NCBI RefSeq assembly: GCF_004116625.1
Contig: NZ_NXIE01000003.1
Span: 372,001 to 436,000, forward strand
Length of the DNA: 64,000 nt
Reading direction: 5' to 3'
DNA from: Halarcobacter mediterraneus
GTDB lineage: Bacteria > Campylobacterota > Campylobacteria > Campylobacterales > Arcobacteraceae
The position numbers were made by a program, and so were the translations under genes. Positions 1 to 64,000 of this stretch are shown here, piece by piece (positions within the stretch are counted from its first letter, which is position 1; each line of letters opens with the position of its first letter). Under the pieces are notes generated by a model. That model saw nothing but the letters and a program-made list of their open reading frames with translations, did not search any database and was not told where the DNA came from.

Positions 1-387
1 TTCTGAAACTGCTAAAGAGGCATTATATGCCATCTGGTTGGAACTTCCTACTACAAATGAATTAAAAGTATATGAAGGATTTAATATAGTACTTTCGGCA
101 GTTTCGTTTTTTGCTTTTTCTGAGATAATTTCTTTTTTACTCTTTTTTTCACCAGCAATTTTTATTTCAATATCTGGTTTTGTTCCATCATAAGTTTCAA
201 AACATTGTTGAATTAAAGAGGTAAATTTACTTTTTATCCATGAGGCAATATATTTATTTGATACTTCAAATACAGCTATTTTATCATCTGAAGATATTTT
301 TTTATAGGTTAATTGTTTTAAGTATCTTTTATAATCAGAAGGATTAGCTTCATTTTTGATAATTGATAAAAACTCTTTACTTGTCAT
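1..387 (-). CDS. dnaA: Chromosomal replication initiator DnaA, N-terminal part (cut by left edge)
   Basis: Reading the minus strand from an ATG at 387 gives 129 codons open to the window edge. The product starts MTSKEFLSII and has a domain I-like N-terminus (about residues 1-75), a Lys/Glu-rich linker, and then the entry into the AAA+ domain, with YTFNSFVVGSSNQ followed by AYNASLAVSE, a hallmark DnaA stretch. DnaA binds oriC and opens the duplex. Domain III Walker motifs and the DNA-binding domain IV lie outside the window. An AAGAG ribosome site sits about 10 bases upstream. The gene is divergent from ruvC across an AT-rich spacer with DnaA-box-like sites. Confidence 0.95.
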   Translation of the reverse strand, partial: MTSKEFLSIIKNEANPSDYKRYLKQLTYKKISSDDKIAVFEVSNKYIASWIKSKFTSLIQQCFETYDGTKPDIEIKIAGEKKSKKEIISEKAKNETAESTILNPSYTFNSFVVGSSNQMAYNASLAVSE

Positions 388-577
388 TAAATTAAACACT
401 CTTTTTATATAAATTGTTAGATTATAACTAAAAGTAGATTAAAAGTTTTTCACGTGTGAATACAATATTGATAAATAAGTGAAAAAAAAATCTTCTTTAA
501 GTGAAAATTTATATATAATTGACCAATATTAAAGCAGTTTAATATGTGAATAAATAAAAAATAGGAAATGTGAAAAG
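388..577. other. dnaA-ruvC spacer with DnaA-box-like sites; part of the replication origin
   Basis: This 190-bp spacer is very AT-rich and holds several 9-mers resembling DnaA boxes. TGTGAATAA at 545-553 is an exact reverse match to TTATTCACA. Near matches are TGTGAATAC (455-463), TTTTTCACG (446-454, abutting the previous one head to head), TGTGAAAAG (569-577) and two AAGTGAAAA copies (477-485, 499-507). In Campylobacterota oriC is known to be bipartite around dnaA, with one part in the ruvC-dnaA spacer. The other part would be beyond dnaA, outside this window. The last box touches the ruvC start codon. Confidence 0.75.
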
Positions 578-1045
578 TTGAAAATATTAGGAATAGATCC
601 AGGAACAAGAAATTGTGGATATGCAGTAATTGAAAAAAATGGAAGAGATATAAAACTTATTGAAGCAGGATTAATAAAAATAAAAACAAAAATACTTCAA
701 GAACAGATTGTTGAGATGTGTGAAGGTTTAGAAATGATTTTTAAAAAATTTGATATAAACGAAGTTGCAATAGAAGATATGTTTTATGCTTTTAATCCTA
801 AAACAGTTATTAAATTGGCCCAATTTAGAGGAGCAATTTCTTTAAAAGTATTACAAGAGTCTGGAAATTTTTCTGAATATACCCCCTTACAAGTAAAACA
901 AGCAGTTACAGGAAATGGAAAAGCCCAAAAAGAACAAGTGGCTTTTATGGTAAAAAGACTTTTAGGAATAAAAAAAGAGATTAAGCCACTTGATATTACA
1001 GATGCAATTGCAGTTGCACTTACACATTGTCAAAGATTAAAATGA
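578..1045 (+). CDS. ruvC: Holliday junction endodeoxyribonuclease RuvC
   Basis: RuvC cuts Holliday junctions as a dimer together with the RuvAB branch-migration motor. The 155-residue product has the RNase H-like fold signatures GIDPGT with Asp7, AIED with Glu66, and LDITDA with Asp139 and Asp142, matching the four metal-binding acidic residues of the family. Length is normal. The start is TTG at 578, with AGGAA about ten bases upstream; nearby ATG and GTG triplets are out of frame. A DnaA-box-like 9-mer ends directly at the start codon, so initiator binding could affect transcription or translation here (inference). Confidence 0.96.
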
Positions 1046-1056
1046 AGTTTTCATAA

Positions 1057-1650
1057 TTAAAACTTGTATATATTAATATATTCATCAGGAATTTTAATAG
1101 GATAAAATCCTTCTTGAAATATGTATATTAAAAAACATGCAAAAATAAAACCTAATATGTTTATTAAATAAAATAAAAATATATTTTTTCCTTTACTTAC
1201 TATTAAAAATAAACTAATAATTGCAAAAAAATAATAAATTATAAAGTAATAGGAAAAAGGTTTTATTTGTACGCCAGATAGGGCAAAATAAATATTAGTA
1301 TCGAGTTTAAATATGATTCTTCCTATTAAAATTGCAAAAATGTGGTTTATTAAAAAATAAACAATATAAATTTTTGAGAAAAAAACAAATTTTTCAATAA
1401 TAGTTTTTTTTAATTGTCGTTCATTCCATAATTTTTTTATAGTTATAAATAGTTGAAAAAGAAAACTAAGTATTAAAATTATTTCAATGAAAACATTTCT
1501 ATAAACAAGTCTAATTGTTTCCATAAAATTAATATGTTCATTTATTGAAATCATTAAAAATAAGTGATTTAATAAATGGAAAAAAATGAAAACTACAATA
1601 AGGTAAAAACTAAATTTATTAAAAAAATTATAGTATTTTGAGTCAGTCAT
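1057..1650 (-). CDS. Polytopic membrane protein of unknown function
   Basis: The 197-residue product is extremely hydrophobic and rich in Ile, Phe and Tyr. It has about five predicted membrane segments, near residues 15-35, 49-68, 88-110, 130-150 and 154-175, separated by short Lys-rich loops, and no recognisable motif. It is convergent with ruvC and faces an AraC regulator on the same strand after a 62-base gap, so it may have its own promoter. I do not recognise the family. The uninterrupted reading frame and membrane pattern support a real gene. Confidence 0.7.
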   Translation of the reverse strand: MTDSKYYNFFNKFSFYLIVVFIFFHLLNHLFLMISINEHINFMETIRLVYRNVFIEIILILSFLFQLFITIKKLWNERQLKKTIIEKFVFFSKIYIVYFLINHIFAILIGRIIFKLDTNIYFALSGVQIKPFSYYFIIYYFFAIISLFLIVSKGKNIFLFYLINILGFIFACFLIYIFQEGFYPIKIPDEYINIYKF

Positions 1651-1712
1651 GGATATCCTTTTTTATGAAATAATATAAAAAAAGATGATTTATTACTTGG
1701 AAAAAAGCGACA

Positions 1713-2570
1713 TTAATTTTTATATTTTTTAAATGAAAATTTTTTTGCCATTTCAAGTTTTTTTTGAAAATATTGTTTTGGAGTTTCTTTCATAAATGTT
1801 TTGAATTCATTAATAAAATGTGATTGATCAAAAAAACCTTTGTCATATGATATTGATGTAAAAGAATTAATCATTAAAGAACTCAATGTTTTTTTTGTAT
1901 CTTGTATTCTAATAATTCGACAATATACTTTAGGGCTTAGACCAACTTCTTTTTTGAATCTTCTTTGAACATGTCTTAAACTTAATGAAAACTCTTCACA
2001 TAATTCTTCCAAATTTATATTTCCTTTATTAAATTTTATTTCATTAATAAAATCAAAAATCCAAGGAGAATTTTGTTGTTTTGAGTTATTTAATTTATTT
2101 AAAAGAAAAGATTCTAATATAGATATTTTATTTTTTAATTTTTTTTCTTTAAATAATTGTTTATATAAATTATCAATTTGCCATGAGGAACTATTTTCAA
2201 TAATATGTATATTTTTATCAAAGCCTGAAATATCTTTATCAAAAAATCTATAAACTCCTGCTGCATTAAAGCGAACACCAATGATATCAATATCTTTTTT
2301 TGCTTTTACAAATGCAGGATTTTTGGATGGTGGAAAATATAAAAATTTTTCTTTACAAATCTCAGTTTTATCTTCAATTGTTAATGTAAATTCTGAAGAG
2401 AAATTAATTATAAAACCAGAGTTTCCATCAGAAACAATTTTTAAGGGCAAGAAAGAAGGTATTTTTTTAAATTTTACAATCCAAAAAGATTGTAAAAAAG
2501 GTTTTAATTCTTTACAAGGTTCTATAAGTTTAAAACCAATATTATTCAATTCTTCATTAAAATAATTCAT
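1713..2570 (-). CDS. AraC-family transcriptional regulator
   Basis: The 285-residue protein has an N-terminal ligand/oligomerisation region (about 1-165, with FLQSFWIVKF and the GVRFNAAGVYRFF stretch typical of AraC proteins with a cupin-like sensor) and a C-terminal AraC DNA-binding domain (about 175-275). Both helix-turn-helix units are visible: LEELCEEFSLSLRHVQRRFKKEVGLSPK, and the second around SYDKGFFDQSHFINEFKTFMKETPKQYF. The effector and targets cannot be read from sequence. Its only same-strand neighbour downstream is the membrane protein at 1057-1650, a possible target (inference). Confidence 0.88.
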   Translation of the reverse strand: MNYFNEELNNIGFKLIEPCKELKPFLQSFWIVKFKKIPSFLPLKIVSDGNSGFIINFSSEFTLTIEDKTEICKEKFLYFPPSKNPAFVKAKKDIDIIGVRFNAAGVYRFFDKDISGFDKNIHIIENSSSWQIDNLYKQLFKEKKLKNKISILESFLLNKLNNSKQQNSPWIFDFINEIKFNKGNINLEELCEEFSLSLRHVQRRFKKEVGLSPKVYCRIIRIQDTKKTLSSLMINSFTSISYDKGFFDQSHFINEFKTFMKETPKQYFQKKLEMAKKFSFKKYKN

Positions 2571-2685
2571 TTTCCATCTTAATAAATATTTTATATATTA
2601 TATCTTTTAAAAAATAAAGCAAAGTTAATAGATATTTTTATTAAATTCTATTATAATTTCCAAAAAATAGTTTAGGATATTAATA

Positions 2686-3261
2686 ATGAAAAGAATAGGG
2701 ATTTTATCATCTCATAATGGTAGTGGGTTTGATGCAATTCAAAAAGCTTGTGAAGAGAAAATTTTAGATGCACAAGTAGTGTTAATAATATCAAATAATA
2801 CAAATGCCAATGTACTAAAAAAAGCAGAAGTAAAAAATATTCCAAATTTTGTAGTTAATAATAATAAATTTCCAAATGAAAATTTGGATGAAAAGATTAC
2901 ACAATTAATGGAAAAATTTAAAGTAGATTATATATTTTTATCAGGGTATATGAAAAAAATAGAAGAGAATTTAGTAAAAAAATTTGAAAATAAAATTATT
3001 AATTCTCATCCTGCACTTTTGCCAAAATTTGGTGGTAAAGGTATGTATGGAATAAATGTACATAAAGCAGTAATTGAAGCAGGTGAAAAAAAATCAGGTT
3101 GCACAGTACATTTTGTTAATGAAAACTATGATGAAGGTAAATTTATTTTACAAAAAGAATTGATTTTAAAAGAAAATGAAACTGTTGATAGTTTAGAAGA
3201 AAAAATTAAATTACTTGAAAGAGAAACTATAGTTGAAGCATTTAAAACTATTGTAAAATAA
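2686..3261 (+). CDS. purN: Phosphoribosylglycinamide formyltransferase PurN
   Basis: PurN transfers the formyl group of 10-formyl-THF to GAR in purine synthesis. The 191-residue product begins RIGILSSHNGSGFDAI (phosphoribosyl-binding loop) and carries INSHPALLP with Asn106 and His108 plus YDEG with Asp149, the catalytic triad of the GART family. Length matches the folate-dependent enzyme and is far shorter than PurT. A TATAAT-like -10 lies in the spacer upstream. It is not clustered with purE/purK at the right end of the window. Confidence 0.93.
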   Translation: MKRIGILSSHNGSGFDAIQKACEEKILDAQVVLIISNNTNANVLKKAEVKNIPNFVVNNNKFPNENLDEKITQLMEKFKVDYIFLSGYMKKIEENLVKKFENKIINSHPALLPKFGGKGMYGINVHKAVIEAGEKKSGCTVHFVNENYDEGKFILQKELILKENETVDSLEEKIKLLERETIVEAFKTIVK

Positions 3262-3310
3262 ATATAGTATAATAGGATAATGTTTTATTAAATTATTTTT
3301 TGGAGAGAGT

Positions 3311-3676
3311 ATGAAATGTTTAGTTGTTGATGATTCTAAAATGGCAAGAAGGATGACTATTAAGGCTTTAAGTGACTTAATTTCCGAAAATGATGAAATA
3401 ATACAAGCTTCAAATGGTGAAGAAGCATTTAATTTATATAAAGAATATAATCCGGATATTTGTTTAATGGATTTAACAATGCCTGTTATTGATGGTTTTG
3501 AAGCTACTTTAAATATAAAAAAATTTGATGAAAAAGCAAAAATTATTATTATAAGTGCAGATATTCAAGAAACATCAATGGAAAAAGCAAAAAAAAATGG
3601 AGCATTAGGATTTATAAAAAAACCTGTAAATAGTGATAATTTAAAAGTTATGTTAGAAAAATTAGGATTATTTTAA
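3311..3676 (+). CDS. Single-domain CheY-like response regulator
   Basis: The 121-residue protein is a receiver domain with no output domain. Conserved positions are visible: acidic pair Asp7/Asp8, phosphoacceptor Asp54 in LMDLTMP, Ser at the end of IIIISAD, and the KKP lysine near residue 104. It has a good ribosome site (GGAGAG). Its stop codon overlaps by one base the ATG of the CheC-like phosphatase, and that gene runs into a diguanylate cyclase, so the three are probably co-translated. The natural inference is that the CheC-like protein dephosphorylates this receiver, and that the pair signals to the cyclase or the flagellar motor. Confidence 0.9.
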   Translation: MKCLVVDDSKMARRMTIKALSDLISENDEIIQASNGEEAFNLYKEYNPDICLMDLTMPVIDGFEATLNIKKFDEKAKIIIISADIQETSMEKAKKNGALGFIKKPVNSDNLKVMLEKLGLF

Positions 3677-4296
3677 TGACTGAATATATTGAATTTGATG
3701 AAAATGAAAGAGACTGTTTACAGGAACTAATGAATATATCTTATGGTTCAGCAACAGCAGCAATTGCAGATATAATAAATAAAGAAGCTACCCTTTCAAT
3801 TCCTAATATACAAACAGTAAATACAAAACAATTTAAAGAGTATTTAAAAGAGAAACTTGGAAACCAAGTAGATTATTTTATTACTAATCAATTAATAAGT
3901 GGTTCTTTTTGTGGTGAAACAATGTTTGTAATTGATAGAAAATCTACTGAAAATTTAGCTTTAGAATTTGATTTAGAAGGAGAAGAACTTAAAGATGATG
4001 ATGAATTAAAAGATGTTATTTTAGAAATCTCAAATATTATCACATCAACAACTTTAAGTAAATTAGCTGGATTAATTGATTCTAGTATTTCTTTTTCTCC
4101 TCCTCAAATTGAAATTGTAAGAGACTCTAATAGCTTTTATAGAAGTTATATAAATGAATATAGTCATATAATTATTATTTCTACTGATATAATTTTTCAA
4201 GAACAGAATATTAGAGGGGAATTATTAATTCTTTCAAAAGATAATGCAACTATTTATTTAAAAGAAGCATTAAATAAAATATTAGAAGAGTTTTGA
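3676..4296 (+). CDS. CheC-family CheY-P phosphatase
   Basis: The 206-residue protein shows the CheC/CheX/FliY active-site pattern D/S-x3-E-x2-N-x22-P twice. The first site is Asp13, Glu17, Asn20 and Pro43. The second is in DVILEISN, followed 22 residues later by the second proline of FSPPQI. Two intact sites are the pattern of CheC rather than CheX. Such proteins hydrolyse phospho-aspartate on CheY-like receivers. It overlaps the upstream receiver gene by one base, so that receiver is the likely substrate (inference). Confidence 0.85.
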   Translation: MTEYIEFDENERDCLQELMNISYGSATAAIADIINKEATLSIPNIQTVNTKQFKEYLKEKLGNQVDYFITNQLISGSFCGETMFVIDRKSTENLALEFDLEGEELKDDDELKDVILEISNIITSTTLSKLAGLIDSSISFSPPQIEIVRDSNSFYRSYINEYSHIIIISTDIIFQEQNIRGELLILSKDNATIYLKEALNKILEEF

Positions 4297-4298
4297 TT

Positions 4299-5216
4299 AT
4301 GAATTTTGATAATACAATATTTAATACAATAGATAATGGGATTATAATTTTAGATGAAAATTTAAATATTTTAGCTTGGAATAGATGGTTAGAAATTCGT
4401 ACTGATATTTTGGAAAAAGATATTGAAGGTCAAAATATTTGTGAGAAATTTACTTATATAGATAATAAAAAACTAAAAAGAAAAGTTAAAGCTGCATTAG
4501 TAACAAAAAATCCTTCTTATTACAATGTAGATCCTCATCAACATTTAATCAAAATTAAAATACATTCAATTAATTCAGTATATGAATATATGCAACAAGA
4601 TGTTACGATAGTACCTTATGATATAGATAAAAAAATAGTTTGTTTATATATTTATGATAAGACTGCTTTATGTGAAATAAATTTAAAACTTGAGAGACTA
4701 AATGATGAATTAATTGATTTATCAAATAAAGATTATTTAACAAAAGTATATAATAGAAGATATTTTAATGATTTTGCAAAGAAAGCAATTGAGTTAGCAA
4801 AAAGAAGTGAACATGACTTAAGTATTGTTGCAATTGATATTGATAGGTTTAAAACAATAAATGATACTTTTGGACATATTATTGGAGATGAGGTATTAGT
4901 TACTATTTCAGATATTTTAAGAAATACTATTAGAAAAAGTGATATTGTTGCAAGATTTGGAGGAGAAGAATTTATTCTTTTATTAAATAATGCTTCTTTA
5001 AAAGATGCTACAAAAATTGCAGAAAAAATCAGAAAAATAATAGAAAATACAAAAATTGAAGTTGATGGAAAAGAAATTAATATGACTTCTAGTTTTGGAG
5101 TAGCAACTTTTAATAAAGAAAATGAAGAAGATATTACTTCAATTTTACAAAGAGCAGATGATCTTTTATATATTGCTAAAAAACATGGTAGAAATAAAGT
5201 AGTAAGTTCTTTATAG
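4299..5216 (+). CDS. PAS-GGDEF diguanylate cyclase
   Basis: The protein has an N-terminal PAS-like domain (about 1-115, NTIDNGIIILDENLNILAWN) and a C-terminal GGDEF domain (about 145-300) with DYLTKVYNRRYF, DRFKTINDTFGH and an intact GGEEF active site, so it should make c-di-GMP from two GTP. No transmembrane segment is seen, so it is likely cytoplasmic. I prefer the ATG at 4299; a TTG at 4293 in the same frame overlaps the preceding stop by four bases and is a possible alternative. It is the third gene of a receiver/CheC/cyclase operon. Its end overlaps the convergent TRIC gene by six bases. Confidence 0.9.
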   Translation: MNFDNTIFNTIDNGIIILDENLNILAWNRWLEIRTDILEKDIEGQNICEKFTYIDNKKLKRKVKAALVTKNPSYYNVDPHQHLIKIKIHSINSVYEYMQQDVTIVPYDIDKKIVCLYIYDKTALCEINLKLERLNDELIDLSNKDYLTKVYNRRYFNDFAKKAIELAKRSEHDLSIVAIDIDRFKTINDTFGHIIGDEVLVTISDILRNTIRKSDIVARFGGEEFILLLNNASLKDATKIAEKIRKIIENTKIEVDGKEINMTSSFGVATFNKENEEDITSILQRADDLLYIAKKHGRNKVVSSL

Positions 5217-5816
5217 CTTTGGTAAACTCCATTTTCTATAATAAGCAAGAAGTCTTAGAGTAACTCCAAATATAAAAGTTAAAGTTAAAGTAAAAATAGA
5301 AGTTAATTCAACTAAATGTAAAAAATATGTTATTAAGCCAATAATAATTGCAACTGTTCCATAAAATTCTGAAATTAATATTGATGGAACCTTATTAATT
5401 AAAATATCTCTTATTGTTCCTCCTCCTACAGCAGTTAAAAATGCAAGCATTAATACTCCAAGAAAATTGAAGTCAGCTTTTATTCCAATAAGTGCTCCTG
5501 TTATGGCAAAAGAAACTAAACCTATAGCATCAGATATAATAAAACCAGTTTTTCCTTCAAGATCAGTTATTTTATGAAATTTAAAAATAAAGGCAAGAAA
5601 TAAAGTAATTGTGACTAAAATAATAGGAAGATTATTATTTAAAACATAAGGTGTATTATTAGCTATTACATCTCTTATTATTCCTCCACCAAGTGCAGTT
5701 AAAAAGGCGGAAATGAATATTCCTAAAATATCTAGTTTATAGTGAACAGCAATTAAAAAGCCACTAAGAGCAAATGAAATAATACCTATAATATCAGCAA
5801 TTTCTAAGGGAGTCAT
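5211..5816 (-). CDS. TRIC-type cation channel family membrane protein (UPF0126/YicG-like)
   Basis: The 201-residue protein has about seven membrane segments arranged as two related halves. Each half carries the family signature GGG-x-x-RD: GGGIIRDVIANNTPYVL near residue 45 and GGGTIRDILINKVPSIL near residue 130. Prokaryotic TRIC homologues form trimeric monovalent-cation channels; some YicG-like members are linked to amino-acid uptake. Substrate is not readable here. Length is normal. It is monocistronic, convergent with the diguanylate cyclase. Confidence 0.88.
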   Translation of the reverse strand: MTPLEIADIIGIISFALSGFLIAVHYKLDILGIFISAFLTALGGGIIRDVIANNTPYVLNNNLPIILVTITLFLAFIFKFHKITDLEGKTGFIISDAIGLVSFAITGALIGIKADFNFLGVLMLAFLTAVGGGTIRDILINKVPSILISEFYGTVAIIIGLITYFLHLVELTSIFTLTLTFIFGVTLRLLAYYRKWSLPKL

Positions 5817-5884
5817 TCTTCTTCTTTTTTAAAATATTATACTCTATTTGCTCTTATATTCAAATGGAAGTTTAAATAATGTTA

Positions 5885-7261
5885 TTAGTTAGCTTTAAAT
5901 ATAAAATATACTTTAGTTCCAAAATTCTCTTTACTTTGAAGTTTTATCTCTCCTTTATGAATCTTTATAATCTTTTCAACAATTGACATTCCAAGCCCAG
6001 TTCCACCAGACTCTTTATTTCTACTTTTATCTGTTCTATAAAATTTATCAAAGATTTTTTCTTGATCTTTTTTTGAAATACCAATTCCCTTATCTTCTAT
6101 GCAAATGATTTGTTTATCATTATCTTTATAGATTGAAATGGTTACTATAGAGTTTTCATGGCTAAAAGTAATGGCATTTTTTAAGATATTTTTTAAGGCT
6201 ATCTTTAATAGCTTGTGATGACCTTTTATTTGTAGAGGTTCTTTTATTTGACATTCAAGGTTGATATTTTTTAATTTAGCAAAAGCTTGCATCTCTTTAT
6301 AGGCTTCAAGAGAAACTTCATCTAAATATATCACTTCTTCTTTTTTCTCTAAAACTTCATGTTCATTTTTAGCTAAAAATAGTAAATCATCAATTGTTTG
6401 TTGTATAGTAATAAGTTCATCTAAGCAGTTTGATAAAGTATCTTTATATTCACTTGATTCTCTATCTTTTCTTAAAGCTATTTCTATTTCTCCTCTAATA
6501 ATTGTAAGGGGCGTTTTTAATTCATGGGAAGCATCTGAACTAAACTGAGAAATCTTTTCAAATGATATTTGCAGTCTTTGTAAAAGATTGTTTATCTCTT
6601 GAGACAATAAATCTATTTCATCATTTTTATTTTTTGATTCTAACCTTTTTGATAAATCACTTGCATTAATACTTTTTAAATTTTGAAGTAGTTTTTCAAT
6701 AGGTAAAAAAGATTTATATATTAAGAAGTATCCTCCAATAATAGATAAAATTAAAATAATAGGAACTATAAATAGCAAAATATAAACTAGGTTTTCTAGT
6801 GTAGAGTTTACAGTAGAAAAGTTTGTTGCAACTTCAAGAATATAATAGTTATTATCCATTTGGATTTTTAATCTACTAATTATATAGTGCTCTTTATATT
6901 CGAATTTTATTTGATTTAAAGTAAGAGCATTTAAGTCTTTGTTTTTTATTTTAATATCACTTGGAAAGTTTGTATTTTTTATCTCTTTATAACTATCTTC
7001 TTTTTTTAAAAGCCTTATATATAAAGGTTCAAACTTATACTCTTTTTCTTCATCAAACTCTCTTGTATTAAGCTCTTCTTTATGCTCTATAATATCATCT
7101 GTAATATCAAGTAAAATCACTTTTAATGTGGCTTCTAATTTATCCTTTGAGGATACTTCCAAAGTTTTATAAATTGAAAATGAAAAAAGCATTAAAATTA
7201 ATACTTGAATAAAGATATTATAAATAAGAAGTTTTCTTTTAATTGATAGATTAGTCATCAC
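5885..7261 (-). CDS. Two-component sensor histidine kinase
   Basis: The 458-residue kinase has a first membrane helix (about 12-32), a periplasmic sensor region (about 35-155) with no recognised ligand motif, a second helix (about 158-180), HAMP (about 180-235), a HisKA domain with the phosphorylatable His in DASHELKTPLTIIRGE, and an HATPase domain with N (LKNILKNAITFS), G1 (DKGIGIS) and G2 (GGTGLGMSIV) boxes. It overlaps the upstream response regulator gene by 11 bases. The local DNA motifs suggest the pair controls the eptA and ABC/oxidase-like operons nearby (inference). Confidence 0.93.
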   Translation of the reverse strand: MMTNLSIKRKLLIYNIFIQVLILMLFSFSIYKTLEVSSKDKLEATLKVILLDITDDIIEHKEELNTREFDEEKEYKFEPLYIRLLKKEDSYKEIKNTNFPSDIKIKNKDLNALTLNQIKFEYKEHYIISRLKIQMDNNYYILEVATNFSTVNSTLENLVYILLFIVPIILILSIIGGYFLIYKSFLPIEKLLQNLKSINASDLSKRLESKNKNDEIDLLSQEINNLLQRLQISFEKISQFSSDASHELKTPLTIIRGEIEIALRKDRESSEYKDTLSNCLDELITIQQTIDDLLFLAKNEHEVLEKKEEVIYLDEVSLEAYKEMQAFAKLKNINLECQIKEPLQIKGHHKLLKIALKNILKNAITFSHENSIVTISIYKDNDKQIICIEDKGIGISKKDQEKIFDKFYRTDKSRNKESGGTGLGMSIVEKIIKIHKGEIKLQSKENFGTKVYFIFKAN

Positions 7262-7919
7262 TTATTTTAAACCCTAAACCTCTAATTGTTTTGATAAGTT
7301 TCTTTTCATATGGCTTATCAATTTTATTTCTTAGTCTATAAATATATACATTTACAACATTACTCATGTTCATATCATCCATATTACTTAAAGAAGAACT
7401 AATAACACTTTCTGATAGAACTTTGCTTTTATTTTTTATTAAAAACTCTAATAGGGCAAACTCTTTTGCTGTAAGATTTATAGTATCTTCACCTCTTTTT
7501 GCTGTTTTAGTTAATAAATCTAATTCTAAATCAGCTAATTTTAGAGTTGTTTGATTTTGATTAGTAGGTCTTAGTTGCACTCTTATTCTAGCTAGTAGTT
7601 CACTAAATGAAAAAGGTTTAGCTAAATAATCATTTGCTCCAATATCTAAGCCTTTGATTTTGTCTTCTATAGAATCTTTTGCAGTAAGCATTATAATAGG
7701 AGTGTATATAGAATTATTTCTTAGTGTTTTGCATACTTCTATACCATCTTTTATAGGAAGCATTATATCTAGAAGTATTAAATCATAGCTATTTACACTT
7801 GCTAGGTAAATTCCCTCATCTCCATTTAATGAGTAATCTACACTATAAGATTCTTCTTCAAGACCTTTTTTTAAAAAGTTAATAATTTTTTCATCATCTT
7901 CAATAATTAAAATTTTCAT
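7251..7919 (-). CDS. OmpR-family response regulator
   Basis: The 222-residue protein has a receiver domain (1-115, Asp8/Asp9, phosphoacceptor Asp51 in LLDIMLP, Lys in YLAKPFSF) and a winged-helix effector domain (about 125-220, with TAKEFALLEFLIKNKSKVLS and VNVYIYRLRNKID). OmpR-type regulators bind direct repeats about 11 bp apart. Two TTCAT repeats 11 bp apart (minus strand) lie only 23-38 bases upstream of this start, consistent with autoregulation (inference). It is the first gene of the operon with the kinase. Confidence 0.94.
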   Translation of the reverse strand: MKILIIEDDEKIINFLKKGLEEESYSVDYSLNGDEGIYLASVNSYDLILLDIMLPIKDGIEVCKTLRNNSIYTPIIMLTAKDSIEDKIKGLDIGANDYLAKPFSFSELLARIRVQLRPTNQNQTTLKLADLELDLLTKTAKRGEDTINLTAKEFALLEFLIKNKSKVLSESVISSSLSNMDDMNMSNVVNVYIYRLRNKIDKPYEKKLIKTIRGLGFKISDD

Positions 7920-7941
7920 AACAAAATTATATTACAATAAT

Positions 7942-7957
7942 ATGAATATAAAATGAA
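7942..7957 (-). promoter_or_regulatory. Two TTCAT repeats 11 bp apart upstream of the response regulator
   Basis: On the plus strand ATGAA occurs at 7942-7946 and 7953-7957, that is TTCAT on the minus strand at exactly 11-bp spacing. The same arrangement, with three copies, is found upstream of the ABC/oxidase-like operon. The spacing is what OmpR/PmrA-type regulators use. Assignment to the adjacent regulator is an inference. Confidence 0.45.
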
Positions 7958-8028
7958 CGATTATTTTAGATTAAAAATAAACAAATAAAATTTTTATTAG
8001 GAAAATATTTGAATAAATTTATAAAACA

Positions 8029-8511
8029 ATGAATAGTTATGAAAAAAGTCCTTTATATCTTTTAGTTATTGGGTTACTTGCAGCACTATTTTTTAGTGCA
8101 ACTTTTGTTATTAATAGAGCAATATCATTAGAAGGCGGTCATTGGTATTGGACTGCATCATTAAGATTTTTTTACACTGTTTTATTTTTAGCATTAGGTT
8201 TTATATTTTTTAAGGGCTTTGATTATTTTAAAAAGATTTTAAAAGATTATATAAATAGATTTTGGTTTTATACTATAAGTGGAATCATAGGTTTTGGATT
8301 TTTTTATTCAATTTTATTTTTGTATGCTAGAAGTATTGCTACTAGTTCCTCAAAACTTGTGATTGTAGATGCTTCTCAATCAGGGGAAGTTTTTTTTGCC
8401 TTGATTGCAGAGATGATTTTCTTATCAGCCTTAGCTCCAAGCGTAACTAGTCTATTTGGAATATTTTTGACAATATTTGGTTTAATCCTTTTAGTTAAAT
8501 TTGGCAAATAA
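8029..8511 (+). CDS. Shortened multidrug-efflux (EmrE/DMT-type) transporter, likely internally deleted
   Basis: The 160-residue protein has about four to five membrane segments. Its N-terminal part (YLLVIGLLAALFFSATF, then HWYWTASLRF) and its C-terminal part (SSKLVIVDASQSGEVFFALI) look like the first and last portions of the 'multidrug resistance efflux transporter' DMT family. From memory that family is about 300 residues, so roughly the middle half is missing and the frame is intact. It could be a functional single-repeat protein that dimerises, as EmrE does, or a decayed gene. It is divergent from the two-component operon. The start has no strong ribosome site. Confidence 0.65.
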   Translation: MNSYEKSPLYLLVIGLLAALFFSATFVINRAISLEGGHWYWTASLRFFYTVLFLALGFIFFKGFDYFKKILKDYINRFWFYTISGIIGFGFFYSILFLYARSIATSSSKLVIVDASQSGEVFFALIAEMIFLSALAPSVTSLFGIFLTIFGLILLVKFGK

Positions 8512-8516
8512 TCATA

Positions 8517-8870
8517 TTAATTTAATAAAATGACTAACCAAGTTATTGTACAAATGGTGATGCTTATAAAAACAATGGCACTTCCAACATCTTTTGCTCT
8601 TTTTGCCATATGATTGAATTCTAAAGTTACTAAATCAACAGTTCTTTCAATGGCGCTATTTATTATTTCAGCTAGTAAAACACCACTAAAAGTGATAAAT
8701 AGAAGTAGTTTATTTGTTATTGATTCATCAACAAAAAATATAGTAGGCAAAAGAATAATTGCAAAGAGAAGTTCAATTTTAAATGAACTTTCACTTTTTA
8801 TTAAATCTTTTAATCCATTAACTGCATATGAAGTATTTTTTATAAAATTATATTTTGGCTGATTTCTCAT
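8517..8870 (-). CDS. dgkA: Diacylglycerol kinase DgkA
   Basis: DgkA is a small trimeric inner-membrane enzyme that phosphorylates diacylglycerol to phosphatidate. The 117-residue product has three membrane segments and the family core AEIINSAIERTVDL, with Glu68, Asn71 and Glu75, followed by AKRAKDVGSA with Lys90 and Asp94. These match the catalytic and metal-binding residues of the E. coli enzyme. Its start overlaps the eptA stop by four bases. The coupling is sensible because phosphoethanolamine transfer from phosphatidylethanolamine releases diacylglycerol, which DgkA recycles. Confidence 0.95.
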   Translation of the reverse strand: MRNQPKYNFIKNTSYAVNGLKDLIKSESSFKIELLFAIILLPTIFFVDESITNKLLLFITFSGVLLAEIINSAIERTVDLVTLEFNHMAKRAKDVGSAIVFISITICTITWLVILLN

Positions 8871-10477
8871 TTTTGCTCTTTTCTAATAGTTGATAATATA
8901 TCTAGCTTCTTATTGTAAGCATCTGTTTGCACTTCAAATAATCCAAGAATAGTGTGAAATAAGTTATCTTGAGAAAAATCATTATTTTTTATACTATTTA
9001 GTCTATTTAAATCCAATTGTCTTTTCATACTATCTCCAAACCACATAAGTGATGCTACATGAGTTTGCTCTTTTGGGGCCATAAAATAAGGCATTCCATG
9101 AAGGTATATTCCATTTTCCCCAAGACTTTCTCCATGGTCACTCATATAAAACATAGCAGTATCATATTTATTTGAATATGGTTTTAAAAAATCTATTACT
9201 TGTGATAAGAAGTAATCAGTATGCAATATTGCATTATCATAGGCATTTGAAATTTCTTCTTTTGTACACTTTTCTAATTGGTTTGTTTTACAAATAGGTT
9301 TAAACTTTTCAAATCTTTCTGGATATCTTTTATAATATGCAGGTCCATGATTTCCCATTTGATGTAAGATAATAAAGATATCTTCACTTTTACTATCTTT
9401 TATAAATTTATCTAAACCTATTAACATTCCTTCATCTCTGCATTCGCCGTTTTCACAAATAGTATTTAAATCTTTAGATTTATAATCCTCATATTTTACT
9501 CTTACTGCAACACCTTTAGAAGAAGAGTTATTATCTCTCCATAATATATTTACATCTTTTGTATGTTTTAAAACATCAAGTAAATTTTCATTTGATACGG
9601 CTTTACTATGACTATAGTTATCTCTTGTAAATTTAGAAAACATACAAGGAACAGAGTATGCAGTAGAAGTTCCACAGGATGACATATTTGAGAAGTTATA
9701 TACTTCTTCTTTTTCTAAAAGTGGGTTTGTATCTCTTTTATATCCATTTAAAGAGAATCTATCTGCTCTAGTTGCTTCCCCTACTACCATTACAATTAGC
9801 TCTTTTTTATGTTCAGGTGTTTCATCAATAAGTGCATCATCCCCAGTTTTTTTAACAATAATTTTTCCAGTGAAATATGTCTTCTTTGTATAATTTACTA
9901 TGGCAAACATCCAGTATGTAGGATTTGCATAATATTTAAGTGTTTTATGTTCTCTAAAAAAAGAGGTGTAAAATTTACTTGTACTAAAAAGTGTAATAAC
10001 AATAAGAAGTAAAATTAATAGTAGAGTTTTTATTTTTCTAAAACTCTCTTTCTTAAATGAACCATAATCAATATTTGTTTTATAAACTAAAAAACTTGGA
10101 ATTATTCCTAAAAATATCACATATAAAACTAACTGGAAACTAAATAAATCAAGGCTTTCATTTAGATTTGTTTCCAATGCATTTCTAATCATTTCTTTAT
10201 CTATAATCACATTATAAGTATCCATAAAATAAGCGGTAAAAGATGAAACCATTAGTAGAATAATTAAAAAGGGTTTTATATAATATCTTGAACTAAGTAA
10301 AGATAATACAAAACTTATAAATAAAAACAGAGTGAAAAATATACTTATTGTATAAAGTATGTTAATGCCAGTAAAACTATATGCTAAAGAAAAATTTCTA
10401 AAAAATGAGAAATTGTAGAAAACTGTAAATAGTAAAGATATATAAATTATAAGCTTGTATTGCGAGATTTTTTTCAT
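8867..10477 (-). CDS. eptA: Lipid A phosphoethanolamine transferase (EptA type)
   Basis: The 536-residue protein has five N-terminal membrane helices (to about residue 165) and a periplasmic sulfatase-like domain. Metal and catalytic motifs are present: VVGEATRADRFSLNGY with Glu234, the nucleophile region SCGTSTAYSVPCMFS (Thr270 or Thr272), and DHGESLGENGIYLHGMPY. Such enzymes add phosphoethanolamine to lipid A phosphates, and in Campylobacter also to flagellar rod protein and N-glycans, raising resistance to cationic peptides. AAAGGA precedes the ATG. A 23-bp block identical to one upstream of the operon starting at 16479 lies 84 bases upstream. Confidence 0.93.
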   Translation of the reverse strand: MKKISQYKLIIYISLLFTVFYNFSFFRNFSLAYSFTGINILYTISIFFTLFLFISFVLSLLSSRYYIKPFLIILLMVSSFTAYFMDTYNVIIDKEMIRNALETNLNESLDLFSFQLVLYVIFLGIIPSFLVYKTNIDYGSFKKESFRKIKTLLLILLLIVITLFSTSKFYTSFFREHKTLKYYANPTYWMFAIVNYTKKTYFTGKIIVKKTGDDALIDETPEHKKELIVMVVGEATRADRFSLNGYKRDTNPLLEKEEVYNFSNMSSCGTSTAYSVPCMFSKFTRDNYSHSKAVSNENLLDVLKHTKDVNILWRDNNSSSKGVAVRVKYEDYKSKDLNTICENGECRDEGMLIGLDKFIKDSKSEDIFIILHQMGNHGPAYYKRYPERFEKFKPICKTNQLEKCTKEEISNAYDNAILHTDYFLSQVIDFLKPYSNKYDTAMFYMSDHGESLGENGIYLHGMPYFMAPKEQTHVASLMWFGDSMKRQLDLNRLNSIKNNDFSQDNLFHTILGLFEVQTDAYNKKLDILSTIRKEQK

Positions 10478-10560
10478 TGAGTTCCTTTGTTAAATTAAAA
10501 AAAATTTTATAGAATAAGCATTAATGAATAAGAAATTATGAGTTAATAAAGATTTAACAC

Positions 10561-10583
10561 TTTATGAATTTTTGTTCATATTT
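10561..10583. repeat. 23-bp sequence identical to 16542-16564, upstream of eptA
   Basis: The block begins TTTATGAATTTTTG and ends TTCATATTT. It contains ATGAA-N6-TTCAT, an inverted pair. It is found in the same orientation at 16542-16564, and both copies sit upstream of minus-strand operons (eptA-dgkA and the seven-gene operon). A shared operator is the most likely reading. The two copies also bracket the seven-gene operon, so a recombination origin is the alternative. Confidence 0.6.
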
Positions 10584-10586
10584 CTA

Positions 10587-11300
10587 TTAACATAACTTTA
10601 AAAGAGTTATTTCACTATCTGCTTTATATCTAAAATCAATACCCCAAGTTCCTAGCCCTTTATTTACATAAATACAAGTGTTTTTTTTATAAAAAATTCC
10701 TGCTAAAAAAGGTTGGAAAAGTTTTACAAAATAATGAAAAGGGAAGATTTGACCTCCATGGGTATGTCCACATAAGAAAAGTTTAGTATTTGAATTTACT
10801 GCTAAAGAGTAATCTTTTGGTTGATGGGCAAGTAAGATTGAGTCTTCATTGTTTTTTAAAAATTCAAAGACTTTTTTTTCTTCTCTTTGTATTTTAAAAA
10901 ACTTTGAGAATCTGTCACTTATTCCAGCAAGGGCAATCTCTTTGTTTTGGTATTTTATAAAAATGGTTTTATTATCTAGAAAAGTAAAGTTTGTTAAAAG
11001 AGTTTTTAATCTCTTTAGTCCATAAAATATATCATGGTTACCACTTATATAAAATACCTTTTTCAAAAGATTTAAAGCTTCAAGTTGAGGTATTATTTTG
11101 TCTGCTTTACAATCAATAATATCTCCTGTAAGAGCTAAAAAGTCATATTCTATGTCATTGCAAAAGCTTACTAATTTTTTAATATCTTCTATTTTTGTTT
11201 TTTTGTTTATATGCAAGTCACTTAAGTGAAGAATTTGCAAACCCTGCAAATTCTTAGCTTTTACTTTAAGATTTTTTATTTCTAACTTTGTTGGTTTCAT
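10587..11300 (-). CDS. Calcineurin-like metallophosphoesterase (YkuE/YaeI-like)
   Basis: The 237-residue protein has the dinuclear-metal signature in order: LSDLH (Asp28, His30), LTGDIID (Asp60), GNHD (Asn88, His89), LAHQPKDY and CGHTHGGQ. The C-terminal part (VNKGLGTWG, then YKADSEITLL) matches the YkuE/YaeI group and resembles the membrane-anchored paralogue at 23674-24798. It has no membrane segment. It is the last gene of the seven-gene operon, and its ATG overlaps the stop of the preceding gene (ATGA). The substrate is unknown; lipid-linked pyrophosphates are candidates in this group (inference). Confidence 0.85.
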   Translation of the reverse strand: MKPTKLEIKNLKVKAKNLQGLQILHLSDLHINKKTKIEDIKKLVSFCNDIEYDFLALTGDIIDCKADKIIPQLEALNLLKKVFYISGNHDIFYGLKRLKTLLTNFTFLDNKTIFIKYQNKEIALAGISDRFSKFFKIQREEKKVFEFLKNNEDSILLAHQPKDYSLAVNSNTKLFLCGHTHGGQIFPFHYFVKLFQPFLAGIFYKKNTCIYVNKGLGTWGIDFRYKADSEITLLKLC

Positions 11301-11749
11301 AGAAAAACTTTTTCTAAATCATCTTTTGAAATAAATTCAATACTTTTTATTACACCATTTTTCAGGCGATAAAGAGTTGACATTCCATCTTTTGCTTTAA
11401 ATCTATCATCTTTTTCATCATAGATTAAAAGAATTTCATGTTTATAGTTTTTCATCTTAGGTAAAGCGAACATTTTTGTAATAAACATAGGCATACCTGA
11501 GATATTTGCTATAAAAATAGCATTGTGCTCTTTTAGAAAGTTAGAGTCTTTTTGAGCTAAAAACTCATTTACTTCTTTTCCTGTTCCTTTTTCAAAAGAG
11601 ACAATTATTGTAGTTATATTTTCATCAATTGTTTTCTTTTCATCAAACTGGTTAGCTAAAGAGAAGTTAGATATTTTTTCATTTACAAGTAATTCATGTG
11701 AAAAAGCACAAATTACAAAAGTAAGAAGTAGAATAATTTTTTTCATCAA
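11297..11749 (-). CDS. Exported thioredoxin-fold-like protein without CXXC
   Basis: The 150-residue protein has a cleavable signal peptide (MKKIILLLTFVICAFS, cleavage near residue 17) and then NEKISNFSLANQFDEKKTIDEN, the opening typical of AhpC/TSA or thioredoxin-like proteins. The active-site CXXC or peroxidatic Cys is absent; the mature part has no Cys. It is probably a periplasmic thioredoxin-fold protein with a non-redox role. It lies one base after the yceI-like gene and overlaps the phosphoesterase gene. The fold assignment is tentative. Confidence 0.7.
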   Translation of the reverse strand: MMKKIILLLTFVICAFSHELLVNEKISNFSLANQFDEKKTIDENITTIIVSFEKGTGKEVNEFLAQKDSNFLKEHNAIFIANISGMPMFITKMFALPKMKNYKHEILLIYDEKDDRFKAKDGMSTLYRLKNGVIKSIEFISKDDLEKVFL

Positions 11750-11750
11750 T

Positions 11751-12284
11751 CTATCCTTTTATATAATCTAAGTGATAAGAGATATCTATTTGATCTCTAA
11801 CTGTTAGAAAAAACATTGTTGGTGGTTCAAGATTGAACGATGTTAATTTAATAGAGAAGTTTCCATCTAAAACTAAATGGTTATCTTTGTCTTTTATTTG
11901 AGCAAGGGAACTAATCTCTTTTTCTAAACCATTTAAAGTAAGAAAACCTTTGATCAAAAAACTATTATCAAGTCTTTCTATAGAATTAAGTCTAAATGAT
12001 ATTTGAGGGAAAGTTTCTGAATGTAGCGTCTCATACATATGCAAGTCTCTTTTTTCATTGTCACTATGTAGTGAAAAAGTTGTTAAAGAGATAGTTCCTT
12101 TTAATGAACTTAACTTTTCATTCATTGTAAGATGTGAAATAATATCTTTTGTAGATGGATTGATGTTTTTATCCCCAAAAACCTCTGTGTGTGTTTTGAT
12201 CTTTCCATCTACAAATTTTAAGTCTTGGGCATTTACAAAACTTAAAATCCCAGTAAATAAGAATATATATACTAATTTAACCAT
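11751..12284 (-). CDS. YceI-family periplasmic lipid/quinone-binding protein
   Basis: I place the start at the ATG at 12284, preceded by an AGGAGT ribosome site. That gives 177 residues with a signal peptide (MVKLVYIFLFTGILSFVNAQ); a longer frame reaching 12410 only adds non-coding-like residues. The mature part matches the YceI lipocalin-like fold: HLTMNEKLSSLKGTISL, FPQISFRLNSIE, FLIKGFLTLNGLEKEI and SIKLTSFNLEPP. YceI proteins bind isoprenoid chains such as polyprenyl or quinone tails in the periplasm. It overlaps the upstream membrane-protein gene by 13 bases, inside the seven-gene operon. Confidence 0.85.
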   Translation of the reverse strand: MVKLVYIFLFTGILSFVNAQDLKFVDGKIKTHTEVFGDKNINPSTKDIISHLTMNEKLSSLKGTISLTTFSLHSDNEKRDLHMYETLHSETFPQISFRLNSIERLDNSFLIKGFLTLNGLEKEISSLAQIKDKDNHLVLDGNFSIKLTSFNLEPPTMFFLTVRDQIDISYHLDYIKG

Positions 12285-13246
12285 GGTAACTCCTTTTTTT
12301 GTGATTGTTGTGTAGCTAAGATTTTGATTATGCATACTAAGAATATAACTGGAACAAAGTACGTTAAATTTTCTAAAGCCACAAATAATCCAGCACCAGA
12401 TGCAGCCCAACCTATAAATACCATATAAATACCAAGCACTTTTAACTCTTTTTTTACAATTGTTTGAAGTATTACTACATTGTAAAATGAGATTACAAAA
12501 GGATAAACAAGTGATAAGATAAATGCTTCATGTAAGAAATAAAGTAGGTATGAAAGGGCAAAAAGAGTTAAAATTAAAAGCTCTTTTTGTGTTTTCTCTA
12601 TCTTTATATAAAAAGCACTAACAACTCCAATTAGGTGAAAAACAATTATTTCTAAAGTAAAACCATCTCTCCAAATAGAAGTGCTTAAATCCCTTGAAAG
12701 AGTTTCAAACAAAGTTGAATCAAGGAAAATCCAAAGAACCATCACAAATAGTGAGTATGAATAGTTATTGCTTGTTAAATCTTTATTCTCTTTTTGATTT
12801 AAAAATAGTGATGAAAGTAGGGCAATTATAGTAAAGATTATTGCAATAGAACCTCTTTTTGAAGCTTCATATGTGAAAAGAAAAGTTCCTAAAGCATATG
12901 AAATACAAAGGGCAAAACCTAATTGTATATTTGAGGCTTTTTTTAGTTCATTTATTAATAACGGTGCTAAAGCTCCAACACTTATACCAAGTATAAATAA
13001 AAGTAGGGCATTTAAATTTGGATAAAAAAAACTAACTGCTAATTGAATAAGCAAAAATGAAAATATCTTGTTTTTATTTGAGGTTTTAATATAAAAACTT
13101 AATATTGAACCAATAACACCTCCAATAGGAAGTGGTGCTATAACAAAGATATTTGAGGCTAAATGCTCAACAATACCTGTTTGTGCAATAAGTAAGTAAT
13201 AACATAACTCAAAAGCAATAAAAAATACTAGGGCTAATTTTTGCAT
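12272..13246 (-). CDS. Polytopic membrane protein, MFS-like, unknown function
   Basis: The 324-residue protein has nine or ten predicted membrane segments over its whole length and few charged loops. Stretches such as NIFVIAPLPIGGVIGSILSFYI and the ALGTFLFTYEASKRGS region recall transporter folds, but I cannot assign a family. Its start overlaps the oxidase-like gene by 13 bases and its end overlaps the yceI-like gene by 13 bases, so its expression is tied to both. A transport or assembly role for the oxidase-like subunit is possible but unsupported. Confidence 0.72.
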   Translation of the reverse strand: MQKLALVFFIAFELCYYLLIAQTGIVEHLASNIFVIAPLPIGGVIGSILSFYIKTSNKNKIFSFLLIQLAVSFFYPNLNALLLFILGISVGALAPLLINELKKASNIQLGFALCISYALGTFLFTYEASKRGSIAIIFTIIALLSSLFLNQKENKDLTSNNYSYSLFVMVLWIFLDSTLFETLSRDLSTSIWRDGFTLEIIVFHLIGVVSAFYIKIEKTQKELLILTLFALSYLLYFLHEAFILSLVYPFVISFYNVVILQTIVKKELKVLGIYMVFIGWAASGAGLFVALENLTYFVPVIFLVCIIKILATQQSQKKELPWLN

Positions 13247-14796
13247 AACTGCTCCTTTTTATAAAAATAAAGTAGATAAAAAACCACCATTGAAATATCA
13301 AAGGCTGATATAAATAGTGCAACAATTTCTAATGTTCCTGCTGTATAAAGAGAGAAAAATAGTGAACTAATAAAAACTCTAATAAAAACAGTTAGTTTTG
13401 TAAGAATTGATTCATACTCTTTATACTTTAAAGCTAAGAAGTGAATAAGTCCTGTCATACTTACAAAGGCAAAAACTATATATTCATATTTTCCTTCAAA
13501 ACTAAAGTTTAAACTTGGATAGATAAAGCTAGCAAGAAGAATTAAAAACACTCCTCCTAAACCATCACTTAAAAAGCCAAAAAGGTTATACTTTTGTAAG
13601 TTAGTAAATTGATATTTTATATTTAAAAAAGCTAGTACTGAAAGAAAAGCAAAAATACCAAAGATAGTTCTTGCAATCCAAAAATTATGAATAGAAGCAT
13701 TTAAAACTCCTGCTTGAACAAATCCACTTAGAGATAAAACAGTGAAAATCCCTATAAGACCAAAAAGATAAAAGCTATAAAATTTTAATGTTTGAAGCTC
13801 TTTTATATGAGAAACAAACATTGAAATCACCATAAAGAAAACTGAAATTCCCATAGCAACGTGAGCATGAGCTACAATTAAATCATTTCTGTGAAATATC
13901 CATCTAATTTCTGGAATAAATAGAATATTTCCTTCAATATCTACAAAAAGAAAAGAAGCAATAGAAATAAGAAGTGCTAGTTTTGCAAACCTTTCAATTT
14001 TTGCATCTTGATACCATCTATATAAAAGTGGTACATAAAGGAGTGTAAGATATTGAAAAAACCACTCTTGGTTATAAGTTAACTCTCCTATAAAACTTCT
14101 ATAAAGAACTGAGATAATATAAAAAAATAAAGGAGTAATCCAAAGAATATTCCATCTAGCTTTAAACTCATTTTTACTTAGAAGTTTGATGATTAAAAAA
14201 TAAATAGGAATTAAAGCAAAGCTCATTCCAAGTGTATTGTCTCCATGTGGTCCAGTAACTGTTTTTTCAACTTGACCAATTGTAGGATTCATAAGAACTA
14301 AAAGTGCAAAAGGAGCAGTCATTACTATGTATAAAGAAACTTTAACCCATAAAGGTTTTACTCCGTACTGCTTGATGAATTTATATAAAGCAATGATATA
14401 AAAAACTCCAGCAAGGCTTAAAATAAAATTTAGTTCATAGGGAAAATCATAAAAAGCCAAACCTCTTGTATTTCCAAATAGAAGTGAAGAAATCATAAAT
14501 ATTAAAAAGATATACCAAAAAATAGTATATAAATTTAAATAAAAAAGCCCATCTTTACAAGAACCAATCTCTTTATTTATAAGTAAAAAAGGTAAGTATG
14601 AAAGCATAAGTGGAATAAAACCATAAAGCATAAGAGAGATATGTAAGCTTCTTATATTTACTGGGTTTAGTGTTGTTGAATCAATAAATACCCCAAGTAG
14701 ATTTATTGAGTATAAAATACCAAAGAATAGTCCTAAAAAGAAAAATAGTAAAGAGACTCTAAACTGTTTTTCTATAAAAATATTAAAGCTGTCCAT
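13234..14796 (-). CDS. Heme-copper oxidase subunit I-like membrane protein lacking the usual CuB His pair
   Basis: The 520-residue protein has about 12-14 membrane helices and looks like a remote CcoN/NorB relative. Seen: helix II-like RSLHISLMLYGF with His52 (low-spin heme ligand position), TGPHGDNTLGMSF with His184 (where helix VI His is expected), and helix X-like VAHAHVAMG with His310 and His312, then NFWIARTIFG resembling the CcoN helix XII region. The adjacent His-His pair of helix VII that normally binds CuB is absent near RSFIGELTYNQEWFFQY (233-249). It may bind one or two hemes without copper. It overlaps neighbours on both sides, with no subunit II or cytochrome c gene nearby. Confidence 0.65.
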   Translation of the reverse strand: MDSFNIFIEKQFRVSLLFFFLGLFFGILYSINLLGVFIDSTTLNPVNIRSLHISLMLYGFIPLMLSYLPFLLINKEIGSCKDGLFYLNLYTIFWYIFLIFMISSLLFGNTRGLAFYDFPYELNFILSLAGVFYIIALYKFIKQYGVKPLWVKVSLYIVMTAPFALLVLMNPTIGQVEKTVTGPHGDNTLGMSFALIPIYFLIIKLLSKNEFKARWNILWITPLFFYIISVLYRSFIGELTYNQEWFFQYLTLLYVPLLYRWYQDAKIERFAKLALLISIASFLFVDIEGNILFIPEIRWIFHRNDLIVAHAHVAMGISVFFMVISMFVSHIKELQTLKFYSFYLFGLIGIFTVLSLSGFVQAGVLNASIHNFWIARTIFGIFAFLSVLAFLNIKYQFTNLQKYNLFGFLSDGLGGVFLILLASFIYPSLNFSFEGKYEYIVFAFVSMTGLIHFLALKYKEYESILTKLTVFIRVFISSLFFSLYTAGTLEIVALFISAFDISMVVFYLLYFYKKEQLCKN

Positions 14797-15403
14797 CTTT
14801 TACCTCCAGTGTTATATCAGCAAGCTTTGCTAGTTCTTTATCGTGGGTTGCAACAATTATTGTTACACCACTTTTTGCAAGTGTTTTAAAAAGATTAAAT
14901 ACATTTAAAGAGTTTTTTGAATCTAAGTTTCCAGTTGGTTCATCTGCAAAAATCACTTTAGGACTGTTTATTAAAGCCCTTGCAATAGCAACTCTTTGTC
15001 TTTGACCACCTGAAATTTCATTTGGATAATAGTTTTTTAGTTTCTGGATTTCTAAGATAGTAAGTAGTTTATCTATCTCTTCTTTGCTTGCTTTTTCATT
15101 TGCAAGAAGAATGTTCTCTTTTACGTTTAGATAGTTTATTAAATAGTGAAATTGAAAAACAAAGCCAATATTTTCTTGTCTAAACTTATCAATATTTTTA
15201 ATCTCTTTATACGGAGTCTCTTCAAAAACAATCTCCCCAGAGTTTGGTTTTAATAGAGTTGATAAAATAGAAAGCAGAGTTGTTTTACCGCTACCACTCT
15301 CTCCTGTAATTGCTACAAAAGAGCCTTTTTTGATATTTAGATTTATATTTTTTAAAGCAAAGTCTCTATCATATTTTTTACATACATTTTTTAGAGTAAT
15401 CAT
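14783..15403 (-). CDS. ABC transporter ATP-binding protein (LolD/MacB type)
   Basis: The 206-residue ATPase has Walker A GESGSGKTT (about 35-43), the Q-loop in FVFQFHYLINYLN, the signature SGGQRQRVAIARAL, Walker B VIFADEPTGNLD and the switch His in ATHDKE. Length and motifs match the LolD/FtsE/MacB subfamily, which powers mechanotransmission rather than classical import. It overlaps the permease gene by four bases and the oxidase-like gene by 14, so the three are translated together. The cargo is unknown. Confidence 0.93.
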   Translation of the reverse strand: MITLKNVCKKYDRDFALKNINLNIKKGSFVAITGESGSGKTTLLSILSTLLKPNSGEIVFEETPYKEIKNIDKFRQENIGFVFQFHYLINYLNVKENILLANEKASKEEIDKLLTILEIQKLKNYYPNEISGGQRQRVAIARALINSPKVIFADEPTGNLDSKNSLNVFNLFKTLAKSGVTIIVATHDKELAKLADITLEVKDGQL

Positions 15404-16479
15404 ATTTTATCTCCTTGGATTAAAACAATTGGGTCTGTTTTTGAAGCATTTAAAGCAGGAAAAATAGAACCTAAAATAGAGATTGTAAGAGTTGTAAAGA
15501 AGATAAAAATAGTTATCTCTAGTGAGATCTCACCATTTACATAACCTTGTAAAAATGAGTTGTTTTTTATAAGAAATAGTGCAAGGTTTGAAATTATTAA
15601 AGCTATGAAAAAACCAACAACTCCTAGAATAACAGCTTCATTAACTATTTGTAAAATGATTTTCTTCATAGAGATTCCTATGGCTCTTTTAATACCAAAT
15701 TCGCTTTTTCTTTGATTTATAGTGATACTTAAAATTGAAGCAATAGTTAAAAGTCCCATACAAAAAGAGATAAATGAAATCACATTTGATGAGGTTTTGA
15801 TTATCTTAAATTGATTATAGTTGTCAACAAAATTGCTAGTTGATTTTGCTTCAATATCTTTATCAAAAAGGTCTATTTTCAGTGCTAGTTTTTCAATATC
15901 TGTGTCAATTCTACAGTTAACCATAATCATTGAAGCACTTTTATTAAAGATTTTACTAGCATCATTTATATTTAAAACTGCTCCTCCATTTTCAAAACCA
16001 ATAGAGCTTTCAAAAACGCCAGAGACTTTAAAAGTTTTATTTGAAAGTTTTATTTCATCTTTTCTATCTAGGTTTTCATAAATTGATTTTCCTAAAAGAA
16101 CTTCATTTTTTTTTGGGTAAGTACCTTGTATCAATTTGTAGTTTTTGAATCTATTTTTTGTAACTCCATAAACTGCAACAATAGGAAGTTTTTCCACCAT
16201 AGAAGCTCCTACTATAAGAGCTGAGGCTTTTGTAACTTCATCTAAAGTTTTGATTTTCTCTATTAAATTTATATTAACATTTGAGAAAAAAGTATCAGAG
16301 ATGTTTTTTTGAGTAACTATGATATCTCCATCACTTTTTAGCATTGAAGAGTACATAGAAATTACTCCATTTGAAATAGAAGTGATTAAGAAAATAGAAG
16401 TAATTGATAAAACCAAACTTAATATAATAAGAGATGTTTTTAGCCTATTTGCTTTTATGGCTTTAAAAGCGTATGACAT
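15400..16479 (-). CDS. MacB/LolC-type ABC transporter permease (FtsX-like)
   Basis: The 359-residue protein has one N-terminal helix (about 12-34), a periplasmic MacB-core domain (about 40-225, with YGVTKNRFKNYKLIQGTYP and VLLGKSIYENL), and three C-terminal helices with the FtsX-like pattern (RKSEFGIKRAIGISMKKI, then IFPALNASKTDPIVLIQGD). This is the type VII ABC topology of LolC/E, MacB and FtsX. It is the first gene of the seven-gene operon. Three TTCAT repeats at 11-bp spacing and a TATAAT-like -10 lie upstream. No membrane-fusion protein is encoded nearby, arguing against a standard MacAB pump. Confidence 0.9.
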   Translation of the reverse strand: MSYAFKAIKANRLKTSLIILSLVLSITSIFLITSISNGVISMYSSMLKSDGDIIVTQKNISDTFFSNVNINLIEKIKTLDEVTKASALIVGASMVEKLPIVAVYGVTKNRFKNYKLIQGTYPKKNEVLLGKSIYENLDRKDEIKLSNKTFKVSGVFESSIGFENGGAVLNINDASKIFNKSASMIMVNCRIDTDIEKLALKIDLFDKDIEAKSTSNFVDNYNQFKIIKTSSNVISFISFCMGLLTIASILSITINQRKSEFGIKRAIGISMKKIILQIVNEAVILGVVGFFIALIISNLALFLIKNNSFLQGYVNGEISLEITIFIFFTTLTISILGSIFPALNASKTDPIVLIQGDKI

Positions 16480-16522
16480 TTTTTTCCTTTTTTTATTAAT
16501 TATAGAAATTTATCAAGTATTA

Positions 16523-16564
16523 ATGAACATGTTATGAATAGTTTATGAATTTTTGTTCATATTT
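16523..16564 (-). promoter_or_regulatory. Three TTCAT direct repeats at 11-bp period plus shared 23-bp block, upstream of the seven-gene operon
   Basis: Plus-strand ATGAA occurs at 16523-16527, 16534-16538 and 16545-16549, exactly 11 bp apart, which is TTCAT on the coding strand. The outermost copy is inside a 23-bp block (16542-16564) identical to 10561-10583 upstream of eptA. The block ends 63 bases before the permease start. The period fits an OmpR-family regulator; the one at 7251-7919 is the obvious candidate (inference). Confidence 0.55.
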
Positions 16565-16595
16565 TAAAAAGAACTAAATTTAAGTTAAGTTTTAG

Positions 16596-16601
16596 TATAA
16601 T
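16596..16601 (+). promoter_or_regulatory. Probable -10 element of the typA promoter
   Basis: A perfect TATAAT sits 27 bases before the typA ATG, followed by CGCGG. No -35 match is evident, as is common for Campylobacterota housekeeping promoters. The site is divergent from the seven-gene operon promoter. Confidence 0.5.
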
Positions 16602-16628
16602 CGCGGAAAATTATCATAAAGAGAGTAA

Positions 16629-18449
16629 ATGAGAGATATTAGAAATATTGCCGTAATTGCACACGTTGACCATGGTAAAACAACACTTGTTGATGAGTTA
16701 CTAAAACAGTCTGGAACTTTTGCAGCTCACCAAGAGGTTGATGAAAGGGTTATGGATAGCAATGATATTGAGAAAGAAAGAGGAATTACTATTCTTTCTA
16801 AAAATACTGCTATTGATTACGAAGGTGTAAGAATCAACATTATTGATACTCCAGGACACGCCGATTTTGGTGGAGAAGTTGAGAGGGTTTTAAAAATGGT
16901 TGATTCAGTTTTATTACTAGTTGATGCACAAGAAGGTGTAATGCCTCAAACTAAATTTGTTGTTAAAAAAGCACTTCAATTAGGACATAGACCAATTGTT
17001 GTTGTAAACAAAATTGATAAACCAGCTGGTGAACCTGATAGAGTTGTTGATGAAGTATTTGACCTATTTGACCAAATGGGTGCAGATGAAGAGCAACTTG
17101 AATTCCCAGTAATATATGCAGCAGCTAGAGATGGTTATGCAATGCATGCACTAGAAGATGAGAAGAAAGATTTACAGCCATTATTTGAAACTATTTTAAA
17201 TGAAGTTCCAAAACCAAAAGGAAGCGAAGAAGAAGGTTTACAACTTCAAGTATTTACTCTTGATTATGATAACTTTATTGGAAAGATTGGTATTGCAAGA
17301 ATTTTCAATGGTACTATTTCTCAAGGTGAAACAGTTCTTTTATGTAAAGCAGATGGTGAAAAAGTTAAAGGTAGAGTTACAAAACTTATTGGTTTTAAAG
17401 GTTTAGAGAGAGTTGAAATTAAAACTGCTGGTGCAGGTGATATCTGTGCAGTTGCTGGTTTTGAAACAATTGATGTTGGTGACTCTCTTTGTGATCCAGC
17501 TAACCCAATGCCACTAGACCCAATGCACATTGAAGAACCAACTCTTTCTGTTACTTTTGCTGTTAATGATTCTCCATTAGCTGGAACTGAAGGTAAGTTT
17601 GTTACTTCAAATAAAATTGATGAAAGACTTGCAGCAGAAATGAATACTAATATTGCTATGAATTATGAGCAAATTGGTGAAGGTAAATTTAAAGTTAACG
17701 GAAGAGGTGAACTTCAAATTACTATTTTAGCTGAAAATATGAGAAGAGAAGGTTTTGAGTTCTCTATTGGTAGACCAGAAGTTATTACAAGAGAAGAAAA
17801 TGGTGTAACTATGGAACCATTTGAGCATTTAGTAATTGATACTCCAGATGATTATTCTGGGACAATTATTGAAAAGCTTGGGAAAAGAAAAGCTAATATG
17901 ACAAATATGGTACCTATGGGTGCTGGATTTACAAGATTAGAGTTTGAAATTCCAGCACGTGGACTTATTGGTATAAGAACAGAGTTTTTAACTGATACAA
18001 AAGGTGAGGGTGTTATGAACCACTCATTCTTAGATTTTAGACCACATTCAGGAACAGTTGAATCTAGAAAATATGGAGCACTTGTATCTATGGAAAATGG
18101 AGAAGCTTTAGGTTATTCAATTTTCAATTTACAAGAAAGAGGTGTAATGTATATTAAACCTCAAGATAAAGTTTATAATGGAATGGTAATTGGAGAACAC
18201 GCAAAATCAAATGATCTAGATGTGAATCCAATTAAAGGGAAGCAACTTACTAATGTTAGATCTTCGGGTGCAGATGATGCTATTAAACTTGTTCCACCAA
18301 GAGTGATGTCCTTAGAAAATGCTTTAGAGTGGATCGAAGAAGATGAACTTGTGGAAGTTACTCCTTTAAGTGTAAGAGTAAGGAAAAGAGAACTTGATCC
18401 AACAGTTAGAAAGAGAGCTGCAAAAAAGGCTAAATTCGCAGACGAATAG
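16629..18449 (+). CDS. typA: Ribosome-associated GTPase TypA/BipA
   Basis: The 606-residue translational GTPase has G1 AHVDHGKTT, the switch I region with RGITILSK, G3 [15 protein letters not shown]4 VNKIDKP, then EF-Tu-like domain 2, EF-G-like domains III and V ([24 protein letters not shown], then [15 protein letters not shown]) and the BipA-specific C-terminus. BipA acts on ribosome assembly and stress-related translation. Length is normal. It is transcribed alone from a TATAAT-bearing promoter and followed by a strong terminator. Confidence 0.97.
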
Positions 18450-18473
18450 AATTTAATTTTAAATATCTATTTG

Positions 18474-18511
18474 AAAGGGGAAGAAGCTTTTTGCTTCTTC
18501 CCCTTTTTTTT
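18474..18511 (+). terminator. Rho-independent terminator of typA
   Basis: A 14-bp perfect stem (arms 18474-18487 and 18493-18506, core GGGGAAGAAGC) with a five-base loop is followed by a T-run. It starts 25 bases after the typA stop. Confidence 0.93.
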
Positions 18512-18538
18512 ACAAAAAAATAAAAAAGGGAAAAATAT

Positions 18539-18589
18539 ATGTCCGATGATATGTCGAGGTGGCTTTTAAAATTTAAAAAAATTAAATAG
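18539..18589 (+). CDS. Possible 16-residue leader peptide
   Basis: An ATG at 18539, six bases or so after AAGGG, opens a 16-codon frame, MSDDMSRWLLKFKKIK, ending TAG at 18587-18589. Its first half (TCCGATGATATGTCGAGGTG) is clearly less AT-rich than the surroundings. The stop codon lies inside the 5' arm of a hairpin (18585-18608) that precedes the 31-residue ORF at 18622. This is the layout of a translational attenuator, but the frame is short and could be chance. No clear promoter is seen between it and the typA terminator. Confidence 0.3.
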   Translation: MSDDMSRWLLKFKKIK

Positions 18590-18617
18590 GAGAATTTTTT
18601 CTCCTATTAAAAGGAGA
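18585..18617 (+). promoter_or_regulatory. Two mutually exclusive hairpins around a ribosome binding site
   Basis: AATAGGAGA (18585-18593) can pair with TCTCCTATT (18600-18608). The same TCTCCT (18600-18605) can instead pair with AGGAGA (18612-18617), which is the ribosome site of the 31-residue ORF starting at 18622, across a six-base loop. The first hairpin would leave the ribosome site free and the second would hide it. This can be read from sequence; any regulatory use is inference. Confidence 0.5.
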
Positions 18618-18621
18618 AAAA

Positions 18622-18717
18622 ATGAATAATATAAATACAAATAAAAAAGATTATGCAATAGTAATAACTATCTATATATTAACAATATTTACAACATTTA
18701 TTACAGTAGTTAATTAG
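18622..18717 (+). CDS. 31-residue single-span membrane peptide
   Basis: The frame starts at ATG 18622 with AGGAGA eight bases or so upstream and ends TAG 18715-18717. The peptide has a short polar, Lys-containing N-terminus (MNNINTNKKDY) and one hydrophobic span (AIVITIYILTIFTTFI). It resembles small stress-linked membrane peptides but belongs to no family I can name. It lies between typA and hsp20, and its stop codon is inside the first CIRCE-like element, so it may share regulation with the heat-shock gene only if transcribed from upstream. Confidence 0.5.
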   Translation: MNNINTNKKDYAIVITIYILTIFTTFITVVN

Positions 18718-18740
18718 CACTAAAATAAATAAAATGCTAA
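18714..18740. promoter_or_regulatory. Upstream CIRCE-like inverted repeat (imperfect)
   Basis: TTAGCACTA (18714-18722), N9, AAATGCTAA (18732-18740). Spacing is identical to the CIRCE operator bound by the HrcA repressor, with one arm weaker. It lies five bases before a better copy. Confidence 0.6.
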
Positions 18741-18745
18741 AAATA

Positions 18746-18788
18746 TTAGCACTAATTCTTGACAAGTGCTAAAAATATTTGTTATAAT
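18746..18788 (+). promoter_or_regulatory. CIRCE operator overlapping the hsp20 promoter
   Basis: TTAGCACTA (18746-18754), N9, AAGTGCTAA (18764-18772) is close to the CIRCE consensus. A -35 TTGACA (18759-18764) lies inside it and a -10 TATAAT (18783-18788) follows at 18-bp spacing. HrcA binding would block this promoter, giving heat-inducible hsp20. The hrcA gene is not in the window. Confidence 0.88.
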
Positions 18789-18848
18789 TTCATTAACTTG
18801 ATAACTAAACTATCAAGTAAATTAATAAAATTAAAAAAAGGAGTCAAA

Positions 18849-19265
18849 ATGTTACTTACAAAATTTGATCCATTTAAACAAATGAGAGAGTTAGAAAAAA
18901 ATTTTTATAATTATCCATCTTCAAATGAAGGTGTAGGAAGTTTTGTTCCTGTAGTTAATACAAGGGAAGGTGAAAATGCATTTCATATTGATGTGGATTT
19001 ACCAGGAGTTAAAAAAGAAGATATTAAAGTAGATATAAATAAAAATGTCTTAACTATTTCAGGAGAAAGAAAAACTAAGGAAGAAATTAAAGAAGAAGAT
19101 TATTATAAAGTTGAAACATCATTTGGTAAATTTTCAAGAAGTTTTACAATTCCTGAAAATGTAGATATTGAAAATATTGAAGCAAGAAGTGACAATGGTG
19201 TTTTAGAAGTAGTCATTCCTAAACTTGAAGAACAAAATAATAAAAAAACAATTGAAATAAAATAA
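18849..19265 (+). CDS. hsp20: Small heat shock protein, Hsp20/alpha-crystallin family
   Basis: The start is the ATG at 18849, after AAAGGAGTC. A longer frame opens with TTG at 18759 but that codon is the promoter -35, so it is rejected. The 138-residue chaperone has an N-terminal arm (FDPFKQMRELEKNFY), an alpha-crystallin domain (about 38-125; VDVDLPGVKKEDIKVDI, FSRSFTIPENVD, ARSDNGVLEVVIPK) and a C-terminal I-x-I motif in TIEIK. It holds unfolded proteins without ATP. Regulation by HrcA/CIRCE is strongly suggested by the upstream sites. Confidence 0.95.
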   Translation: MLLTKFDPFKQMRELEKNFYNYPSSNEGVGSFVPVVNTREGENAFHIDVDLPGVKKEDIKVDINKNVLTISGERKTKEEIKEEDYYKVETSFGKFSRSFTIPENVDIENIEARSDNGVLEVVIPKLEEQNNKKTIEIK

Positions 19266-19267
19266 TA

Positions 19268-19291
19268 AATAAGAGGAATTTTCCTCTTATT
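19268..19291. terminator. Bidirectional terminator between hsp20 and the response regulator
   Basis: AATAAGAGGAA (19268-19278) pairs with TTCCTCTTATT (19281-19291). It lies between the convergent hsp20 and the receiver gene at 19292, with A- and T-rich flanks on the two sides. Confidence 0.8.
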
Positions 19292-19657
19292 TTATAGATT
19301 TAAGTTTGTTAAAACTTTATTTTCTACATCTCTCATAGAAATAAATGGTTTTGTCAAATAATCTGTTACTTCCAAATCATCACACTCAATCATCTTTTCT
19401 TCTGTTGAGAAAGCTGTCATCATAATTATTTTTTGATTGGGTATTTCTTTTTTTATCTCTTTTACAACATCAATTCCAGTCATTTGTGGCATCATAATAT
19501 CGCAAAGAATTAAATCATATTTATTTCTTTTTAATGAATTTAAAGCTGTAACTGGATTATCATATGTAGATATCTCAAATAAATTCTTTCTTGATAAAAA
19601 TTTCTTTAACATTTCTAAAATAGAACTTTCATCATCAATAATTGCAATTTTTTTCAT
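19292..19657 (-). CDS. Single-domain response regulator (CheY-like)
   Basis: The 121-residue protein is a lone receiver: Asp8/Asp9, phosphoacceptor Asp53 in LCDIMMPQMTG, Thr in IIMMTAFS and Lys in YLTKPF. It starts one base after the stop of the chemoreceptor gene on the same strand, so it is probably co-expressed with it. It could be a chemotaxis receiver or a phosphate sink (inference). Confidence 0.9.
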   Translation of the reverse strand: MKKIAIIDDESSILEMLKKFLSRKNLFEISTYDNPVTALNSLKRNKYDLILCDIMMPQMTGIDVVKEIKKEIPNQKIIMMTAFSTEEKMIECDDLEVTDYLTKPFISMRDVENKVLTNLNL

Positions 19658-19658
19658 T

Positions 19659-21962
19659 TTAATCCTTTTTCAATTTTGCATTTTCAATTTTTACAACATC
19701 AAGAGCTTTGAAAACTTCAGCTGTTGCAGTTTCTACACCATTTCCTACTTCAATTAAAGTATCATTTGAGGCATTTTCTAAGTTTTTATCTAAGAAGTTT
19801 TGAACTCCACCATGTACTCTTTTATGTGCATCTTTAAGTGCCTGCCAATTTTCAGTTTTAGTAAAGGCTTTTCCTTCTTTTTCTGCATTTATTATCCATT
19901 TACCTAAATTACACTGAGTTTCATCAACAACTGTAAATTTTGTATTTTCTGCTATTTTTGCAAAGTTGTTTTCTTTGAAAAGGATATGTTGTAATTTAAG
20001 ATTATTTAATTCATGAACTAATTCTGTATCATCAATTTGTTCTCTAGCAGAGTTTTTAAATTTTGCATTTTTTGCTACAGCAATTAAGTTATCTGATAAA
20101 TCTTTTACTTCTTTTGCAAGGCTTGCAATACTAGTAGCATCACTTGCATTTTCTTGAGTATTTTTATCTAATACTGTAATGGCATCATTAATTTGAGAGA
20201 TACCTAAACCTTGCTCTTTAGAAGCATTTGCTACATTATCAATTATCTCTTTAGTTTGAACAATAGCACCTTGAAGTTCATCATAACCTTTAATCATTGT
20301 ATCAGCAATATTCTTACCATTGTTTGCTTTTGAAGTTGCTTTTTCAACTAAGTCTTTTATTTCTTTTGCTGCTTCTGCTGATCTTGAAGCTAGGTTTCTA
20401 ACTTCTCCTGCAACTACAGCAAAGCCTTTTCCAGCTTCACCAGCAGTTGCTGCTTCAACAGCTGCATTTAGTGAAAGTATATTTGTTTGGAATGCAATTT
20501 GATCAATTACTGTAATTGCATCTGCAATAGATTCAACTTCTGAATTAATTTCATCCATTGAGGTAGCTGTTTGATGGGCTAATTCTTGACCTCTTTGAGC
20601 AGAGTTCATAACTACATCATCTAATTCTTTCATTTTATCCATATTTTCAGTACTATTTTGAATATTACTATTTATTTCTTCAACTGCAGCAGCAGTTTCT
20701 TCTAATGAAGCTGCTTGAGCATTTGCTGAATCTGATAAAGAGTTCGCAGAGTTTGTTAGTATTTGAATATTTTCTGCTAGCTGCTCACCACTTACCATAA
20801 TAGTTGCTAAAATCTCAGAAATATTATCTCCAATAGATTTCGTTCCTCTTACAACAGAACCTAAATTTCCACTTACATTCTTTACATTGAAGTCATATTC
20901 AAAATTACCCTTTGAGTATTCATTTAAAGCTTTGTTAACTTCTCCTAAATGTTCTTTAAAGTCATCAATTAAAACATTAATAGCATTTTTCAAATCATTA
21001 GTTGATCTATTTTGTGTTTGGGCTTTTACTTTATATTCAAAGAAACCTGCTCTTACCATTTCAATAGATTTTTCACTCTCTTCTACTATTTTTTGATCTT
21101 GTGCTGTAACTTTTCTAATTGATTCTAAATATTCATTAAAGTATCTTGCCAAATCTCCTATTTCATCTTTAGAGTTAATATTTATTTTTTGATCAGCACT
21201 AGAAAATTTTGTAAGAGCTTTTACTGTTCCCGTAAGTTTAGATAAGGGGCTAACAATCATTCTATGAGAAATAAAAATTACTATAGAAGAGATGATTATA
21301 ATAAGTAAGATTACACTTATTGTAATCATAGTTATACTATTTTTAGTATCATCTTGGCTTAATTGTTTCATTTGTGCCACTCTGTCTTCAACATCATCTA
21401 GATAACTTCCTGTGGCAATAACCCATCCCCAAGGTTTGAAAACTTCAAGATAAGTGTATTTTGGTTGTGGTTCATTATATCCAGGCTTATTCCAATCATA
21501 GGTTACTAGACCTGAACCTTTGTTTTTAGCTTGTTTTTCAATTTCTTTAAAAAAGTATTTTCCTTTTGCATCTTTGATATTTGCAACATTTGTGTTCTCT
21601 AAAGATTTTGATTCAGGGTGCATTAACATATTCAATTTTAAGTCATTTACCCAAAAATAACCATCTTTACCGTATCTGATTTTTTTAACTGCAATTAAAG
21701 CATTTTGTTTAGCAGTTTCTTCATCCATACCTTCTGAAGAGATTTTATTATATTCCTCTTTTACAGTGTTCATTGCTATTGAAACATAATTTTTAAGATT
21801 TGTTTCTTTGTGTTTATAGGCATCTTTTGTATAAGTCTCAATACTTTTCTTACTAAGATGATTTATTGAGTATATGGCCTCAAAAGCCAGTATAACAGAA
21901 ACTGCAATAATTGTAGAAACTACAATTATTAGAAGTTTGTTTTTGATTGTTAGGTTTTTCAT
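19659..21962 (-). CDS. Methyl-accepting chemotaxis protein with Cache sensor and CZB domain
   Basis: The 767-residue chemoreceptor has an N-terminal helix (about 10-30), a periplasmic single-Cache domain (about 35-190; GKDGYFWVNDLKLNMLMHPESKSLE, and VFKPWGWVIATGSYLDDV), a second helix (about 210-232), HAMP, a long signalling domain with the hairpin tip AGEAGKGFAVVAGEVRNLA, and a C-terminal CZB domain (about 655-740) with LQHILFKENNFA, QCNLGKW and LKDAHKRVH. CZB proteins bind zinc and can sense zinc or hypochlorous acid. sCache_2 sensors often bind small organic acids. The ligand is not determined. Confidence 0.93.
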   Translation of the reverse strand: MKNLTIKNKLLIIVVSTIIAVSVILAFEAIYSINHLSKKSIETYTKDAYKHKETNLKNYVSIAMNTVKEEYNKISSEGMDEETAKQNALIAVKKIRYGKDGYFWVNDLKLNMLMHPESKSLENTNVANIKDAKGKYFFKEIEKQAKNKGSGLVTYDWNKPGYNEPQPKYTYLEVFKPWGWVIATGSYLDDVEDRVAQMKQLSQDDTKNSITMITISVILLIIIISSIVIFISHRMIVSPLSKLTGTVKALTKFSSADQKININSKDEIGDLARYFNEYLESIRKVTAQDQKIVEESEKSIEMVRAGFFEYKVKAQTQNRSTNDLKNAINVLIDDFKEHLGEVNKALNEYSKGNFEYDFNVKNVSGNLGSVVRGTKSIGDNISEILATIMVSGEQLAENIQILTNSANSLSDSANAQAASLEETAAAVEEINSNIQNSTENMDKMKELDDVVMNSAQRGQELAHQTATSMDEINSEVESIADAITVIDQIAFQTNILSLNAAVEAATAGEAGKGFAVVAGEVRNLASRSAEAAKEIKDLVEKATSKANNGKNIADTMIKGYDELQGAIVQTKEIIDNVANASKEQGLGISQINDAITVLDKNTQENASDATSIASLAKEVKDLSDNLIAVAKNAKFKNSAREQIDDTELVHELNNLKLQHILFKENNFAKIAENTKFTVVDETQCNLGKWIINAEKEGKAFTKTENWQALKDAHKRVHGGVQNFLDKNLENASNDTLIEVGNGVETATAEVFKALDVVKIENAKLKKD

Positions 21963-22038
21963 GCATATTCCTAAGTGATTAATTTTTCTTTAAGCTAAAA
22001 ATATTCTACTTAAAAAACGTGGAGATTAAGTTTAAAAA

Positions 22039-22248
22039 CTAAAAATATTTTTTTAAAATTCTTTTAGAGTTCTTAAAAGCTTCTTTTTTACTTTTTCCAT
22101 AAGCTCTAAAAATTCCATTAGAGCTTATAATTTCTAAAATCTTTAGATTCTTTTTAGCTTTTATATTTAAAACTCTATTTACATTATATTTTTTTTTAAT
22201 TTTTCTTACTTCTTCATATTTTTCTATTGTTAATACTTTTGCATTCAT
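22039..22248 (-). CDS. Small, very basic protein, possibly a dsRBD-like RNA-binding protein
   Basis: The 69-residue protein has 17 Lys and 4 Arg against 5 Glu and no Asp. Its C-terminal half, ISSNGIFRAYGKSKKEAF followed by a basic helix, resembles the last strand and helix of double-stranded RNA-binding domains (G-K-SKKEA pattern), and its length fits one such domain. It has an AAAGGA ribosome site and a consensus sigma-70 promoter (22279-22307). I do not recognise a named family and the fold suggestion is by eye only. It stands alone between the chemoreceptor and the hemerythrin. Confidence 0.65.
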   Translation of the reverse strand: MNAKVLTIEKYEEVRKIKKKYNVNRVLNIKAKKNLKILEIISSNGIFRAYGKSKKEAFKNSKRILKKYF

Positions 22249-22278
22249 AATAATCCTTTCTCTATAAAATATTACTAT

Positions 22279-22307
22279 ATTATATAAAATATATATAATA
22301 TTGTCAA
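22279..22307 (-). promoter_or_regulatory. Consensus sigma-70 promoter for the small basic protein
   Basis: On the minus strand, TTGACA (22302-22307) and TATAAT (22279-22284) are separated by exactly 17 bp. Both hexamers are perfect matches. This is unusually strong for this genome, where -35 boxes are mostly absent. Confidence 0.8.
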
Positions 22308-22326
22308 GAATTTATAAATTTATTTA

Positions 22327-22348
22327 TTTTGGGACAGTTTTGAGACAC
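22327..22348. repeat. Imperfect 11-bp tandem repeat (GGGACA/GAGACA)
   Basis: TTTTGGGACAG (22327-22337) is followed directly by TTTTGAGACAC (22338-22348), nine of eleven bases identical. GC content is above the surroundings. Function unknown; it could be an operator or a scar of an old recombination site. Confidence 0.35.
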
Positions 22349-22393
22349 TCTTATGTTAAAATTTAATATGTATAATTTATTAAGGTATTTATT

Positions 22394-22498
22394 ATGAAAG
22401 AATTTTTTACTATTGATATATTATTTAATATAGCTATTTCTGTAATGATATCTTTAGTTATTATAGAAGGTTATTTTTACTTAAGAAGTAAAAAATAA
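22394..22498 (+). CDS. 34-residue single-span membrane peptide
   Basis: ATG at 22394, preceded by AAGG about ten bases upstream, opens a 34-codon frame ending TAA at 22498. The peptide has MKEFFTIDILFN, then a hydrophobic span (IAISVMISLVIIEGYF) and a basic tail (LRSKK), fitting a small inner-membrane protein with its tail inside. No family is recognised. Its short length keeps confidence moderate. Confidence 0.45.
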   Translation: MKEFFTIDILFNIAISVMISLVIIEGYFYLRSKK

Positions 22499-22525
22499 CT
22501 CTAATATAATAGTTTCAATTTTAAA

Positions 22526-22969
22526 TTAATGTTGTGCATGACAAGGGCTAACCCCTGATTTAAAAAACATTGCTGTTACTGTATCCATAGTTTGTATATG
22601 ATTAATTAACCAAGTAGTAACATCATTTTCAAGATACTCTTTTAATTGTTTTATATTATTGTCTTTTTTAAATGAATCTAAAATATAAACCATCCTTTGT
22701 AAACAGTTATCATGTTCACTTTTATGTACTATATATGGAGGGAAATTAAGCTCAAGCATTTTTTCTTCTTCTCCTTTAAAGTGATTAACTGTATGACTAT
22801 ACCACTGTTTATAAGTATTTATTACTAACATTTTATTTTCAATTGATTCTTCTTCTATGAATTTTAATATGTTTTTATGTAAAGTATTAATTAAATCAAT
22901 ATCTTCATAATGAACTTCATTCATAAAATCTTCTGCAACAAGAGGTAGGTTTTCTTTATTAATTAACAT
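22526..22969 (-). CDS. Bacteriohemerythrin-like di-iron protein
   Basis: The 147-residue protein has the hemerythrin ligand set in order and spacing: His31, His63, Glu67 (HFKGEEEKML), His82 and His86 (HKSEH), His124 and Asp129 (NHIQTMD). Hemerythrins bind O2 reversibly, and several bacterial ones bind or detoxify NO. It is divergent from a Crp/Fnr regulator, and a TTGAC-N4-GTCAA palindrome lies in the shared spacer, so it is a likely target of that regulator (inference). There is no fused signalling domain. Confidence 0.9.
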   Translation of the reverse strand: MLINKENLPLVAEDFMNEVHYEDIDLINTLHKNILKFIEEESIENKMLVINTYKQWYSHTVNHFKGEEEKMLELNFPPYIVHKSEHDNCLQRMVYILDSFKKDNNIKQLKEYLENDVTTWLINHIQTMDTVTAMFFKSGVSPCHAQH

Positions 22970-23026
22970 AAAAAAGCCTTTTTAAATTTATTTTTATGAT
23001 TTTTGCATAAAATGTCTATAAAAACA

Positions 23027-23040
23027 TTGACTGGAGTCAA
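23027..23040. promoter_or_regulatory. TTGAC-N4-GTCAA palindrome between hemerythrin and Crp/Fnr genes
   Basis: TTGAC (23027-23031), TGGA, GTCAA (23036-23040), a perfect Crp/Fnr-type inverted repeat. It ends two bases before the ATG of the regulator at 23043, so binding should block that gene, and its centre is about 64 bases from the hemerythrin start. The same palindrome is at the nap promoter (29726-29739). Confidence 0.7.
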
Positions 23041-23042
23041 TA

Positions 23043-23681
23043 ATGAATAAATTAAAAAACTACTATCTTTTTAATGGTTTAAGTGAAAAGGATATGGAGC
23101 TTTTAGAGAGTATTTCTTTTGAAAAAAGTTTTTCAAAAGATGAAATTGTATTTTATAAAGGTGATAAGTCTAAATATTTATTACTTTTAGTATCAGGTTG
23201 TGTAACTGTATATAAACATGATTTTAAAGATAATGAAGTTGTGATTCATAACTTTAAAGCAGGTACATTTATAGCAGAGTTAGCAAATTATGAAAATATT
23301 AATTACCCTGCAAACTGTAGATGTGAAATGGATTCTAAAATAATTTTTATCGATTATCAAAAATTTGAAGAGTATTTTTTAAATAAAAAAGAATTTTTAT
23401 TAATCTTTATAAAGTCTTTGACTAAAAAGATAAAGACTTTGGAAGTTTTTATTAGTTCGAATATGGTTGAAAATGTTGATGCAAAAATTGCAAAATTTAT
23501 TTTTGATAATAGTGAAGAGATAAAAAATCTAAAACAAGTAAAAGTTGCAGAAGTATTGAATATTAGACAAGAGACTCTTTCAAGAAAATTAGCTCAAATG
23601 AAAAAAGAGGGTATTTTACATGATAAAAAAGGTAAAATTGAAATTAAAGATGAAAAAGCATTAAGTTCTCTATTTAGTTAG
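23043..23681 (+). CDS. Crp/Fnr-family transcriptional regulator
   Basis: The 212-residue regulator has a cyclic-nucleotide-binding-like beta-roll (about 1-115), a dimerisation helix (about 118-140) and a winged helix (about 150-205) with VAEVLNIRQETLSRKLAQMKKEGIL as the recognition unit. The N-terminal cysteines of Fe-S FNR are absent, so a heme or another ligand, or none, is likely. Related Nss-type regulators control nitrate and NO responses in Campylobacterota. Its own start codon abuts a Crp/Fnr-type palindrome. Its end overlaps the convergent phosphoesterase by eight bases. Confidence 0.88.
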   Translation: MNKLKNYYLFNGLSEKDMELLESISFEKSFSKDEIVFYKGDKSKYLLLLVSGCVTVYKHDFKDNEVVIHNFKAGTFIAELANYENINYPANCRCEMDSKIIFIDYQKFEEYFLNKKEFLLIFIKSLTKKIKTLEVFISSNMVENVDAKIAKFIFDNSEEIKNLKQVKVAEVLNIRQETLSRKLAQMKKEGILHDKKGKIEIKDEKALSSLFS

Positions 23682-24798
23682 GAGTTAAAGTTATCTCACT
23701 AATTTCAGAACTGGCACCTAACCTCATTGGTGGTCCCCAAAAACCTGTTCCTTTATTTACATAAACTTGAGTGTTTTTTGTATGCTGGTTCAAGCCTTTT
23801 ATATAAGGTTGTTGTAGTCTGACAAGTAAATTAAAAGGAGCAATTTGTCCTCCATGTGTATGCCCACAAAGAATTAAATCGATATCTTCTTTAATCTCAT
23901 TCACAAACTTTGGTTGATGTGCTAATAGTACTCTAGGGAAGTTTTGTGTTTTATTTAAAGCCTTTTTTAAATCAGGTTTGAAAGCATCAGCTTTATACCC
24001 AAAAATATCATAAACACCAGCTAAGTAGAAACCTTCTTCTTGCTCTCCAATAAACACATTTTCATTTTCTAAAGTTTTAATATTTAAACTATTTACATAG
24101 GTAATAATTTCATTAACTCCATGAAAGTACTCATGGTTACCAACTATAAAATATACACCATATTTTGATTTTAAATTTTTTAATTCATCTAAAGCAGCTT
24201 TTGCATAATCTAATTTTGTATCAACTAAGTCTCCTGTAATAACTACGATGTCAGCATTTAGCTTATTTACTTTTTCTACTAGATTATGAATAAAGTTTTT
24301 ATTTACAAGTCCTCCAATATGAATATCACTTAATTGAATAATTTTATATTTTTGTTTTAGTTTATTTATTTTTATTTGAACTTTTTCAATTTCTATATGT
24401 CTAGCATTATACATAGCTTTTGCATTTACACTACTTGCTATAAGGATTGAACCTATATCAAGACTTTTTCTAAAGAAATCTCTTCTTTTTTCATTTGGAA
24501 CTGATTTATTAATAATTCTTGAAAAAAATTCATAAATGATTGTTGCTATAAATAGAAGAAAGATTACGCCAATAGGAAGAGATAAAAGAAAATAAACCCA
24601 ATTGGGAACAAAAGGATTATATCTTACAAACATATATGCCAAGACTCCAAAAAGGTTGATGAGTAAAAAAATATTAAAATATCTTTTTACACTTTTTGAA
24701 AAATGAACTTTATCTACAAATCTTTTTGAAATAAAAAAAGTAAGTAATGCCATAACACTAAAAAAAATTGTTGCGAAAATAATAAATCTCATGGTCAA
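23674..24798 (-). CDS. Membrane-anchored calcineurin-like metallophosphoesterase
   Basis: The 374-residue protein has three N-terminal membrane helices (about 5-23, 40-60, 70-92), a connecting segment and a phosphoesterase domain (about 145-374) with LSDIHIGG, ITGDLVDT, GNHEYFHG, LAHQPKF and CGHTHGGQ. It is a YkuE/YaeI-type paralogue of the shorter protein at 10587-11300, with the same C-terminal VNKG-x-G-x-WG pattern. The catalytic domain should be at the membrane surface. The substrate is unknown. Confidence 0.87.
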   Translation of the reverse strand: MTMRFIIFATIFFSVMALLTFFISKRFVDKVHFSKSVKRYFNIFLLINLFGVLAYMFVRYNPFVPNWVYFLLSLPIGVIFLLFIATIIYEFFSRIINKSVPNEKRRDFFRKSLDIGSILIASSVNAKAMYNARHIEIEKVQIKINKLKQKYKIIQLSDIHIGGLVNKNFIHNLVEKVNKLNADIVVITGDLVDTKLDYAKAALDELKNLKSKYGVYFIVGNHEYFHGVNEIITYVNSLNIKTLENENVFIGEQEEGFYLAGVYDIFGYKADAFKPDLKKALNKTQNFPRVLLAHQPKFVNEIKEDIDLILCGHTHGGQIAPFNLLVRLQQPYIKGLNQHTKNTQVYVNKGTGFWGPPMRLGASSEISEITLTPN

Positions 24799-24891
24799 AA
24801 TTATATCTTTTGTAAATTAATAGAAATTAAACTCTAACTTTAGTTTCTTTTATATATAATCTTAGTAATAAGAAAGTAAAAAGGCTTTAAT

Positions 24892-26925
24892 ATGAAGAAA
24901 ATAATACTTTTTTTATCTATTTTTATAATGATAGTTTATGCAAATACTGTAAATCTTGATTTTTTAATGAAAAATAGTAAAAGTCCTATGTTAATTATTG
25001 ACCCTAAAAATGGAGAAATAATAAATGTCAATAAAAGTGCAGCACTTTTTTATGGATATAATATAGAAACTTTAAAAACAATGAATATCAAAGAAATCAA
25101 TACTTTTACTAAAGATCAAGTACAAGAAGAGATGCAAAAAGCAAAAGATGAAAATAGAGACCATTTTATTTTCAACCACAGATTTGCAGATGGTTCAACA
25201 CAAAAAGTTCAAGTTTTTTCTTATCCTATTATATATAATAATAAAGATATGCTTTTTTCAACTATTCATAGGTTAGAAAATCAATATTTATTAGATAATT
25301 TTAATAAAAATCTCCAAGAACAAGTTACTTTACAAATATCTCAAATAGAAGAATCTAAAAAAGATATAGTAACAATTTTTATTGCAAGTTCTCTTTTACT
25401 AATTCTTTTTATATTAATTTTAATTTATTTTTTAAAGCAGAAAAGAAATTTAGCAGAAAAACTACAAAAAAGTAATGAACGCTTTGAATTAGCTATGGAT
25501 ACTACAAAAGATGGACTATGGGATTGGAACCCTATTACTAATAAAGTTTATTTTTCTAAAGCTTGGAAAGAAATGCTTGGGTATGAAGAATATGAAATTA
25601 AAGAAGATTTACAAGAGTGGAGCAGTAGAGTTCATCCTGACGAAATTGATAAAGCACTTGAAGATATTCAAAAACACTTAAGAGCAGAAACAGATTTTTA
25701 TGAAAATATCCATAGAATGAAACATAAAAATGGTAGTTGGGTTTGGATTCTTGATAGAGGTAGGGCAGTTTTTGATTCAAAAGGTAATCCCATAAGAGTT
25801 ATTGGATTTCATACAAATATCACTTTACAAAAAGAGGCTCAAAAAAAGATTGAGCAACAAAAAGAAGAGTTTCAGAAAATATTTTATAATTCAAATGATG
25901 CTATTGCAATTGTAGATTTAGAAACAAACTTTTTAAATTTTAATGATGCTTATTTAAAATTAACAGGTTTTACAAAAGAAGAATTATTAAAAAAATCATG
26001 TTTAGACCTTACTTCTTATGATGATATAGAGTCTACAAAAAAAGCATTAGAACTTGTCTTTAAGGAAGGACACATTGAAAATTTAGAAAAAATCTGTATT
26101 GTAAAAGATGGAAGACATGTTCAAACAAGTATGAATATTGCTTTAATGTCTGATAAACAAAGAATGATTATTACAAGTAGAGATATTACAAAGTTAAAGA
26201 ATATCCAATCTCAAGAAAAACTTGCTTCTATGGGTGAAATGATAGGTAATATTGCCCATCAATGGAGACAACCTTTGACAGTAATTACTGCAAATGCTAG
26301 TGGTTTAAAAATACAAAAAGAATTAGGAATTTTATCTGATGAAGATTTTCATAAGGCAATGGATGCAATTGTAAGTCAATCTAAATATTTATCAGAAACA
26401 ATAGATGATTTTAGAGCATATATTAAAAATGATAAAGCAAAAGAAGATACAACTATTGTGCAAATTTTGGAAAAAACTTTATCTTTGAGTGAAGCTACTT
26501 TAAAAAATAATTATATAAAAGTAGAAACACAATTCCAAAAAGATATGAAAATACATTGTTTCAAAAATGAAGTAGTTCAATCTTTCTTAAATATTATAAA
26601 TAATGCAATTGATGCAATAAAAACCAATCTTAAACCAGAAGAGCTTAGATTAATTTTTATTAAAACACAAGAGACATCAACAGGTTTATCTGTATCTATA
26701 AAAGATAATGCAGGAGGAATAAAAAAAGAGATAATACCAAGAGTTTTTGAACCTTACTTTACAACAAAACATCAAAGTGTAGGTACTGGAATAGGACTTT
26801 CTTTATCCCATGATATTTTAACAAATCACCATAATGCTCAAATTACGGTTATGAATGATGAATATATTTATGAAAATACAAATTATAAAGGAGCAAATTT
26901 TATTATAAAATTTAAAAAAATTTAA
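24892..26925 (+). CDS. Multi-PAS sensor histidine kinase
   Basis: The 677-residue kinase has a signal peptide or N-terminal helix (about 1-18), an extracytoplasmic PAS-like domain (about 20-130, SPMLIIDPKNGEIINVN), a membrane helix (about 158-180), two cytoplasmic PAS domains (about 195-320 with a PAC motif HKNGSWVWILDRGR, and about 330-440), a HisKA-like region with NIAHQWRQPLTVI and an HATPase with NNAIDAI, DNAGGI and GTGIGLSLS. The HQWRQPL type is typical of Campylobacterota kinases. There is no adjacent response regulator. Its end overlaps the convergent sensor gene by four bases. Confidence 0.92.
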   Translation: MKKIILFLSIFIMIVYANTVNLDFLMKNSKSPMLIIDPKNGEIINVNKSAALFYGYNIETLKTMNIKEINTFTKDQVQEEMQKAKDENRDHFIFNHRFADGSTQKVQVFSYPIIYNNKDMLFSTIHRLENQYLLDNFNKNLQEQVTLQISQIEESKKDIVTIFIASSLLLILFILILIYFLKQKRNLAEKLQKSNERFELAMDTTKDGLWDWNPITNKVYFSKAWKEMLGYEEYEIKEDLQEWSSRVHPDEIDKALEDIQKHLRAETDFYENIHRMKHKNGSWVWILDRGRAVFDSKGNPIRVIGFHTNITLQKEAQKKIEQQKEEFQKIFYNSNDAIAIVDLETNFLNFNDAYLKLTGFTKEELLKKSCLDLTSYDDIESTKKALELVFKEGHIENLEKICIVKDGRHVQTSMNIALMSDKQRMIITSRDITKLKNIQSQEKLASMGEMIGNIAHQWRQPLTVITANASGLKIQKELGILSDEDFHKAMDAIVSQSKYLSETIDDFRAYIKNDKAKEDTTIVQILEKTLSLSEATLKNNYIKVETQFQKDMKIHCFKNEVVQSFLNIINNAIDAIKTNLKPEELRLIFIKTQETSTGLSVSIKDNAGGIKKEIIPRVFEPYFTTKHQSVGTGIGLSLSHDILTNHHNAQITVMNDEYIYENTNYKGANFIIKFKKI

Positions 26926-27917
26926 TTTGTATTTTCTTTACTAAAATTTTTTAAAAGATTATCAAGCTGTGTTTTTAAAGATTGCAATTTTTTAGTTGTT
27001 TTTAGTAAATCATCAGTTGATTCAATCATAATATCTTCACTTCTATCTAAATCTTTAATAACATCTGATTTATTCTCTAATTCAATAATTAAACTATCAA
27101 ACTCTTCTGTTAAACTTTCAAGTTTTTTAGAGGCTTTTTTTGACTGCTCTAAAGCAGTTTGTGAATAGTTCATAGCAGAAGAAACCTTATTTATAAAAGA
27201 GTTTAAATTATCAGCAACTTCAACAAATTCTTTTTCTGTATTAACATTAATTGGTTGGATATCCTCTATATTTGATGAAGTTATTTTTTTAGATTTTTCA
27301 ATAAATTCTCTAGCATTTTTTTCTATTCTTTTTAATTGAAAAATAGAGTATAAAGCTAATAAAAACATTATAGCCAAAGAGCTATATTGGAATTTTTTGA
27401 TAAATTCAGTTTTTTCCTCAATATATGAAGTATATAAAGATACAATTTTATCCACTTCTTTTAATAGTTCATTATTTGAAGAAGCTATAAATAGTATAAT
27501 AGAATTTAGTTTATCTGAATCCTTTTCTAAAAGAGCTTTTTGAAAATCAATTACATTTTTTTCAAAATTTTTCCATAAGTTCATTACTTTTAGCATTTGA
27601 GTTTCAAGTTCTTTTGTTGGAGCTTTAGAAATTTTTAATAAATCATTACCTTTAATTAATGTTGATAAACCTTGATTAAACTCCTTTCTAGCCTTTTCTA
27701 TTTCAGAAAAATCATTTTCTTTAATTTGATACAAATAGAAAATATTTTTTGTAATTCTTTGAGTTAACATTCTTTGCTTCCCTGCAATATTAATAATTGT
27801 TGCATCTTTTTTATTTTTGTTATTTAAAAAAATTGTCACTGAAATAACAAAGAAAATTGATAAAATAAGTAATGAACCTATTACTTTTATTTTTTGACTA
27901 ATACTAATTGTTTTCAT
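26922..27917 (-). CDS. Membrane sensor with NarX/PilJ-like N-terminal domain, no output domain
   Basis: The 331-residue protein has two membrane helices (about 12-32 and 178-196) enclosing a helical periplasmic domain. That domain carries NIAGKQRMLTQRITKNIF, the type IV pilus/NarX (PilJ) sensor signature that in NarX contains the nitrate-binding P-box. The cytoplasmic part is HAMP-like then coiled coil, with no kinase or MCP tip. It starts one base after the Crp/Fnr gene upstream, so the two are one unit beside moaA and nap. A nitrate-sensing role is attractive but inferred. Confidence 0.75.
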   Translation of the reverse strand: MKTISISQKIKVIGSLLILSIFFVISVTIFLNNKNKKDATIINIAGKQRMLTQRITKNIFYLYQIKENDFSEIEKARKEFNQGLSTLIKGNDLLKISKAPTKELETQMLKVMNLWKNFEKNVIDFQKALLEKDSDKLNSIILFIASSNNELLKEVDKIVSLYTSYIEEKTEFIKKFQYSSLAIMFLLALYSIFQLKRIEKNAREFIEKSKKITSSNIEDIQPINVNTEKEFVEVADNLNSFINKVSSAMNYSQTALEQSKKASKKLESLTEEFDSLIIELENKSDVIKDLDRSEDIMIESTDDLLKTTKKLQSLKTQLDNLLKNFSKENTN

Positions 27918-28580
27918 TTATATTCCTAAGTAAATACTTTTTAATTCTTCATAATTTAAAATTCTTATTTTACCTTTTTCGATAAGAATTGAACTGTTTC
28001 TAGCAAGCTTTTTTAGAACTCTGGACAAAGTTTCTGGTTGAATATGCAATAACAAAGATACCTCTGCTCTTTTTAGTTCATTAAACATTTCTAAATCATT
28101 TATTAGCATAAAAGCTACCTTTGATGTTGCATCAAATACTAGTTCTCTATTTACAATACATTGAAGTTGATGGTTTTTATATATTAACTCTTGAATAAAT
28201 TTTAAACATAAAGCATCTTTATATAAAAACAACTCCTTAAATTTTGTGAAATCTATTGATAAAATAGAACTATCTTTTACAAACTCAGCATTTGAGAAAC
28301 AGCGAATCTCACTTTCATTTAGGTTTGATAATTCTGAAATCATACTATTAGAATAAATATAATAAAGAAAAATCTCATTATCATATTTATCTATTTTATA
28401 TACTTTTATTTGCCCTTCTATTAGAAATAATAACTTATCAGTGGATTCTGTTTCATAATAAAGAATAGAATCCTTTTTATAGTTTGAAATTGTAGAAATT
28501 TCAGTTAGTACTTCAAGTTTATCTTCTTCAAAATGGGAAAACAAACTTATATTTTTTAAAATATCTTTTACTTTTTGCAT
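27918..28580 (-). CDS. Crp/Fnr-family transcriptional regulator
   Basis: The 220-residue regulator has an N-terminal beta-roll (about 1-115), a dimerisation helix and a C-terminal winged helix with AEVSLLLHIQPETLSRVLKKLARNSSI. It lacks the FNR cysteine cluster. It is adjacent to the NarX/PilJ-like sensor (one-base gap) and divergent from moaA, with a perfect TTGAT-N4-ATCAA palindrome in the spacer. It resembles the Nss/NssR group that controls nitrate respiration, but which of the two Crp/Fnr proteins of this window controls nap is not decided by sequence. Confidence 0.87.
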   Translation of the reverse strand: MQKVKDILKNISLFSHFEEDKLEVLTEISTISNYKKDSILYYETESTDKLLFLIEGQIKVYKIDKYDNEIFLYYIYSNSMISELSNLNESEIRCFSNAEFVKDSSILSIDFTKFKELFLYKDALCLKFIQELIYKNHQLQCIVNRELVFDATSKVAFMLINDLEMFNELKRAEVSLLLHIQPETLSRVLKKLARNSSILIEKGKIRILNYEELKSIYLGI

Positions 28581-28614
28581 TATTAAACCTAAAAATTAAT
28601 CATACTCTTTTACT

Positions 28615-28628
28615 TTGATTTAAATCAA
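28615..28628. promoter_or_regulatory. FNR-type palindrome TTGAT-N4-ATCAA between crp/fnr and moaA
   Basis: TTGAT (28615-28619), TTAA, ATCAA (28624-28628), a perfect match to the classical FNR site. It lies 35 bases upstream of the regulator start and 65 bases upstream of moaA, so one factor could control both. Confidence 0.7.
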
Positions 28629-28692
28629 AGGATTACTTTATTTATTAAACTATAATTAAAAAATAAAGAATTTTAGCTTAAGAGGAGAGAAT

Positions 28693-29661
28693 ATGCTAAT
28701 TGATAAATATGATAGAGTAATTGACTATATACGAGTTTCTGTAACGCAAAGATGTAATTTTAGATGTCAGTACTGTATGCCTGAAAAACCTTTTGAGTGG
28801 ACACCTAAAGAAGAACTTTTATCTTATGAAGAGATATTTAAGTTTTTAAAAGTTGCAATTGATGAAGGAATAAAAAAAATAAGAATTACAGGAGGTGAAC
28901 CCCTTGTACGAGATGATTTATATAAACTTATTGAAAAAATATCTTCATATAAAGATGATATTGATATAGCTTTAACTACAAATGGATATTTATTAAGCTC
29001 TCAAATTAAAAAGTTAAAAGAAGCAGGATTAAAAAGAGTAAACATTTCTATTGATTCCTTAAATGAAGATACTTTTTCTTATTTGACTAAAAAAAGACTT
29101 TTATCTAAAGTAAAAGATGGAATAGAAGCAGCTTTGGAGCAAAATATTGAAGTGAAATTAAATACAGTTGTAATCAAAGGTATTAATGATGATGAAATTT
29201 TAGACCTTTATGAATATTCTAAAAAAAGAGGAATTCAAATAAGGTTTATAGAATATATGCAAAATAAATGGGCAAATGAAAAGCTAAAAACTTTAAGTGG
29301 GAAAAATATATTGGAACAAATTGCAAAAAAATATCCAATAGAAGAACTTGAAATGAAAAAAAGTTCAGCTGCAAAATTATATAAAGATAATACAGGTTTC
29401 ATTTTTGGAATAATTGAACCTTATGATGACTCTTTTTGCTCAACTTGTAATAGAATAAGATTATCTGCACAAGGAGATTTAATTCCTTGTTTATATTATG
29501 AAGACTCAATAAACATAAAAGAATCACTTGATAGTGATGAAAAGCTTTTAAATACTTTAAATGAAGTTATTGAAAATAGACCTGAGAAAAATCTATGGAA
29601 TCATAATTCTACTGATATGGAAAATATCTCGTCAAGAGAGTTCTATTATACTGGAGGATAA
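28693..29661 (+). CDS. moaA: GTP 3',8-cyclase MoaA
   Basis: MoaA is a radical-SAM enzyme that makes 3',8-cyclo-GTP, the first step of molybdenum-cofactor synthesis. The 322-residue protein has the N-terminal SAM cluster motif CNFRCQYC, the SAM-binding TGGEPL, a C-terminal second cluster (CSTCNRIRLSAQGDLIPC), and ends in the conserved GG tail. Length is normal. GGAG precedes the ATG. It sits just before nap, whose NapA needs the cofactor. It has its own promoter region with an FNR-type box. Confidence 0.96.
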   Translation: MLIDKYDRVIDYIRVSVTQRCNFRCQYCMPEKPFEWTPKEELLSYEEIFKFLKVAIDEGIKKIRITGGEPLVRDDLYKLIEKISSYKDDIDIALTTNGYLLSSQIKKLKEAGLKRVNISIDSLNEDTFSYLTKKRLLSKVKDGIEAALEQNIEVKLNTVVIKGINDDEILDLYEYSKKRGIQIRFIEYMQNKWANEKLKTLSGKNILEQIAKKYPIEELEMKKSSAAKLYKDNTGFIFGIIEPYDDSFCSTCNRIRLSAQGDLIPCLYYEDSINIKESLDSDEKLLNTLNEVIENRPEKNLWNHNSTDMENISSREFYYTGG

Positions 29662-29725
29662 TTTTAATATTAAATATCAATTTAAATTTATTTTTTTAAG
29701 TAAAATCTAAAAAAAGTCTGTTTTT

Positions 29726-29767
29726 TTGACATAGGTCAAGAAAGATAATTTTTCTTAGTGTTAGAAT
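29726..29767 (+). promoter_or_regulatory. nap promoter with Crp/Fnr-type site TTGAC-N4-GTCAA
   Basis: TTGAC (29726-29730), ATAG, GTCAA (29735-29739) is a perfect palindrome. A -10-like TAGAAT is at 29762-29767, placing the palindrome centre close to -41, the position of a class II activator site. The arms are the same as at 23027-23040 but differ from the FNR-type site before moaA. Confidence 0.72.
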
Positions 29768-29810
29768 TAGAATGTTTAAAATTAAAACAAAATCTAATAA
29801 GGAGAAGAAG

Positions 29811-32630
29811 ATGTCACTTTCAAGAAGAGATTTCCTTAAAAGTTCTGCCGCAGCCTCAGCTGCAGCTGCTGTTGGAATGAGTGTTCCCTCACAACTTCAA
29901 GCAAATGCAGACAATGCACAAAAAGGTTGGAGATGGGACAAGGCTGCCTGTAGATTCTGTGGTACAGGTTGTGGAATTATGATGGCAACAAAAAATGGAA
30001 GAATTGTTGCTGTAAAAGGTGACCCTGCTGCACCTGTAAATAGAGGGCTTAATTGTATTAAAGGTTATTTTAATGCAAAAATAATGTACGGAGCAGATAG
30101 ATTAAAACAACCTTTACTAAGAGTAAACTCAAAAGGTGAATTTGATAAAAATGGTAAATTTGCCCCTGTTTCTTGGGAAAGAGCTTTTGATGAAATGGAA
30201 GTCCATATTAAAAAAGCATTAAAAGAGTCTGGTCCAGAAGGTGTTGGAGTATTTGCTTCAGGGCAATATACTGTAATGGAAGGTTATGCAGCTCAAAAAA
30301 TGATGAAAGCAGGGTTTAGATCAAATGCTCTTGATCCAAATGCAAGACACTGTATGGCTTCAGCAGTTGTTGGATTCTATCAAACTTTTGGAATTGATGA
30401 ACCAAGTGGTTGTTACGACGATATTGAACTTACAGATACAGTTGTTTCTTGGGGTTCAAATATGGCAGAAATGCACCCAATTCTTTGGTCAAGAGTTACT
30501 GATAGAAAACTTTCAGACCCAGAAAATGTAAAAATTATAAATATGTCAACATATAGACATAGAACTTCTGATTTGGCAGATATTGAAATTATCTTTACTC
30601 CAAATACTGATTTAGCACTTTGGAATTATATTGCAAGAGAGATTGTTTATAATCATCCTGAATCAATTGATTGGGATTTTGTTAAAAAACATATAGTTTT
30701 TGCAGCAAGTCCAGTTAATATGGGATATGGACTAAGAAGATCAGATGAAAAATCTGTAAAAGAAGGGAAATATTCTGATAAAGAGATGGAAATCGTTTCT
30801 AAAGAAATGAGAAAAGAAGTTTCTAAAAAAGAAGCACCTGCATTAGCTCCATATGGATATAAAGAGGGTGATATTATGGAAAATAACCCTGCTGGTTTAA
30901 AACACTGGGAAATCTCTTTTGAAGAGTATAAAAAATTTCTTGAACCATATACTTTAGATTATGTTGCGGAAATTTCAAAAGGTAATCCTGATGAAGATAT
31001 AAATGAGTTTAAGAAAAAACTTCAAACTTTAGCAAATCTTTATATTGAAAAAAATAGAAAAGTAGTTTCATTTTGGACTATGGGTATGAATCAACACACA
31101 AGAGGAACTTGGGTAAATACTTTAGCTTATAATGTGCACTTTCTATTAAATAAACAAGCAAAACCAGGTTCTGGTGCATTTAGTTTAACAGGTCAACCAA
31201 GTGCTTGTGGTACAGCAAGAGAAGTAGGGACTTTTGCCCATAGATTACCAGCTGATATGATGGTTGCAAATCCAAAACATAGAAGTATTACTGAAAAAGT
31301 TTGGAATGTACCTCAAGGAACAATTAATCCTAAAGGTCATCAACATATTATGAAAATTCATAGAGATTTAGAAGATGGAACTATGAAATTTGCTTGGGTT
31401 AATGTTTGTAATCCTTATCAAGACACTGCAAGTGCAACACACTGGATTAAAGCAGCAAGACAAATGGATAACTTTATTGTAACTTCAGATGGTTACCCAG
31501 GAATTTCTGCAAAAGTTTCAGACCTTATTTTACCAAGTGCTATGATTTATGAAAAATGGGGTGCTTATGGTAATGCTGAAAGAAGAACACAACATTGGAG
31601 ACAACAAGTTTTACCTGTAGGGGAATCAATGTCTGATACTTGGCAATGGGTTGAGTTATCAAAAAGATTTACTGTAAAAGACTTATGGGGAGAACAAGCA
31701 CTTTTAAGTACAGGTGGTAAGAAAAAACTTCCAAATGTAATTGAAGAAGCTAAAAAAATGGGCTATTCTGAAGATACAACGATGTATGAGATTTTATTTG
31801 CAAATGAAAAAGCAAAATCTTATGAACTTGATAAAAATGACCCAATTCAAAAAGGTTATGATAACTCTGAAGGTTTTGGAGATGAAAGAAATGTTGTAGG
31901 AAGTGATGGAAAAGTATTTAAAGGATATGGTTTCTTTATTCAAAAATATTTATTTGAAGAGTATGCTTCTTTTGGTAGAGGACATGCACATGATTTAGCT
32001 GACTTTGATACTTATCATAAAGTTAGAGGATTAAAATGGCCAGTTGTAGATGGTAAAGAGACTCAATGGAGATTTAATACAAAATATGACCCTTATGCAA
32101 AAAAATATGGAAAAGAAACTGGACATACAGAGTTTGCTTTTTATGGAACTTTAGCAAAAGCTTTAGCTCAAGGAGACTTAACAGGTATAAAAGATAAAAC
32201 TAAAAAGTCTTTAAAAAATAAAGCAAAAATCTTTGCAAGACCATATATGGACCCTCCAGAAATGCCAGATTCAGAATATCCAGTTTGGTTAAGTACAGGA
32301 AGAGTTTTAGAACATTGGCACAGTGGAACAATGACTATGAGAGTTCCTGAATTATATAGAGCAGTTCCTGAGGCCTTATGTTATATGCATCCAGATGATG
32401 CAAAAAAATATGGTGTAAAACAAGGTGGACTTTGTTGGGTTGAAAGTAGAAGAGGAAAAGTAAAAGCAAGAGTTGAAACTAGAGGAAGAAATAGACCTTC
32501 TAAAGGATTAGTTTTTGTACCATGGTTTGATGAAAAAGTATTTATAAATAAAGTTTGTTTAGATGCAACTTGTCCAATGTCAAAACAAACTGATTTCAAA
32601 AAATGTGCAGTTAAAATTTATCAAGCGTAA
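29811..32630 (+). CDS. napA: Periplasmic nitrate reductase catalytic subunit NapA
   Basis: I choose the ATG at 29811, after AAGGAG, because it starts the Tat signal [20 protein letters not shown] directly; a frame extension to 29772 adds 13 unlikely residues. The 939-residue protein binds one [4Fe-4S] cluster ([11 protein letters not shown]) and bis-MGD molybdenum, with the Mo-ligand Cys in [11 protein letters not shown]. It reduces nitrate to nitrite in the periplasm. Length matches the long Campylobacterota NapA. It heads napAGHBFLD, with NapGH replacing NapC as quinol oxidase. Confidence 0.97.
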
Positions 32631-32647
32631 ATAATAAGGTTAAGAAC

Positions 32648-33430
32648 ATGGTAAGCAGTAGAAGAAAATTTATCTTAGGTAGTGCAAGAACTATTGGTTT
32701 AGTTGCATTAGGTGGTTTAGTATGGAGTGCATATGTAGATGAAGTAACTGCTTCAAAACTATTATTAAGACCACCTGGAGCATTACAAGAAGAAGATTTT
32801 TTAAAAACCTGTATTAAATGTGGTTTATGTGTTGAGGCCTGTCCTTTTGATACATTAAAATTGGCAAAACCAGGAGATAATAAACCTTTAGGAACGCCTT
32901 TTTTTGAACCACGTGATATTCCATGTTATATGTGCCCAGATATCCCATGTGTACCTGTGTGTCCTACACAAGCTTTAAGTGAAAAAGCGGTTAGTACAAA
33001 TAATGAACTTGATATTAATCGTGCCCAAATGGGTGTTGCTGTAGTAGATGCAAAAAATTGTATTGCTTTTTGGGGAATTCAATGTGATGCCTGTTATAGA
33101 GCCTGTCCCTTATTAGATGAAGCAATTTATTTGGAATATTCTAAAAATGAAAGAACAGGGAAACATGCTTTTTTAAAACCTATTGTTGATAGTGATATTT
33201 GTACAGGGTGTGGACTATGTGAACATGCTTGTGTAACAAAAAAACCTGCAATTATAGTTCTTCCCAGACAAGTTGCTTTAGGGGAAGTAGGTGACCACTA
33301 TATAAAAGGTTGGGATAAAGCAGATGATAGTCGTCTTAAAAATGCCCATAATAAAGTTAATAAAACTGAAATTAGTAAAGAAAAAGCTATTGATTCTTTA
33401 AATGATATGGAAGGATTATTAGATGAATAA
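32648..33430 (+). CDS. napG: Ferredoxin-type protein NapG
   Basis: The 260-residue iron-sulfur protein has a twin-arginine signal (SSRRKFILGSARTIGLVALGG) and four Cys clusters: CIKCGLCVEACP, CYMCPDIPCVPVCP, a CDACYRACP group and CTGCGLCEHAC. NapG works with NapH to pass electrons from quinol towards NapB/NapA in the periplasm. It begins 17 bases after napA and overlaps napH by eight. Confidence 0.95.
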   Translation: MVSSRRKFILGSARTIGLVALGGLVWSAYVDEVTASKLLLRPPGALQEEDFLKTCIKCGLCVEACPFDTLKLAKPGDNKPLGTPFFEPRDIPCYMCPDIPCVPVCPTQALSEKAVSTNNELDINRAQMGVAVVDAKNCIAFWGIQCDACYRACPLLDEAIYLEYSKNERTGKHAFLKPIVDSDICTGCGLCEHACVTKKPAIIVLPRQVALGEVGDHYIKGWDKADDSRLKNAHNKVNKTEISKEKAIDSLNDMEGLLDE

Positions 33431-34253
33431 TATTTGGAAAAAATATAGATTCCTTCTTTTTAGAAGAGTTGTTCAAATCTCAATATTGTTTTTATATATT
33501 GCAGGAAATATTTGGGCATGGAACTTTTTAAAAGGTAATTTAAGTTCTTCTTTGGTTTTAGACAAAATTCCTTTAGCTGACCCTTTTGCTGTTTTGCAAA
33601 TGTTCTCAGCAGGGGCTTTACTAACAAGTAATATTGTAATAGGTGCTGTAATTATTACACTATTTTATGCTTTAGTAGGAGGGCGTATTTTTTGTTCTTG
33701 GGTTTGTCCCGTAAATATGGTAACTGATTTAGCAAACTTTATTAGAAGAAAATTAAAGTTTAATCAGATTGAGAAAAAGCAACCAGCAAGTAGAAGATTA
33801 CGTTATTATATCTTGGTTTTGGCTTTGATTTTATCGTATGTTTTAGGGATTACAGCCTTTGAATTTATCTCTCCTATTTCTATAATTCATAGGGGTATAA
33901 TTTTTGGCATGGGTTTAGCTTGGGCAGCAATATTAGTCTTATTTTTATTTGATTTATTTATTTTAAAAAATGGTTGGTGTGGTCACTTGTGTCCACTGGG
34001 AGGTTTTTACTCTATTATAGGAAGCTTTAGTCTTATTCGAGTAAAACATGATGAGCAAAAATGTACAGTTTGTATGAAGTGTAAAGAAGTTTGTCCTGAG
34101 TCTCAAGTACTTTGGATGGTTGGAAAAAAGAGTACACAAGTATTAAGTGGAGAATGTACAAACTGTGGTCGATGTATAGAAGTATGTGACGATGATGCTT
34201 TAAATTTTTCTATTAGAACTAAATTAGGAGAAGAAAATGAAACTAATAAATAA
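33423..34253 (+). CDS. napH: Quinol dehydrogenase membrane component NapH
   Basis: The 276-residue protein has four membrane helices, the cytoplasmic CSWVCPV and CGHLCPLGG motifs characteristic of NapH/NosR-type proteins, and two C-terminal [4Fe-4S] motifs (CTVCMKCKEVCP, CTNCGRCIEVC). It oxidises menaquinol and hands electrons to NapG. It overlaps napG by eight bases and napB by 17. Confidence 0.95.
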   Translation: MNNIWKKYRFLLFRRVVQISILFLYIAGNIWAWNFLKGNLSSSLVLDKIPLADPFAVLQMFSAGALLTSNIVIGAVIITLFYALVGGRIFCSWVCPVNMVTDLANFIRRKLKFNQIEKKQPASRRLRYYILVLALILSYVLGITAFEFISPISIIHRGIIFGMGLAWAAILVLFLFDLFILKNGWCGHLCPLGGFYSIIGSFSLIRVKHDEQKCTVCMKCKEVCPESQVLWMVGKKSTQVLSGECTNCGRCIEVCDDDALNFSIRTKLGEENETNK

Positions 34254-34866
34254 AGCTGTTTTAGGATTAGCAGTGGTAAGTTCTTTTATTTTTATTGGCT
34301 GTAATAATGTAGAAGTAGCGGAAAAACAAGTTGCAAAACCAATGTATGATGATAGTACAATTGGTTTAAGAAAAGAAGATTTATTAAAAGAGAATGAAGT
34401 AGTCCCTGCGGAGACAAAATACAGTAATAACTTTGCAGGAAGTGGGAAAAAATTCGAAAGAGCTTTTCAAGATGCTCCTCCAATGATTCCCCATGATACA
34501 ACAGGGATGTTACCAATTACTGTAAGTAATAATCAATGTGTTCAGTGTCATGCTCCAGAAGTTGCAAGTTCAATGGGTGCTTTACCTTATCCTGAATCTC
34601 ATATGATAGATTTTAGACCAAAACATAATTTTGATGGTAAACAATTTAAAAAATCTATTGATAATATGAAAAATGAGATTTCAGTAAAAAAAGTTAGTAC
34701 TTTAGCTGGTTCGAGATTTAACTGTTCTCAATGTCATGCTCCTCAAAGTGAAGGACAATTAGTTGATAATACTTTTCAACCAGAATTCACAACAAAAGAT
34801 GGAGCAAAAAAATCTCACTGGAGTGGTTCTAGCCTTACAGAAGGTTTAGATACTTTAATGGAGTAG
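34237..34866 (+). CDS. napB: Diheme cytochrome c NapB, possible lipoprotein
   Basis: The 209-residue small subunit has two CXXCH heme sites (CVQCHAPE and CSQCHAPQ) and conserved flanks (IDFRPKHNFDG). It transfers electrons to NapA. The signal sequence ends FIFIGC with Cys22, which could be a lipobox, although -3 is Phe; if lipidated, NapB would be membrane-tethered, which is not the usual soluble form. The gene overlaps napH and lies four bases before napF. Confidence 0.93.
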   Translation: MKLINKAVLGLAVVSSFIFIGCNNVEVAEKQVAKPMYDDSTIGLRKEDLLKENEVVPAETKYSNNFAGSGKKFERAFQDAPPMIPHDTTGMLPITVSNNQCVQCHAPEVASSMGALPYPESHMIDFRPKHNFDGKQFKKSIDNMKNEISVKKVSTLAGSRFNCSQCHAPQSEGQLVDNTFQPEFTTKDGAKKSHWSGSSLTEGLDTLME

Positions 34867-34870
34867 TTCG

Positions 34871-35347
34871 ATGAAAAGAAGGGAACTTTTTAGTTCTCTT
34901 TTTTCTTCACAAGAGAAAGAAGAGACAGTTATTATAAGACCACCATATTATAAAGATAAAAGCTCTTTTGACAAAGCTTGCTATGAATGTGAAGGTATGT
35001 GTAGCAAGGTTTGTGAGGAGAATATAATAACTATGTTAGAAGATAAAACACCTTCTATAAACTTTGATAAAAATGGTTGTACTTATTGTGATGAATGTGC
35101 AAAGGCTTGTGAGTTTGGAGTTTTAGAACTTGAATATAAAAAGAAGATTGATTTAGCATTTGAAATTGATATGTTAAAATGTTTAAGTTGGAATAATACA
35201 ATGTGTTTTTCATGTAAAGACCCTTGTTTGGATGAAGCAATTGATTTTTTGGCTATGTTTAGACCGTCAATAAATGATTCATGTACTTCATGTGGTTTTT
35301 GTATAAATGTTTGTCCAACTGACGCAATATCTTATAAAAAGGTTTAA
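34871..35347 (+). CDS. napF: Ferredoxin-type maturation protein NapF
   Basis: The 158-residue cytoplasmic iron-sulfur protein has Cys groups CYECEGMCSKVC, CTYCDECAKAC, a modified group around CLSWNNTMCFSCKDPC, and CTSCGFCINVCP. NapF interacts with the NapA precursor and helps cluster insertion before Tat export. The start is the ATG at 34871 with no signal peptide (MKRRELFSSLFSS). It is tightly packed between napB and napL. Confidence 0.93.
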   Translation: MKRRELFSSLFSSQEKEETVIIRPPYYKDKSSFDKACYECEGMCSKVCEENIITMLEDKTPSINFDKNGCTYCDECAKACEFGVLELEYKKKIDLAFEIDMLKCLSWNNTMCFSCKDPCLDEAIDFLAMFRPSINDSCTSCGFCINVCPTDAISYKKV

Positions 35348-35348
35348 T

Positions 35349-36293
35349 ATGAAATATATTCTTTTAATTATTTTACTAATTACAAACACTTTTGCAATAA
35401 AAGAGTTAACTGCAAATTATTCTTTAGAAGCAAGTGCAGATGTTCAAGACATATATTATGAAAAAAACTCTTTATATGTAGCAACAAGTATGGGAAAAGT
35501 TGATATATTCAATATAGAAAAAAAAGAAAAGACAAATATTATTGAAATACCTAAAATAAAAGATTTTATAGGAGATGAAATACCTGCAAAAATATATAGT
35601 ATTGATAAAACTACTAATAAATTACTTATAGTTTCACAAGGATCTAAAGGTTATAGAAACTTATGGATTTATTCGGGAAATAAACTAAATAAAGAAATAG
35701 ATATTTCAAAAAAATTATATATAAGAAAAGCAAAATTTCTTGATGAAAATAGAGTGATATTAGCCCTTTTAAGTAATGAGTTTGTTTTATATGATTTACA
35801 AAAACATACTATAGAGAAAGTGAAACAAATAACTCATTCAGCTTTTTCAGATTTTACTTTAAGTGAAGATAAACAAAGAATAATAAGTACAGATGAAAGT
35901 GGTATTGTAAGATTCTTAGATTCTAAAACTTTTGAAGAACAAAAACAATTAAAAGCAGTAAATTTAGATAAAGTTTTTCAAGTAGCTTATAAAAAAGGAA
36001 CAGTCCTTACAGCAGGACAAGATAGAAAGAGTGCATTATATAAAGAAAATAAAATTGAAGAATTTAATTTTGATTTTTTAGTATATAGTTGTGCCTTAAA
36101 TCCTAATGCTTTATTAGGAGCAATTGCTTATGATGAAAGTAATGATGTTTTGATTCTTGATATAAAAAACAATAAAAAATTGTATAGTTTAGTAGGAAAT
36201 AAAGCTGTTATTACAAGAATAGTCTTTATAAATGATAAAGAATTATTTGTTTCAAGTGAAAGTAATAAAATTAATTTTTGGAGGTTACCATGA
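35349..36293 (+). CDS. napL: NapL, beta-propeller-like periplasmic protein of the nap operon
   Basis: The start at ATG 35349 gives a signal peptide (MKYILLIILLITNTFA) and 314 residues of WD40/propeller-like repeats (for example FTLSEDKQRIISTDESGIVRFL). Upstream extension to 35307 lies inside napF and is rejected. NapL is found in Campylobacterota nap operons and modestly affects nitrate reductase; its biochemical role is unknown. The stop overlaps the napD ATG (ATGA). Confidence 0.88.
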   Translation: MKYILLIILLITNTFAIKELTANYSLEASADVQDIYYEKNSLYVATSMGKVDIFNIEKKEKTNIIEIPKIKDFIGDEIPAKIYSIDKTTNKLLIVSQGSKGYRNLWIYSGNKLNKEIDISKKLYIRKAKFLDENRVILALLSNEFVLYDLQKHTIEKVKQITHSAFSDFTLSEDKQRIISTDESGIVRFLDSKTFEEQKQLKAVNLDKVFQVAYKKGTVLTAGQDRKSALYKENKIEEFNFDFLVYSCALNPNALLGAIAYDESNDVLILDIKNNKKLYSLVGNKAVITRIVFINDKELFVSSESNKINFWRLP

Positions 36294-36673
36294 ATATTTC
36301 AAGTATAGTTGTTCAAACAAAACCAGAGTATTTAGAAGAGGTTTTAAAGGATATAAAAGAGTGTGAAGTTTGTGATTATCATTTACATGATGATAAGGGT
36401 AGAATTATTATAACAATAGAAGGGGAAAGTGTAAAAGAAGAGTTAGAAAAACTTCATGTAATAGAAGCAATTCCTCATGTAATAGCTGCTGATATGCAAA
36501 TGGCTTATAGTGAAGATGAGCTTGATAAACATATTGAGGTTTTAGATAATAGTGATGCTGTACCAAAAGTATTAAATGATGAAAATATTGATCCTTCTAA
36601 AATTGTTTACAATGGGGACTTAAAGAAAAAAGATTTAGAAGGGTTTGCAAAACAATTTGATGAGGTAAAATAA
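36290..36673 (+). CDS. napD: NapA signal-peptide chaperone NapD
   Basis: The start is the ATG at 36290, preceded by GGAGG; an in-frame TTG at 36278 is part of that ribosome site. The 127-residue protein matches NapD (MNISSIVVQTKPEYLEEV, EGESVKEELEKLHVIEAIPHVIAADM). NapD binds the Tat signal of NapA and delays export until cofactor loading. The C-terminal tail of about 40 residues beyond the NapD core is acidic and Campylobacterota-like. One base separates it from the PAS gene. Confidence 0.92.
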   Translation: MNISSIVVQTKPEYLEEVLKDIKECEVCDYHLHDDKGRIIITIEGESVKEELEKLHVIEAIPHVIAADMQMAYSEDELDKHIEVLDNSDAVPKVLNDENIDPSKIVYNGDLKKKDLEGFAKQFDEVK

Positions 36674-36674
36674 A

Positions 36675-37121
36675 ATGGAATATAATGAAAGTGAATTCTT
36701 AATTGAAACCCTTGTTCCAAAAGATGAATTAATTATTTCAAGAACAGATTTAAAAGGTAATATAACTTATGCAAATGATACTTTTGCAAAAATCTCAGGA
36801 TATAAAATAGATGAGCTACTTGGAGAGTCTCATCGTATTTTAAGACATCCTGATATGCCTAAAAGAGTATTTAAAAATCTTTGGGAAACTATAGGTTTAA
36901 AAGAACAGTGGCAAGGTGTGATAAAAAACCTTAGAAAAGACAGAGGTTTTTATTGGGTTCATGCAACAATTAGTGGTGTATATAAAAATGGACAATTAAT
37001 AGAATTTAAATCAATTAGAACTCCTATTTCCTTTGAAGAAAAACTAAAATATCAAAAACTTTATGATGAATATAGAAACATAGATAAGGATAATATTAGA
37101 ATAATAAAATATATTAATTGA
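36675..37121 (+). CDS. Stand-alone Aer-type PAS domain protein (CetB-like)
   Basis: The 148-residue protein is one PAS domain with the Aer-type signatures SRTDLKGNITYANDTFAKISGY, GESHRILRHPDMPKRVF and GVIKNLRKDRGFYWVHATI, followed by a short helix. Aer PAS domains bind FAD and report redox state. In Campylobacter jejuni the PAS-only CetB partners the membrane receptor CetA for energy taxis. Position one base after napD suggests co-expression with nitrate respiration, an unusual place for an energy-taxis adaptor. The partner receptor is not in the window. Confidence 0.85.
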   Translation: MEYNESEFLIETLVPKDELIISRTDLKGNITYANDTFAKISGYKIDELLGESHRILRHPDMPKRVFKNLWETIGLKEQWQGVIKNLRKDRGFYWVHATISGVYKNGQLIEFKSIRTPISFEEKLKYQKLYDEYRNIDKDNIRIIKYIN

Positions 37122-37134
37122 AAGTTTTAAAACT

Positions 37135-37153
37135 AAATAATAATTATTATCAT
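37135..37153. promoter_or_regulatory. Fur-box-like palindrome upstream of the TonB receptor
   Basis: AAATAATAATTATTATCAT (37135-37153) is an AT-rich palindrome resembling the Fur consensus of repeated ATAAT/ATTAT units. It lies about 80 bases before the receptor ATG, consistent with iron-regulated expression. Confidence 0.6.
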
Positions 37154-37195
37154 AACTAAGGTGGCACTAAGTTATTTTTGCTAGTATATCTATTT

Positions 37196-37210
37196 TGCAA
37201 CTATGTTGCA
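37196..37210. promoter_or_regulatory. Palindrome TGCAAC-TAT-GTTGCA upstream of the TonB receptor
   Basis: A perfect six-base inverted repeat with three-base spacer, 24 bases before the ATG. The 16-base block 37194-37209 matches 55080-55095 upstream of the dksA-like gene at 15 positions. It is distinct from the Fur-like box just upstream. The cognate regulator is unknown. Confidence 0.6.
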
Positions 37211-37233
37211 GTAATTAAATACAAGGAAAAATA

Positions 37234-39384
37234 ATGCAGAAAAAAGTTTTTTCTATAGTAGCTGCTTCATTTATATTATTCCCTAATATAGTGTTTTCAG
37301 CTCAGACAAAAACTAATGATACTGTTTCATTAGCTGAGGTAACCATTGTAAGTGATGGTTCTGAAGAAAATGAACAATCTTATTATAAAACAAACTCAAC
37401 TTCTGTTACTCGTACAGATACGCCTCTTTTAGAAACAGCACAATCAGTTCAGGTACTTACAGGACAAGTATTAGATGACTTAAATCTTGTTACTCTTGAT
37501 AATACCCTAGATTATGTAAGTGGGATCTCTAGACAAAATAATTTTGGTGGAATGTGGGATAACTTTTCAATTAGAGGTTTTTCAGGACATGAAAATTCAG
37601 GAATAAGTTTACTTAAAAATGGTTTTGCAGATAATAGAGGATATAATGCACCTCGTGATACAGCAAATATTGAAAGTATAGAGTTTCTAAAAGGACCTTC
37701 TGGTTCACTTTATGGAAATACAGAACCAGGTGGAACTATAAATATAGTTACAAAGCAGCCAAAGTTTATAACTGAAAACTCAATAGAAACAATGCTAGGA
37801 AGTGAAGACTTTTATAGGGTGTCAGCAGATGTAACTGGACCTTTAAGTGAATCTTTTGCTTATAGATTAAATGTTGCAGCAGAAAAGAAAAAAAGTTTTC
37901 GTGACTATATTGAAAGTGAAAGATATGTCATAGCTCCATCTTTTCTTTGGGAATTAAATGATAAGACTTATCTTACTTATAATGGAGAATTTATTAGACA
38001 AGAAGCACCTCTTGATAGAGGAATTGTAGCAATAAATGAAAATGTTGAAGCAATTGACTCTAAAACTTTTTTTGGAAATCCAAATGATGGAAATATGATA
38101 CTTGAAAATTATACTCATCAATTAAAACTAGAGCATGAGTTTTCAGATAATTGGAGTGCTAAAATTGGATTGGCATACAAAACAGGAGCTTTTAAAGGAA
38201 CTGGTTCAGAAGTAAAACCTTTTGTAAATGTAACAACAGATAGTGTGACTCTTCGTTCTCGATATAGAGATTATGACTCAGAAGATATCTCTTTTCAAGC
38301 AGATATTAAAAATGTTTCAAATATAGGAAATTTTCAAAATACCCTTTTATTTGGTGTTGAGTCTTATCGATATGAGTTAGATTCTTTGATGTATACTTTA
38401 AATAATTCAGTAAGAATTGATAATATATATAACAATCCAATTTATACTACTTTAGCTACAGGGAGAGGTACTTTATCTACAAATAAATATGAAGAACAAA
38501 AAGGAATGGCATTTTTTGCACAAGATGAATTGGCTTTTTCAGACTCTTGGAGATTACTTTTAGGTTTAAGATATGATGAAATAGATATGGATTCTATTGA
38601 TTATAGAAGAAATACAACAACTTCTCAAAATAATTATGCTCTTTCTCCTCGAATAGGAATAACATATCTTATAAATTCAAGCTGGTCTTGGTATGCAACT
38701 TCTGGAAAGTCATTTAGACCAAACTCTGGAGTTGATATAAATGGAGAAACCTTTGATGCTGAAGAAGGTTTATCTATAGAAACAGGATTAAAGTTTGAAT
38801 CTTATGATAAAGAAATAGGTGGAACTTTAGCTTTATATAGAATTGATAAAGAAAATGTTCTAACTGGTTCTGACCCAGATGGTACTTATTCTGTTGCAGC
38901 AGGTGAAGTGAGAAGCCAAGGTATCGAGTTTGATATTGGAGGAAGACTTACTTCTAATTTAAAGTTAAATGCAAACTATACTTATACTGATACAGAAGTT
39001 ACTAAAGATATGGGTGGTGCAGTTGACTGGTGGACAGGAACAGTTGTAAACCTTGAAGGGAAAGAGTTATCAAATATACCTAAGCATAGTGCAGGAGTTC
39101 TTCTTATGTGGGAAGATACTTTGGCTAATAATGGTTCTTATGGTATAGGAAGTAATATTTTATATGTTGGTAAAAGACAAGGAAATTATATAAATAGTTT
39201 TACTTTACCTGATTATGTTACTGTTGGTTTAACTTCTTATTGGCAAGCTAATGAGAACTTAAAATTTAAATTGAATATTGATAATATTTTTGATGAAGAT
39301 TATATCGCAAGTAGTTATGATCGTTCTTGGGTAACACCTGGTTCACCAAGAAGTTTTACATTGAGTATGACTTATAAATTTTAA
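37234..39384 (+). CDS. TonB-dependent siderophore-type outer membrane receptor
   Basis: The 716-residue protein has a signal peptide (about 1-22), a TonB-box-like segment (SLAEVTIVSD), a plug domain (about 60-170; VQVLTGQVLDDLNLV, FLKGPSGSLYGNTEPGGTIN) and a 22-strand barrel ending in the aromatic C-terminus SMTYKF, needed for outer-membrane assembly. It matches the siderophore receptor class; the ligand is not readable. A Fur-like box and an additional palindrome lie upstream, and a DUF4198 protein follows after 14 bases. Confidence 0.93.
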   Translation: MQKKVFSIVAASFILFPNIVFSAQTKTNDTVSLAEVTIVSDGSEENEQSYYKTNSTSVTRTDTPLLETAQSVQVLTGQVLDDLNLVTLDNTLDYVSGISRQNNFGGMWDNFSIRGFSGHENSGISLLKNGFADNRGYNAPRDTANIESIEFLKGPSGSLYGNTEPGGTINIVTKQPKFITENSIETMLGSEDFYRVSADVTGPLSESFAYRLNVAAEKKKSFRDYIESERYVIAPSFLWELNDKTYLTYNGEFIRQEAPLDRGIVAINENVEAIDSKTFFGNPNDGNMILENYTHQLKLEHEFSDNWSAKIGLAYKTGAFKGTGSEVKPFVNVTTDSVTLRSRYRDYDSEDISFQADIKNVSNIGNFQNTLLFGVESYRYELDSLMYTLNNSVRIDNIYNNPIYTTLATGRGTLSTNKYEEQKGMAFFAQDELAFSDSWRLLLGLRYDEIDMDSIDYRRNTTTSQNNYALSPRIGITYLINSSWSWYATSGKSFRPNSGVDINGETFDAEEGLSIETGLKFESYDKEIGGTLALYRIDKENVLTGSDPDGTYSVAAGEVRSQGIEFDIGGRLTSNLKLNANYTYTDTEVTKDMGGAVDWWTGTVVNLEGKELSNIPKHSAGVLLMWEDTLANNGSYGIGSNILYVGKRQGNYINSFTLPDYVTVGLTSYWQANENLKFKLNIDNIFDEDYIASSYDRSWVTPGSPRSFTLSMTYKF

Positions 39385-39398
39385 AAAGGAATAAAAAA

Positions 39399-40157
39399 AT
39401 GAAAAAAATCTCAGCATTAATAATTGGTCTTTTTGTAGGAACAGCAGCATTTTCACATGATTTGTGGGTTACAGCTACAAATGAAGATGTAATAAAGGCA
39501 AATATGATATATGGACATGATTTTCCAAAACCTGAAAAAATAAAAGAAGAAAGAAAAGTACTTTTTGAACCTATTAAAGTTATTGGTAAAGATACAACTC
39601 TTACACTTTCTCAAAAAGGAGAACTTTATAGTTATGTAGGTAAAGATAAACTAAAAGATGGTACATATATTATAAAAGCTACTTATAAACCAACACCTTG
39701 GATTGAAACAGTAGATGGAAAATGGGAAATGAATAAAACAAGAAAAGATACTAAAAAAGAAGTAAAACATTGTGGTATCTATTCTATGTCAGCAAAGTCA
39801 ATTTTGAATGTAGGAAATGCTGATAGTGACTTAATTACAAAACCTTTAGGTAAAGGACTTGAATTTACTCCTTTAGTAAAAGCTTCACAGTTCAAAGAAG
39901 GAATGCCAATAAAGTTTAAAGTTACAAGAGATGGGAAACCTTTGAAAATACATGAAGTATATGGAAGTTTAGAATCATACTCTAAAGATGATATGAGTAT
40001 GGCTTTTTATGGAAAAACAAATTTAAGAGGAGAAGTTACTTTTAAAGCATTAAAAAGTGGACTTTGGTATCTAAAAACTTCTTATGATAAAGATAGTGGA
40101 AATAAAGATTGCGAACATATAGGAGATAAAGCTACTATATCTTTTTATGTAAATTAA
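39399..40157 (+). CDS. DUF4198-family periplasmic protein
   Basis: The 252-residue protein has a signal peptide (MKKISALIIGLFVGTAAFS) followed by HDLWV, the start motif of DUF4198 proteins, and two beta-sandwich regions ending GLWYLKTSYD. Family members occur beside TonB receptors and nickel, cobalt or other metal transporters and are thought to be periplasmic binding or processing factors. It is co-transcribed with the receptor and followed by a terminator. The ligand could be a metal or a metal chelate (inference). Confidence 0.87.
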   Translation: MKKISALIIGLFVGTAAFSHDLWVTATNEDVIKANMIYGHDFPKPEKIKEERKVLFEPIKVIGKDTTLTLSQKGELYSYVGKDKLKDGTYIIKATYKPTPWIETVDGKWEMNKTRKDTKKEVKHCGIYSMSAKSILNVGNADSDLITKPLGKGLEFTPLVKASQFKEGMPIKFKVTRDGKPLKIHEVYGSLESYSKDDMSMAFYGKTNLRGEVTFKALKSGLWYLKTSYDKDSGNKDCEHIGDKATISFYVN

Positions 40158-40186
40158 AAATAATATCCATTTTTGGATATTATTTT
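40157..40186. terminator. Terminator between DUF4198 gene and aminotransferase
   Basis: AAAATAATATCCA (40157-40169) pairs with TGGATATTATTTT (40174-40186) around a T4 loop, followed by AT-rich sequence. It serves the plus-strand operon and overlaps the stop of the convergent aminotransferase. Confidence 0.8.
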
Positions 40187-41484
40187 ATAAAGTCATTTAT
40201 AGCATTTAGAAGTTTATCTATATCTTCTTTTTTTTGAGAATAGTGAACTGAAATACGTAACCAGCCAGGCTTTTCTTCTAGTTCTTCTTTAGATTTTTTC
40301 CCTAATAAATCATGTCCATAAGGACCAGCACAAGAACACCCAGCTCTTGTTTGAATACCACTAGATGAAGAAAGTTTTTCACATATTTTATAAGGGTTTA
40401 CATTTGCAATATTAAAAGATACTATTCCTATATTATCTTCTTCTTTATTTCCATAAATAGTAATATTTTCTATTTTGTTTAAACCTTTTAGTAGATGTGT
40501 AAGTAAGTCTTTTTTTTGGTTTTTAATAAATTCAAAGCCTATTTCATTTCTAAGTTTATATGCAAGAGCAGAACGAATAAGTTGTAAAATTCCGGGTGTT
40601 CCAGCTGTTTCTCTTGTACTAATATCTTTTTCATATTCTTGTATTTGAGAATTTACATAAGCAACTGTTCCACCTCCTGCAAAAGTAGGTGCAAGGGTAT
40701 CATCTACTAAAGATTTTTTTATAGCAAGAATTCCACAACTTGCAGGACCTCCCAGGAGTTTGTGGGGAGACATTACAAGTGCATCATATAGTTCACATGG
40801 AATATTCATATATGAAGAGCTAGCTGCTGCATCAAAACATACAATAGCTCCATAAAGTCTTAATAATCTTGATATTTCTTCATAAGGAGTTATGATACCT
40901 GTAACATTAGAAGCAATACAAAAGCAACCTATGATTTCTCTATGCCGATTTTCTTGCAAGATTTCTTTTAATTGTCGTAAATTAATTAAGCCTTCATCTG
41001 TTAATTGTATTCTTACAACTTCACAAAGGGCTTCTCTATAGCTTACTTCATTTGAGTGATGTTCATAAGGTCCTACAATAATAAGTGGTAATTTCTTCTT
41101 TGCAACTGAAATTCCAAATCTCTTTATTGTTGCAGGTGGAATATATAATCCTAATAATTCTTGAAATTTTTTTATTGCAGCAGTAGAACCACAGCCACTT
41201 GGAATAATTGCAAATTCTTCATTTAGTTCTAAACTATTTTTTAAAGATTCAATAGCCTCATTGTAGTATTGCTGTGTTATATTTGCATTTAAAGACTCTT
41301 TAGAGTGTGTATTTGCATAGGTTTCAAGAACATCTCTTATTCTATTTTCTATTTGTCTAAAAGCAAGTCCTGAGGCAGTATAGTCAAAATAGTCATTTTT
41401 ATTTTTACCTATTGTGTTATATCTAATAAAATCTAATGTATTTGTATTTTTATCAAAAAATGGTCTATAAATATCTTTTTTCAT
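40180..41484 (-). CDS. PLP-dependent class V aminotransferase (cysteine desulfurase-like)
   Basis: The 434-residue protein has the class V fold signatures: PSGCGSTAAIKKF, GPYEHHSNEV, CFDAAAS, the PLP lysine in MSPHKLLGGPASCG, and a C-terminal loop TRAGCSCAGPYGH with Cys residues near the position of the sulfur-carrying Cys of SufS/CsdA enzymes. It is longer than typical IscS and has a distinct N-terminus (YRPFFDKNTNTLDFIRYNTIG). It lies downstream of the assimilatory sulfur operon but is separated from it by a terminator. Cysteine desulfurase or cysteine-lyase activity is a guess. Confidence 0.82.
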   Translation of the reverse strand: MKKDIYRPFFDKNTNTLDFIRYNTIGKNKNDYFDYTASGLAFRQIENRIRDVLETYANTHSKESLNANITQQYYNEAIESLKNSLELNEEFAIIPSGCGSTAAIKKFQELLGLYIPPATIKRFGISVAKKKLPLIIVGPYEHHSNEVSYREALCEVVRIQLTDEGLINLRQLKEILQENRHREIIGCFCIASNVTGIITPYEEISRLLRLYGAIVCFDAAASSSYMNIPCELYDALVMSPHKLLGGPASCGILAIKKSLVDDTLAPTFAGGGTVAYVNSQIQEYEKDISTRETAGTPGILQLIRSALAYKLRNEIGFEFIKNQKKDLLTHLLKGLNKIENITIYGNKEEDNIGIVSFNIANVNPYKICEKLSSSSGIQTRAGCSCAGPYGHDLLGKKSKEELEEKPGWLRISVHYSQKKEDIDKLLNAINDFIK

Positions 41485-41533
41485 AGGATAATCATATCTT
41501 ATTTTTATTATATGTTTGGTTAATATAAAATTA

Positions 41534-41563
41534 AAAAAGAAGAGAAAAATTTCTCTTCTTTTT
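41534..41563 (-). terminator. Terminator of the sulfur assimilation operon
   Basis: AAAAAGAAGAGAAA (41534-41547) pairs with TTTCTCTTCTTTTT (41550-41563). It begins at the stop codon of the sulfite reductase gene and lies before the aminotransferase start, ending the eight-gene operon. Confidence 0.82.
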
Positions 41564-43121
41564 ATTGTTTAGCTTTTGTTATAATGTAGTCGTGAAATGA
41601 TGAAAAGTTAGATATATTATACTCGTTTATTAACTCTTCTATACTTTCATTTACATCTTCAACTGCAAATTTGATACCTATTTTTTGATTAAATTGAGAC
41701 TTGTCTCCTTCAAGAAAACCTCCTACTAAAAGTTCAAATCCCGATACAGGTTTTCCTTCTTTCTTTACTTTTGTTCCCATTAATCCAATATCTACAATAT
41801 GCGGATGAGCACAAGAGTTAGGACAACCATTTACTGAAATAGTAATTCTTTCTCCAAATTCAGGGAATTTATTTTCCAAGTGCTCAACTAATTTTTTTGC
41901 AACACCTTTTGTTTCTGAAATTGCAAATTTACAAAAATCAATACCTGTACATGCTTGAGTTCTTGCCCTAAAGTTAGAAGGGTTTGGATAAATGTGAACT
42001 TCTTCCAAGTCTTTTGCAAACTCTTTTACTTTGTTTGTTGGTGCATCTAAAATAATAATATTTTGCGTAACTGTACATTTTAAAGCTGTTGCTTCATATT
42101 TTTCAAATAATTTAATTAAGTTATTTAATCCATCTACTCCTATATGTCCAGAGTTTAATGAACAACCAATATAACTTTTACCTTTTTGTTTACTTTCATG
42201 TATTCCAAAGTGTTCTCTAAATTTTGAGTGAGTATATTGTAAATCTTCAGGTTCTTTAATTCTAAATGTTAAAGAAGATTGAAGTACTTCAACAAACTTT
42301 TCTAAGCCCCAACTTTCAATTAGATGTCCTAATCTAGCTTTATTTCTTTTTTCTCTTAATCCATGATCCCTATAGATTTTAGTAATAGCTTTAGCTAATG
42401 GAACTACTTGTGATGGTGCAACATAGCCGATATGATTTGCAATTCTTTTATTTGAAGCTAATCCTCCTCCAACACTAACTGCAAATTGAACTTTTCCATT
42501 ATCTGTTTTTGCCGCATTAAAACTTACATCTTGGATTTCATGGTGCATACAGTTTTTAGAACATCCATTTACTCCAATTTTATATTTTCTTGGAAGGTTG
42601 GAAAATAATCTATTTCCTTTAAAGGCTTCATTCAGTTTATCTACAATGTCTCTAACATCAGCAATTTCTTCATGGTCTATTCCATTGATAGGACAAGAAA
42701 CTACATTCCTTGGAACATCTCCTGCTGCAAATATTGTACATAATCCAACTGTATCAAGAAGTCTAAAAATTTCAGGTAAATCAACAACTCTAATATAGTG
42801 AAACTGTAAATCTTGCCTTGTTGTAAAGTCAGCAGTTCCCCTTGCATATTTTTCAGATATCTCTGAAACTATTTTTAATTGAGGTAAAGTTAATTGACCA
42901 CCTTCGAGTTTAACTCTAAGCATAAAATATAAAGTTTCATCATCTTCTGCTTGTAGGTTTCTATTTTGAGTATAAAGTCCATACCATTTTAATCTATCGA
43001 TATCTTCTGGATGAACAGCTTCTCCTGTTACTGCATAAAGATAGATGTCTTGAAGTACATCAAGACCATCTTTTTCTTTTTTTATCCGTTCTACCCTTTG
43101 TGCTTTGCTTTCTTTTGCCAT
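41562..43121 (-). CDS. Siroheme sulfite/nitrite reductase, assimilatory (NirA/Sir type)
   Basis: The 519-residue protein has the two-fold repeated siroheme reductase architecture (VSCPINGIDHEE, NGCSKNCMHHEI; then CTGIDFCKFA and NGCPNSCAHPHI). The Cys of the last two motifs bind the coupled [4Fe-4S] cluster and siroheme. In this cys operon it should reduce sulfite to sulfide with ferredoxin-type electrons; no CysJ flavoprotein is present. Nitrite reduction cannot be excluded by sequence. It follows cysN after three bases. Confidence 0.9.
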   Translation of the reverse strand: MAKESKAQRVERIKKEKDGLDVLQDIYLYAVTGEAVHPEDIDRLKWYGLYTQNRNLQAEDDETLYFMLRVKLEGGQLTLPQLKIVSEISEKYARGTADFTTRQDLQFHYIRVVDLPEIFRLLDTVGLCTIFAAGDVPRNVVSCPINGIDHEEIADVRDIVDKLNEAFKGNRLFSNLPRKYKIGVNGCSKNCMHHEIQDVSFNAAKTDNGKVQFAVSVGGGLASNKRIANHIGYVAPSQVVPLAKAITKIYRDHGLREKRNKARLGHLIESWGLEKFVEVLQSSLTFRIKEPEDLQYTHSKFREHFGIHESKQKGKSYIGCSLNSGHIGVDGLNNLIKLFEKYEATALKCTVTQNIIILDAPTNKVKEFAKDLEEVHIYPNPSNFRARTQACTGIDFCKFAISETKGVAKKLVEHLENKFPEFGERITISVNGCPNSCAHPHIVDIGLMGTKVKKEGKPVSGFELLVGGFLEGDKSQFNQKIGIKFAVEDVNESIEELINEYNISNFSSFHDYIITKAKQ

Positions 43122-43124
43122 AAT

Positions 43125-44585
43125 TTATCCTAAAATCTCTTTACATCCCCACTCAGGGAAGTTATCTCTAATATATTTATTTAAAGCTATTTCAGCTTCT
43201 GTATAGTCTCTTGTTTGATCTTCATTATCTTGACTTTCTTGTGCATCTACGATCATCCCAGCACCAACTGTTGAGTTTGTATATCTATCGATGATAATAA
43301 AGCTTCCAGTGTGTCTATTTTCATAGTATGAATCAACAGCAATTTGTCTGTCAAGTGACAAAGAACATTTTGCAATATCATTTAACTCAAGAGTGTCAGC
43401 AGAGATTTCTTTAAAGCTATTAATATCTTTTTTAAACTCAACTGCTTTAAATGAACCATTTATAACAGAAGTAGCTCTTTTAATGATATAGCTATTATTT
43501 AACTCCATTGGTTTTTCATCCATCCAAACTACCATTACATTTAGTTTGTTTGAAACTTTAGGAATAGAGTTTGATTTTACAATCATATCTCCTCTACTAA
43601 TATCAATCTCATCTTTTAATGTAATTGTTGTAGCCATTGGTGCATATGCAGTTTCAATAGTCTCGTACGCTTCATCTTTTCCAATTGGTCTTAAATCTTT
43701 TATATCATTTGAAACAATTGATTTAACAACTGATGTTTTTCTTGATGGTAAAACTGTAATCTCATCACCAACACTAATAGTACCACTTGCAATAGTTCCA
43801 GAGAAACCTCTAAAGTTTAAGTGAGGTCTAGAAACATATTGAACTGGTAATCTAAAGTCATCATTCTCATCATGGTGAATTTCAACAGTATCAAGTAATT
43901 CCATTAAAGGTTTACCTGCATACCAAGGTGATTTAGGAGAGTTTGAAACAATATTATCTCCATCTAATGCAGAGATTGGAATATAGTTAAAGTTGATATC
44001 TGCATTATGAGGAAGATTTGGAATAATCTCTTCATAATCTTTTTTAATCTCTTTAAATCTCTCTTGGCTAAAGTCAACTAAGTCCATTTTATTAATAGCA
44101 ACAATTAGGTTTTTTATTCCTAATAAAGAAGCTATATAAGAGTGTCTTTTAGTTTGAGTTAAAACACCTTGTCTTGCATCAATAAGAATAATCGCTAAAT
44201 CTGCTGTAGAAGCTCCTGTAGCCATGTTTCTTGTATATTGTTCGTGACCTGGAGTATCTGCAATAATAAACTTTCTTTTATCAGTTGAGAAGAATCTATA
44301 GGCAACATCAATAGTAATACCTTGTTCTCTCTCACTTGCCAGACCATCAACTAAAAGTGCAAGGTCAATTTTATCCCCTGTTGTACCACTTTTTTTAGAG
44401 TCTTTTTCAATAGATGCTAATTGATCTTCAAAAATCATTTTTGAATCATAAAGAAGTCTTCCAATTAAAGTTGACTTTCCATCATCAACAGACCCACAAG
44501 TAATAAATCTTAATATCTCTTTGTGTTCATGCTCTTTTAAATATTGTTCAATATTTTCAGCAATTAAATCTGATTGGTGTGCCAT
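43125..44585 (-). CDS. cysN: Sulfate adenylyltransferase subunit 1 (CysN)
   Basis: The 486-residue GTPase subunit of ATP sulfurylase has G1 CGSVDDGKSTL, G3 DTPGHEQYTRN, G4 AINKMDLVDF and EF-Tu-like beta-barrel domains (YVSRPHLNFRGFSGTIASG, then MVVWMDEKPM). GTP hydrolysis drives APS formation by CysD. There is no fused APS kinase (CysC) domain, which fits direct reduction of APS. Its start overlaps the last base of cysD. Confidence 0.96.
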   Translation of the reverse strand: MAHQSDLIAENIEQYLKEHEHKEILRFITCGSVDDGKSTLIGRLLYDSKMIFEDQLASIEKDSKKSGTTGDKIDLALLVDGLASEREQGITIDVAYRFFSTDKRKFIIADTPGHEQYTRNMATGASTADLAIILIDARQGVLTQTKRHSYIASLLGIKNLIVAINKMDLVDFSQERFKEIKKDYEEIIPNLPHNADINFNYIPISALDGDNIVSNSPKSPWYAGKPLMELLDTVEIHHDENDDFRLPVQYVSRPHLNFRGFSGTIASGTISVGDEITVLPSRKTSVVKSIVSNDIKDLRPIGKDEAYETIETAYAPMATTITLKDEIDISRGDMIVKSNSIPKVSNKLNVMVVWMDEKPMELNNSYIIKRATSVINGSFKAVEFKKDINSFKEISADTLELNDIAKCSLSLDRQIAVDSYYENRHTGSFIIIDRYTNSTVGAGMIVDAQESQDNEDQTRDYTEAEIALNKYIRDNFPEWGCKEILG

Positions 44586-45523
44586 TAAAAATACCCCTCT
44601 TGTTTTTTCTTCTCCATTGATGCGTCACCATCACTATCAATTAATCTACCTTGTCTTTCAGATGTTGTACAAACTAACATCTCTTGAATAATCTCAGGTA
44701 GAGTTGTTGCTTCACTATTTACTGCTCCTGTTAATGGATAACATCCAAGTGTTCTAAATCTCACTTTCTCTTTTTTTGCAGTCTTTCTTAACTCTTCTGG
44801 CATTCTTTCATCATCTACCATGATTTTTGTACCCATATACTCTACTACTTCTCTTTCTTTTGAGAAGTATAAATCAGGAATAGGTATCTCTTCTAAATAG
44901 ATATATTGCCAAATATCAAGCTCAGTCCAGTTTGATAATGGGAATACTCTAATAGACTCACCTCTGACATGTCTACCGTTATAGATATTCCATAACTCTG
45001 GTCTTTGGTTTTTTGGGTCCCATCTATGGTTTTCATCTCTAAATGAGTAAATTCTTTCTTTAGCTCTTGATTTTTCTTCATCACGTCTTGCTCCACCAAA
45101 TACTGCATCAAACTTTTGGATATCTAGCATTTGCTTTAAACCTTGAGTTTTCATAACATCTGTATGTAAAGCAGAACCATGTTCAAAAGGTGAAATGTTC
45201 ATCTCTAAACCTTTTGGATTAGAGTAAACAATAAGTTCCATTCCCACTTCTTTTGCTCGTCTGTCTCTAAACTCAATCATCTCTTTAAATTTCCATTTAG
45301 TATCAACATGTACTAATGGTAGTGGTGGAGGTGCAGGGTAGAAAGCCTTTTGTAAAATATGTAGCATTACAGAAGAGTCTTTTCCTACTGAGTAGAGCAT
45401 TGCTGGATTAGAAAATTCAGCTATTACTTCTCTCATAATATGCATAGATTCTGCTTCTAATTGTTTTAAATGTGTAAGTCTTTCCTTACTTATCTTTAAT
45501 TCACTCATTTTATATCGTCCCAT
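44585..45523 (-). CDS. cysD: Sulfate adenylyltransferase subunit 2 (CysD)
   Basis: The catalytic subunit makes APS from ATP and sulfate. The 312-residue frame contains [18 protein letters not shown], the PP-loop [25 protein letters not shown], and the C-terminal [13 protein letters not shown]. An internal ATG at 45508 (MSELKIS) gives 307 residues and may be the true start, since the first five codons are atypical; neither has a strong ribosome site. It lies between cysH and cysN. Confidence 0.95.
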
Positions 45524-45578
45524 TAATTCTTTGTTTTAGATTCCTTCAAATTAAAAGTTTGAGTTCATCTATGATTTA

Positions 45579-46274
45579 CTACTTTGCGTGTAATCCGCAC
45601 TCTTTATGCTCGGGATTTTCCCACCACCATCTTCCAGCTCTAATATCTTCGCCAGCTTTAACTGGCCTAGTACAGGGTGCACATCCAATACTTGGATATC
45701 CTTGGTCATGAAGTTTATTATATGGAACATTGTTTTGCTTAATGTAGTTCCATACATCTTCTTCACTCCAGTTGATTAGAGGGTTAACTTTGATAACTTC
45801 AAAGTTCTCATCATATTCAACTACGCTCATTGAAGTTCTAGTAACACTTTGTGTTGCTCTAAGACCTGTAATCCAAACTTTCAAAGGTTTTAACGCACGT
45901 TTAAGAGGTTCCATTTTTCTGATATTACAACAGTTTTTTCTATTATCAATACTTTCAAAATGTCCATTAATACCTTGTTTTTGATAAAGCTCTTCTACTT
46001 TTTCATTTAAAGGAAAAAAAACATTTAACTTAACACCATATTTTAGATTTGTTGCATCCATAACATCATATGTTTCAGGATGTAATCTTCCTGTATCTAG
46101 TGTAAAGATATTTGCATCTTTATCTACTTTTAGAATCATATCTGTTAAGACTTGATCCTCTGCTCCTAAGCTGCTTGATAAAGCAGCATCTTGTTTATAC
46201 TCTTTTAAAAAGTATTTTATTATGTCTTCAGCACTTAAGTTTTGAAGTTCTTGATTTAATTTATTAATTCTCAT
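45579..46274 (-). CDS. cysH: Adenylyl-sulfate (APS) reductase, CysH family
   Basis: The 231-residue protein has the PP-loop-like SSSLGAEDQVLTDM, FTLDTGRL, a double Cys in CCNIRKMEPLKRAL and CAPCTRPV, the four ligands of a [4Fe-4S] cluster that mark APS (rather than PAPS) reductases, and the catalytic Cys in the C-terminal ECGLH. It reduces APS to sulfite with thioredoxin. Absence of cysC in the operon agrees with this. Confidence 0.95.
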   Translation of the reverse strand: MRINKLNQELQNLSAEDIIKYFLKEYKQDAALSSSLGAEDQVLTDMILKVDKDANIFTLDTGRLHPETYDVMDATNLKYGVKLNVFFPLNEKVEELYQKQGINGHFESIDNRKNCCNIRKMEPLKRALKPLKVWITGLRATQSVTRTSMSVVEYDENFEVIKVNPLINWSEEDVWNYIKQNNVPYNKLHDQGYPSIGCAPCTRPVKAGEDIRAGRWWWENPEHKECGLHAK

Positions 46275-46288
46275 GCATATCTTCTTTT

Positions 46289-46513
46289 TTAAATTTGATA
46301 ATCAGGTTCTTTAGTTTTTCCAAAAGATATTTTATTCCATGCTCTTTCGTGAAAATAATATAAAACCATTTTAGTAACAAGTTCAATTGAACCAATTGAA
46401 GCTGCCATTGTTAAATTACCAGTTATAAAGTAAGAAATTATAATTGTATCAAGTGTTCCAACTGTACGCCAAGAGACCGTTTTTACAACTGATCTATAAG
46501 CTTTTTCTGCCAT
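46289..46513 (-). CDS. DUF2061 small membrane protein
   Basis: The 74-residue protein matches DUF2061: RSVVKTVSWRTVGTLDTIIISYFITGN, then SIELVTKMVLYYFHERAWNKI. It has two membrane segments with the conserved SWR and HER-W motifs. DUF2061 proteins often sit in sulfate assimilation operons, sometimes fused to cys genes; function is unknown. It lies between cysK and cysH with short gaps. Confidence 0.9.
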   Translation of the reverse strand: MAEKAYRSVVKTVSWRTVGTLDTIIISYFITGNLTMAASIGSIELVTKMVLYYFHERAWNKISFGKTKEPDYQI

Positions 46514-46553
46514 TTTTTACCTCATATATTAAAGGATATACGAGGATGAGTTT

Positions 46554-47480
46554 TTACTCATCGTCATATAATCCTACACTTAGATATCTCTCTCCTGTAT
46601 CACAAAGAACAGTAACAATTGTTTTTCCTTTGTTTTCAGGTTTAGAAGCAATTTGTTCTGCTACATAAGCATTTGCTCCGGCTGAGATACCAACTAAAAG
46701 CCCTTCTTCTTTTGCAAGTTTTCTTGAAGTTTCAATTGCATCTTCATTACTTACTTGAATAACTTCATCATAAACCGTAGTATTTAATACATCAGGAACA
46801 AATCCTGCTCCAATACCTTGAATTCTATGTGGTCCTGGTTTACCACCACTTAATACAGGTGATGCTTCAGGTTCTACGGCAATTACTTGGATATTAGAGT
46901 TATGTTGCTTTAAAACTTCTCCAATACCAGTAATTGTTCCACCTGTACCAATAGCTGCTACTAGAATATCAATTTTTCCATCAGTATCATTTAATATTTC
47001 TTGTGCCGTTGTTTTTCTATGAATATCAGGGTTCGCACCATTTGCAAATTGTTGAGGAACAAAAGAATCAGGTGTTTTTTCTGCTAATTCATTTGCTTTC
47101 TCAACTGCACCTTTCATCCCTTTTTCTGGTTCTGTTAAAACAAGTTCAGCACCTAAGGCTTTTAATAGTTTTCTTCTTTCTATACTCATTGATGAAGGCA
47201 TTGTAAGAATTAGTTTAATTCCTAAACCTGCACAAACTGAAGCAAGAGCAATTCCAGTATTTCCACTTGTTGGTTCAATAACTGTAGTTTTCTCATTGAT
47301 TAAGCCTTGCTCTAAAGCAGATTTAATCATATTTGTTCCAATTCTATCTTTTACTGAGTGAGTAGGGTTCATAAACTCACATTTTCCTAAGATAGTAGCT
47401 TGAGTCTTTTCACTTGCAGCTTGTAGTTTTACAAGTGGCGTGTTTCCAATTAATTCTGTAACATTGTTTGCAAATTTCAT
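46554..47480 (-). CDS. cysK: Cysteine synthase A (O-acetylserine sulfhydrylase)
   Basis: The 308-residue PLP enzyme joins sulfide and O-acetylserine. Seen: the Schiff-base Lys44 in [11 protein letters not shown], the substrate loop TSGNTGIA, the PLP-phosphate loop GTGGTITG, and the C-terminal [10 protein letters not shown] typical of CysK over CysM. It is immediately downstream of a cysteine-free Rrf2 regulator, resembling the CymR-CysK partnership known in Firmicutes. Confidence 0.96.
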
Positions 47481-47507
47481 TTTATATCCTTTTTAATTTA
47501 ATAACTT

Positions 47508-47921
47508 TTATATACTATAATGTAAAAATCCATTATATTTATCTTCATATTCATCTAGTTTTGTTAGAGGAATATCAAACATCTTTTTTGTTCTTTTTTT
47601 TGCTTCATCAAAGAAAATATTTAAGATAGGATTATCTGTTTTATTATCAATGACTTTTAAATCATCTTCTAAAGCAACTAAAATATCCTTAACTAAAATT
47701 TCCTCAGCCTTTTTTGCCAAAATATAACCACCTTTTGCTCCCCTAATACTCTTTACTAGTTCAGCACGTCTTAACTTCCCTAGCAACTGTTCAAGGTAGT
47801 TTTGTGGGATATTGGCATTTGAAGAAATCTCCTTGATTTGCATGGGAGACTCTCCATCATGTTTACTTAACTCATACATGGCTGTTAACCCATATACACC
47901 TTTGGATGAAATTAAAGGCAT
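47508..47921 (-). CDS. Rrf2-family regulator without cysteines (CymR-like)
   Basis: The 137-residue protein has an N-terminal winged helix (SSKGVYGLTAMYELSK, MQIKEISSNANIPQNYLEQLLGKLRRAELVKSIRGAKGGYIL), the diagnostic Rrf2 motif, and a dimerisation helix. There is not one Cys, so it cannot hold the Fe-S cluster of IscR/NsrR. Cysteine-free Rrf2 proteins include CymR, which represses sulfur genes and is modulated by CysK. Position between metY and cysK supports a role as local sulfur regulator (inference). Confidence 0.9.
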   Translation of the reverse strand: MPLISSKGVYGLTAMYELSKHDGESPMQIKEISSNANIPQNYLEQLLGKLRRAELVKSIRGAKGGYILAKKAEEILVKDILVALEDDLKVIDNKTDNPILNIFFDEAKKRTKKMFDIPLTKLDEYEDKYNGFLHYSI

Positions 47922-47930
47922 CTTTTTCCT

Positions 47931-49199
47931 TTAAGCTAATGCTTGTTCTAAATCTTCAATTAAATCTTTTGGATTTTCTAATCCAATTGATAACCTAACT
48001 GTAGTAGGATTTATACCAGCTTTTAATAACTCTTCTTCACTTAATTGTGAGTGAGTAGTTGAAGCTGGGTGAACAATAAGTGATTTTGAGTCACCAATAT
48101 TTACAACTACAGAGAATAGTTTTGCAGCATCAATAACTTTTTTTGCTTCTTCATATGAAGCTACTTCAAAAGATATAAGACCTGATGCTTTACCATCTTT
48201 AAAATATTTTTGAGCTTTTTTATAATCTGTATTTGATTCTAACCCTGGATAATTTACAGACTTAACTTTTGGATGTTTTTCTAGGAATTTTGCAATTTCT
48301 AGAGTACTATTAGAGTGTTTTTCCATTCTAATATCTAAAGTCTCAATAGCCTGTAATAGTAACCATGAGTTATGTGGAGACTGAGTTGCTCCAATATCTC
48401 TTAAAAGGTTTAGTCTAATTCTTAAACAAAAATTTGGAAGTGGAACATCCACATAAACTAAACCATGATATGATTCATCTGGTTCAACAAAATGTGAATA
48501 TCTTTTTGAGTTTTCTTTAAAGAATTCATTTAAACCATCTCGTTCTACTACTATTCCACCTACAGCTGTTCCTTGACCATTTGTATATTTTGAAGTTGAA
48601 TGAACAACAACATCTATTCCCCAAGAAATTGGATTAAATAATGCTGCACTTGCAACTGTATTATCACAAATAGTTAAAACACCATTTCTTTTTGCTATTT
48701 CTACAATTTTTTCAATATCTGCAATTGCAATTTGTGGATTTGATAAAGACTCAAAGAAAATAGCTTTTGTTTTATCATCTATTTGTTCTTCTAAATTACT
48801 TGCATCAGAATTTCTAAAAACTCTTGCTTCTATACCAAATCTTTTAATTGTATGTGTAAGCAAAGTCACTGCTCCACCATAAAGTTTATCAGAGATTAAA
48901 ATATTATCTCCTGCTTCGGCAACATTTGCAATTGAATAAAAAATTGCAGCTTGTCCACTTGCTGTACAAATTGCAGCAGCACCCCCTTCAAGTTGTGCAA
49001 ATCTTTGTTCTAATACATCAGTAGTTGGATTCGTAAGTCTTGTATAAATAGAACCTAACTCTTTTAGTGCAAATAAATTTGCTGCATGCTCTGCATCTCT
49101 AAAGGCATATGCTGTAGTTTGAGCAATTGGAACAGACATCGTACCCCAACCTTCTTTGTTGTTGTAACCTCCATGTACTGCAATTGTTTCTTTTTGCAT
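47931..49199 (-). CDS. metY: O-acetylhomoserine sulfhydrylase / Cys-Met metabolism PLP enzyme
   Basis: The 422-residue protein starts with ETIAVHGGY and has YTRLTNPTTDVLEQRFAQLEGG, the PLP lysine in HSTSKYTNGQG, and the MetY-like C-terminus (VNIGDSKSLIVHPASTTHSQL). It likely makes homocysteine from O-acetylhomoserine and sulfide; cystathionine gamma-synthase is less likely given the length. It is the first gene of the sulfur operon with a good promoter upstream. Confidence 0.93.
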   Translation of the reverse strand: MQKETIAVHGGYNNKEGWGTMSVPIAQTTAYAFRDAEHAANLFALKELGSIYTRLTNPTTDVLEQRFAQLEGGAAAICTASGQAAIFYSIANVAEAGDNILISDKLYGGAVTLLTHTIKRFGIEARVFRNSDASNLEEQIDDKTKAIFFESLSNPQIAIADIEKIVEIAKRNGVLTICDNTVASAALFNPISWGIDVVVHSTSKYTNGQGTAVGGIVVERDGLNEFFKENSKRYSHFVEPDESYHGLVYVDVPLPNFCLRIRLNLLRDIGATQSPHNSWLLLQAIETLDIRMEKHSNSTLEIAKFLEKHPKVKSVNYPGLESNTDYKKAQKYFKDGKASGLISFEVASYEEAKKVIDAAKLFSVVVNIGDSKSLIVHPASTTHSQLSEEELLKAGINPTTVRLSIGLENPKDLIEDLEQALA

Positions 49200-49614
49200 T
49201 TTATTTCCTTTTTTTGATATCTATATTTTATATGTGATGAAATTGTATACTATTTTTTAATTAATGTCAAGTGTTTTAATTATGATTACTCAAATATAGT
49301 ATAAATAAGGGTTCTTTTTTAAAGTCTATTAAATTAGTATAGTATTTAAAGAATCTTTAAAATATACGTATAATCGACATTTATAAAAAATCATAGAGAT
49401 TTGTTTCTAAATAATATTTTTAAAAAAGAATTTTAGAAATTCTTTTATTTATTCTTGAGCTTTTTACATAACAATAAAAGTAAAGTAAAATTAATAAAAT
49501 AATAAGATAGAATGTGTAATAGTTGTATATACAATTAAAAGGTAATTTAAATGGAAATAGACTTAAATAATTCTTTAGATTATTGAATAAAATAAATATA
49601 AATCAAGAATTATT
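49200..49614. other. Intergenic region between divergent metY and MFS genes
   Basis: This 415-base spacer holds the metY promoter near its left end (see separate entry). The rest is AT-rich. A weak perfect hairpin (AAAAGAATTT 49424-49433, AAATTCTTTT 49437-49446) with a three-base loop and no T-run is seen, and an 11-codon frame at 49551-49586 after AAAGG, too short to call. No RNA gene or riboswitch is recognised. Confidence 0.5.
49242..49270 (-). promoter_or_regulatory. Sigma-70 promoter of the metY-cys operon
   Basis: On the minus strand, TTGACA (49265-49270) and TACAAT (49242-49247) are separated by 17 bp, about 40 bases before the metY ATG. It should drive the eight-gene operon down to the terminator at 41534. 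Confidence 0.7.
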
Positions 49615-50766
49615 ATGAAAAAAGCAATAAATCATATATATTTGATAATTCTTTTATCAATACTATCTTCAGTTGCACCTATTGCAACAGATACTTATAT
49701 ACCTTCAATACCAGATATAGCAGATGCCTTTCATGTTTCTATAGAAAAAATAGAGTTAACTTTATCTATATTTTTAATTGGTTTTTCAGTGGGGCAGGTT
49801 TTTGGGGGTCCTATGTCAGATAGAATAGGAAGAAGAAAAAGCTCAATAATAGGACTTTTAGGTTTTGCATGTTTTAGTTTTGTGATAGTATTTAGTACTA
49901 ATATTTATGAATTGTGGATATTTAGATTTTTTGAAGCATTTTTTGGTGGACTTGTCGTAGTAAATGCAATGGCAGTAGTAAGAGACAAGTTTCATGGACA
50001 AGAAGCTGCAAAAGTATTTTCTCTGATAGGAACTATTAGAAGTATAGCCCCACTTGTAGCTCCTGCAATTGGCTCATTCATAATACATTTCTTTTCATGG
50101 GAAGCAGTATTTATTTTTCTAACTTTTTATGCACTTTTTATAGCCTTTCTTGTATATAAGGATTTAGATGAAAGCTATACTTATGTAAAGCAAAGTATAT
50201 ATCAATCATATAAAACAGTACTTACTCATAAAACAGCAATGAAAGCTATGTTAACTTTAGCTCTTGGCTTTTCTGGTTTTTTCATTTTTATTGCAAAGTC
50301 TTCTTTTATTTTTATTGAACACTATGGAGTAACAACAGACTATTTCCCTTTTTTCTTTGGTTTTAATTTTGTAATTTTAATTTCAATGATTAGGGTTAAT
50401 ATTTGGTTTTTGAAAAGACATAGTGCTTTAGGAATAATTAAAACAAGTGTATTAGTTCAAATTCTTATGGGAATACTTTGGATAATAACGTATGAAGATC
50501 AAAATATTATTATAACTATGCTTTTAATGGCTGGATATATGAGTATGATGGCATTTGTATTTGGTAATTGTATGGCTTTAGCTTTGGAACATTTTCAAAA
50601 AAATGCTGGTGTGGCATCTGGAGTAGTTGGAGTTTTACAGTTTGGACTTGGTGCAATTATTTCTTCAATTGCATTAATGTTTCATTCTTCTTCATTTTTG
50701 CCAATAGGAATTAGTATAACTAGTATTTCTATCATTGCTTATTTAATTATAAGAACTTATAAATAG
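49615..50766 (+). CDS. Bcr/CflA-family multidrug MFS transporter
   Basis: The 383-residue protein has about 12 membrane helices and the DHA1 signatures: SVAPIATDTYIPSIPDIA in helix 1, and motif A GGPMSDRIGRRKSS. These mark Bcr/CflA drug:H+ antiporters. It lies at the end of a long spacer without a good ribosome site seen, and stands alone. Substrates cannot be read. Confidence 0.92.
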   Translation: MKKAINHIYLIILLSILSSVAPIATDTYIPSIPDIADAFHVSIEKIELTLSIFLIGFSVGQVFGGPMSDRIGRRKSSIIGLLGFACFSFVIVFSTNIYELWIFRFFEAFFGGLVVVNAMAVVRDKFHGQEAAKVFSLIGTIRSIAPLVAPAIGSFIIHFFSWEAVFIFLTFYALFIAFLVYKDLDESYTYVKQSIYQSYKTVLTHKTAMKAMLTLALGFSGFFIFIAKSSFIFIEHYGVTTDYFPFFFGFNFVILISMIRVNIWFLKRHSALGIIKTSVLVQILMGILWIITYEDQNIIITMLLMAGYMSMMAFVFGNCMALALEHFQKNAGVASGVVGVLQFGLGAIISSIALMFHSSSFLPIGISITSISIIAYLIIRTYK

Positions 50767-50844
50767 AGAATCTTAAAACTTTACTTTTCAAATAAAAAGC
50801 AGAGTTTTAGTATACTTATTTTTGATTTATAAAGAGGGGCAATA

Positions 50845-52074
50845 TTGAAAATAGCTATTATTGGGGCAGGAGCTGCTGGACTTATAGCAGCAATTACTGC
50901 AAAAAGAGTAGATGAAAATGTAGAACTAGATATCTTTGATATAAATACTGCAATAGGAAAAAAGATACTTGCAAGTGGAAATGGAAGATGTAATATTTCG
51001 AATATAAATGCACAGGTAGAAAATTATATAGGAGAGAATTCTTCTTTTGTTTCTTTTTGTTTATCTCAATTTGATTTTAGTCATTTTAAGAAATTCTCAA
51101 AATCTATTGGATTATTACTTGATATAAAAGAAGATGGGAAAGTTTATCCTTTATCAAATGAGGCTAAATCAGTAATTAAACTATTACAGTCTCAAATACA
51201 AAGTTTGGGAATAAATTTTATAGCTAGTACAAAGATTTTAGATATAAAAAAAATAAATGATAAATTTATTCTAAATTCGGAAGATAAAAAGTTTGAAAAC
51301 TATGACAAGGTATTAATAAGTTCAGGGCTTGCAGCAGCTCCACAGTTAAACTCAACAGAAATTGGTCTTAATCTTGCAGAAACTTTTGGGCACACTTTTA
51401 ATATGACTTACCCCTCTTTAGTAGGACTACAAACAGATTTTGAGTATAAAACAAGACTTCAAGGTGTAAAAAAAGAATCACAAGTAACTTTATATGTTGA
51501 TGGACAAAAAGAAAATGAGATTCAAGGTGATGTTCTTTTTACTAAATATGGAGTTTCTGGTTTTGCAATTTTAGATATTTCTCAATATGCTGTTTATCCA
51601 ATGAAGTTATATCAAGATATTCAAATATCAATAAATTTATTTCCTAAACAGAGTCGAAATGAAGTTTTAGGAATGCTTGAGTCTTTGATAAAATCTTTAC
51701 CTAATGAGAATTTAGAAAATTTATTAAGTGGAATAGTTTCTAATAAATTAGCTTCTGTTATATTAGATGTAATTAAAGTAAATAAAGAAACGAAGGCAAA
51801 AGATATAAATGCAAAAAATATTAGAGCCATAGTAAATACTCTTATAAACTTAAGAATGAAAATTATTGATACTCAAGGATTTAAACATGCTGAGGCTAGT
51901 GGTGGTGGAATTAGAACTGATGAAGTTGATGAAAAAACCTTTGAAAGCAAGAAGTGTAAGAATCTATTTTTAGCAGGAGAAGTTTTAGACATAGTCGGAA
52001 ATAGGGGTGGTTATAATTTACAATTTGCTTGGGCAAGTGGATATTTAGCTGGAAAATCATTGGCAAAAAATTAA
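50845..52074 (+). CDS. FAD-dependent flavoprotein, HI0933/YhiN family
   Basis: The 409-residue protein starts at TTG 50845 (after GAGGGG) with the dinucleotide-binding GAGAAGLIAAI, then GKKILASGNGRCNISN, the family hallmark, and the C-terminal FAD site LFLAGEVLDIVGNRGGYNLQFAWASG. HI0933-type enzymes are putative oxidoreductases; some take part in queuosine-like or membrane-lipid redox chemistry, but no reaction is established for this one. No ATG fits better. Confidence 0.9.
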   Translation: MKIAIIGAGAAGLIAAITAKRVDENVELDIFDINTAIGKKILASGNGRCNISNINAQVENYIGENSSFVSFCLSQFDFSHFKKFSKSIGLLLDIKEDGKVYPLSNEAKSVIKLLQSQIQSLGINFIASTKILDIKKINDKFILNSEDKKFENYDKVLISSGLAAAPQLNSTEIGLNLAETFGHTFNMTYPSLVGLQTDFEYKTRLQGVKKESQVTLYVDGQKENEIQGDVLFTKYGVSGFAILDISQYAVYPMKLYQDIQISINLFPKQSRNEVLGMLESLIKSLPNENLENLLSGIVSNKLASVILDVIKVNKETKAKDINAKNIRAIVNTLINLRMKIIDTQGFKHAEASGGGIRTDEVDEKTFESKKCKNLFLAGEVLDIVGNRGGYNLQFAWASGYLAGKSLAKN

Positions 52075-52095
52075 AATATATAAAGGAGTAAAATA

Positions 52096-52755
52096 ATGAA
52101 TAGAGCTTTAGATTGGGCGATGGTAATTACTCTTTGTGCTTCTTTTATGTACACAGTTAGTATTGCTTTTTTTAATGAGTATTTACTTACATTAGGTGTA
52201 GAACCTAGTTTTATTATAAGAAATACTGAGCAAATCTTGTATCATTCTATTTTTATTTTGGCAGAAACAATTTTGATTTCTGGAGTTTTCTTTTTCCCTC
52301 TTTTAATTATATTTACAGGGGTAGTTTTAGTTTCATTAATAATTATATTTAGGTTTTATAAAACTAAAAAGTTATTTGTGAAATATAAAAAAAATAAAGC
52401 TAATAAAAAATTAAAAAAAAGAAGAATCTCTCTTAGCTTTGGAAGTTATTTAGATAGGGTAATAATTTTTATATTAAAAGTATTTGTAATTACTTTAGTT
52501 GTAGTTTTCACAATGATATATTTTGAGAAAAAGGGTGAAAAAAAAGCTCATAGGTTATTAACTAAGATTGAGAGTAATCAAATTAAAGAGAGTGAGTTAT
52601 TAACAAAAGAGGGAGTAGGTAAAATTTTATTAATTTCTTGTGGTACAAACAACTGTGCAGCAATTGATGTAAAAAGTAAAGAAATCATTTACTTTGAAAA
52701 TAAAATCACAGATAATACAATACATAGTTTTTTAAGAGAGTATAAAGAAGAGTAA
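52096..52755 (+). CDS. Membrane protein of unknown function
   Basis: The 219-residue protein has three or four membrane segments (about 7-28, 50-85 as one or two, 118-142), a Lys/Arg-rich cytoplasmic loop between them, and a C-terminal soluble region with LISCGTNNCAAIDVKSKEIIYF, including two Cys five residues apart. I do not recognise a family. It starts 21 bases after the flavoprotein gene with an AAAGGAG site, so it is probably in the same operon. Confidence 0.75.
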   Translation: MNRALDWAMVITLCASFMYTVSIAFFNEYLLTLGVEPSFIIRNTEQILYHSIFILAETILISGVFFFPLLIIFTGVVLVSLIIIFRFYKTKKLFVKYKKNKANKKLKKRRISLSFGSYLDRVIIFILKVFVITLVVVFTMIYFEKKGEKKAHRLLTKIESNQIKESELLTKEGVGKILLISCGTNNCAAIDVKSKEIIYFENKITDNTIHSFLREYKEE

Positions 52756-52757
52756 AA

Positions 52758-54899
52758 TTATTTATACTCAACTTTATTTCTACCACTATTTTTTGCACTA
52801 TAAAGTGCTATATCCGCTCTTTTTAAAAGAGATTCAATAGTGTCTTTTTCTTGTGATATTGTTACTCCAAAGCTGGCAGTTCTATTTTGCACTTTATAAA
52901 AAGAGTATTCAGATATTTTTTTTCTGAGGTTTTCCATTAGATTTAATACTCCATCTAAATTTGATTCAGGACAAATTATTATAAATTCTTCTCCTCCATA
53001 TCTTCCTATAAAATCTGTTTTTCTTCTATTTGTGCTTAGTATAGTTGCAACTTCTTCTAGTACTTTATCTCCTGTTTGATGACCATAAATATCATTAACT
53101 TCTTTGAAGTTATCAATATCAATTATTACTAAGCCAAAAGAATGATTAAATCTTTCACTTCTATATAGTTCAAATTCTAAAAGTTCTTCAATTTTTCTTC
53201 TATTGTATAGTTTTGTTAATTTATCTGTTGTTGCAAGTTTTTCTAACTCTTTATTTTTTTCTTTAATATCTTTTTGAGCTTTTTCTAAAAGTTTGTTTGT
53301 TTTTATAATCTTTCTATTCCAATATCCTATTAAAAGAATTATTATCAATGAAACAATTCCAACTTTCCAAACTAATTTATAATTAATACCTTTTTCATAT
53401 TTTATGGGTAGCCATTTATTGAATATTTCTCTATGAACTTCGTTTGTCATACTATTTATAGCTTTCTGTAATATATTAAAGAGAGTTTCATCTTTTTTTA
53501 TTACAGCCATTGATAAATCTAGAGTTTCATTTATTTTACCTGCTATTTTTAATTCTCCAAAATATTTTTGCTGAAACTCATATCCTATACTAGCAAGAGT
53601 ATCAATGAATCCAAAAAGCTCGCCACTTTTTACTTTATCTAGACCTTCTTTTATGTCTTCAACTTCTATTAAATCAAGTGAAGGATATTTTTGTCTTAAA
53701 ATTTTAACAAAGGCATCACCTTTGATAATTCCTACTTTTTCTCCCTCTAAATCTAAAATATGGTTTATAAATGGTACATCAACTGTTGTAGCTACAACCA
53801 AAGGAACATTTAAATAGCTACTTGTAAAGTTTAGAAACTTCTTTCTTTCAAAAGTTTCCATACTAAGCGCTAACATATCACATTTACCTTCTTTTATGTA
53901 AGTTATTGATTCATTCCAATTATTTGTTTTTACAAGTTGAAATTTAGCAGATAAAATTTTTTCAAATAAAGTATAATAGTCTGAACTTATACCTGAGTGT
54001 TCATTATTCTCATTCAATCCTTCAAAAGGTAAACCATCAGGATTTATACAATATTTTATGGTCTTTGTATTTAAATAAGCTTTTTCATTTTTATCAAGTT
54101 CAACATGTCCCCCTTTATACTCTTTTATTGAACCAATCCATTTTGTTACTAATGTCTCTTTTTCTTTTTTTGTAATAGAGTCTAAAGCTTTTTGTAATAT
54201 TGATTTTAAGAGAGGTTTTTGAGGGTTTACTCCTAGCCTTAAATCTTCTTTTTTTGTATTTGGTAAGATTAGTTCACTTGCAAGTTTTATATTAGAGTAT
54301 AAGTTTTTTTTGATGAAATAGTTTATATTTGTAAGATTTTGCATTAAGGCATCAATTTTACCAAAAACTAAATCTTTTGTTAAAGCTTCATATGTATCAT
54401 AATAAACTAAATCTATATTCCCCACTTTTTTCAGTTCTTCAATATAGAAAACATCTTTTAAAACACCTACTTTTTTTCCTTTTAAACTTTCTATTCCTAG
54501 GTATTCTCCAAAATCATCTCTAACAAAAACCATAATAGGAATATCATAGTAAGAACTTGTAAAGTTTGTAAAGGGTTCTCTATACTTTTTATGGGAAATA
54601 CTTGTAATTACATCAAGCTCTTTATTTTTGAAGGCAGTATATATAGTAGTCCATTTTGCTATTGTTTTTTCAAAAACTAATCCTGTTCTTTCTGATAAAA
54701 TATTTAATAATTCATGCTCAAACCCAACAGGAGTATTTTTTGTATAATATGAAAAAGGTGCAAAATCAGGCATTAATCCAATTTTTACTAAAGGATTCTT
54801 TTTTATAAATATTCTTTCTTCTTCTGTCAAAAATACTGGTTTTGCAAGAACTTGAGTAAAAAAAGAAAAAAACATAAGTATAATAAATAATATTTTCAT
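52758..54899 (-). CDS. Diguanylate cyclase with two periplasmic SBP_bac_3 domains
   Basis: The 713-residue protein has a signal peptide (about 1-19), two tandem family-3 solute-binding domains (about 25-255 and 265-495; each shows the LKGKKVGVLKD or LEGEKVGIIKG hinge), a membrane helix (about 505-522), a short coiled coil and a GGDEF domain with TDKLTKLYNRRKIEE and active GGEEF. The layout resembles BvgS-type receptors and would link amino acids or similar ligands to c-di-GMP. It converges with the membrane-protein gene and has its own promoter. Confidence 0.92.
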   Translation of the reverse strand: MKILFIILMFFSFFTQVLAKPVFLTEEERIFIKKNPLVKIGLMPDFAPFSYYTKNTPVGFEHELLNILSERTGLVFEKTIAKWTTIYTAFKNKELDVITSISHKKYREPFTNFTSSYYDIPIMVFVRDDFGEYLGIESLKGKKVGVLKDVFYIEELKKVGNIDLVYYDTYEALTKDLVFGKIDALMQNLTNINYFIKKNLYSNIKLASELILPNTKKEDLRLGVNPQKPLLKSILQKALDSITKKEKETLVTKWIGSIKEYKGGHVELDKNEKAYLNTKTIKYCINPDGLPFEGLNENNEHSGISSDYYTLFEKILSAKFQLVKTNNWNESITYIKEGKCDMLALSMETFERKKFLNFTSSYLNVPLVVATTVDVPFINHILDLEGEKVGIIKGDAFVKILRQKYPSLDLIEVEDIKEGLDKVKSGELFGFIDTLASIGYEFQQKYFGELKIAGKINETLDLSMAVIKKDETLFNILQKAINSMTNEVHREIFNKWLPIKYEKGINYKLVWKVGIVSLIIILLIGYWNRKIIKTNKLLEKAQKDIKEKNKELEKLATTDKLTKLYNRRKIEELLEFELYRSERFNHSFGLVIIDIDNFKEVNDIYGHQTGDKVLEEVATILSTNRRKTDFIGRYGGEEFIIICPESNLDGVLNLMENLRKKISEYSFYKVQNRTASFGVTISQEKDTIESLLKRADIALYSAKNSGRNKVEYK

Positions 54900-55082
54900 T
54901 ATATTTCCAAGGTTTTATTTTGTTTATAAAAAGTATTATACATTAAGATACTTAGAAGATAAATATATTGAGAATGTATAATTTCTAACCAGTTGGCTAA
55001 ACAAGAAAATAACTTTATTTGATATGATACTTTCAAAATTTTGTTAAATTTAAATGAAAAAATATAATAATGCTATTTATTT

Positions 55083-55095
55083 GCAACTAAGTTGC
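55083..55095. promoter_or_regulatory. Palindrome GCAAC-TAA-GTTGC upstream of the dksA-like gene
   Basis: A perfect five-base inverted repeat. It overlaps a -35-like TTGCAA (55081-55086) that has TATATT 16 bp downstream, so a repressor here is plausible. It matches the palindrome at 37196-37210. Confidence 0.6.
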
Positions 55096-55134
55096 CCTAT
55101 AGTATATTACACAAATTTTTTATAGGAAATAAAA

Positions 55135-55518
55135 ATGGGAAGAGAATTAAATAAAAAACAAATAGAAGAGATAAAAGAACTTTTACTAAAAAATAAAGCA
55201 ATCATTGAAGGTAATTTAAATAATCTTTCAAATGAACATGTAAATTTAAGTGAGATGGATTTAAATGATGAAGGTGACTTTGCTGCTGCAAGTAGAGATT
55301 ATAGTACAGATATTCATATCAAAAAACAACAACTTGAAGAGTTAAGATTAATAGACCATGCGTTAAGAAAAATATATAGTGGGAAATTTACTGGCTTATG
55401 TGAAATGTGTGATTCTGAAATTACAATGAAAAGACTTAGAGTTAAACCTCATGCAATGTACTGTATAGATTGTAGAAACTACCTAGAAAATGAAAAACAG
55501 ATAAAAAAAGCTGTTTAG
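55135..55518 (+). CDS. DksA/TraR-family zinc-finger protein
   Basis: The 127-residue protein has an N-terminal coiled coil (about 8-75), with a DEGDFAAASRDYST tip region in place of the DksA DxxDxA motif (here Asp and Ala are kept), and a C-terminal four-Cys zinc finger CEMC-x17-CIDC. DksA-type proteins insert into the RNA polymerase secondary channel to alter stringent-response promoters. Intact zinc ligands distinguish it from the Cys-less DksA2 paralogues induced by zinc starvation. It is monocistronic and followed by a terminator. Confidence 0.9.
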   Translation: MGRELNKKQIEEIKELLLKNKAIIEGNLNNLSNEHVNLSEMDLNDEGDFAAASRDYSTDIHIKKQQLEELRLIDHALRKIYSGKFTGLCEMCDSEITMKRLRVKPHAMYCIDCRNYLENEKQIKKAV

Positions 55519-55526
55519 CTTCTTAT

Positions 55527-55555
55527 AAAACCTTAGAGTCTATTCTAAGGTTTTT
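55527..55555 (+). terminator. Terminator of the dksA-like gene
   Basis: AAAACCTTAGA (55527-55537) pairs with TCTAAGGTTTT (55544-55554) around a six-base loop and runs into T-rich sequence, nine bases after the stop. Confidence 0.9.
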
Positions 55556-55652
55556 ATTTAAATATGAAGAATATATAATTTTCTTCAATAAAATATATGC
55601 TAAATTTACTTCTATTTATATATAATTATTAAAAATTTTAGGATAATTTATA

Positions 55653-56696
55653 ATGTTGATGTTAATCTATTTTCTTATTGCTGTTGGAGTATCATTTTTA
55701 TGCTCTATTTTAGAGGCTGTATTATTATCAATAACAGTATCTCATATTGAAATAGTAAAAAAAGAAAAAAGAAAACTAGGTCTTTTGATGGAAAATCAAA
55801 AGAAAAATATTGATTTTTCAATAGCTGCAATTTTAACTTTAAATACTTTTGCTCATACCTTAGGTGCTGCAGGTGTTGGAGCAGAAGCTGCAAAGGTATT
55901 TGGTGAAGAGTATATGTTTTATATTTCAGCTATTCTAACAATCTTAATTTTAGTTTTTTCTGAGATTATTCCTAAAACTATAGGGGCTTACTATTGGAAA
56001 ACTTTTGCTGGTTTTTCCACTAGAGTTATTCGATTTTTAGTAATAATAACTTATCCAATTTTACTGATAATGAATAAAATCACAACCTATATTACACCTA
56101 AAAGAAAAGAAACAATAACAAAAGATGAGATTATAGCTACAGCAAATATTGCAGAGAGAAAAGGAATTCTTAGAGTAAAAGAAAGTGCAATGATTGAAAA
56201 TCTTTTGAAATTAAATGAGATAAAAGTTAAAGATATTTTTACTCCAAGAAGTGTAGTCTTTGCAGTCCAAAAAGAAGATTTTTTTAAAAGTTTTGAAAAT
56301 AGAAAATATTGTGATTTGAATAAATTTAAAGAGTATTCACGAGTACCTGTGTATGATTCAGGAATAGATGATATTGTAGGTGTTCTTATTTCAAAAGAGT
56401 ATTTTCATGAATTATTGGAAAATAAATATGAAAACAAAGAGGACTTAATTAAACCTGCGACAAGAGTAAATGAAAATATTGCAATTTCTAAATTAATAGA
56501 TATGTTTTTAACTAAAAATGAGCATCTTTTTATCGTTACAGATAATTATGAACAAACTGAAGGAGTAGTTACTTTGGAAGATGCTTTAGAGTCTTTATTG
56601 GGAGCTGAAATTGTAGATGAACTTGATAGTAATGTAGATTTACGAGAATTAGCAAAAATAAAAATGAAAGAAGCAAGAAAAAATTTAGAAGAATAA
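55653..56696 (+). CDS. CNNM/DUF21-family membrane protein with CBS domains
   Basis: The 347-residue protein has a DUF21 membrane domain with three or four helices (about 1-150; VSFLCSILEAVLLSIT, NTFAHTLGAAGVGAEAAKVFG, SEIIPKTIGAYYW) and a CBS pair (about 185-320; VKDIFTPRSVVFAVQ, FKEYSRVPVYD, LEDALESLLGAEIVDE). CNNM/CorC proteins take part in magnesium or cobalt export and can bind ATP. The CorC_HlyC C-terminal domain is missing, so this is the short form. Confidence 0.92.
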   Translation: MLMLIYFLIAVGVSFLCSILEAVLLSITVSHIEIVKKEKRKLGLLMENQKKNIDFSIAAILTLNTFAHTLGAAGVGAEAAKVFGEEYMFYISAILTILILVFSEIIPKTIGAYYWKTFAGFSTRVIRFLVIITYPILLIMNKITTYITPKRKETITKDEIIATANIAERKGILRVKESAMIENLLKLNEIKVKDIFTPRSVVFAVQKEDFFKSFENRKYCDLNKFKEYSRVPVYDSGIDDIVGVLISKEYFHELLENKYENKEDLIKPATRVNENIAISKLIDMFLTKNEHLFIVTDNYEQTEGVVTLEDALESLLGAEIVDELDSNVDLRELAKIKMKEARKNLEE

Positions 56697-56701
56697 TTTC
56701 C

Positions 56702-56717
56702 AAAGGTTTAAACCTTT
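56702..56717. terminator. Palindrome between convergent CNNM and rhodanese genes
   Basis: AAAGGTTTAAACCTTT is a perfect 16-base palindrome six bases after the CNNM stop, in a convergent spacer. It is likely a weak bidirectional terminator. Confidence 0.5.
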
Positions 56718-56726
56718 AGAAATCTT

Positions 56727-57248
56727 TTATTTTTTATCTTTACAATGTTCTGCGTAGAAGTTACCAAATTTAAGTCCTGTTCCACCTTTATCTTGTTTAA
56801 CAGTATATTTAGTAACAACAGGATTACACTCATCAATCCAAGAGTATAAATCATAAATTTTTACTGTTTTAAATCCCATTTTTCTAATAGTTTCTGCCTC
56901 AATTGAAGCTCTTGCTGCTGAGTTACAAACAATAATTAAGTTTGGCTTGATGAATTTATCATCCATATCAAGTGCGTGAAGTGCTAAACCCTTTTCTGGT
57001 GCTTGTCTACCAATTCTAACTGCACCTTTGATATGTGCTGCTGACCACTCTTCCATTGTTCTAACATCTGCAACTAACCAATCTTTTGAATTTAAAGCTT
57101 TTTTTACATCTTCTGTAGTAGCATAAGTTCCAGCTTTTTTATTTGCATCTTTTAGTTGAGAACTTAGTTTTTCATAACTTATAAAGTCTGTTGCAAAAAG
57201 TGTTGAACCTGCAACAAAAATTGAAAGTAGAATCATTTTTAGTTTCAT
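56727..57248 (-). CDS. Exported rhodanese-like protein
   Basis: The 173-residue protein has a signal peptide (MKLKMILLSIFVAGSTLFA) and one rhodanese domain (about 40-155; WLVADVRTMEEWSAAHIKGAVRIG, LIIVCNSAARASIEAETIRKMGF) with active-site Cys in VCNSAAR, so a periplasmic sulfur transferase is possible. The active loop is CNSAAR, like several single-domain rhodaneses. It is monocistronic and unlinked to the cys operon. Confidence 0.9.
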   Translation of the reverse strand: MKLKMILLSIFVAGSTLFATDFISYEKLSSQLKDANKKAGTYATTEDVKKALNSKDWLVADVRTMEEWSAAHIKGAVRIGRQAPEKGLALHALDMDDKFIKPNLIIVCNSAARASIEAETIRKMGFKTVKIYDLYSWIDECNPVVTKYTVKQDKGGTGLKFGNFYAEHCKDKK

Positions 57249-57440
57249 TAGTTTTCCTTATGTTTTATTTCTTCTAGATTATAATTAATAGTTATTTATA
57301 TTCAACTTAATATTTACTTAATATCTATTATGATTATTATAAATTTAGGTTATAAATCAAGAAAACTATAGATACTTTTACTTTTTCTTTATGCTTATAT
57401 ATTATAATTATACAGTTAGTTTATAATAATAGGAAAAAGT

Positions 57441-57824
57441 ATGGATAATACAGATTTAATGAGAGAAGCCCAAACAAAATTTGAAAAAAAATTAATACAA
57501 GAAAAATATAATGTAAATGTAGCTTTTTATGTTCACTTAAAAGAGTATAATAACACTGTAAGAGATGAGTTAGAAAAAAGACTTGAAGAAGTATTTTTTT
57601 ATGCAAGAGGTGTTGATTGGAAGTTTGATAGTTTTGGAATTGAGAAAGCCGGAAAAAGAAATAAAGATATTTTGGGTTTTTTTATTTTTAGAACAGCAAA
57701 TATCACAGAATTAAAAAAGTTATTTAAAGAATACTTTGAAGACTATGATAATGCAATTAAAATTACATGCTCTGTTGCAGAGTATGAAAAGATAAATGAA
57801 ACTTTCTTTGAACTAGATGTATAG
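57441..57824 (+). CDS. Soluble protein of unknown function
   Basis: The 127-residue protein is cytoplasmic (no signal, no membrane helix), with an N-terminal helix rich in charged residues, and two short hydrophobic strands (VNVAFYVHL, ILGFFIFRT). A weak resemblance to RraB- or DUF695-like small proteins was considered but not supported by any motif. AGGAAAAAG precedes the ATG. The DUF4405 gene follows 23-29 bases later on the same strand. Confidence 0.7.
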   Translation: MDNTDLMREAQTKFEKKLIQEKYNVNVAFYVHLKEYNNTVRDELEKRLEEVFFYARGVDWKFDSFGIEKAGKRNKDILGFFIFRTANITELKKLFKEYFEDYDNAIKITCSVAEYEKINETFFELDV

Positions 57825-57853
57825 TAAATTTATTTAAATATAAAGGAATGGAA

Positions 57854-58666
57854 ATGAGTTTTAAAAAAGTCACTTCATTAACGATGTTATGGATAATGCT
57901 TGTTATGACTTATACTGGAATTGTTCTTTTTATTGCACCTCCAGGAAGAGTTGCAAACTGGTCTAATTGGTATTTTTTAGGTTTAACAAAAGAGAGTTCA
58001 GCTCAAATCCATTCTACTTTTATGGTTTTATTTATAGCAATGACTCTTTTTCATATTTTTTATAATTGGAAACCTCTTACAAGTTATATGAAAAATAAAA
58101 CAAGGCAAATGGTTTTTTTCACAAAAGAGATGTTCGTAGCCATTTTTTTAATTATCTTATTTATTTTTGGTACTTTATCTTATTTGCCTCCTTTTTCTAG
58201 TTTTCTAAATTTTGGAGAAAGTATAAAAAATTCTTGGGAAAAAGAGTATGGATTAGCTCCATATTCCCATGCAGAACTATCATCATTTAAAGATTTCTGT
58301 AGAAAATTAAATTTTGATTTAGAGAAAAGTAAAGAAATTTTATCTTCTAATAATATTATCTTTATTGAAACACAAAGTTTACAGCAAATAGCTCAGAATA
58401 ATAAACTTAGTCCTCAATTTATTTATAACTTATTAAAAAAGAATTTTGGAGTTGAAGGTAAAATTGTACAATTATCAGGATTAGGGAAAAAAAGTATTGA
58501 AGATGTTGCTATATCTTTAAATATTTCTACTCAAGAGTTTATTTCTAAATTAGAAAATTTAGGAATTGAAGCGAAAAAAGATGATAAATTCAAGTTACTA
58601 AGTGAAAAGTATAATACTAGCCCTATGAGTATTTTAGAGAAGTTAGGGTTTAGAGAAAAAAAGTAA
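57854..58666 (+). CDS. DUF4405-like membrane protein with C-terminal helical repeats
   Basis: I prefer the ATG at 57854, seven bases from AAAGGA; the ATG at 57848 is too close. The 270-residue protein has three membrane helices (about 8-30, 48-68, 90-112) with His in SAQIHSTFMVLF and ALFH-like LFHIFYNWKPL, the layout of DUF4405 proteins, which resemble b-type cytochromes and may bind heme. The C-terminal 130 residues look like four related units of about 30 (SFKDFCRKLNFDL, SLQQIAQNNKLSP, SIEDVAISLNIST, KFKLLSEKYNTSP). The stop codon is in the terminator palindrome. Confidence 0.75.
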   Translation: MSFKKVTSLTMLWIMLVMTYTGIVLFIAPPGRVANWSNWYFLGLTKESSAQIHSTFMVLFIAMTLFHIFYNWKPLTSYMKNKTRQMVFFTKEMFVAIFLIILFIFGTLSYLPPFSSFLNFGESIKNSWEKEYGLAPYSHAELSSFKDFCRKLNFDLEKSKEILSSNNIIFIETQSLQQIAQNNKLSPQFIYNLLKKNFGVEGKIVQLSGLGKKSIEDVAISLNISTQEFISKLENLGIEAKKDDKFKLLSEKYNTSPMSILEKLGFREKK

Positions 58667-58683
58667 GTTTTAAAACTTACTTT
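58660..58683. terminator. Bidirectional terminator between DUF4405 gene and gph
   Basis: A 24-base perfect palindrome, arms AAAGTAAGTTTT and AAAACTTACTTT, covers the stop codon of the DUF4405 gene and reaches the stop of the convergent phosphatase gene. Confidence 0.85.
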
Positions 58684-59330
58684 AATAAATTATAAATATC
58701 TAAAGGGGTTTTTACAATATAATCAGCTCCATTTTCTATTAACTCATCTGTTCCTCTAAATCCCCAAGATACACCAACAGCTTTCATTTTTGAGTTTTTG
58801 GCTGTTTTCATATCTACATCACTATCTCCTACAAAAAAGATATCTTCGCATTTAAGATTAAAAGCTTCTGCAATTTCTACTGCTGCTTGTGGATTTGGTT
58901 TCTTAGGAACATTTTCTTTTGAACCATGAACTTCAATAATATTTGAATATTTTGAGAAAAAGTCTTTTACATATTTTATTGTAAATTCATGGGGTTTGTT
59001 CGATAATACACCTACTTGGTATTTATTTTTATCTAAAAGTTCTAAAAGTTCATAAATACCTTCATAAGGTTTTGTATTATGATGAATTTCTTGGTCATAA
59101 ACTTTTTTGAATCTATTTAAGACTTTTTTTGCAAGTTCATTTTCACTATTTTTTGGAAGGGCATTTTTTATTAAAATATCAGCTCCTCCTCCTACAAAAT
59201 ACTTATATTCTTCAAGGGGATGCTCAGGAAGGTCAAACTCTTTTAATACTATGTTTGTACAAAGAGCAATATCCATTAAAGAGTCTATTAACGTTCCATC
59301 TAAATCAAAAATAACACCTTGCTTTTTCAT
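58677..59330 (-). CDS. gph: HAD hydrolase, probable phosphoglycolate phosphatase
   Basis: The 217-residue HAD-IA protein has motif I FDLDGTLIDS, the cap domain, motif II VGVLSNKPHEF, a Lys in KKPNPQAAVE and motif IV FVGDSDVDMKTAKNS. Gph removes 2-phosphoglycolate left from DNA-end repair; PGPase and other HAD substrates cannot be separated by sequence. Length and motifs are typical. It converges with the DUF4405 gene through a shared terminator. Confidence 0.87.
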   Translation of the reverse strand: MKKQGVIFDLDGTLIDSLMDIALCTNIVLKEFDLPEHPLEEYKYFVGGGADILIKNALPKNSENELAKKVLNRFKKVYDQEIHHNTKPYEGIYELLELLDKNKYQVGVLSNKPHEFTIKYVKDFFSKYSNIIEVHGSKENVPKKPNPQAAVEIAEAFNLKCEDIFFVGDSDVDMKTAKNSKMKAVGVSWGFRGTDELIENGADYIVKTPLDIYNLLK

Positions 59331-59438
59331 TAAATTCCTTTTTATTTTTTAATTTTATCAATAGAATATATAAAAAAGATAAATTCTTATATTTTAATAT
59401 TTATTTGTAATAATACCTTTTTTATTTGAAGGATAGAT

Positions 59439-60089
59439 ATGGATAGTTGGAAAGAAGTGATTGAAAAAGAGAAAAATAAAGAGTATTTTATAAGTTTAAA
59501 AAAAGTAATTGATTTAAAATATGAAACAACAACAGTTTTCCCTCCCAAAGAGTTGATTTTTAATGCATTTTCTAAAACAAGTATAGAAAATCTAAAAGTA
59601 GTTATTTTGGGACAAGATCCTTATCATGGACAAGGACAGGCGCAAGGATTGGCTTTTTCTACTCCAAGTAATATAAAAAACCCTCCTTCAATGCAGAATA
59701 TTTTAAAAGAGATAAAAGCTGATTTAAAAAAAGATTCTATTTGTTTAGATGGTGATTTAAATCCTTGGGCAAAACAAGGGGTTTTACTTTTAAATGCAAT
59801 TCTAACAGTTGAAGAATCAAAAGCTAAATCTCATCATAATTTAGGATGGGAAATTTTCACGGATAATATAATAAAATATATTTCTTCAAATTGTGAAGGA
59901 GTAATATTTTTACTTTGGGGAAGTCCTGCAATTAGTAAAAGAAAATTAATTGATGAATCAAAACATCATATATTAACAGCTCCTCATCCAAGCCCTCTGT
60001 CTGCATATAGAGGCTTTTTTGGATGTAAACATTTTAGTGAAGTAAATAAAATTCTAAAAAAAGAAAATAAAAAAGAGATAATATGGTAG
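59439..60089 (+). CDS. ung: Uracil-DNA glycosylase
   Basis: The 216-residue family 1 enzyme removes uracil from DNA. Motif A GQDPYHGQGQAQGLAFS carries the catalytic Asp, and motif B HPSPLSAYRGFFGC the catalytic His and the intercalating Leu/minor-groove loop. Length is normal. Its stop overlaps the next gene's start by seven bases. Confidence 0.97.
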   Translation: MDSWKEVIEKEKNKEYFISLKKVIDLKYETTTVFPPKELIFNAFSKTSIENLKVVILGQDPYHGQGQAQGLAFSTPSNIKNPPSMQNILKEIKADLKKDSICLDGDLNPWAKQGVLLLNAILTVEESKAKSHHNLGWEIFTDNIIKYISSNCEGVIFLLWGSPAISKRKLIDESKHHILTAPHPSPLSAYRGFFGCKHFSEVNKILKKENKKEIIW

Positions 60090-60484
60090 AAAATTATAAT
60101 GAAGAGTGGGAATTAAAAAATACTTCTAATATAAATAGTTTATTAAGATTTCGAAAGGCTTATTTAGATGAAGAATTAAAAGATTTATTGATTGTAAAAC
60201 ATCATTACCATATTGCAGATGATATTATGTTCCCTGACCCTTCATGTTTATCTTTCTTTACTGCTTTTGAACAAAATCATATTTTAAAATATGAAGAAGA
60301 ACACTATTTCTTTTTATCTGCTGTAAATATAAGTGAAGGTTTATTTGAATTTTATATTTATTGTAAAGATTATGAGAGAACAATTGCTTTTTTGATAGAG
60401 TTTTTAAAGTCAAATAGTTTATATAAGTGTGAATTTGAAGTAGTCCTAAATGATAAAGGAAGTAGATTAAAAAATTTAATCTAA
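60083..60484 (+). CDS. Small protein of unknown function downstream of ung
   Basis: The 133-residue soluble protein overlaps ung by seven bases, so it is co-translated. It is rich in Phe, Tyr and acidic residues (LKYEEEHYFFLSAV, LFEFYIYCKDYERTIAFLIEFL), a pattern that faintly recalls DUF695 proteins. No catalytic motif is seen. It ends convergent with the next membrane-protein gene, overlapping by nine bases. Confidence 0.72.
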   Translation: MVENYNEEWELKNTSNINSLLRFRKAYLDEELKDLLIVKHHYHIADDIMFPDPSCLSFFTAFEQNHILKYEEEHYFFLSAVNISEGLFEFYIYCKDYERTIAFLIEFLKSNSLYKCEFEVVLNDKGSRLKNLI

Positions 60485-60874
60485 GTCCTTATTTAACTCT
60501 GTTAGAAAGGAAACAAAGTTTTTATTATGAATCTTATTGATTTGTAGTAAAATATAAGCAACAATAACTACATTTAAATGAATCAAGGCTTCTTTAAAGT
60601 CTAAAAAGGCTAATAAAATACCTGCAATAAGAATAAAAACGGGATATACTAGTTTTAATCTTTGTTCATCTTTCACAATAAGTATTTGATAATCTTTCAA
60701 ATTTAATTTTATAAAAGATTTATCTTCACTTGTAAGTTTTTTTGATGTTTTTAATTCATCTAACTTTTTTAACACCTCAAGTTTTTTCTTATATTGATAA
60801 TATTTTACAAAAATCATTATAAGAATAATTAATGAAAGAAAATTAGAAATTAACTCCAGTGGAATTTGTTCCAT
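60476..60874 (-). CDS. Small membrane protein of unknown function
   Basis: The 132-residue protein has an N-terminal helix (about 8-28), a Lys-rich cytoplasmic linker (about 29-75) and two closely spaced C-terminal helices (about 76-95 and 98-116). No family is recognised. The frame and membrane pattern support a gene. It is monocistronic. Confidence 0.68.
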   Translation of the reverse strand: MEQIPLELISNFLSLIILIMIFVKYYQYKKKLEVLKKLDELKTSKKLTSEDKSFIKLNLKDYQILIVKDEQRLKLVYPVFILIAGILLAFLDFKEALIHLNVVIVAYILLQINKIHNKNFVSFLTELNKDLD

Positions 60875-61001
60875 GTCTTAACCCTTTTTTTTATTTAGAA
60901 GATTTTAGTATATTTGAAATTATAGTTTACTAATGGCTTAAATAAAATTTAATATTATTAATATATAATTTCATTATAAATTATAATTAAAAGGAGTTAA
61001 G

Positions 61002-61253
61002 ATGAAGAAGATTTTATTAGGTCTTATGTTAAGTTGTGCTTTTTTATTTGCAGCAATTGATTTAAATACGGCTACAAAAGCTGAATTGATGAACATAAAA
61101 GGAGTGGGAGAAAAAAAAGCTCAAATGATAATTGATTATAGAAAAAAACAAAAAATCAATAAGCCTGAGGAATTGATGACTTTAAAAGGTTTTGGAAAAG
61201 TATTAATAAGTAACATAAAAAACAATTTAGAAGTGAAATCAAAAAGTAATTAA
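61002..61253 (+). CDS. ComEA-like exported helix-hairpin-helix protein
   Basis: The 83-residue protein has a signal peptide (MKKILLGLMLSCAFLFAA) and two helix-hairpin-helix motifs (IDLNTATKAELMNIKGVGEKKAQMIIDYR, LMTLKGFGKVLISNI), the DNA-binding unit of ComEA. It lacks the membrane anchor and flexible linker of Gram-positive ComEA but matches the short periplasmic form of Gram-negative competence systems, which ratchets incoming DNA. AAAGGAG precedes the ATG and a strong terminator follows. Confidence 0.9.
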   Translation: MKKILLGLMLSCAFLFAAIDLNTATKAELMNIKGVGEKKAQMIIDYRKKQKINKPEELMTLKGFGKVLISNIKNNLEVKSKSN

Positions 61254-61256
61254 TAT

Positions 61257-61284
61257 AAAAGTTAGTGAAACTTCACTAACTTTT
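61257..61284 (+). terminator. Terminator of the comEA-like gene
   Basis: AAAAGTTAGTGAA (61257-61269) pairs with TTCACTAACTTTT (61272-61284), three bases after the stop, ending in T-rich sequence. Confidence 0.9.
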
Positions 61285-61334
61285 ATTTCCTTCTCTTTAT
61301 AAAATTTGCTAAAATATAAAAAAAGGAGTAGGAA

Positions 61335-61748
61335 ATGAAAATATCAGGAAACTCTTTCTGCCCATGTGGAAGTCAAAAAAAGTTTAAAAAATGTTGTAGA
61401 ATATTTCATTTTGGAGAAAAACTACCTAACCCTTTAGAATTAATGAAATCACGATATAGTGCTTTTGCAGCTTGTGATGCAAACTATATAATTAAAACTA
61501 CTCATCACGAAAATCCTGAGTATACTACAAATATTAAAGCATGGGAAGATTCAATACATGATTTTTTTGATCATAGCCAATTCAAAAAACTTGATATCTT
61601 AGAGTTTATTGATGGAGATACGGAAGCTTATGTTACTTTTAAAGCAACTATTTTTCAAGGTGCAATTGATATTTCTTTTGTTGAAAAAAGTAAATTTGTA
61701 AAAGTTGGAGATAATTGGTTATACCGTAGTGGTGAATTTATTGAATAA
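61335..61748 (+). CDS. ychJ: YchJ-family protein (SEC-C zinc motif)
   Basis: The 137-residue protein has an N-terminal SEC-C motif FCPCGSQKKFKKCC that binds zinc, followed by the NTF2-like YchJ/UPF0225 domain (ELMKSRYSAFAACDANYIIKTTH). Usual YchJ has a second SEC-C at the C-terminus; here it is missing, giving the short form. Function in the cell is not known. AAAGGAG precedes the ATG. Confidence 0.9.
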   Translation: MKISGNSFCPCGSQKKFKKCCRIFHFGEKLPNPLELMKSRYSAFAACDANYIIKTTHHENPEYTTNIKAWEDSIHDFFDHSQFKKLDILEFIDGDTEAYVTFKATIFQGAIDISFVEKSKFVKVGDNWLYRSGEFIE

Positions 61749-61791
61749 TCAGCATTAATAGTATAAAAATATAGAAAAATAAAGAGAGAAT

Positions 61792-62532
61792 ATGAAAATA
61801 TTATTAGCACCTGCCGAAACTAAAAATAGTGGAGGAGAAAATAAACCTTTTTGTAAACAAAACTTCTTTTTAGAAGAGTTATTTGAAAAAAGACAAGAAA
61901 TTTTTAATATTTATGAAGACTTTGTTTTAAACTCTACAATAGAAGAGTTATCAAAGTGGTTTGGTTTAAAAAAACTAGATGAAGTAGAAAAGTATAAACA
62001 AAGTTTAAAAGAAAAGCCTACAATGAAAGCAATCACTAGATATGAGGGAGTAGCCTTTGATGCATTAGCTTATAATTCTTTGGATAAGAATGCACAAAAA
62101 TATATAGATGAAAATGTATTATTATTCTCAAATCTTTTTGGACCAATAAAAGCAAATGATTTGATTCCTGATTATAAATACAAACAAGGTGCAAAACTTC
62201 CCAATATAAATGTAGAAAAATTTTATTTAGATAATTTTACAGATGCATTAGATGAGTTTGTACAAGAAGAAGTAATTGATTTAAGAGCTGGATTTTATGA
62301 AAAGTTTTATAAGGTAAAAAAAGCAAATGTTTTAACTTTTAAGTTTATAAAAGATGGAAAAGTAGTTTCTCATTGGGCAAAATTTTATAGGGGGAAACTT
62401 TTACAAGAAATTGCAAAAAATAATATAAAGAACCATAGTGAGTTTATGGATATGCAAATTTCAGGATTAAAACTTCAAGAAATACAAGAGAAAAAGAATA
62501 TAAAACTTCTAATAATGAATATAGAAGATTAA
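61792..62532 (+). CDS. yaaA: YaaA-family peroxide stress protein
   Basis: The 246-residue protein matches YaaA/UPF0246: MKILLAPAETKNSGG, then AITRYEGVAFDAL, LFGPIKANDLIPDYKYKQG, and VLTFKFIKDGKVVSHWAKFYRGKL. In E. coli YaaA is an OxyR-induced protein that lowers free iron during H2O2 stress and binds DNA. No OxyR or PerR site was recognised upstream. Its stop lies in the terminator shared with purE. Confidence 0.92.
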   Translation: MKILLAPAETKNSGGENKPFCKQNFFLEELFEKRQEIFNIYEDFVLNSTIEELSKWFGLKKLDEVEKYKQSLKEKPTMKAITRYEGVAFDALAYNSLDKNAQKYIDENVLLFSNLFGPIKANDLIPDYKYKQGAKLPNINVEKFYLDNFTDALDEFVQEEVIDLRAGFYEKFYKVKKANVLTFKFIKDGKVVSHWAKFYRGKLLQEIAKNNIKNHSEFMDMQISGLKLQEIQEKKNIKLLIMNIED

Positions 62533-62556
62533 CAATGGGGTTATTTACCCATTGTT
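62531..62556. terminator. Bidirectional terminator between yaaA and purE
   Basis: AACAATGGG (62531-62539) pairs with CCCATTGTT (62548-62556) with T-rich sequence beyond. It covers both stop codons of the convergent genes. Confidence 0.82.
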
Positions 62557-63065
62557 TTTAAATATTCTTCATATTTTATATCTTCTAGTTTTTCTATTTT
62601 AGCATTAACTTCATCAAGCATTTTATTTTTGTATTTAGATACTTTTTTTCTAATTTCTTTAGATTTTATACCAATCATTTGAGCAGCTAAAATACCAGCA
62701 TTTTTAGCTCCATTAATTGCAACAGTTGCAACAGGAACTCCTCCTGGCATTTGAACAATTGATAATAGTGAATCCATTCCTTCTAAAGAAGAGCCTTTAA
62801 CAGGAACTCCAATTACAGGAAGAGCTGTTAATGAGGCAACCATTCCTGGAAGATGAGCTGCTCCTCCTGCACCTGCAATAATAACTTTAAGTCCTCTTTT
62901 TTCTGCACCTTTTGAGTATTTAACTAATCTTTCTGGAGTTCTGTGAGCTGAAACAATTGATACTTCATACTCTATTCCAAACTCTTCACACATTTGTGCT
63001 GCTGCTTTCATAACTGGAAGGTCTGAATCACTTCCCATAATAATTCCAACTAGTGGCTTATTCAT
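62541..63065 (-). CDS. purE: N5-carboxyaminoimidazole ribonucleotide mutase PurE
   Basis: PurE interconverts N5-CAIR and CAIR in purine synthesis. The 174-residue protein has [36 protein letters not shown] and [12 protein letters not shown], the full class I PurE active site. It overlaps the purK stop by four bases, so PurK and PurE are produced together. Confidence 0.96.
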
Positions 63066-64000
63066 ATTTTCTTACTCCCTTTTATTTTTAAAATGTTTTT
63101 TGCTTTATTGGCTTTTTCTAAAGCAATATCTATATTATCGTCTAAAACTGTAATATGTCCCATTTTTCTAAATGGTTTTGTAATTGATTTTCCATAAAAA
63201 TGAAAAGATAATTCAGGAATTTCAAGTGCTTCATGAATACCTTCTATAAAGGGTTCTCCTTCATAACCTTCTTCTCCAAGCAAGTTTACCATAACTGCTG
63301 GAGATATTAGTTTTGTAGAACCTAATGGCAAGTTTGTAACTGCACGGATAATTTGCTCAAACTGTGATGTAGCACAGGCTTCTACTGTATAGTGTCCTGA
63401 ATTATGTGGTCTTGGTGCAATTTCATTTACTAAAACTTCACCTTTTTTATTTAAAAATAGTTCAACTCCAAAAATACCAACACCATCTAAGGCTTTAATT
63501 GATTCAGTTGATATCTTAATGGCTTTTTCTTCTATTTCTTTTGAAATTCTTGCTGGAGCCATAACTGAATCACAGATATTTACTCTTTCATCAAAAAGCA
63601 TTTCAACTACAGGATAACATTTTATTTCACCTTCAATATTTCTAGCAACAATAATTGCAAGTTCTTTATCAATATCAACTAACTCTTCTATAAAAGATTC
63701 TGTTTCAAGGGCAATTGTATTTGCTTCTTCTTGAGTTTTTAGCATTTGAACCCCTTTACCATCATAACCACCAAGTTTGGCTTTTTGAATTACTGGAAAA
63801 CCAAATGCTGCTAAATCTTCTTTTGTTTTTACATCTTTATAAGCAGGTACAGGGATACCTCTTTCATCAAGAAGTTTTTTTTGTTCATATTTATTTTGGA
63901 TTAATTCCATTACATATGGGGAAGGATGAATATTATAGCCTTGATCAAAAAGCTCTTTTAATATTGATGTATCAACATGTTCTAGTTCGAAAGTAGTAAC
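63062..64000 (-). CDS. purK: N5-carboxyaminoimidazole ribonucleotide synthase PurK (cut by right edge)
   Basis: The frame continues past the ATG at 63910 to the window edge without a stop, and the added residues ([19 protein letters not shown]) match PurK, so the gene is truncated here and 63910 is not the true start. The visible part is the ATP-grasp region: [60 protein letters not shown]. PurK makes N5-CAIR from AIR, bicarbonate and ATP. Confidence 0.95.

Follow-up and report, generated by a model that had tools for sequence, protein, structure and literature searches.

Genes and Features Downstream of typA

The window analyzed here is a 64,000-nucleotide stretch of the Halarcobacter mediterraneus genome. 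Between typA and hsp20, it carries two short open reading frames, a 16-codon leader (18539-18589) and a 31-codon frame for a putative membrane peptide (18622-18717), both as given in the initial annotation of this DNA, whose coordinates proved correct to within 1-2 bases. From the end of the leader to the start of the second frame run three RNA arms, A, B and C, which can pair in two alternative ways. The features, all on the forward strand, are as follows.

16629-18449, + strand: typA/bipA, translational GTPase TypA (TIGR01394, 934.6 bits, cut-off 757.3), the constant upstream neighbor
18477-18511, + strand: terminator-like hairpin (18477-18503) followed by eight T, 3′ of typA, recognized from the sequence
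18524-18531, + strand: ribosome-site-like AAAAGGGA of the leader ORF, identified by eye
18539-18589, + strand: leader ORF of 16 codons, MSDDMSRWLLKFKKIK, with its stop codon TAG (18587-18589) within arm A
18557-18559, + strand: leader codon 7, AGG, 32 nt ahead of the arm A core
18585-18594, + strand: arm A, AATAGGAGAA, pairing with 18599-18608
18594-18608, + strand: arm B, shared (18599-18608, TTCTCCTATT, with A; 18594-18605 with C)
18612-18623, + strand: arm C, ribosome site AGGAG of the membrane ORF plus spacer, extending into the start codon ATG
18622-18717, + strand: membrane peptide of 31 codons, MNNINTNKKDYAIVITIYILTIFTTFITVVN
18714-18740, + strand: CIRCE-like operator 1, one mismatch, overlapping the membrane-ORF stop codon
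18746-18772, + strand: CIRCE-like operator 2, no mismatches to the pattern, overlapping the hsp20 promoter-like site (18759-18788)
18849-19265, + strand: hsp20 (PF00011, E 5.2e-26), with promoter-like TTGACA-18-TATAAT; outside the switch as read here

The leader had been described as less AT-rich than its surroundings. This holds relative to the three flanking noncoding stretches (GC content 0.148, 0.25 and 0.191, versus 0.275 in the leader) and to the membrane ORF (0.156), but not relative to the window as a whole, whose mean of 0.273 the leader matches; the first 30 nt of the leader reach 0.433. No prominent promoter was found between the typA terminator and the leader, where the one candidate scored 9 of 12, and the region contains three promoter-like candidates against 3.7 expected in shuffled sequences. 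Transcription by read-through from typA is possible.

Two Mutually Exclusive Helices Share Arm B

Helix A:B has 10 pairs closed over a loop of 4 nt (18585-18594 with 18599-18608), while helix B:C has 12 pairs and a loop of 6 nt (18594-18605 with 18612-18623). Since arm B is common to both, the two helices exclude each other, and their computed energies, -12.6 kcal/mol for A:B and -13.6 kcal/mol for B:C, are nearly equal. The pairing and the energies thus bear out the proposal that the 3′ arm of the first hairpin can instead pair with the ribosome site of the next ORF, and the leader stop codon does lie inside the 5′ arm, as had been noted.

To place this arrangement against the rest of the genome, 344 genes were called in 464 kb of it (a 400-kb sample plus the window, with simple ORF calls of at least 110 codons preceded by a ribosome site), and the DNA upstream of each was scored by the shorter of the two possible helices. 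In 330 of these upstream stretches, no six pairs could be formed; ten had six, two had seven, one had eight and one had nine. The locus itself scores 10, above all 344. An Rfam scan of 18400-18900 returned 46 matches with E values up to 10, none of them at the gathering score, and many of these sub-threshold matches fall on the typA terminator. In the same genome, a different gene (L164, near 14488 in G000:C1) has a hairpin next to its stop codon, and the 3′ arm of this hairpin fits the next ribosome site over six pairs.

Distribution of the Unit in Arcobacteraceae

Among 60 near genomes, 31 gave a match to the membrane peptide in a permissive search (E up to 1), a count that includes chance matches; with a profile of the peptide, matches at E 0.01 were obtained in 45 of 104 Arcobacteraceae genomes. 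Inspection of all 49 matched places divided them into two sets. In set 1 (38 genomes), the unit follows typA at a distance of no more than about 0.8 kb, with one locus per genome and with the leader and arms preceding the peptide in every case. In set 2 (11 genomes; L081-L083 and L088-L095), paralogues of the membrane peptide stand directly 3′ of hsp20; four genomes (G004, G024, G029 and G091) have loci of both sets. The hsp20 stop codon of set-2 loci is in several cases placed within an A-like arm, but the hairpin is missing in three of the eleven, where the ribosome site follows the hsp20 stop immediately, and some near relatives, including the window genome, have a plain hairpin and no peptide on the 3′ side of hsp20. 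We therefore treat set 1 as the conserved switch and set 2 as a looser cousin. At L098 (G007) and L109 (G005), too, small hydrophobic ORFs lie 3′ of hsp20; they end in NMPH, and their ribosome site adjoins a similar hairpin.

Set-1 loci differ in what separates typA from the leader. An unknown 105-codon gene is inserted in G001 (L137), a gene that by eye resembles an acetyltransferase in G005 (L141), and a further frame apparently in G013, G014, G015, G030 and G113. Loci with an inserted gene keep the arms while their leaders are without MSDD and AGG (fully read only in G001 and G005). The next downstream frame runs in the same direction in 27 of the 38 loci and in the opposite direction in 11.

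A covariance model, R1, built on 13 sequences of which two are off-register in arm A, recovered the known locus in all set-1 genomes but G001 (37 of 38). All R1 matches with E up to 0.01 fall on such known places, and the weaker ones (E 0.01 to 0.1) comprise the known place of G013, opposite-strand matches at known places, and scattered matches. A pattern of the exact core, searched in a species collection, retrieved 13 stretches, all labeled Arcobacter, Poseidonibacter, Campylobacteraceae or Campylobacterales. When the peptide profile was run against 298 genomes of the order, 15 were matched, 12 of them within the family; the other three matches were weak, lay in frames of 136, 835 and 60 codons and were taken as chance.

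Both Folds Are Conserved among Set-1 Loci

The 38 set-1 loci were anchored on arm B by a script that maximizes pairs and requires GGAG or GGGG, CTCC, and GGAG or GAAG as anchors. A MAFFT alignment (A2) was also made from 36 of the 38 loci, without G013 and G005; since it mis-set arms A and C, counts were taken from the anchored script, which covers all 38. The script misplaced arm C in G032 and gave a bulged match in G109; both were kept in the counts, while their B:C values are meaningless in the temperature-fold and energy computations. The pairs at offsets 0 to +3 are made largely by construction through the anchors and prove little, so the evidence lies in the outer offsets.

Helix A:B is paired in all 38 loci at every offset from -3 to +4, among them -3 and -2, which C does not usually use. 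At offset -3, A-U is replaced by G-C on both sides in G001, G004, G032 and G091, which represent three genera. For helix B:C, pairing holds in 35 to 38 loci over offsets -1 to +9, spacer positions dispensable for a ribosome site among them. Here, both-sided changes occur at +5 (G002), +7 (G109, the bulged match), +8 (G120, G124, G119, G114, G115, G030 and G113) and +9 (G014 and G015). When partners were shuffled among genomes, 169.3 of 190 positions (sd 1.1) remained paired in the A:B flank against 174 observed, and 209.1 of 228 (sd 2.2) in B:C against 225 observed; none of 2000 trials reached the observed value for either helix, with relatedness not removed. The covariation check suggested by the initial annotation thus found both helices kept in 38 genomes, with compensatory changes outside the shared core, and both folds look to be under selection as judged from these sequences.

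The near-equality of the two folds is also conserved. Their energies lie within 3 kcal/mol of each other in 33 of the 38 loci, and B:C is the lower in 24 of all 38 on a short RNA; on a longer RNA at equilibrium at 37 °C, B:C leads in 30 of 36 usable genomes, with a fraction of 0.94 in the window. The barrier of the direct path between A:B and B:C has a median of 12.95 kcal/mol and lies between 11.8 and 15.4 kcal/mol in 36 of 38, an upper estimate that ignores strand exchange through pseudoknots. With such a barrier, unaided exchange between the folds should be slow.

One may ask whether these are chance hairpins of AT-rich DNA, in which B and C are complementary simply because 5′ arms tend to be rich in purines. 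Hairpins of this purine-rich kind are indeed present 3′ of both typA and hsp20, and the looser layout of set 2, with three of eleven hairpins missing, would fit such an origin. It leaves unaccounted for, however, the both-sided changes in those parts of B that serve a single partner, the absence of an equal score from the 344 other upstream stretches, and the leader ORF found in 34 of 38 loci (see below), and we regard it as very improbable.

A Leader ORF with a Fixed Stop Position

With a looser ribosome site allowed, a leader of 9-21 codons can be assigned in all 38 set-1 loci, and in each of them the leader stop begins 2 to 10 nt ahead of the arm A core. A short ORF with a strict ribosome site that ends at A is present in 34 of the 38, compared with 1.4 expected when the upstream DNA is shuffled; restricted to ATG starts, the figures are 29 and 0.6. 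Leader starts were picked by a score.

Many of the leader peptides begin with M-S-D-D or M-S-D followed by K/R-R/W or R-I. For the first nine codons of eight MSDD leaders, pN/pS is 0.27, compared with 1.1 and 1.6 in the other frames; elsewhere, leader pN/pS values are 0.37 in three genomes, 0.85 in three, and 2.3 in seven of genus g6. The position of the stop is thus more constant across leaders than the peptide sequence. The acidic and then basic residues of the leader also suggested a Mg-sensing, MgtL-like reading, which was set aside as conjectural.

AGG accounts for 28 of the 40 arginine codons in the leaders, compared with 6.7% of the arginine codons in 345 called genes of the window genome, where the leader counts are not independent and the background comes from one genome. 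The codon is present in 24 of 38 leaders, mostly at codons 6 to 8, and stands 20 to 50 nt before arm A, never closer than 20 nt to the A core. The 14 leaders without AGG include all seven with an apparent frame between typA and the leader.

The reach of a terminating ribosome over the arms was computed from the real stop positions and an assumed reach of 12 nt past the first base of the stop codon, in keeping with general ribosome geometry. On this assumption, a ribosome that terminates the leader would cover the arm A core in 37 of 38 loci; from its leading edge to the arm B core there would be 0 to 6 nt in 33 loci and 10 to 14 nt in five. Such a ribosome would therefore break A:B and leave the B core to C.

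Temperature and the Neighboring hsp20 Gene

The initial annotation had also raised the layout of a thermosensor next to hsp20, and the RNA was folded at several temperatures. The ribosome-site bases GGAGA are unpaired with a probability of at most 0.09 from 20 to 42 °C, and in many of the 38 loci the folds barely move with temperature. In the window genome, A:B does rise somewhat with heat (0.06 at 37 °C, 0.20 at 45 °C), but B:C is still at 0.80 at 45 °C. Moreover, the downstream position of hsp20 in the window, which invites such a reading, is accompanied by a 12-of-12 σ70-like promoter site of its own and by CIRCE operators. An RNA thermosensor for either the small ORF or hsp20 is therefore scarcely credible.

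The two CIRCE-like HrcA operators ahead of hsp20 are arranged in tandem, and the stop codon of the membrane ORF lies inside the first. The adjacency to hsp20 is not general, as 16 of the 38 set-1 genomes have no match to this hsp20 at E 1e-10. Synteny was rejected as proof of hsp20 control; the constant neighbor is typA (38 of 38). Nevertheless, the link between hsp20 and the peptide is not empty, because the paralogues of set 2 lie directly behind hsp20 in 11 genomes.

The Membrane Peptide and a Possible Antisense RNA

The peptide has an I-N-T-N-like stretch at its N-terminus in many members, D-Y in all 38 set-1 members and a hydrophobic stretch, recognized by eye, with frequent T and S. A variable site within this stretch is occupied by Y in 26 members, E in nine, Q in two and H in one. 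Among five near relatives, pN/pS is 0.19. The peptide has no match in NCBIfam and none above the cut-off in Pfam, where one match at E 0.2 lies below it. That it serves as the partner of something or as a channel is a guess.

A small, hydrophobic peptide whose ribosome site is hidden also resembles the toxin of a type I toxin-antitoxin system. In such a system, an antisense RNA started in or behind the ORF would cover the ribosome site and end at A:B, acting as its terminator, while B:C would keep the message shut. For aapA3/IsoA3, a peptide of 30 residues, an antisense RNA of 80 nt and a ribosome site covered by short hairpins are described (PMC6733600). Read on the antisense strand, A:B has a tail with at least five T in eight positions in 35 of 38 loci, a tail that none of the 38 shows on the sense strand; in the window, hairpin and T-rich tail span 18577-18608. 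This tail, the weightiest finding against a simple reading of the unit, could be the end of an antisense RNA, and it is not merely the end of opposed genes, since the next downstream frame runs the same way in most loci. By comparison, a like T run precedes 160 of 399 stop codons (ORFs of at least 150 codons in this genome) and is found at 576 of 1366 positions within leaders. A conserved antisense promoter at the D-Y codons was considered and rejected, as its -10-like box is altered in 7 of 38 loci (GAC or TAC). This reading further leaves the conserved short ORF with its ribosome site ending at A unexplained, given that an antisense RNA alone needs no leader, and one copy in one place behind typA in 38 genomes is, in our judgement, unlike most toxin loci. 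We consider it unlikely.

A Probable Leader-Run Translational Switch

On the sequence evidence, the unit is very probably a translational switch run by the leader ORF, and ribosomes on the leader probably decide whether the membrane peptide is made. The leader, the place of its stop, the two helices, their mutual exclusion and their near-equal energy lead us to favor a translational attenuator in which the peptide is made when translation of the leader fails, a reading to which we assign a probability of about one half. The layout of leader-ORF translational attenuation proposed initially is supported at the level of sequence, with leader, stop position, both helices and bistability all conserved.

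According to this model, the mRNA behind typA would carry the leader, the three arms and the membrane ORF. As the RNA is made, A would pair with B first, before C exists, so that C, with the ribosome site, would be open. A ribosome that translates the leader to its stop, which lies within arm A or shortly ahead of it, would break A:B, and the arm B core just ahead of the ribosome would then pair with C and close the site. If the ribosome were halted early, for example at the AGG near codon 8, or had never started, A:B would stay and the site would be open. A completed leader would thus mean a closed site, and a leader halted or not started an open one, the sign of the response being inferred, as are the existence of the transcript, the pause at AGG, the signal and the membrane role of the peptide. 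Closing may not need the leader, since B:C already leads at 37 °C in most usable genomes.

The same lead of B:C, together with the loosening of its outer part that a ribosome at the leader stop would also cause, makes the opposite sign possible. In this positive coupling, comparable to upstream frames of the mok-hok or uof-fur type, B:C would close the site by default; a ribosome ending the leader would melt the outer B:C, the site would open and A:B would then hold B away. The dominance of B:C at equilibrium in 30 of 36 usable genomes agrees with such a default, and the footprint of a terminating leader ribosome would extend over arm A and into the outer, T-rich side of B. Among the set-2 paralogues directly behind hsp20, moreover, the three without a hairpin are most naturally read as plain coupling. 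On the other hand, the inner B:C still forms (at least 0.98 in the 36 usable genomes) in an RNA that begins at the assumed edge of the ribosome, with all leader stops set to -2 for the computation, and A:B would have only a secondary part although it is paired in 38 of 38 loci. We see positive coupling as a possible, though not the favored, mode of action.

More speculatively, and with considerable doubt, the favored attenuator can be extended as follows. The family-wide, nearly isoenergetic switch would sense the progress of ribosomes in the 9-21-codon leader, with the rare AGG as the usual halt. It would signal general translation trouble, rather than the lack of one amino acid, and a new small protein would carry this signal to the membrane. 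In the paralogous loci, hsp20 would have replaced the leader, and in several of them its stop codon falls within the arm; the peptide would thereby be coupled to the output of the heat-shock response.

Comparison with Known Systems

Leader-peptide translational attenuators are known from genes of the ermC and cat-86 type. The unit described here shares with them a short upstream ORF with a ribosome site, alternative hairpins of which one hides the next ribosome site, and the selection of the fold by ribosome position. It differs in having three arms, not four, in the placement of the leader stop in or just before an arm, and in its target, a small membrane peptide instead of a resistance gene; no antibiotic stall motif was recognized. 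Judged by its parts, the unit would work like a leader-peptide translational attenuator.

Within the same phylum, the portions of two reports cited here propose that the leader peptides LeuL, TrpL and MetL of Campylobacter jejuni and its relatives act via transcription termination (PMC11955535, PMC3847290). The second of them predicted amino-acid leader peptides in this class, naming these three, and compared three Arcobacter genomes. Like our leader, these are ORFs proposed to work through their own translation; as described in those portions, they precede amino-acid genes and contain several codons of the sensed amino acid, whereas the leaders behind typA contain no more than one or two of the rare AGG codons and would act on a ribosome site.

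The aapA/IsoA type I toxin-antitoxin systems of Helicobacter pylori, with a 30-residue toxin and an 80-nt antisense RNA in the excerpted account (PMC6733600), resemble the unit in the peptide of about 30 residues, in the ribosome site held in short hairpins that form in succession and in belonging to the same phylum. The cited passages describe no leader ORF and place the antisense promoter, which was tested there, in the toxin ORF, whereas a conserved antisense promoter was not found at our 38 loci. The 5′ leader of phage MS2, as outlined in the same source, offers a further likeness, as a short-lived fold lets translation proceed before the RNA settles into its final closed form (PMC6733600); this is a phage RNA, and the likeness is limited to the order of events in time. 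In the open literature on Arcobacter and Arcobacteraceae, represented mostly by titles, no such element was recognized and nothing on this locus was found.

If the proposed reading is true, it would add to Arcobacteraceae a conserved and genetically simple translational switch, along with a family of small membrane proteins without an above-cut-off match in Pfam or NCBIfam. The near-equal folds and the fixed position of the leader stop would make the geometry between leader and arms directly testable, and the paralogues behind hsp20 raise the question of what part the peptide may play in stress.
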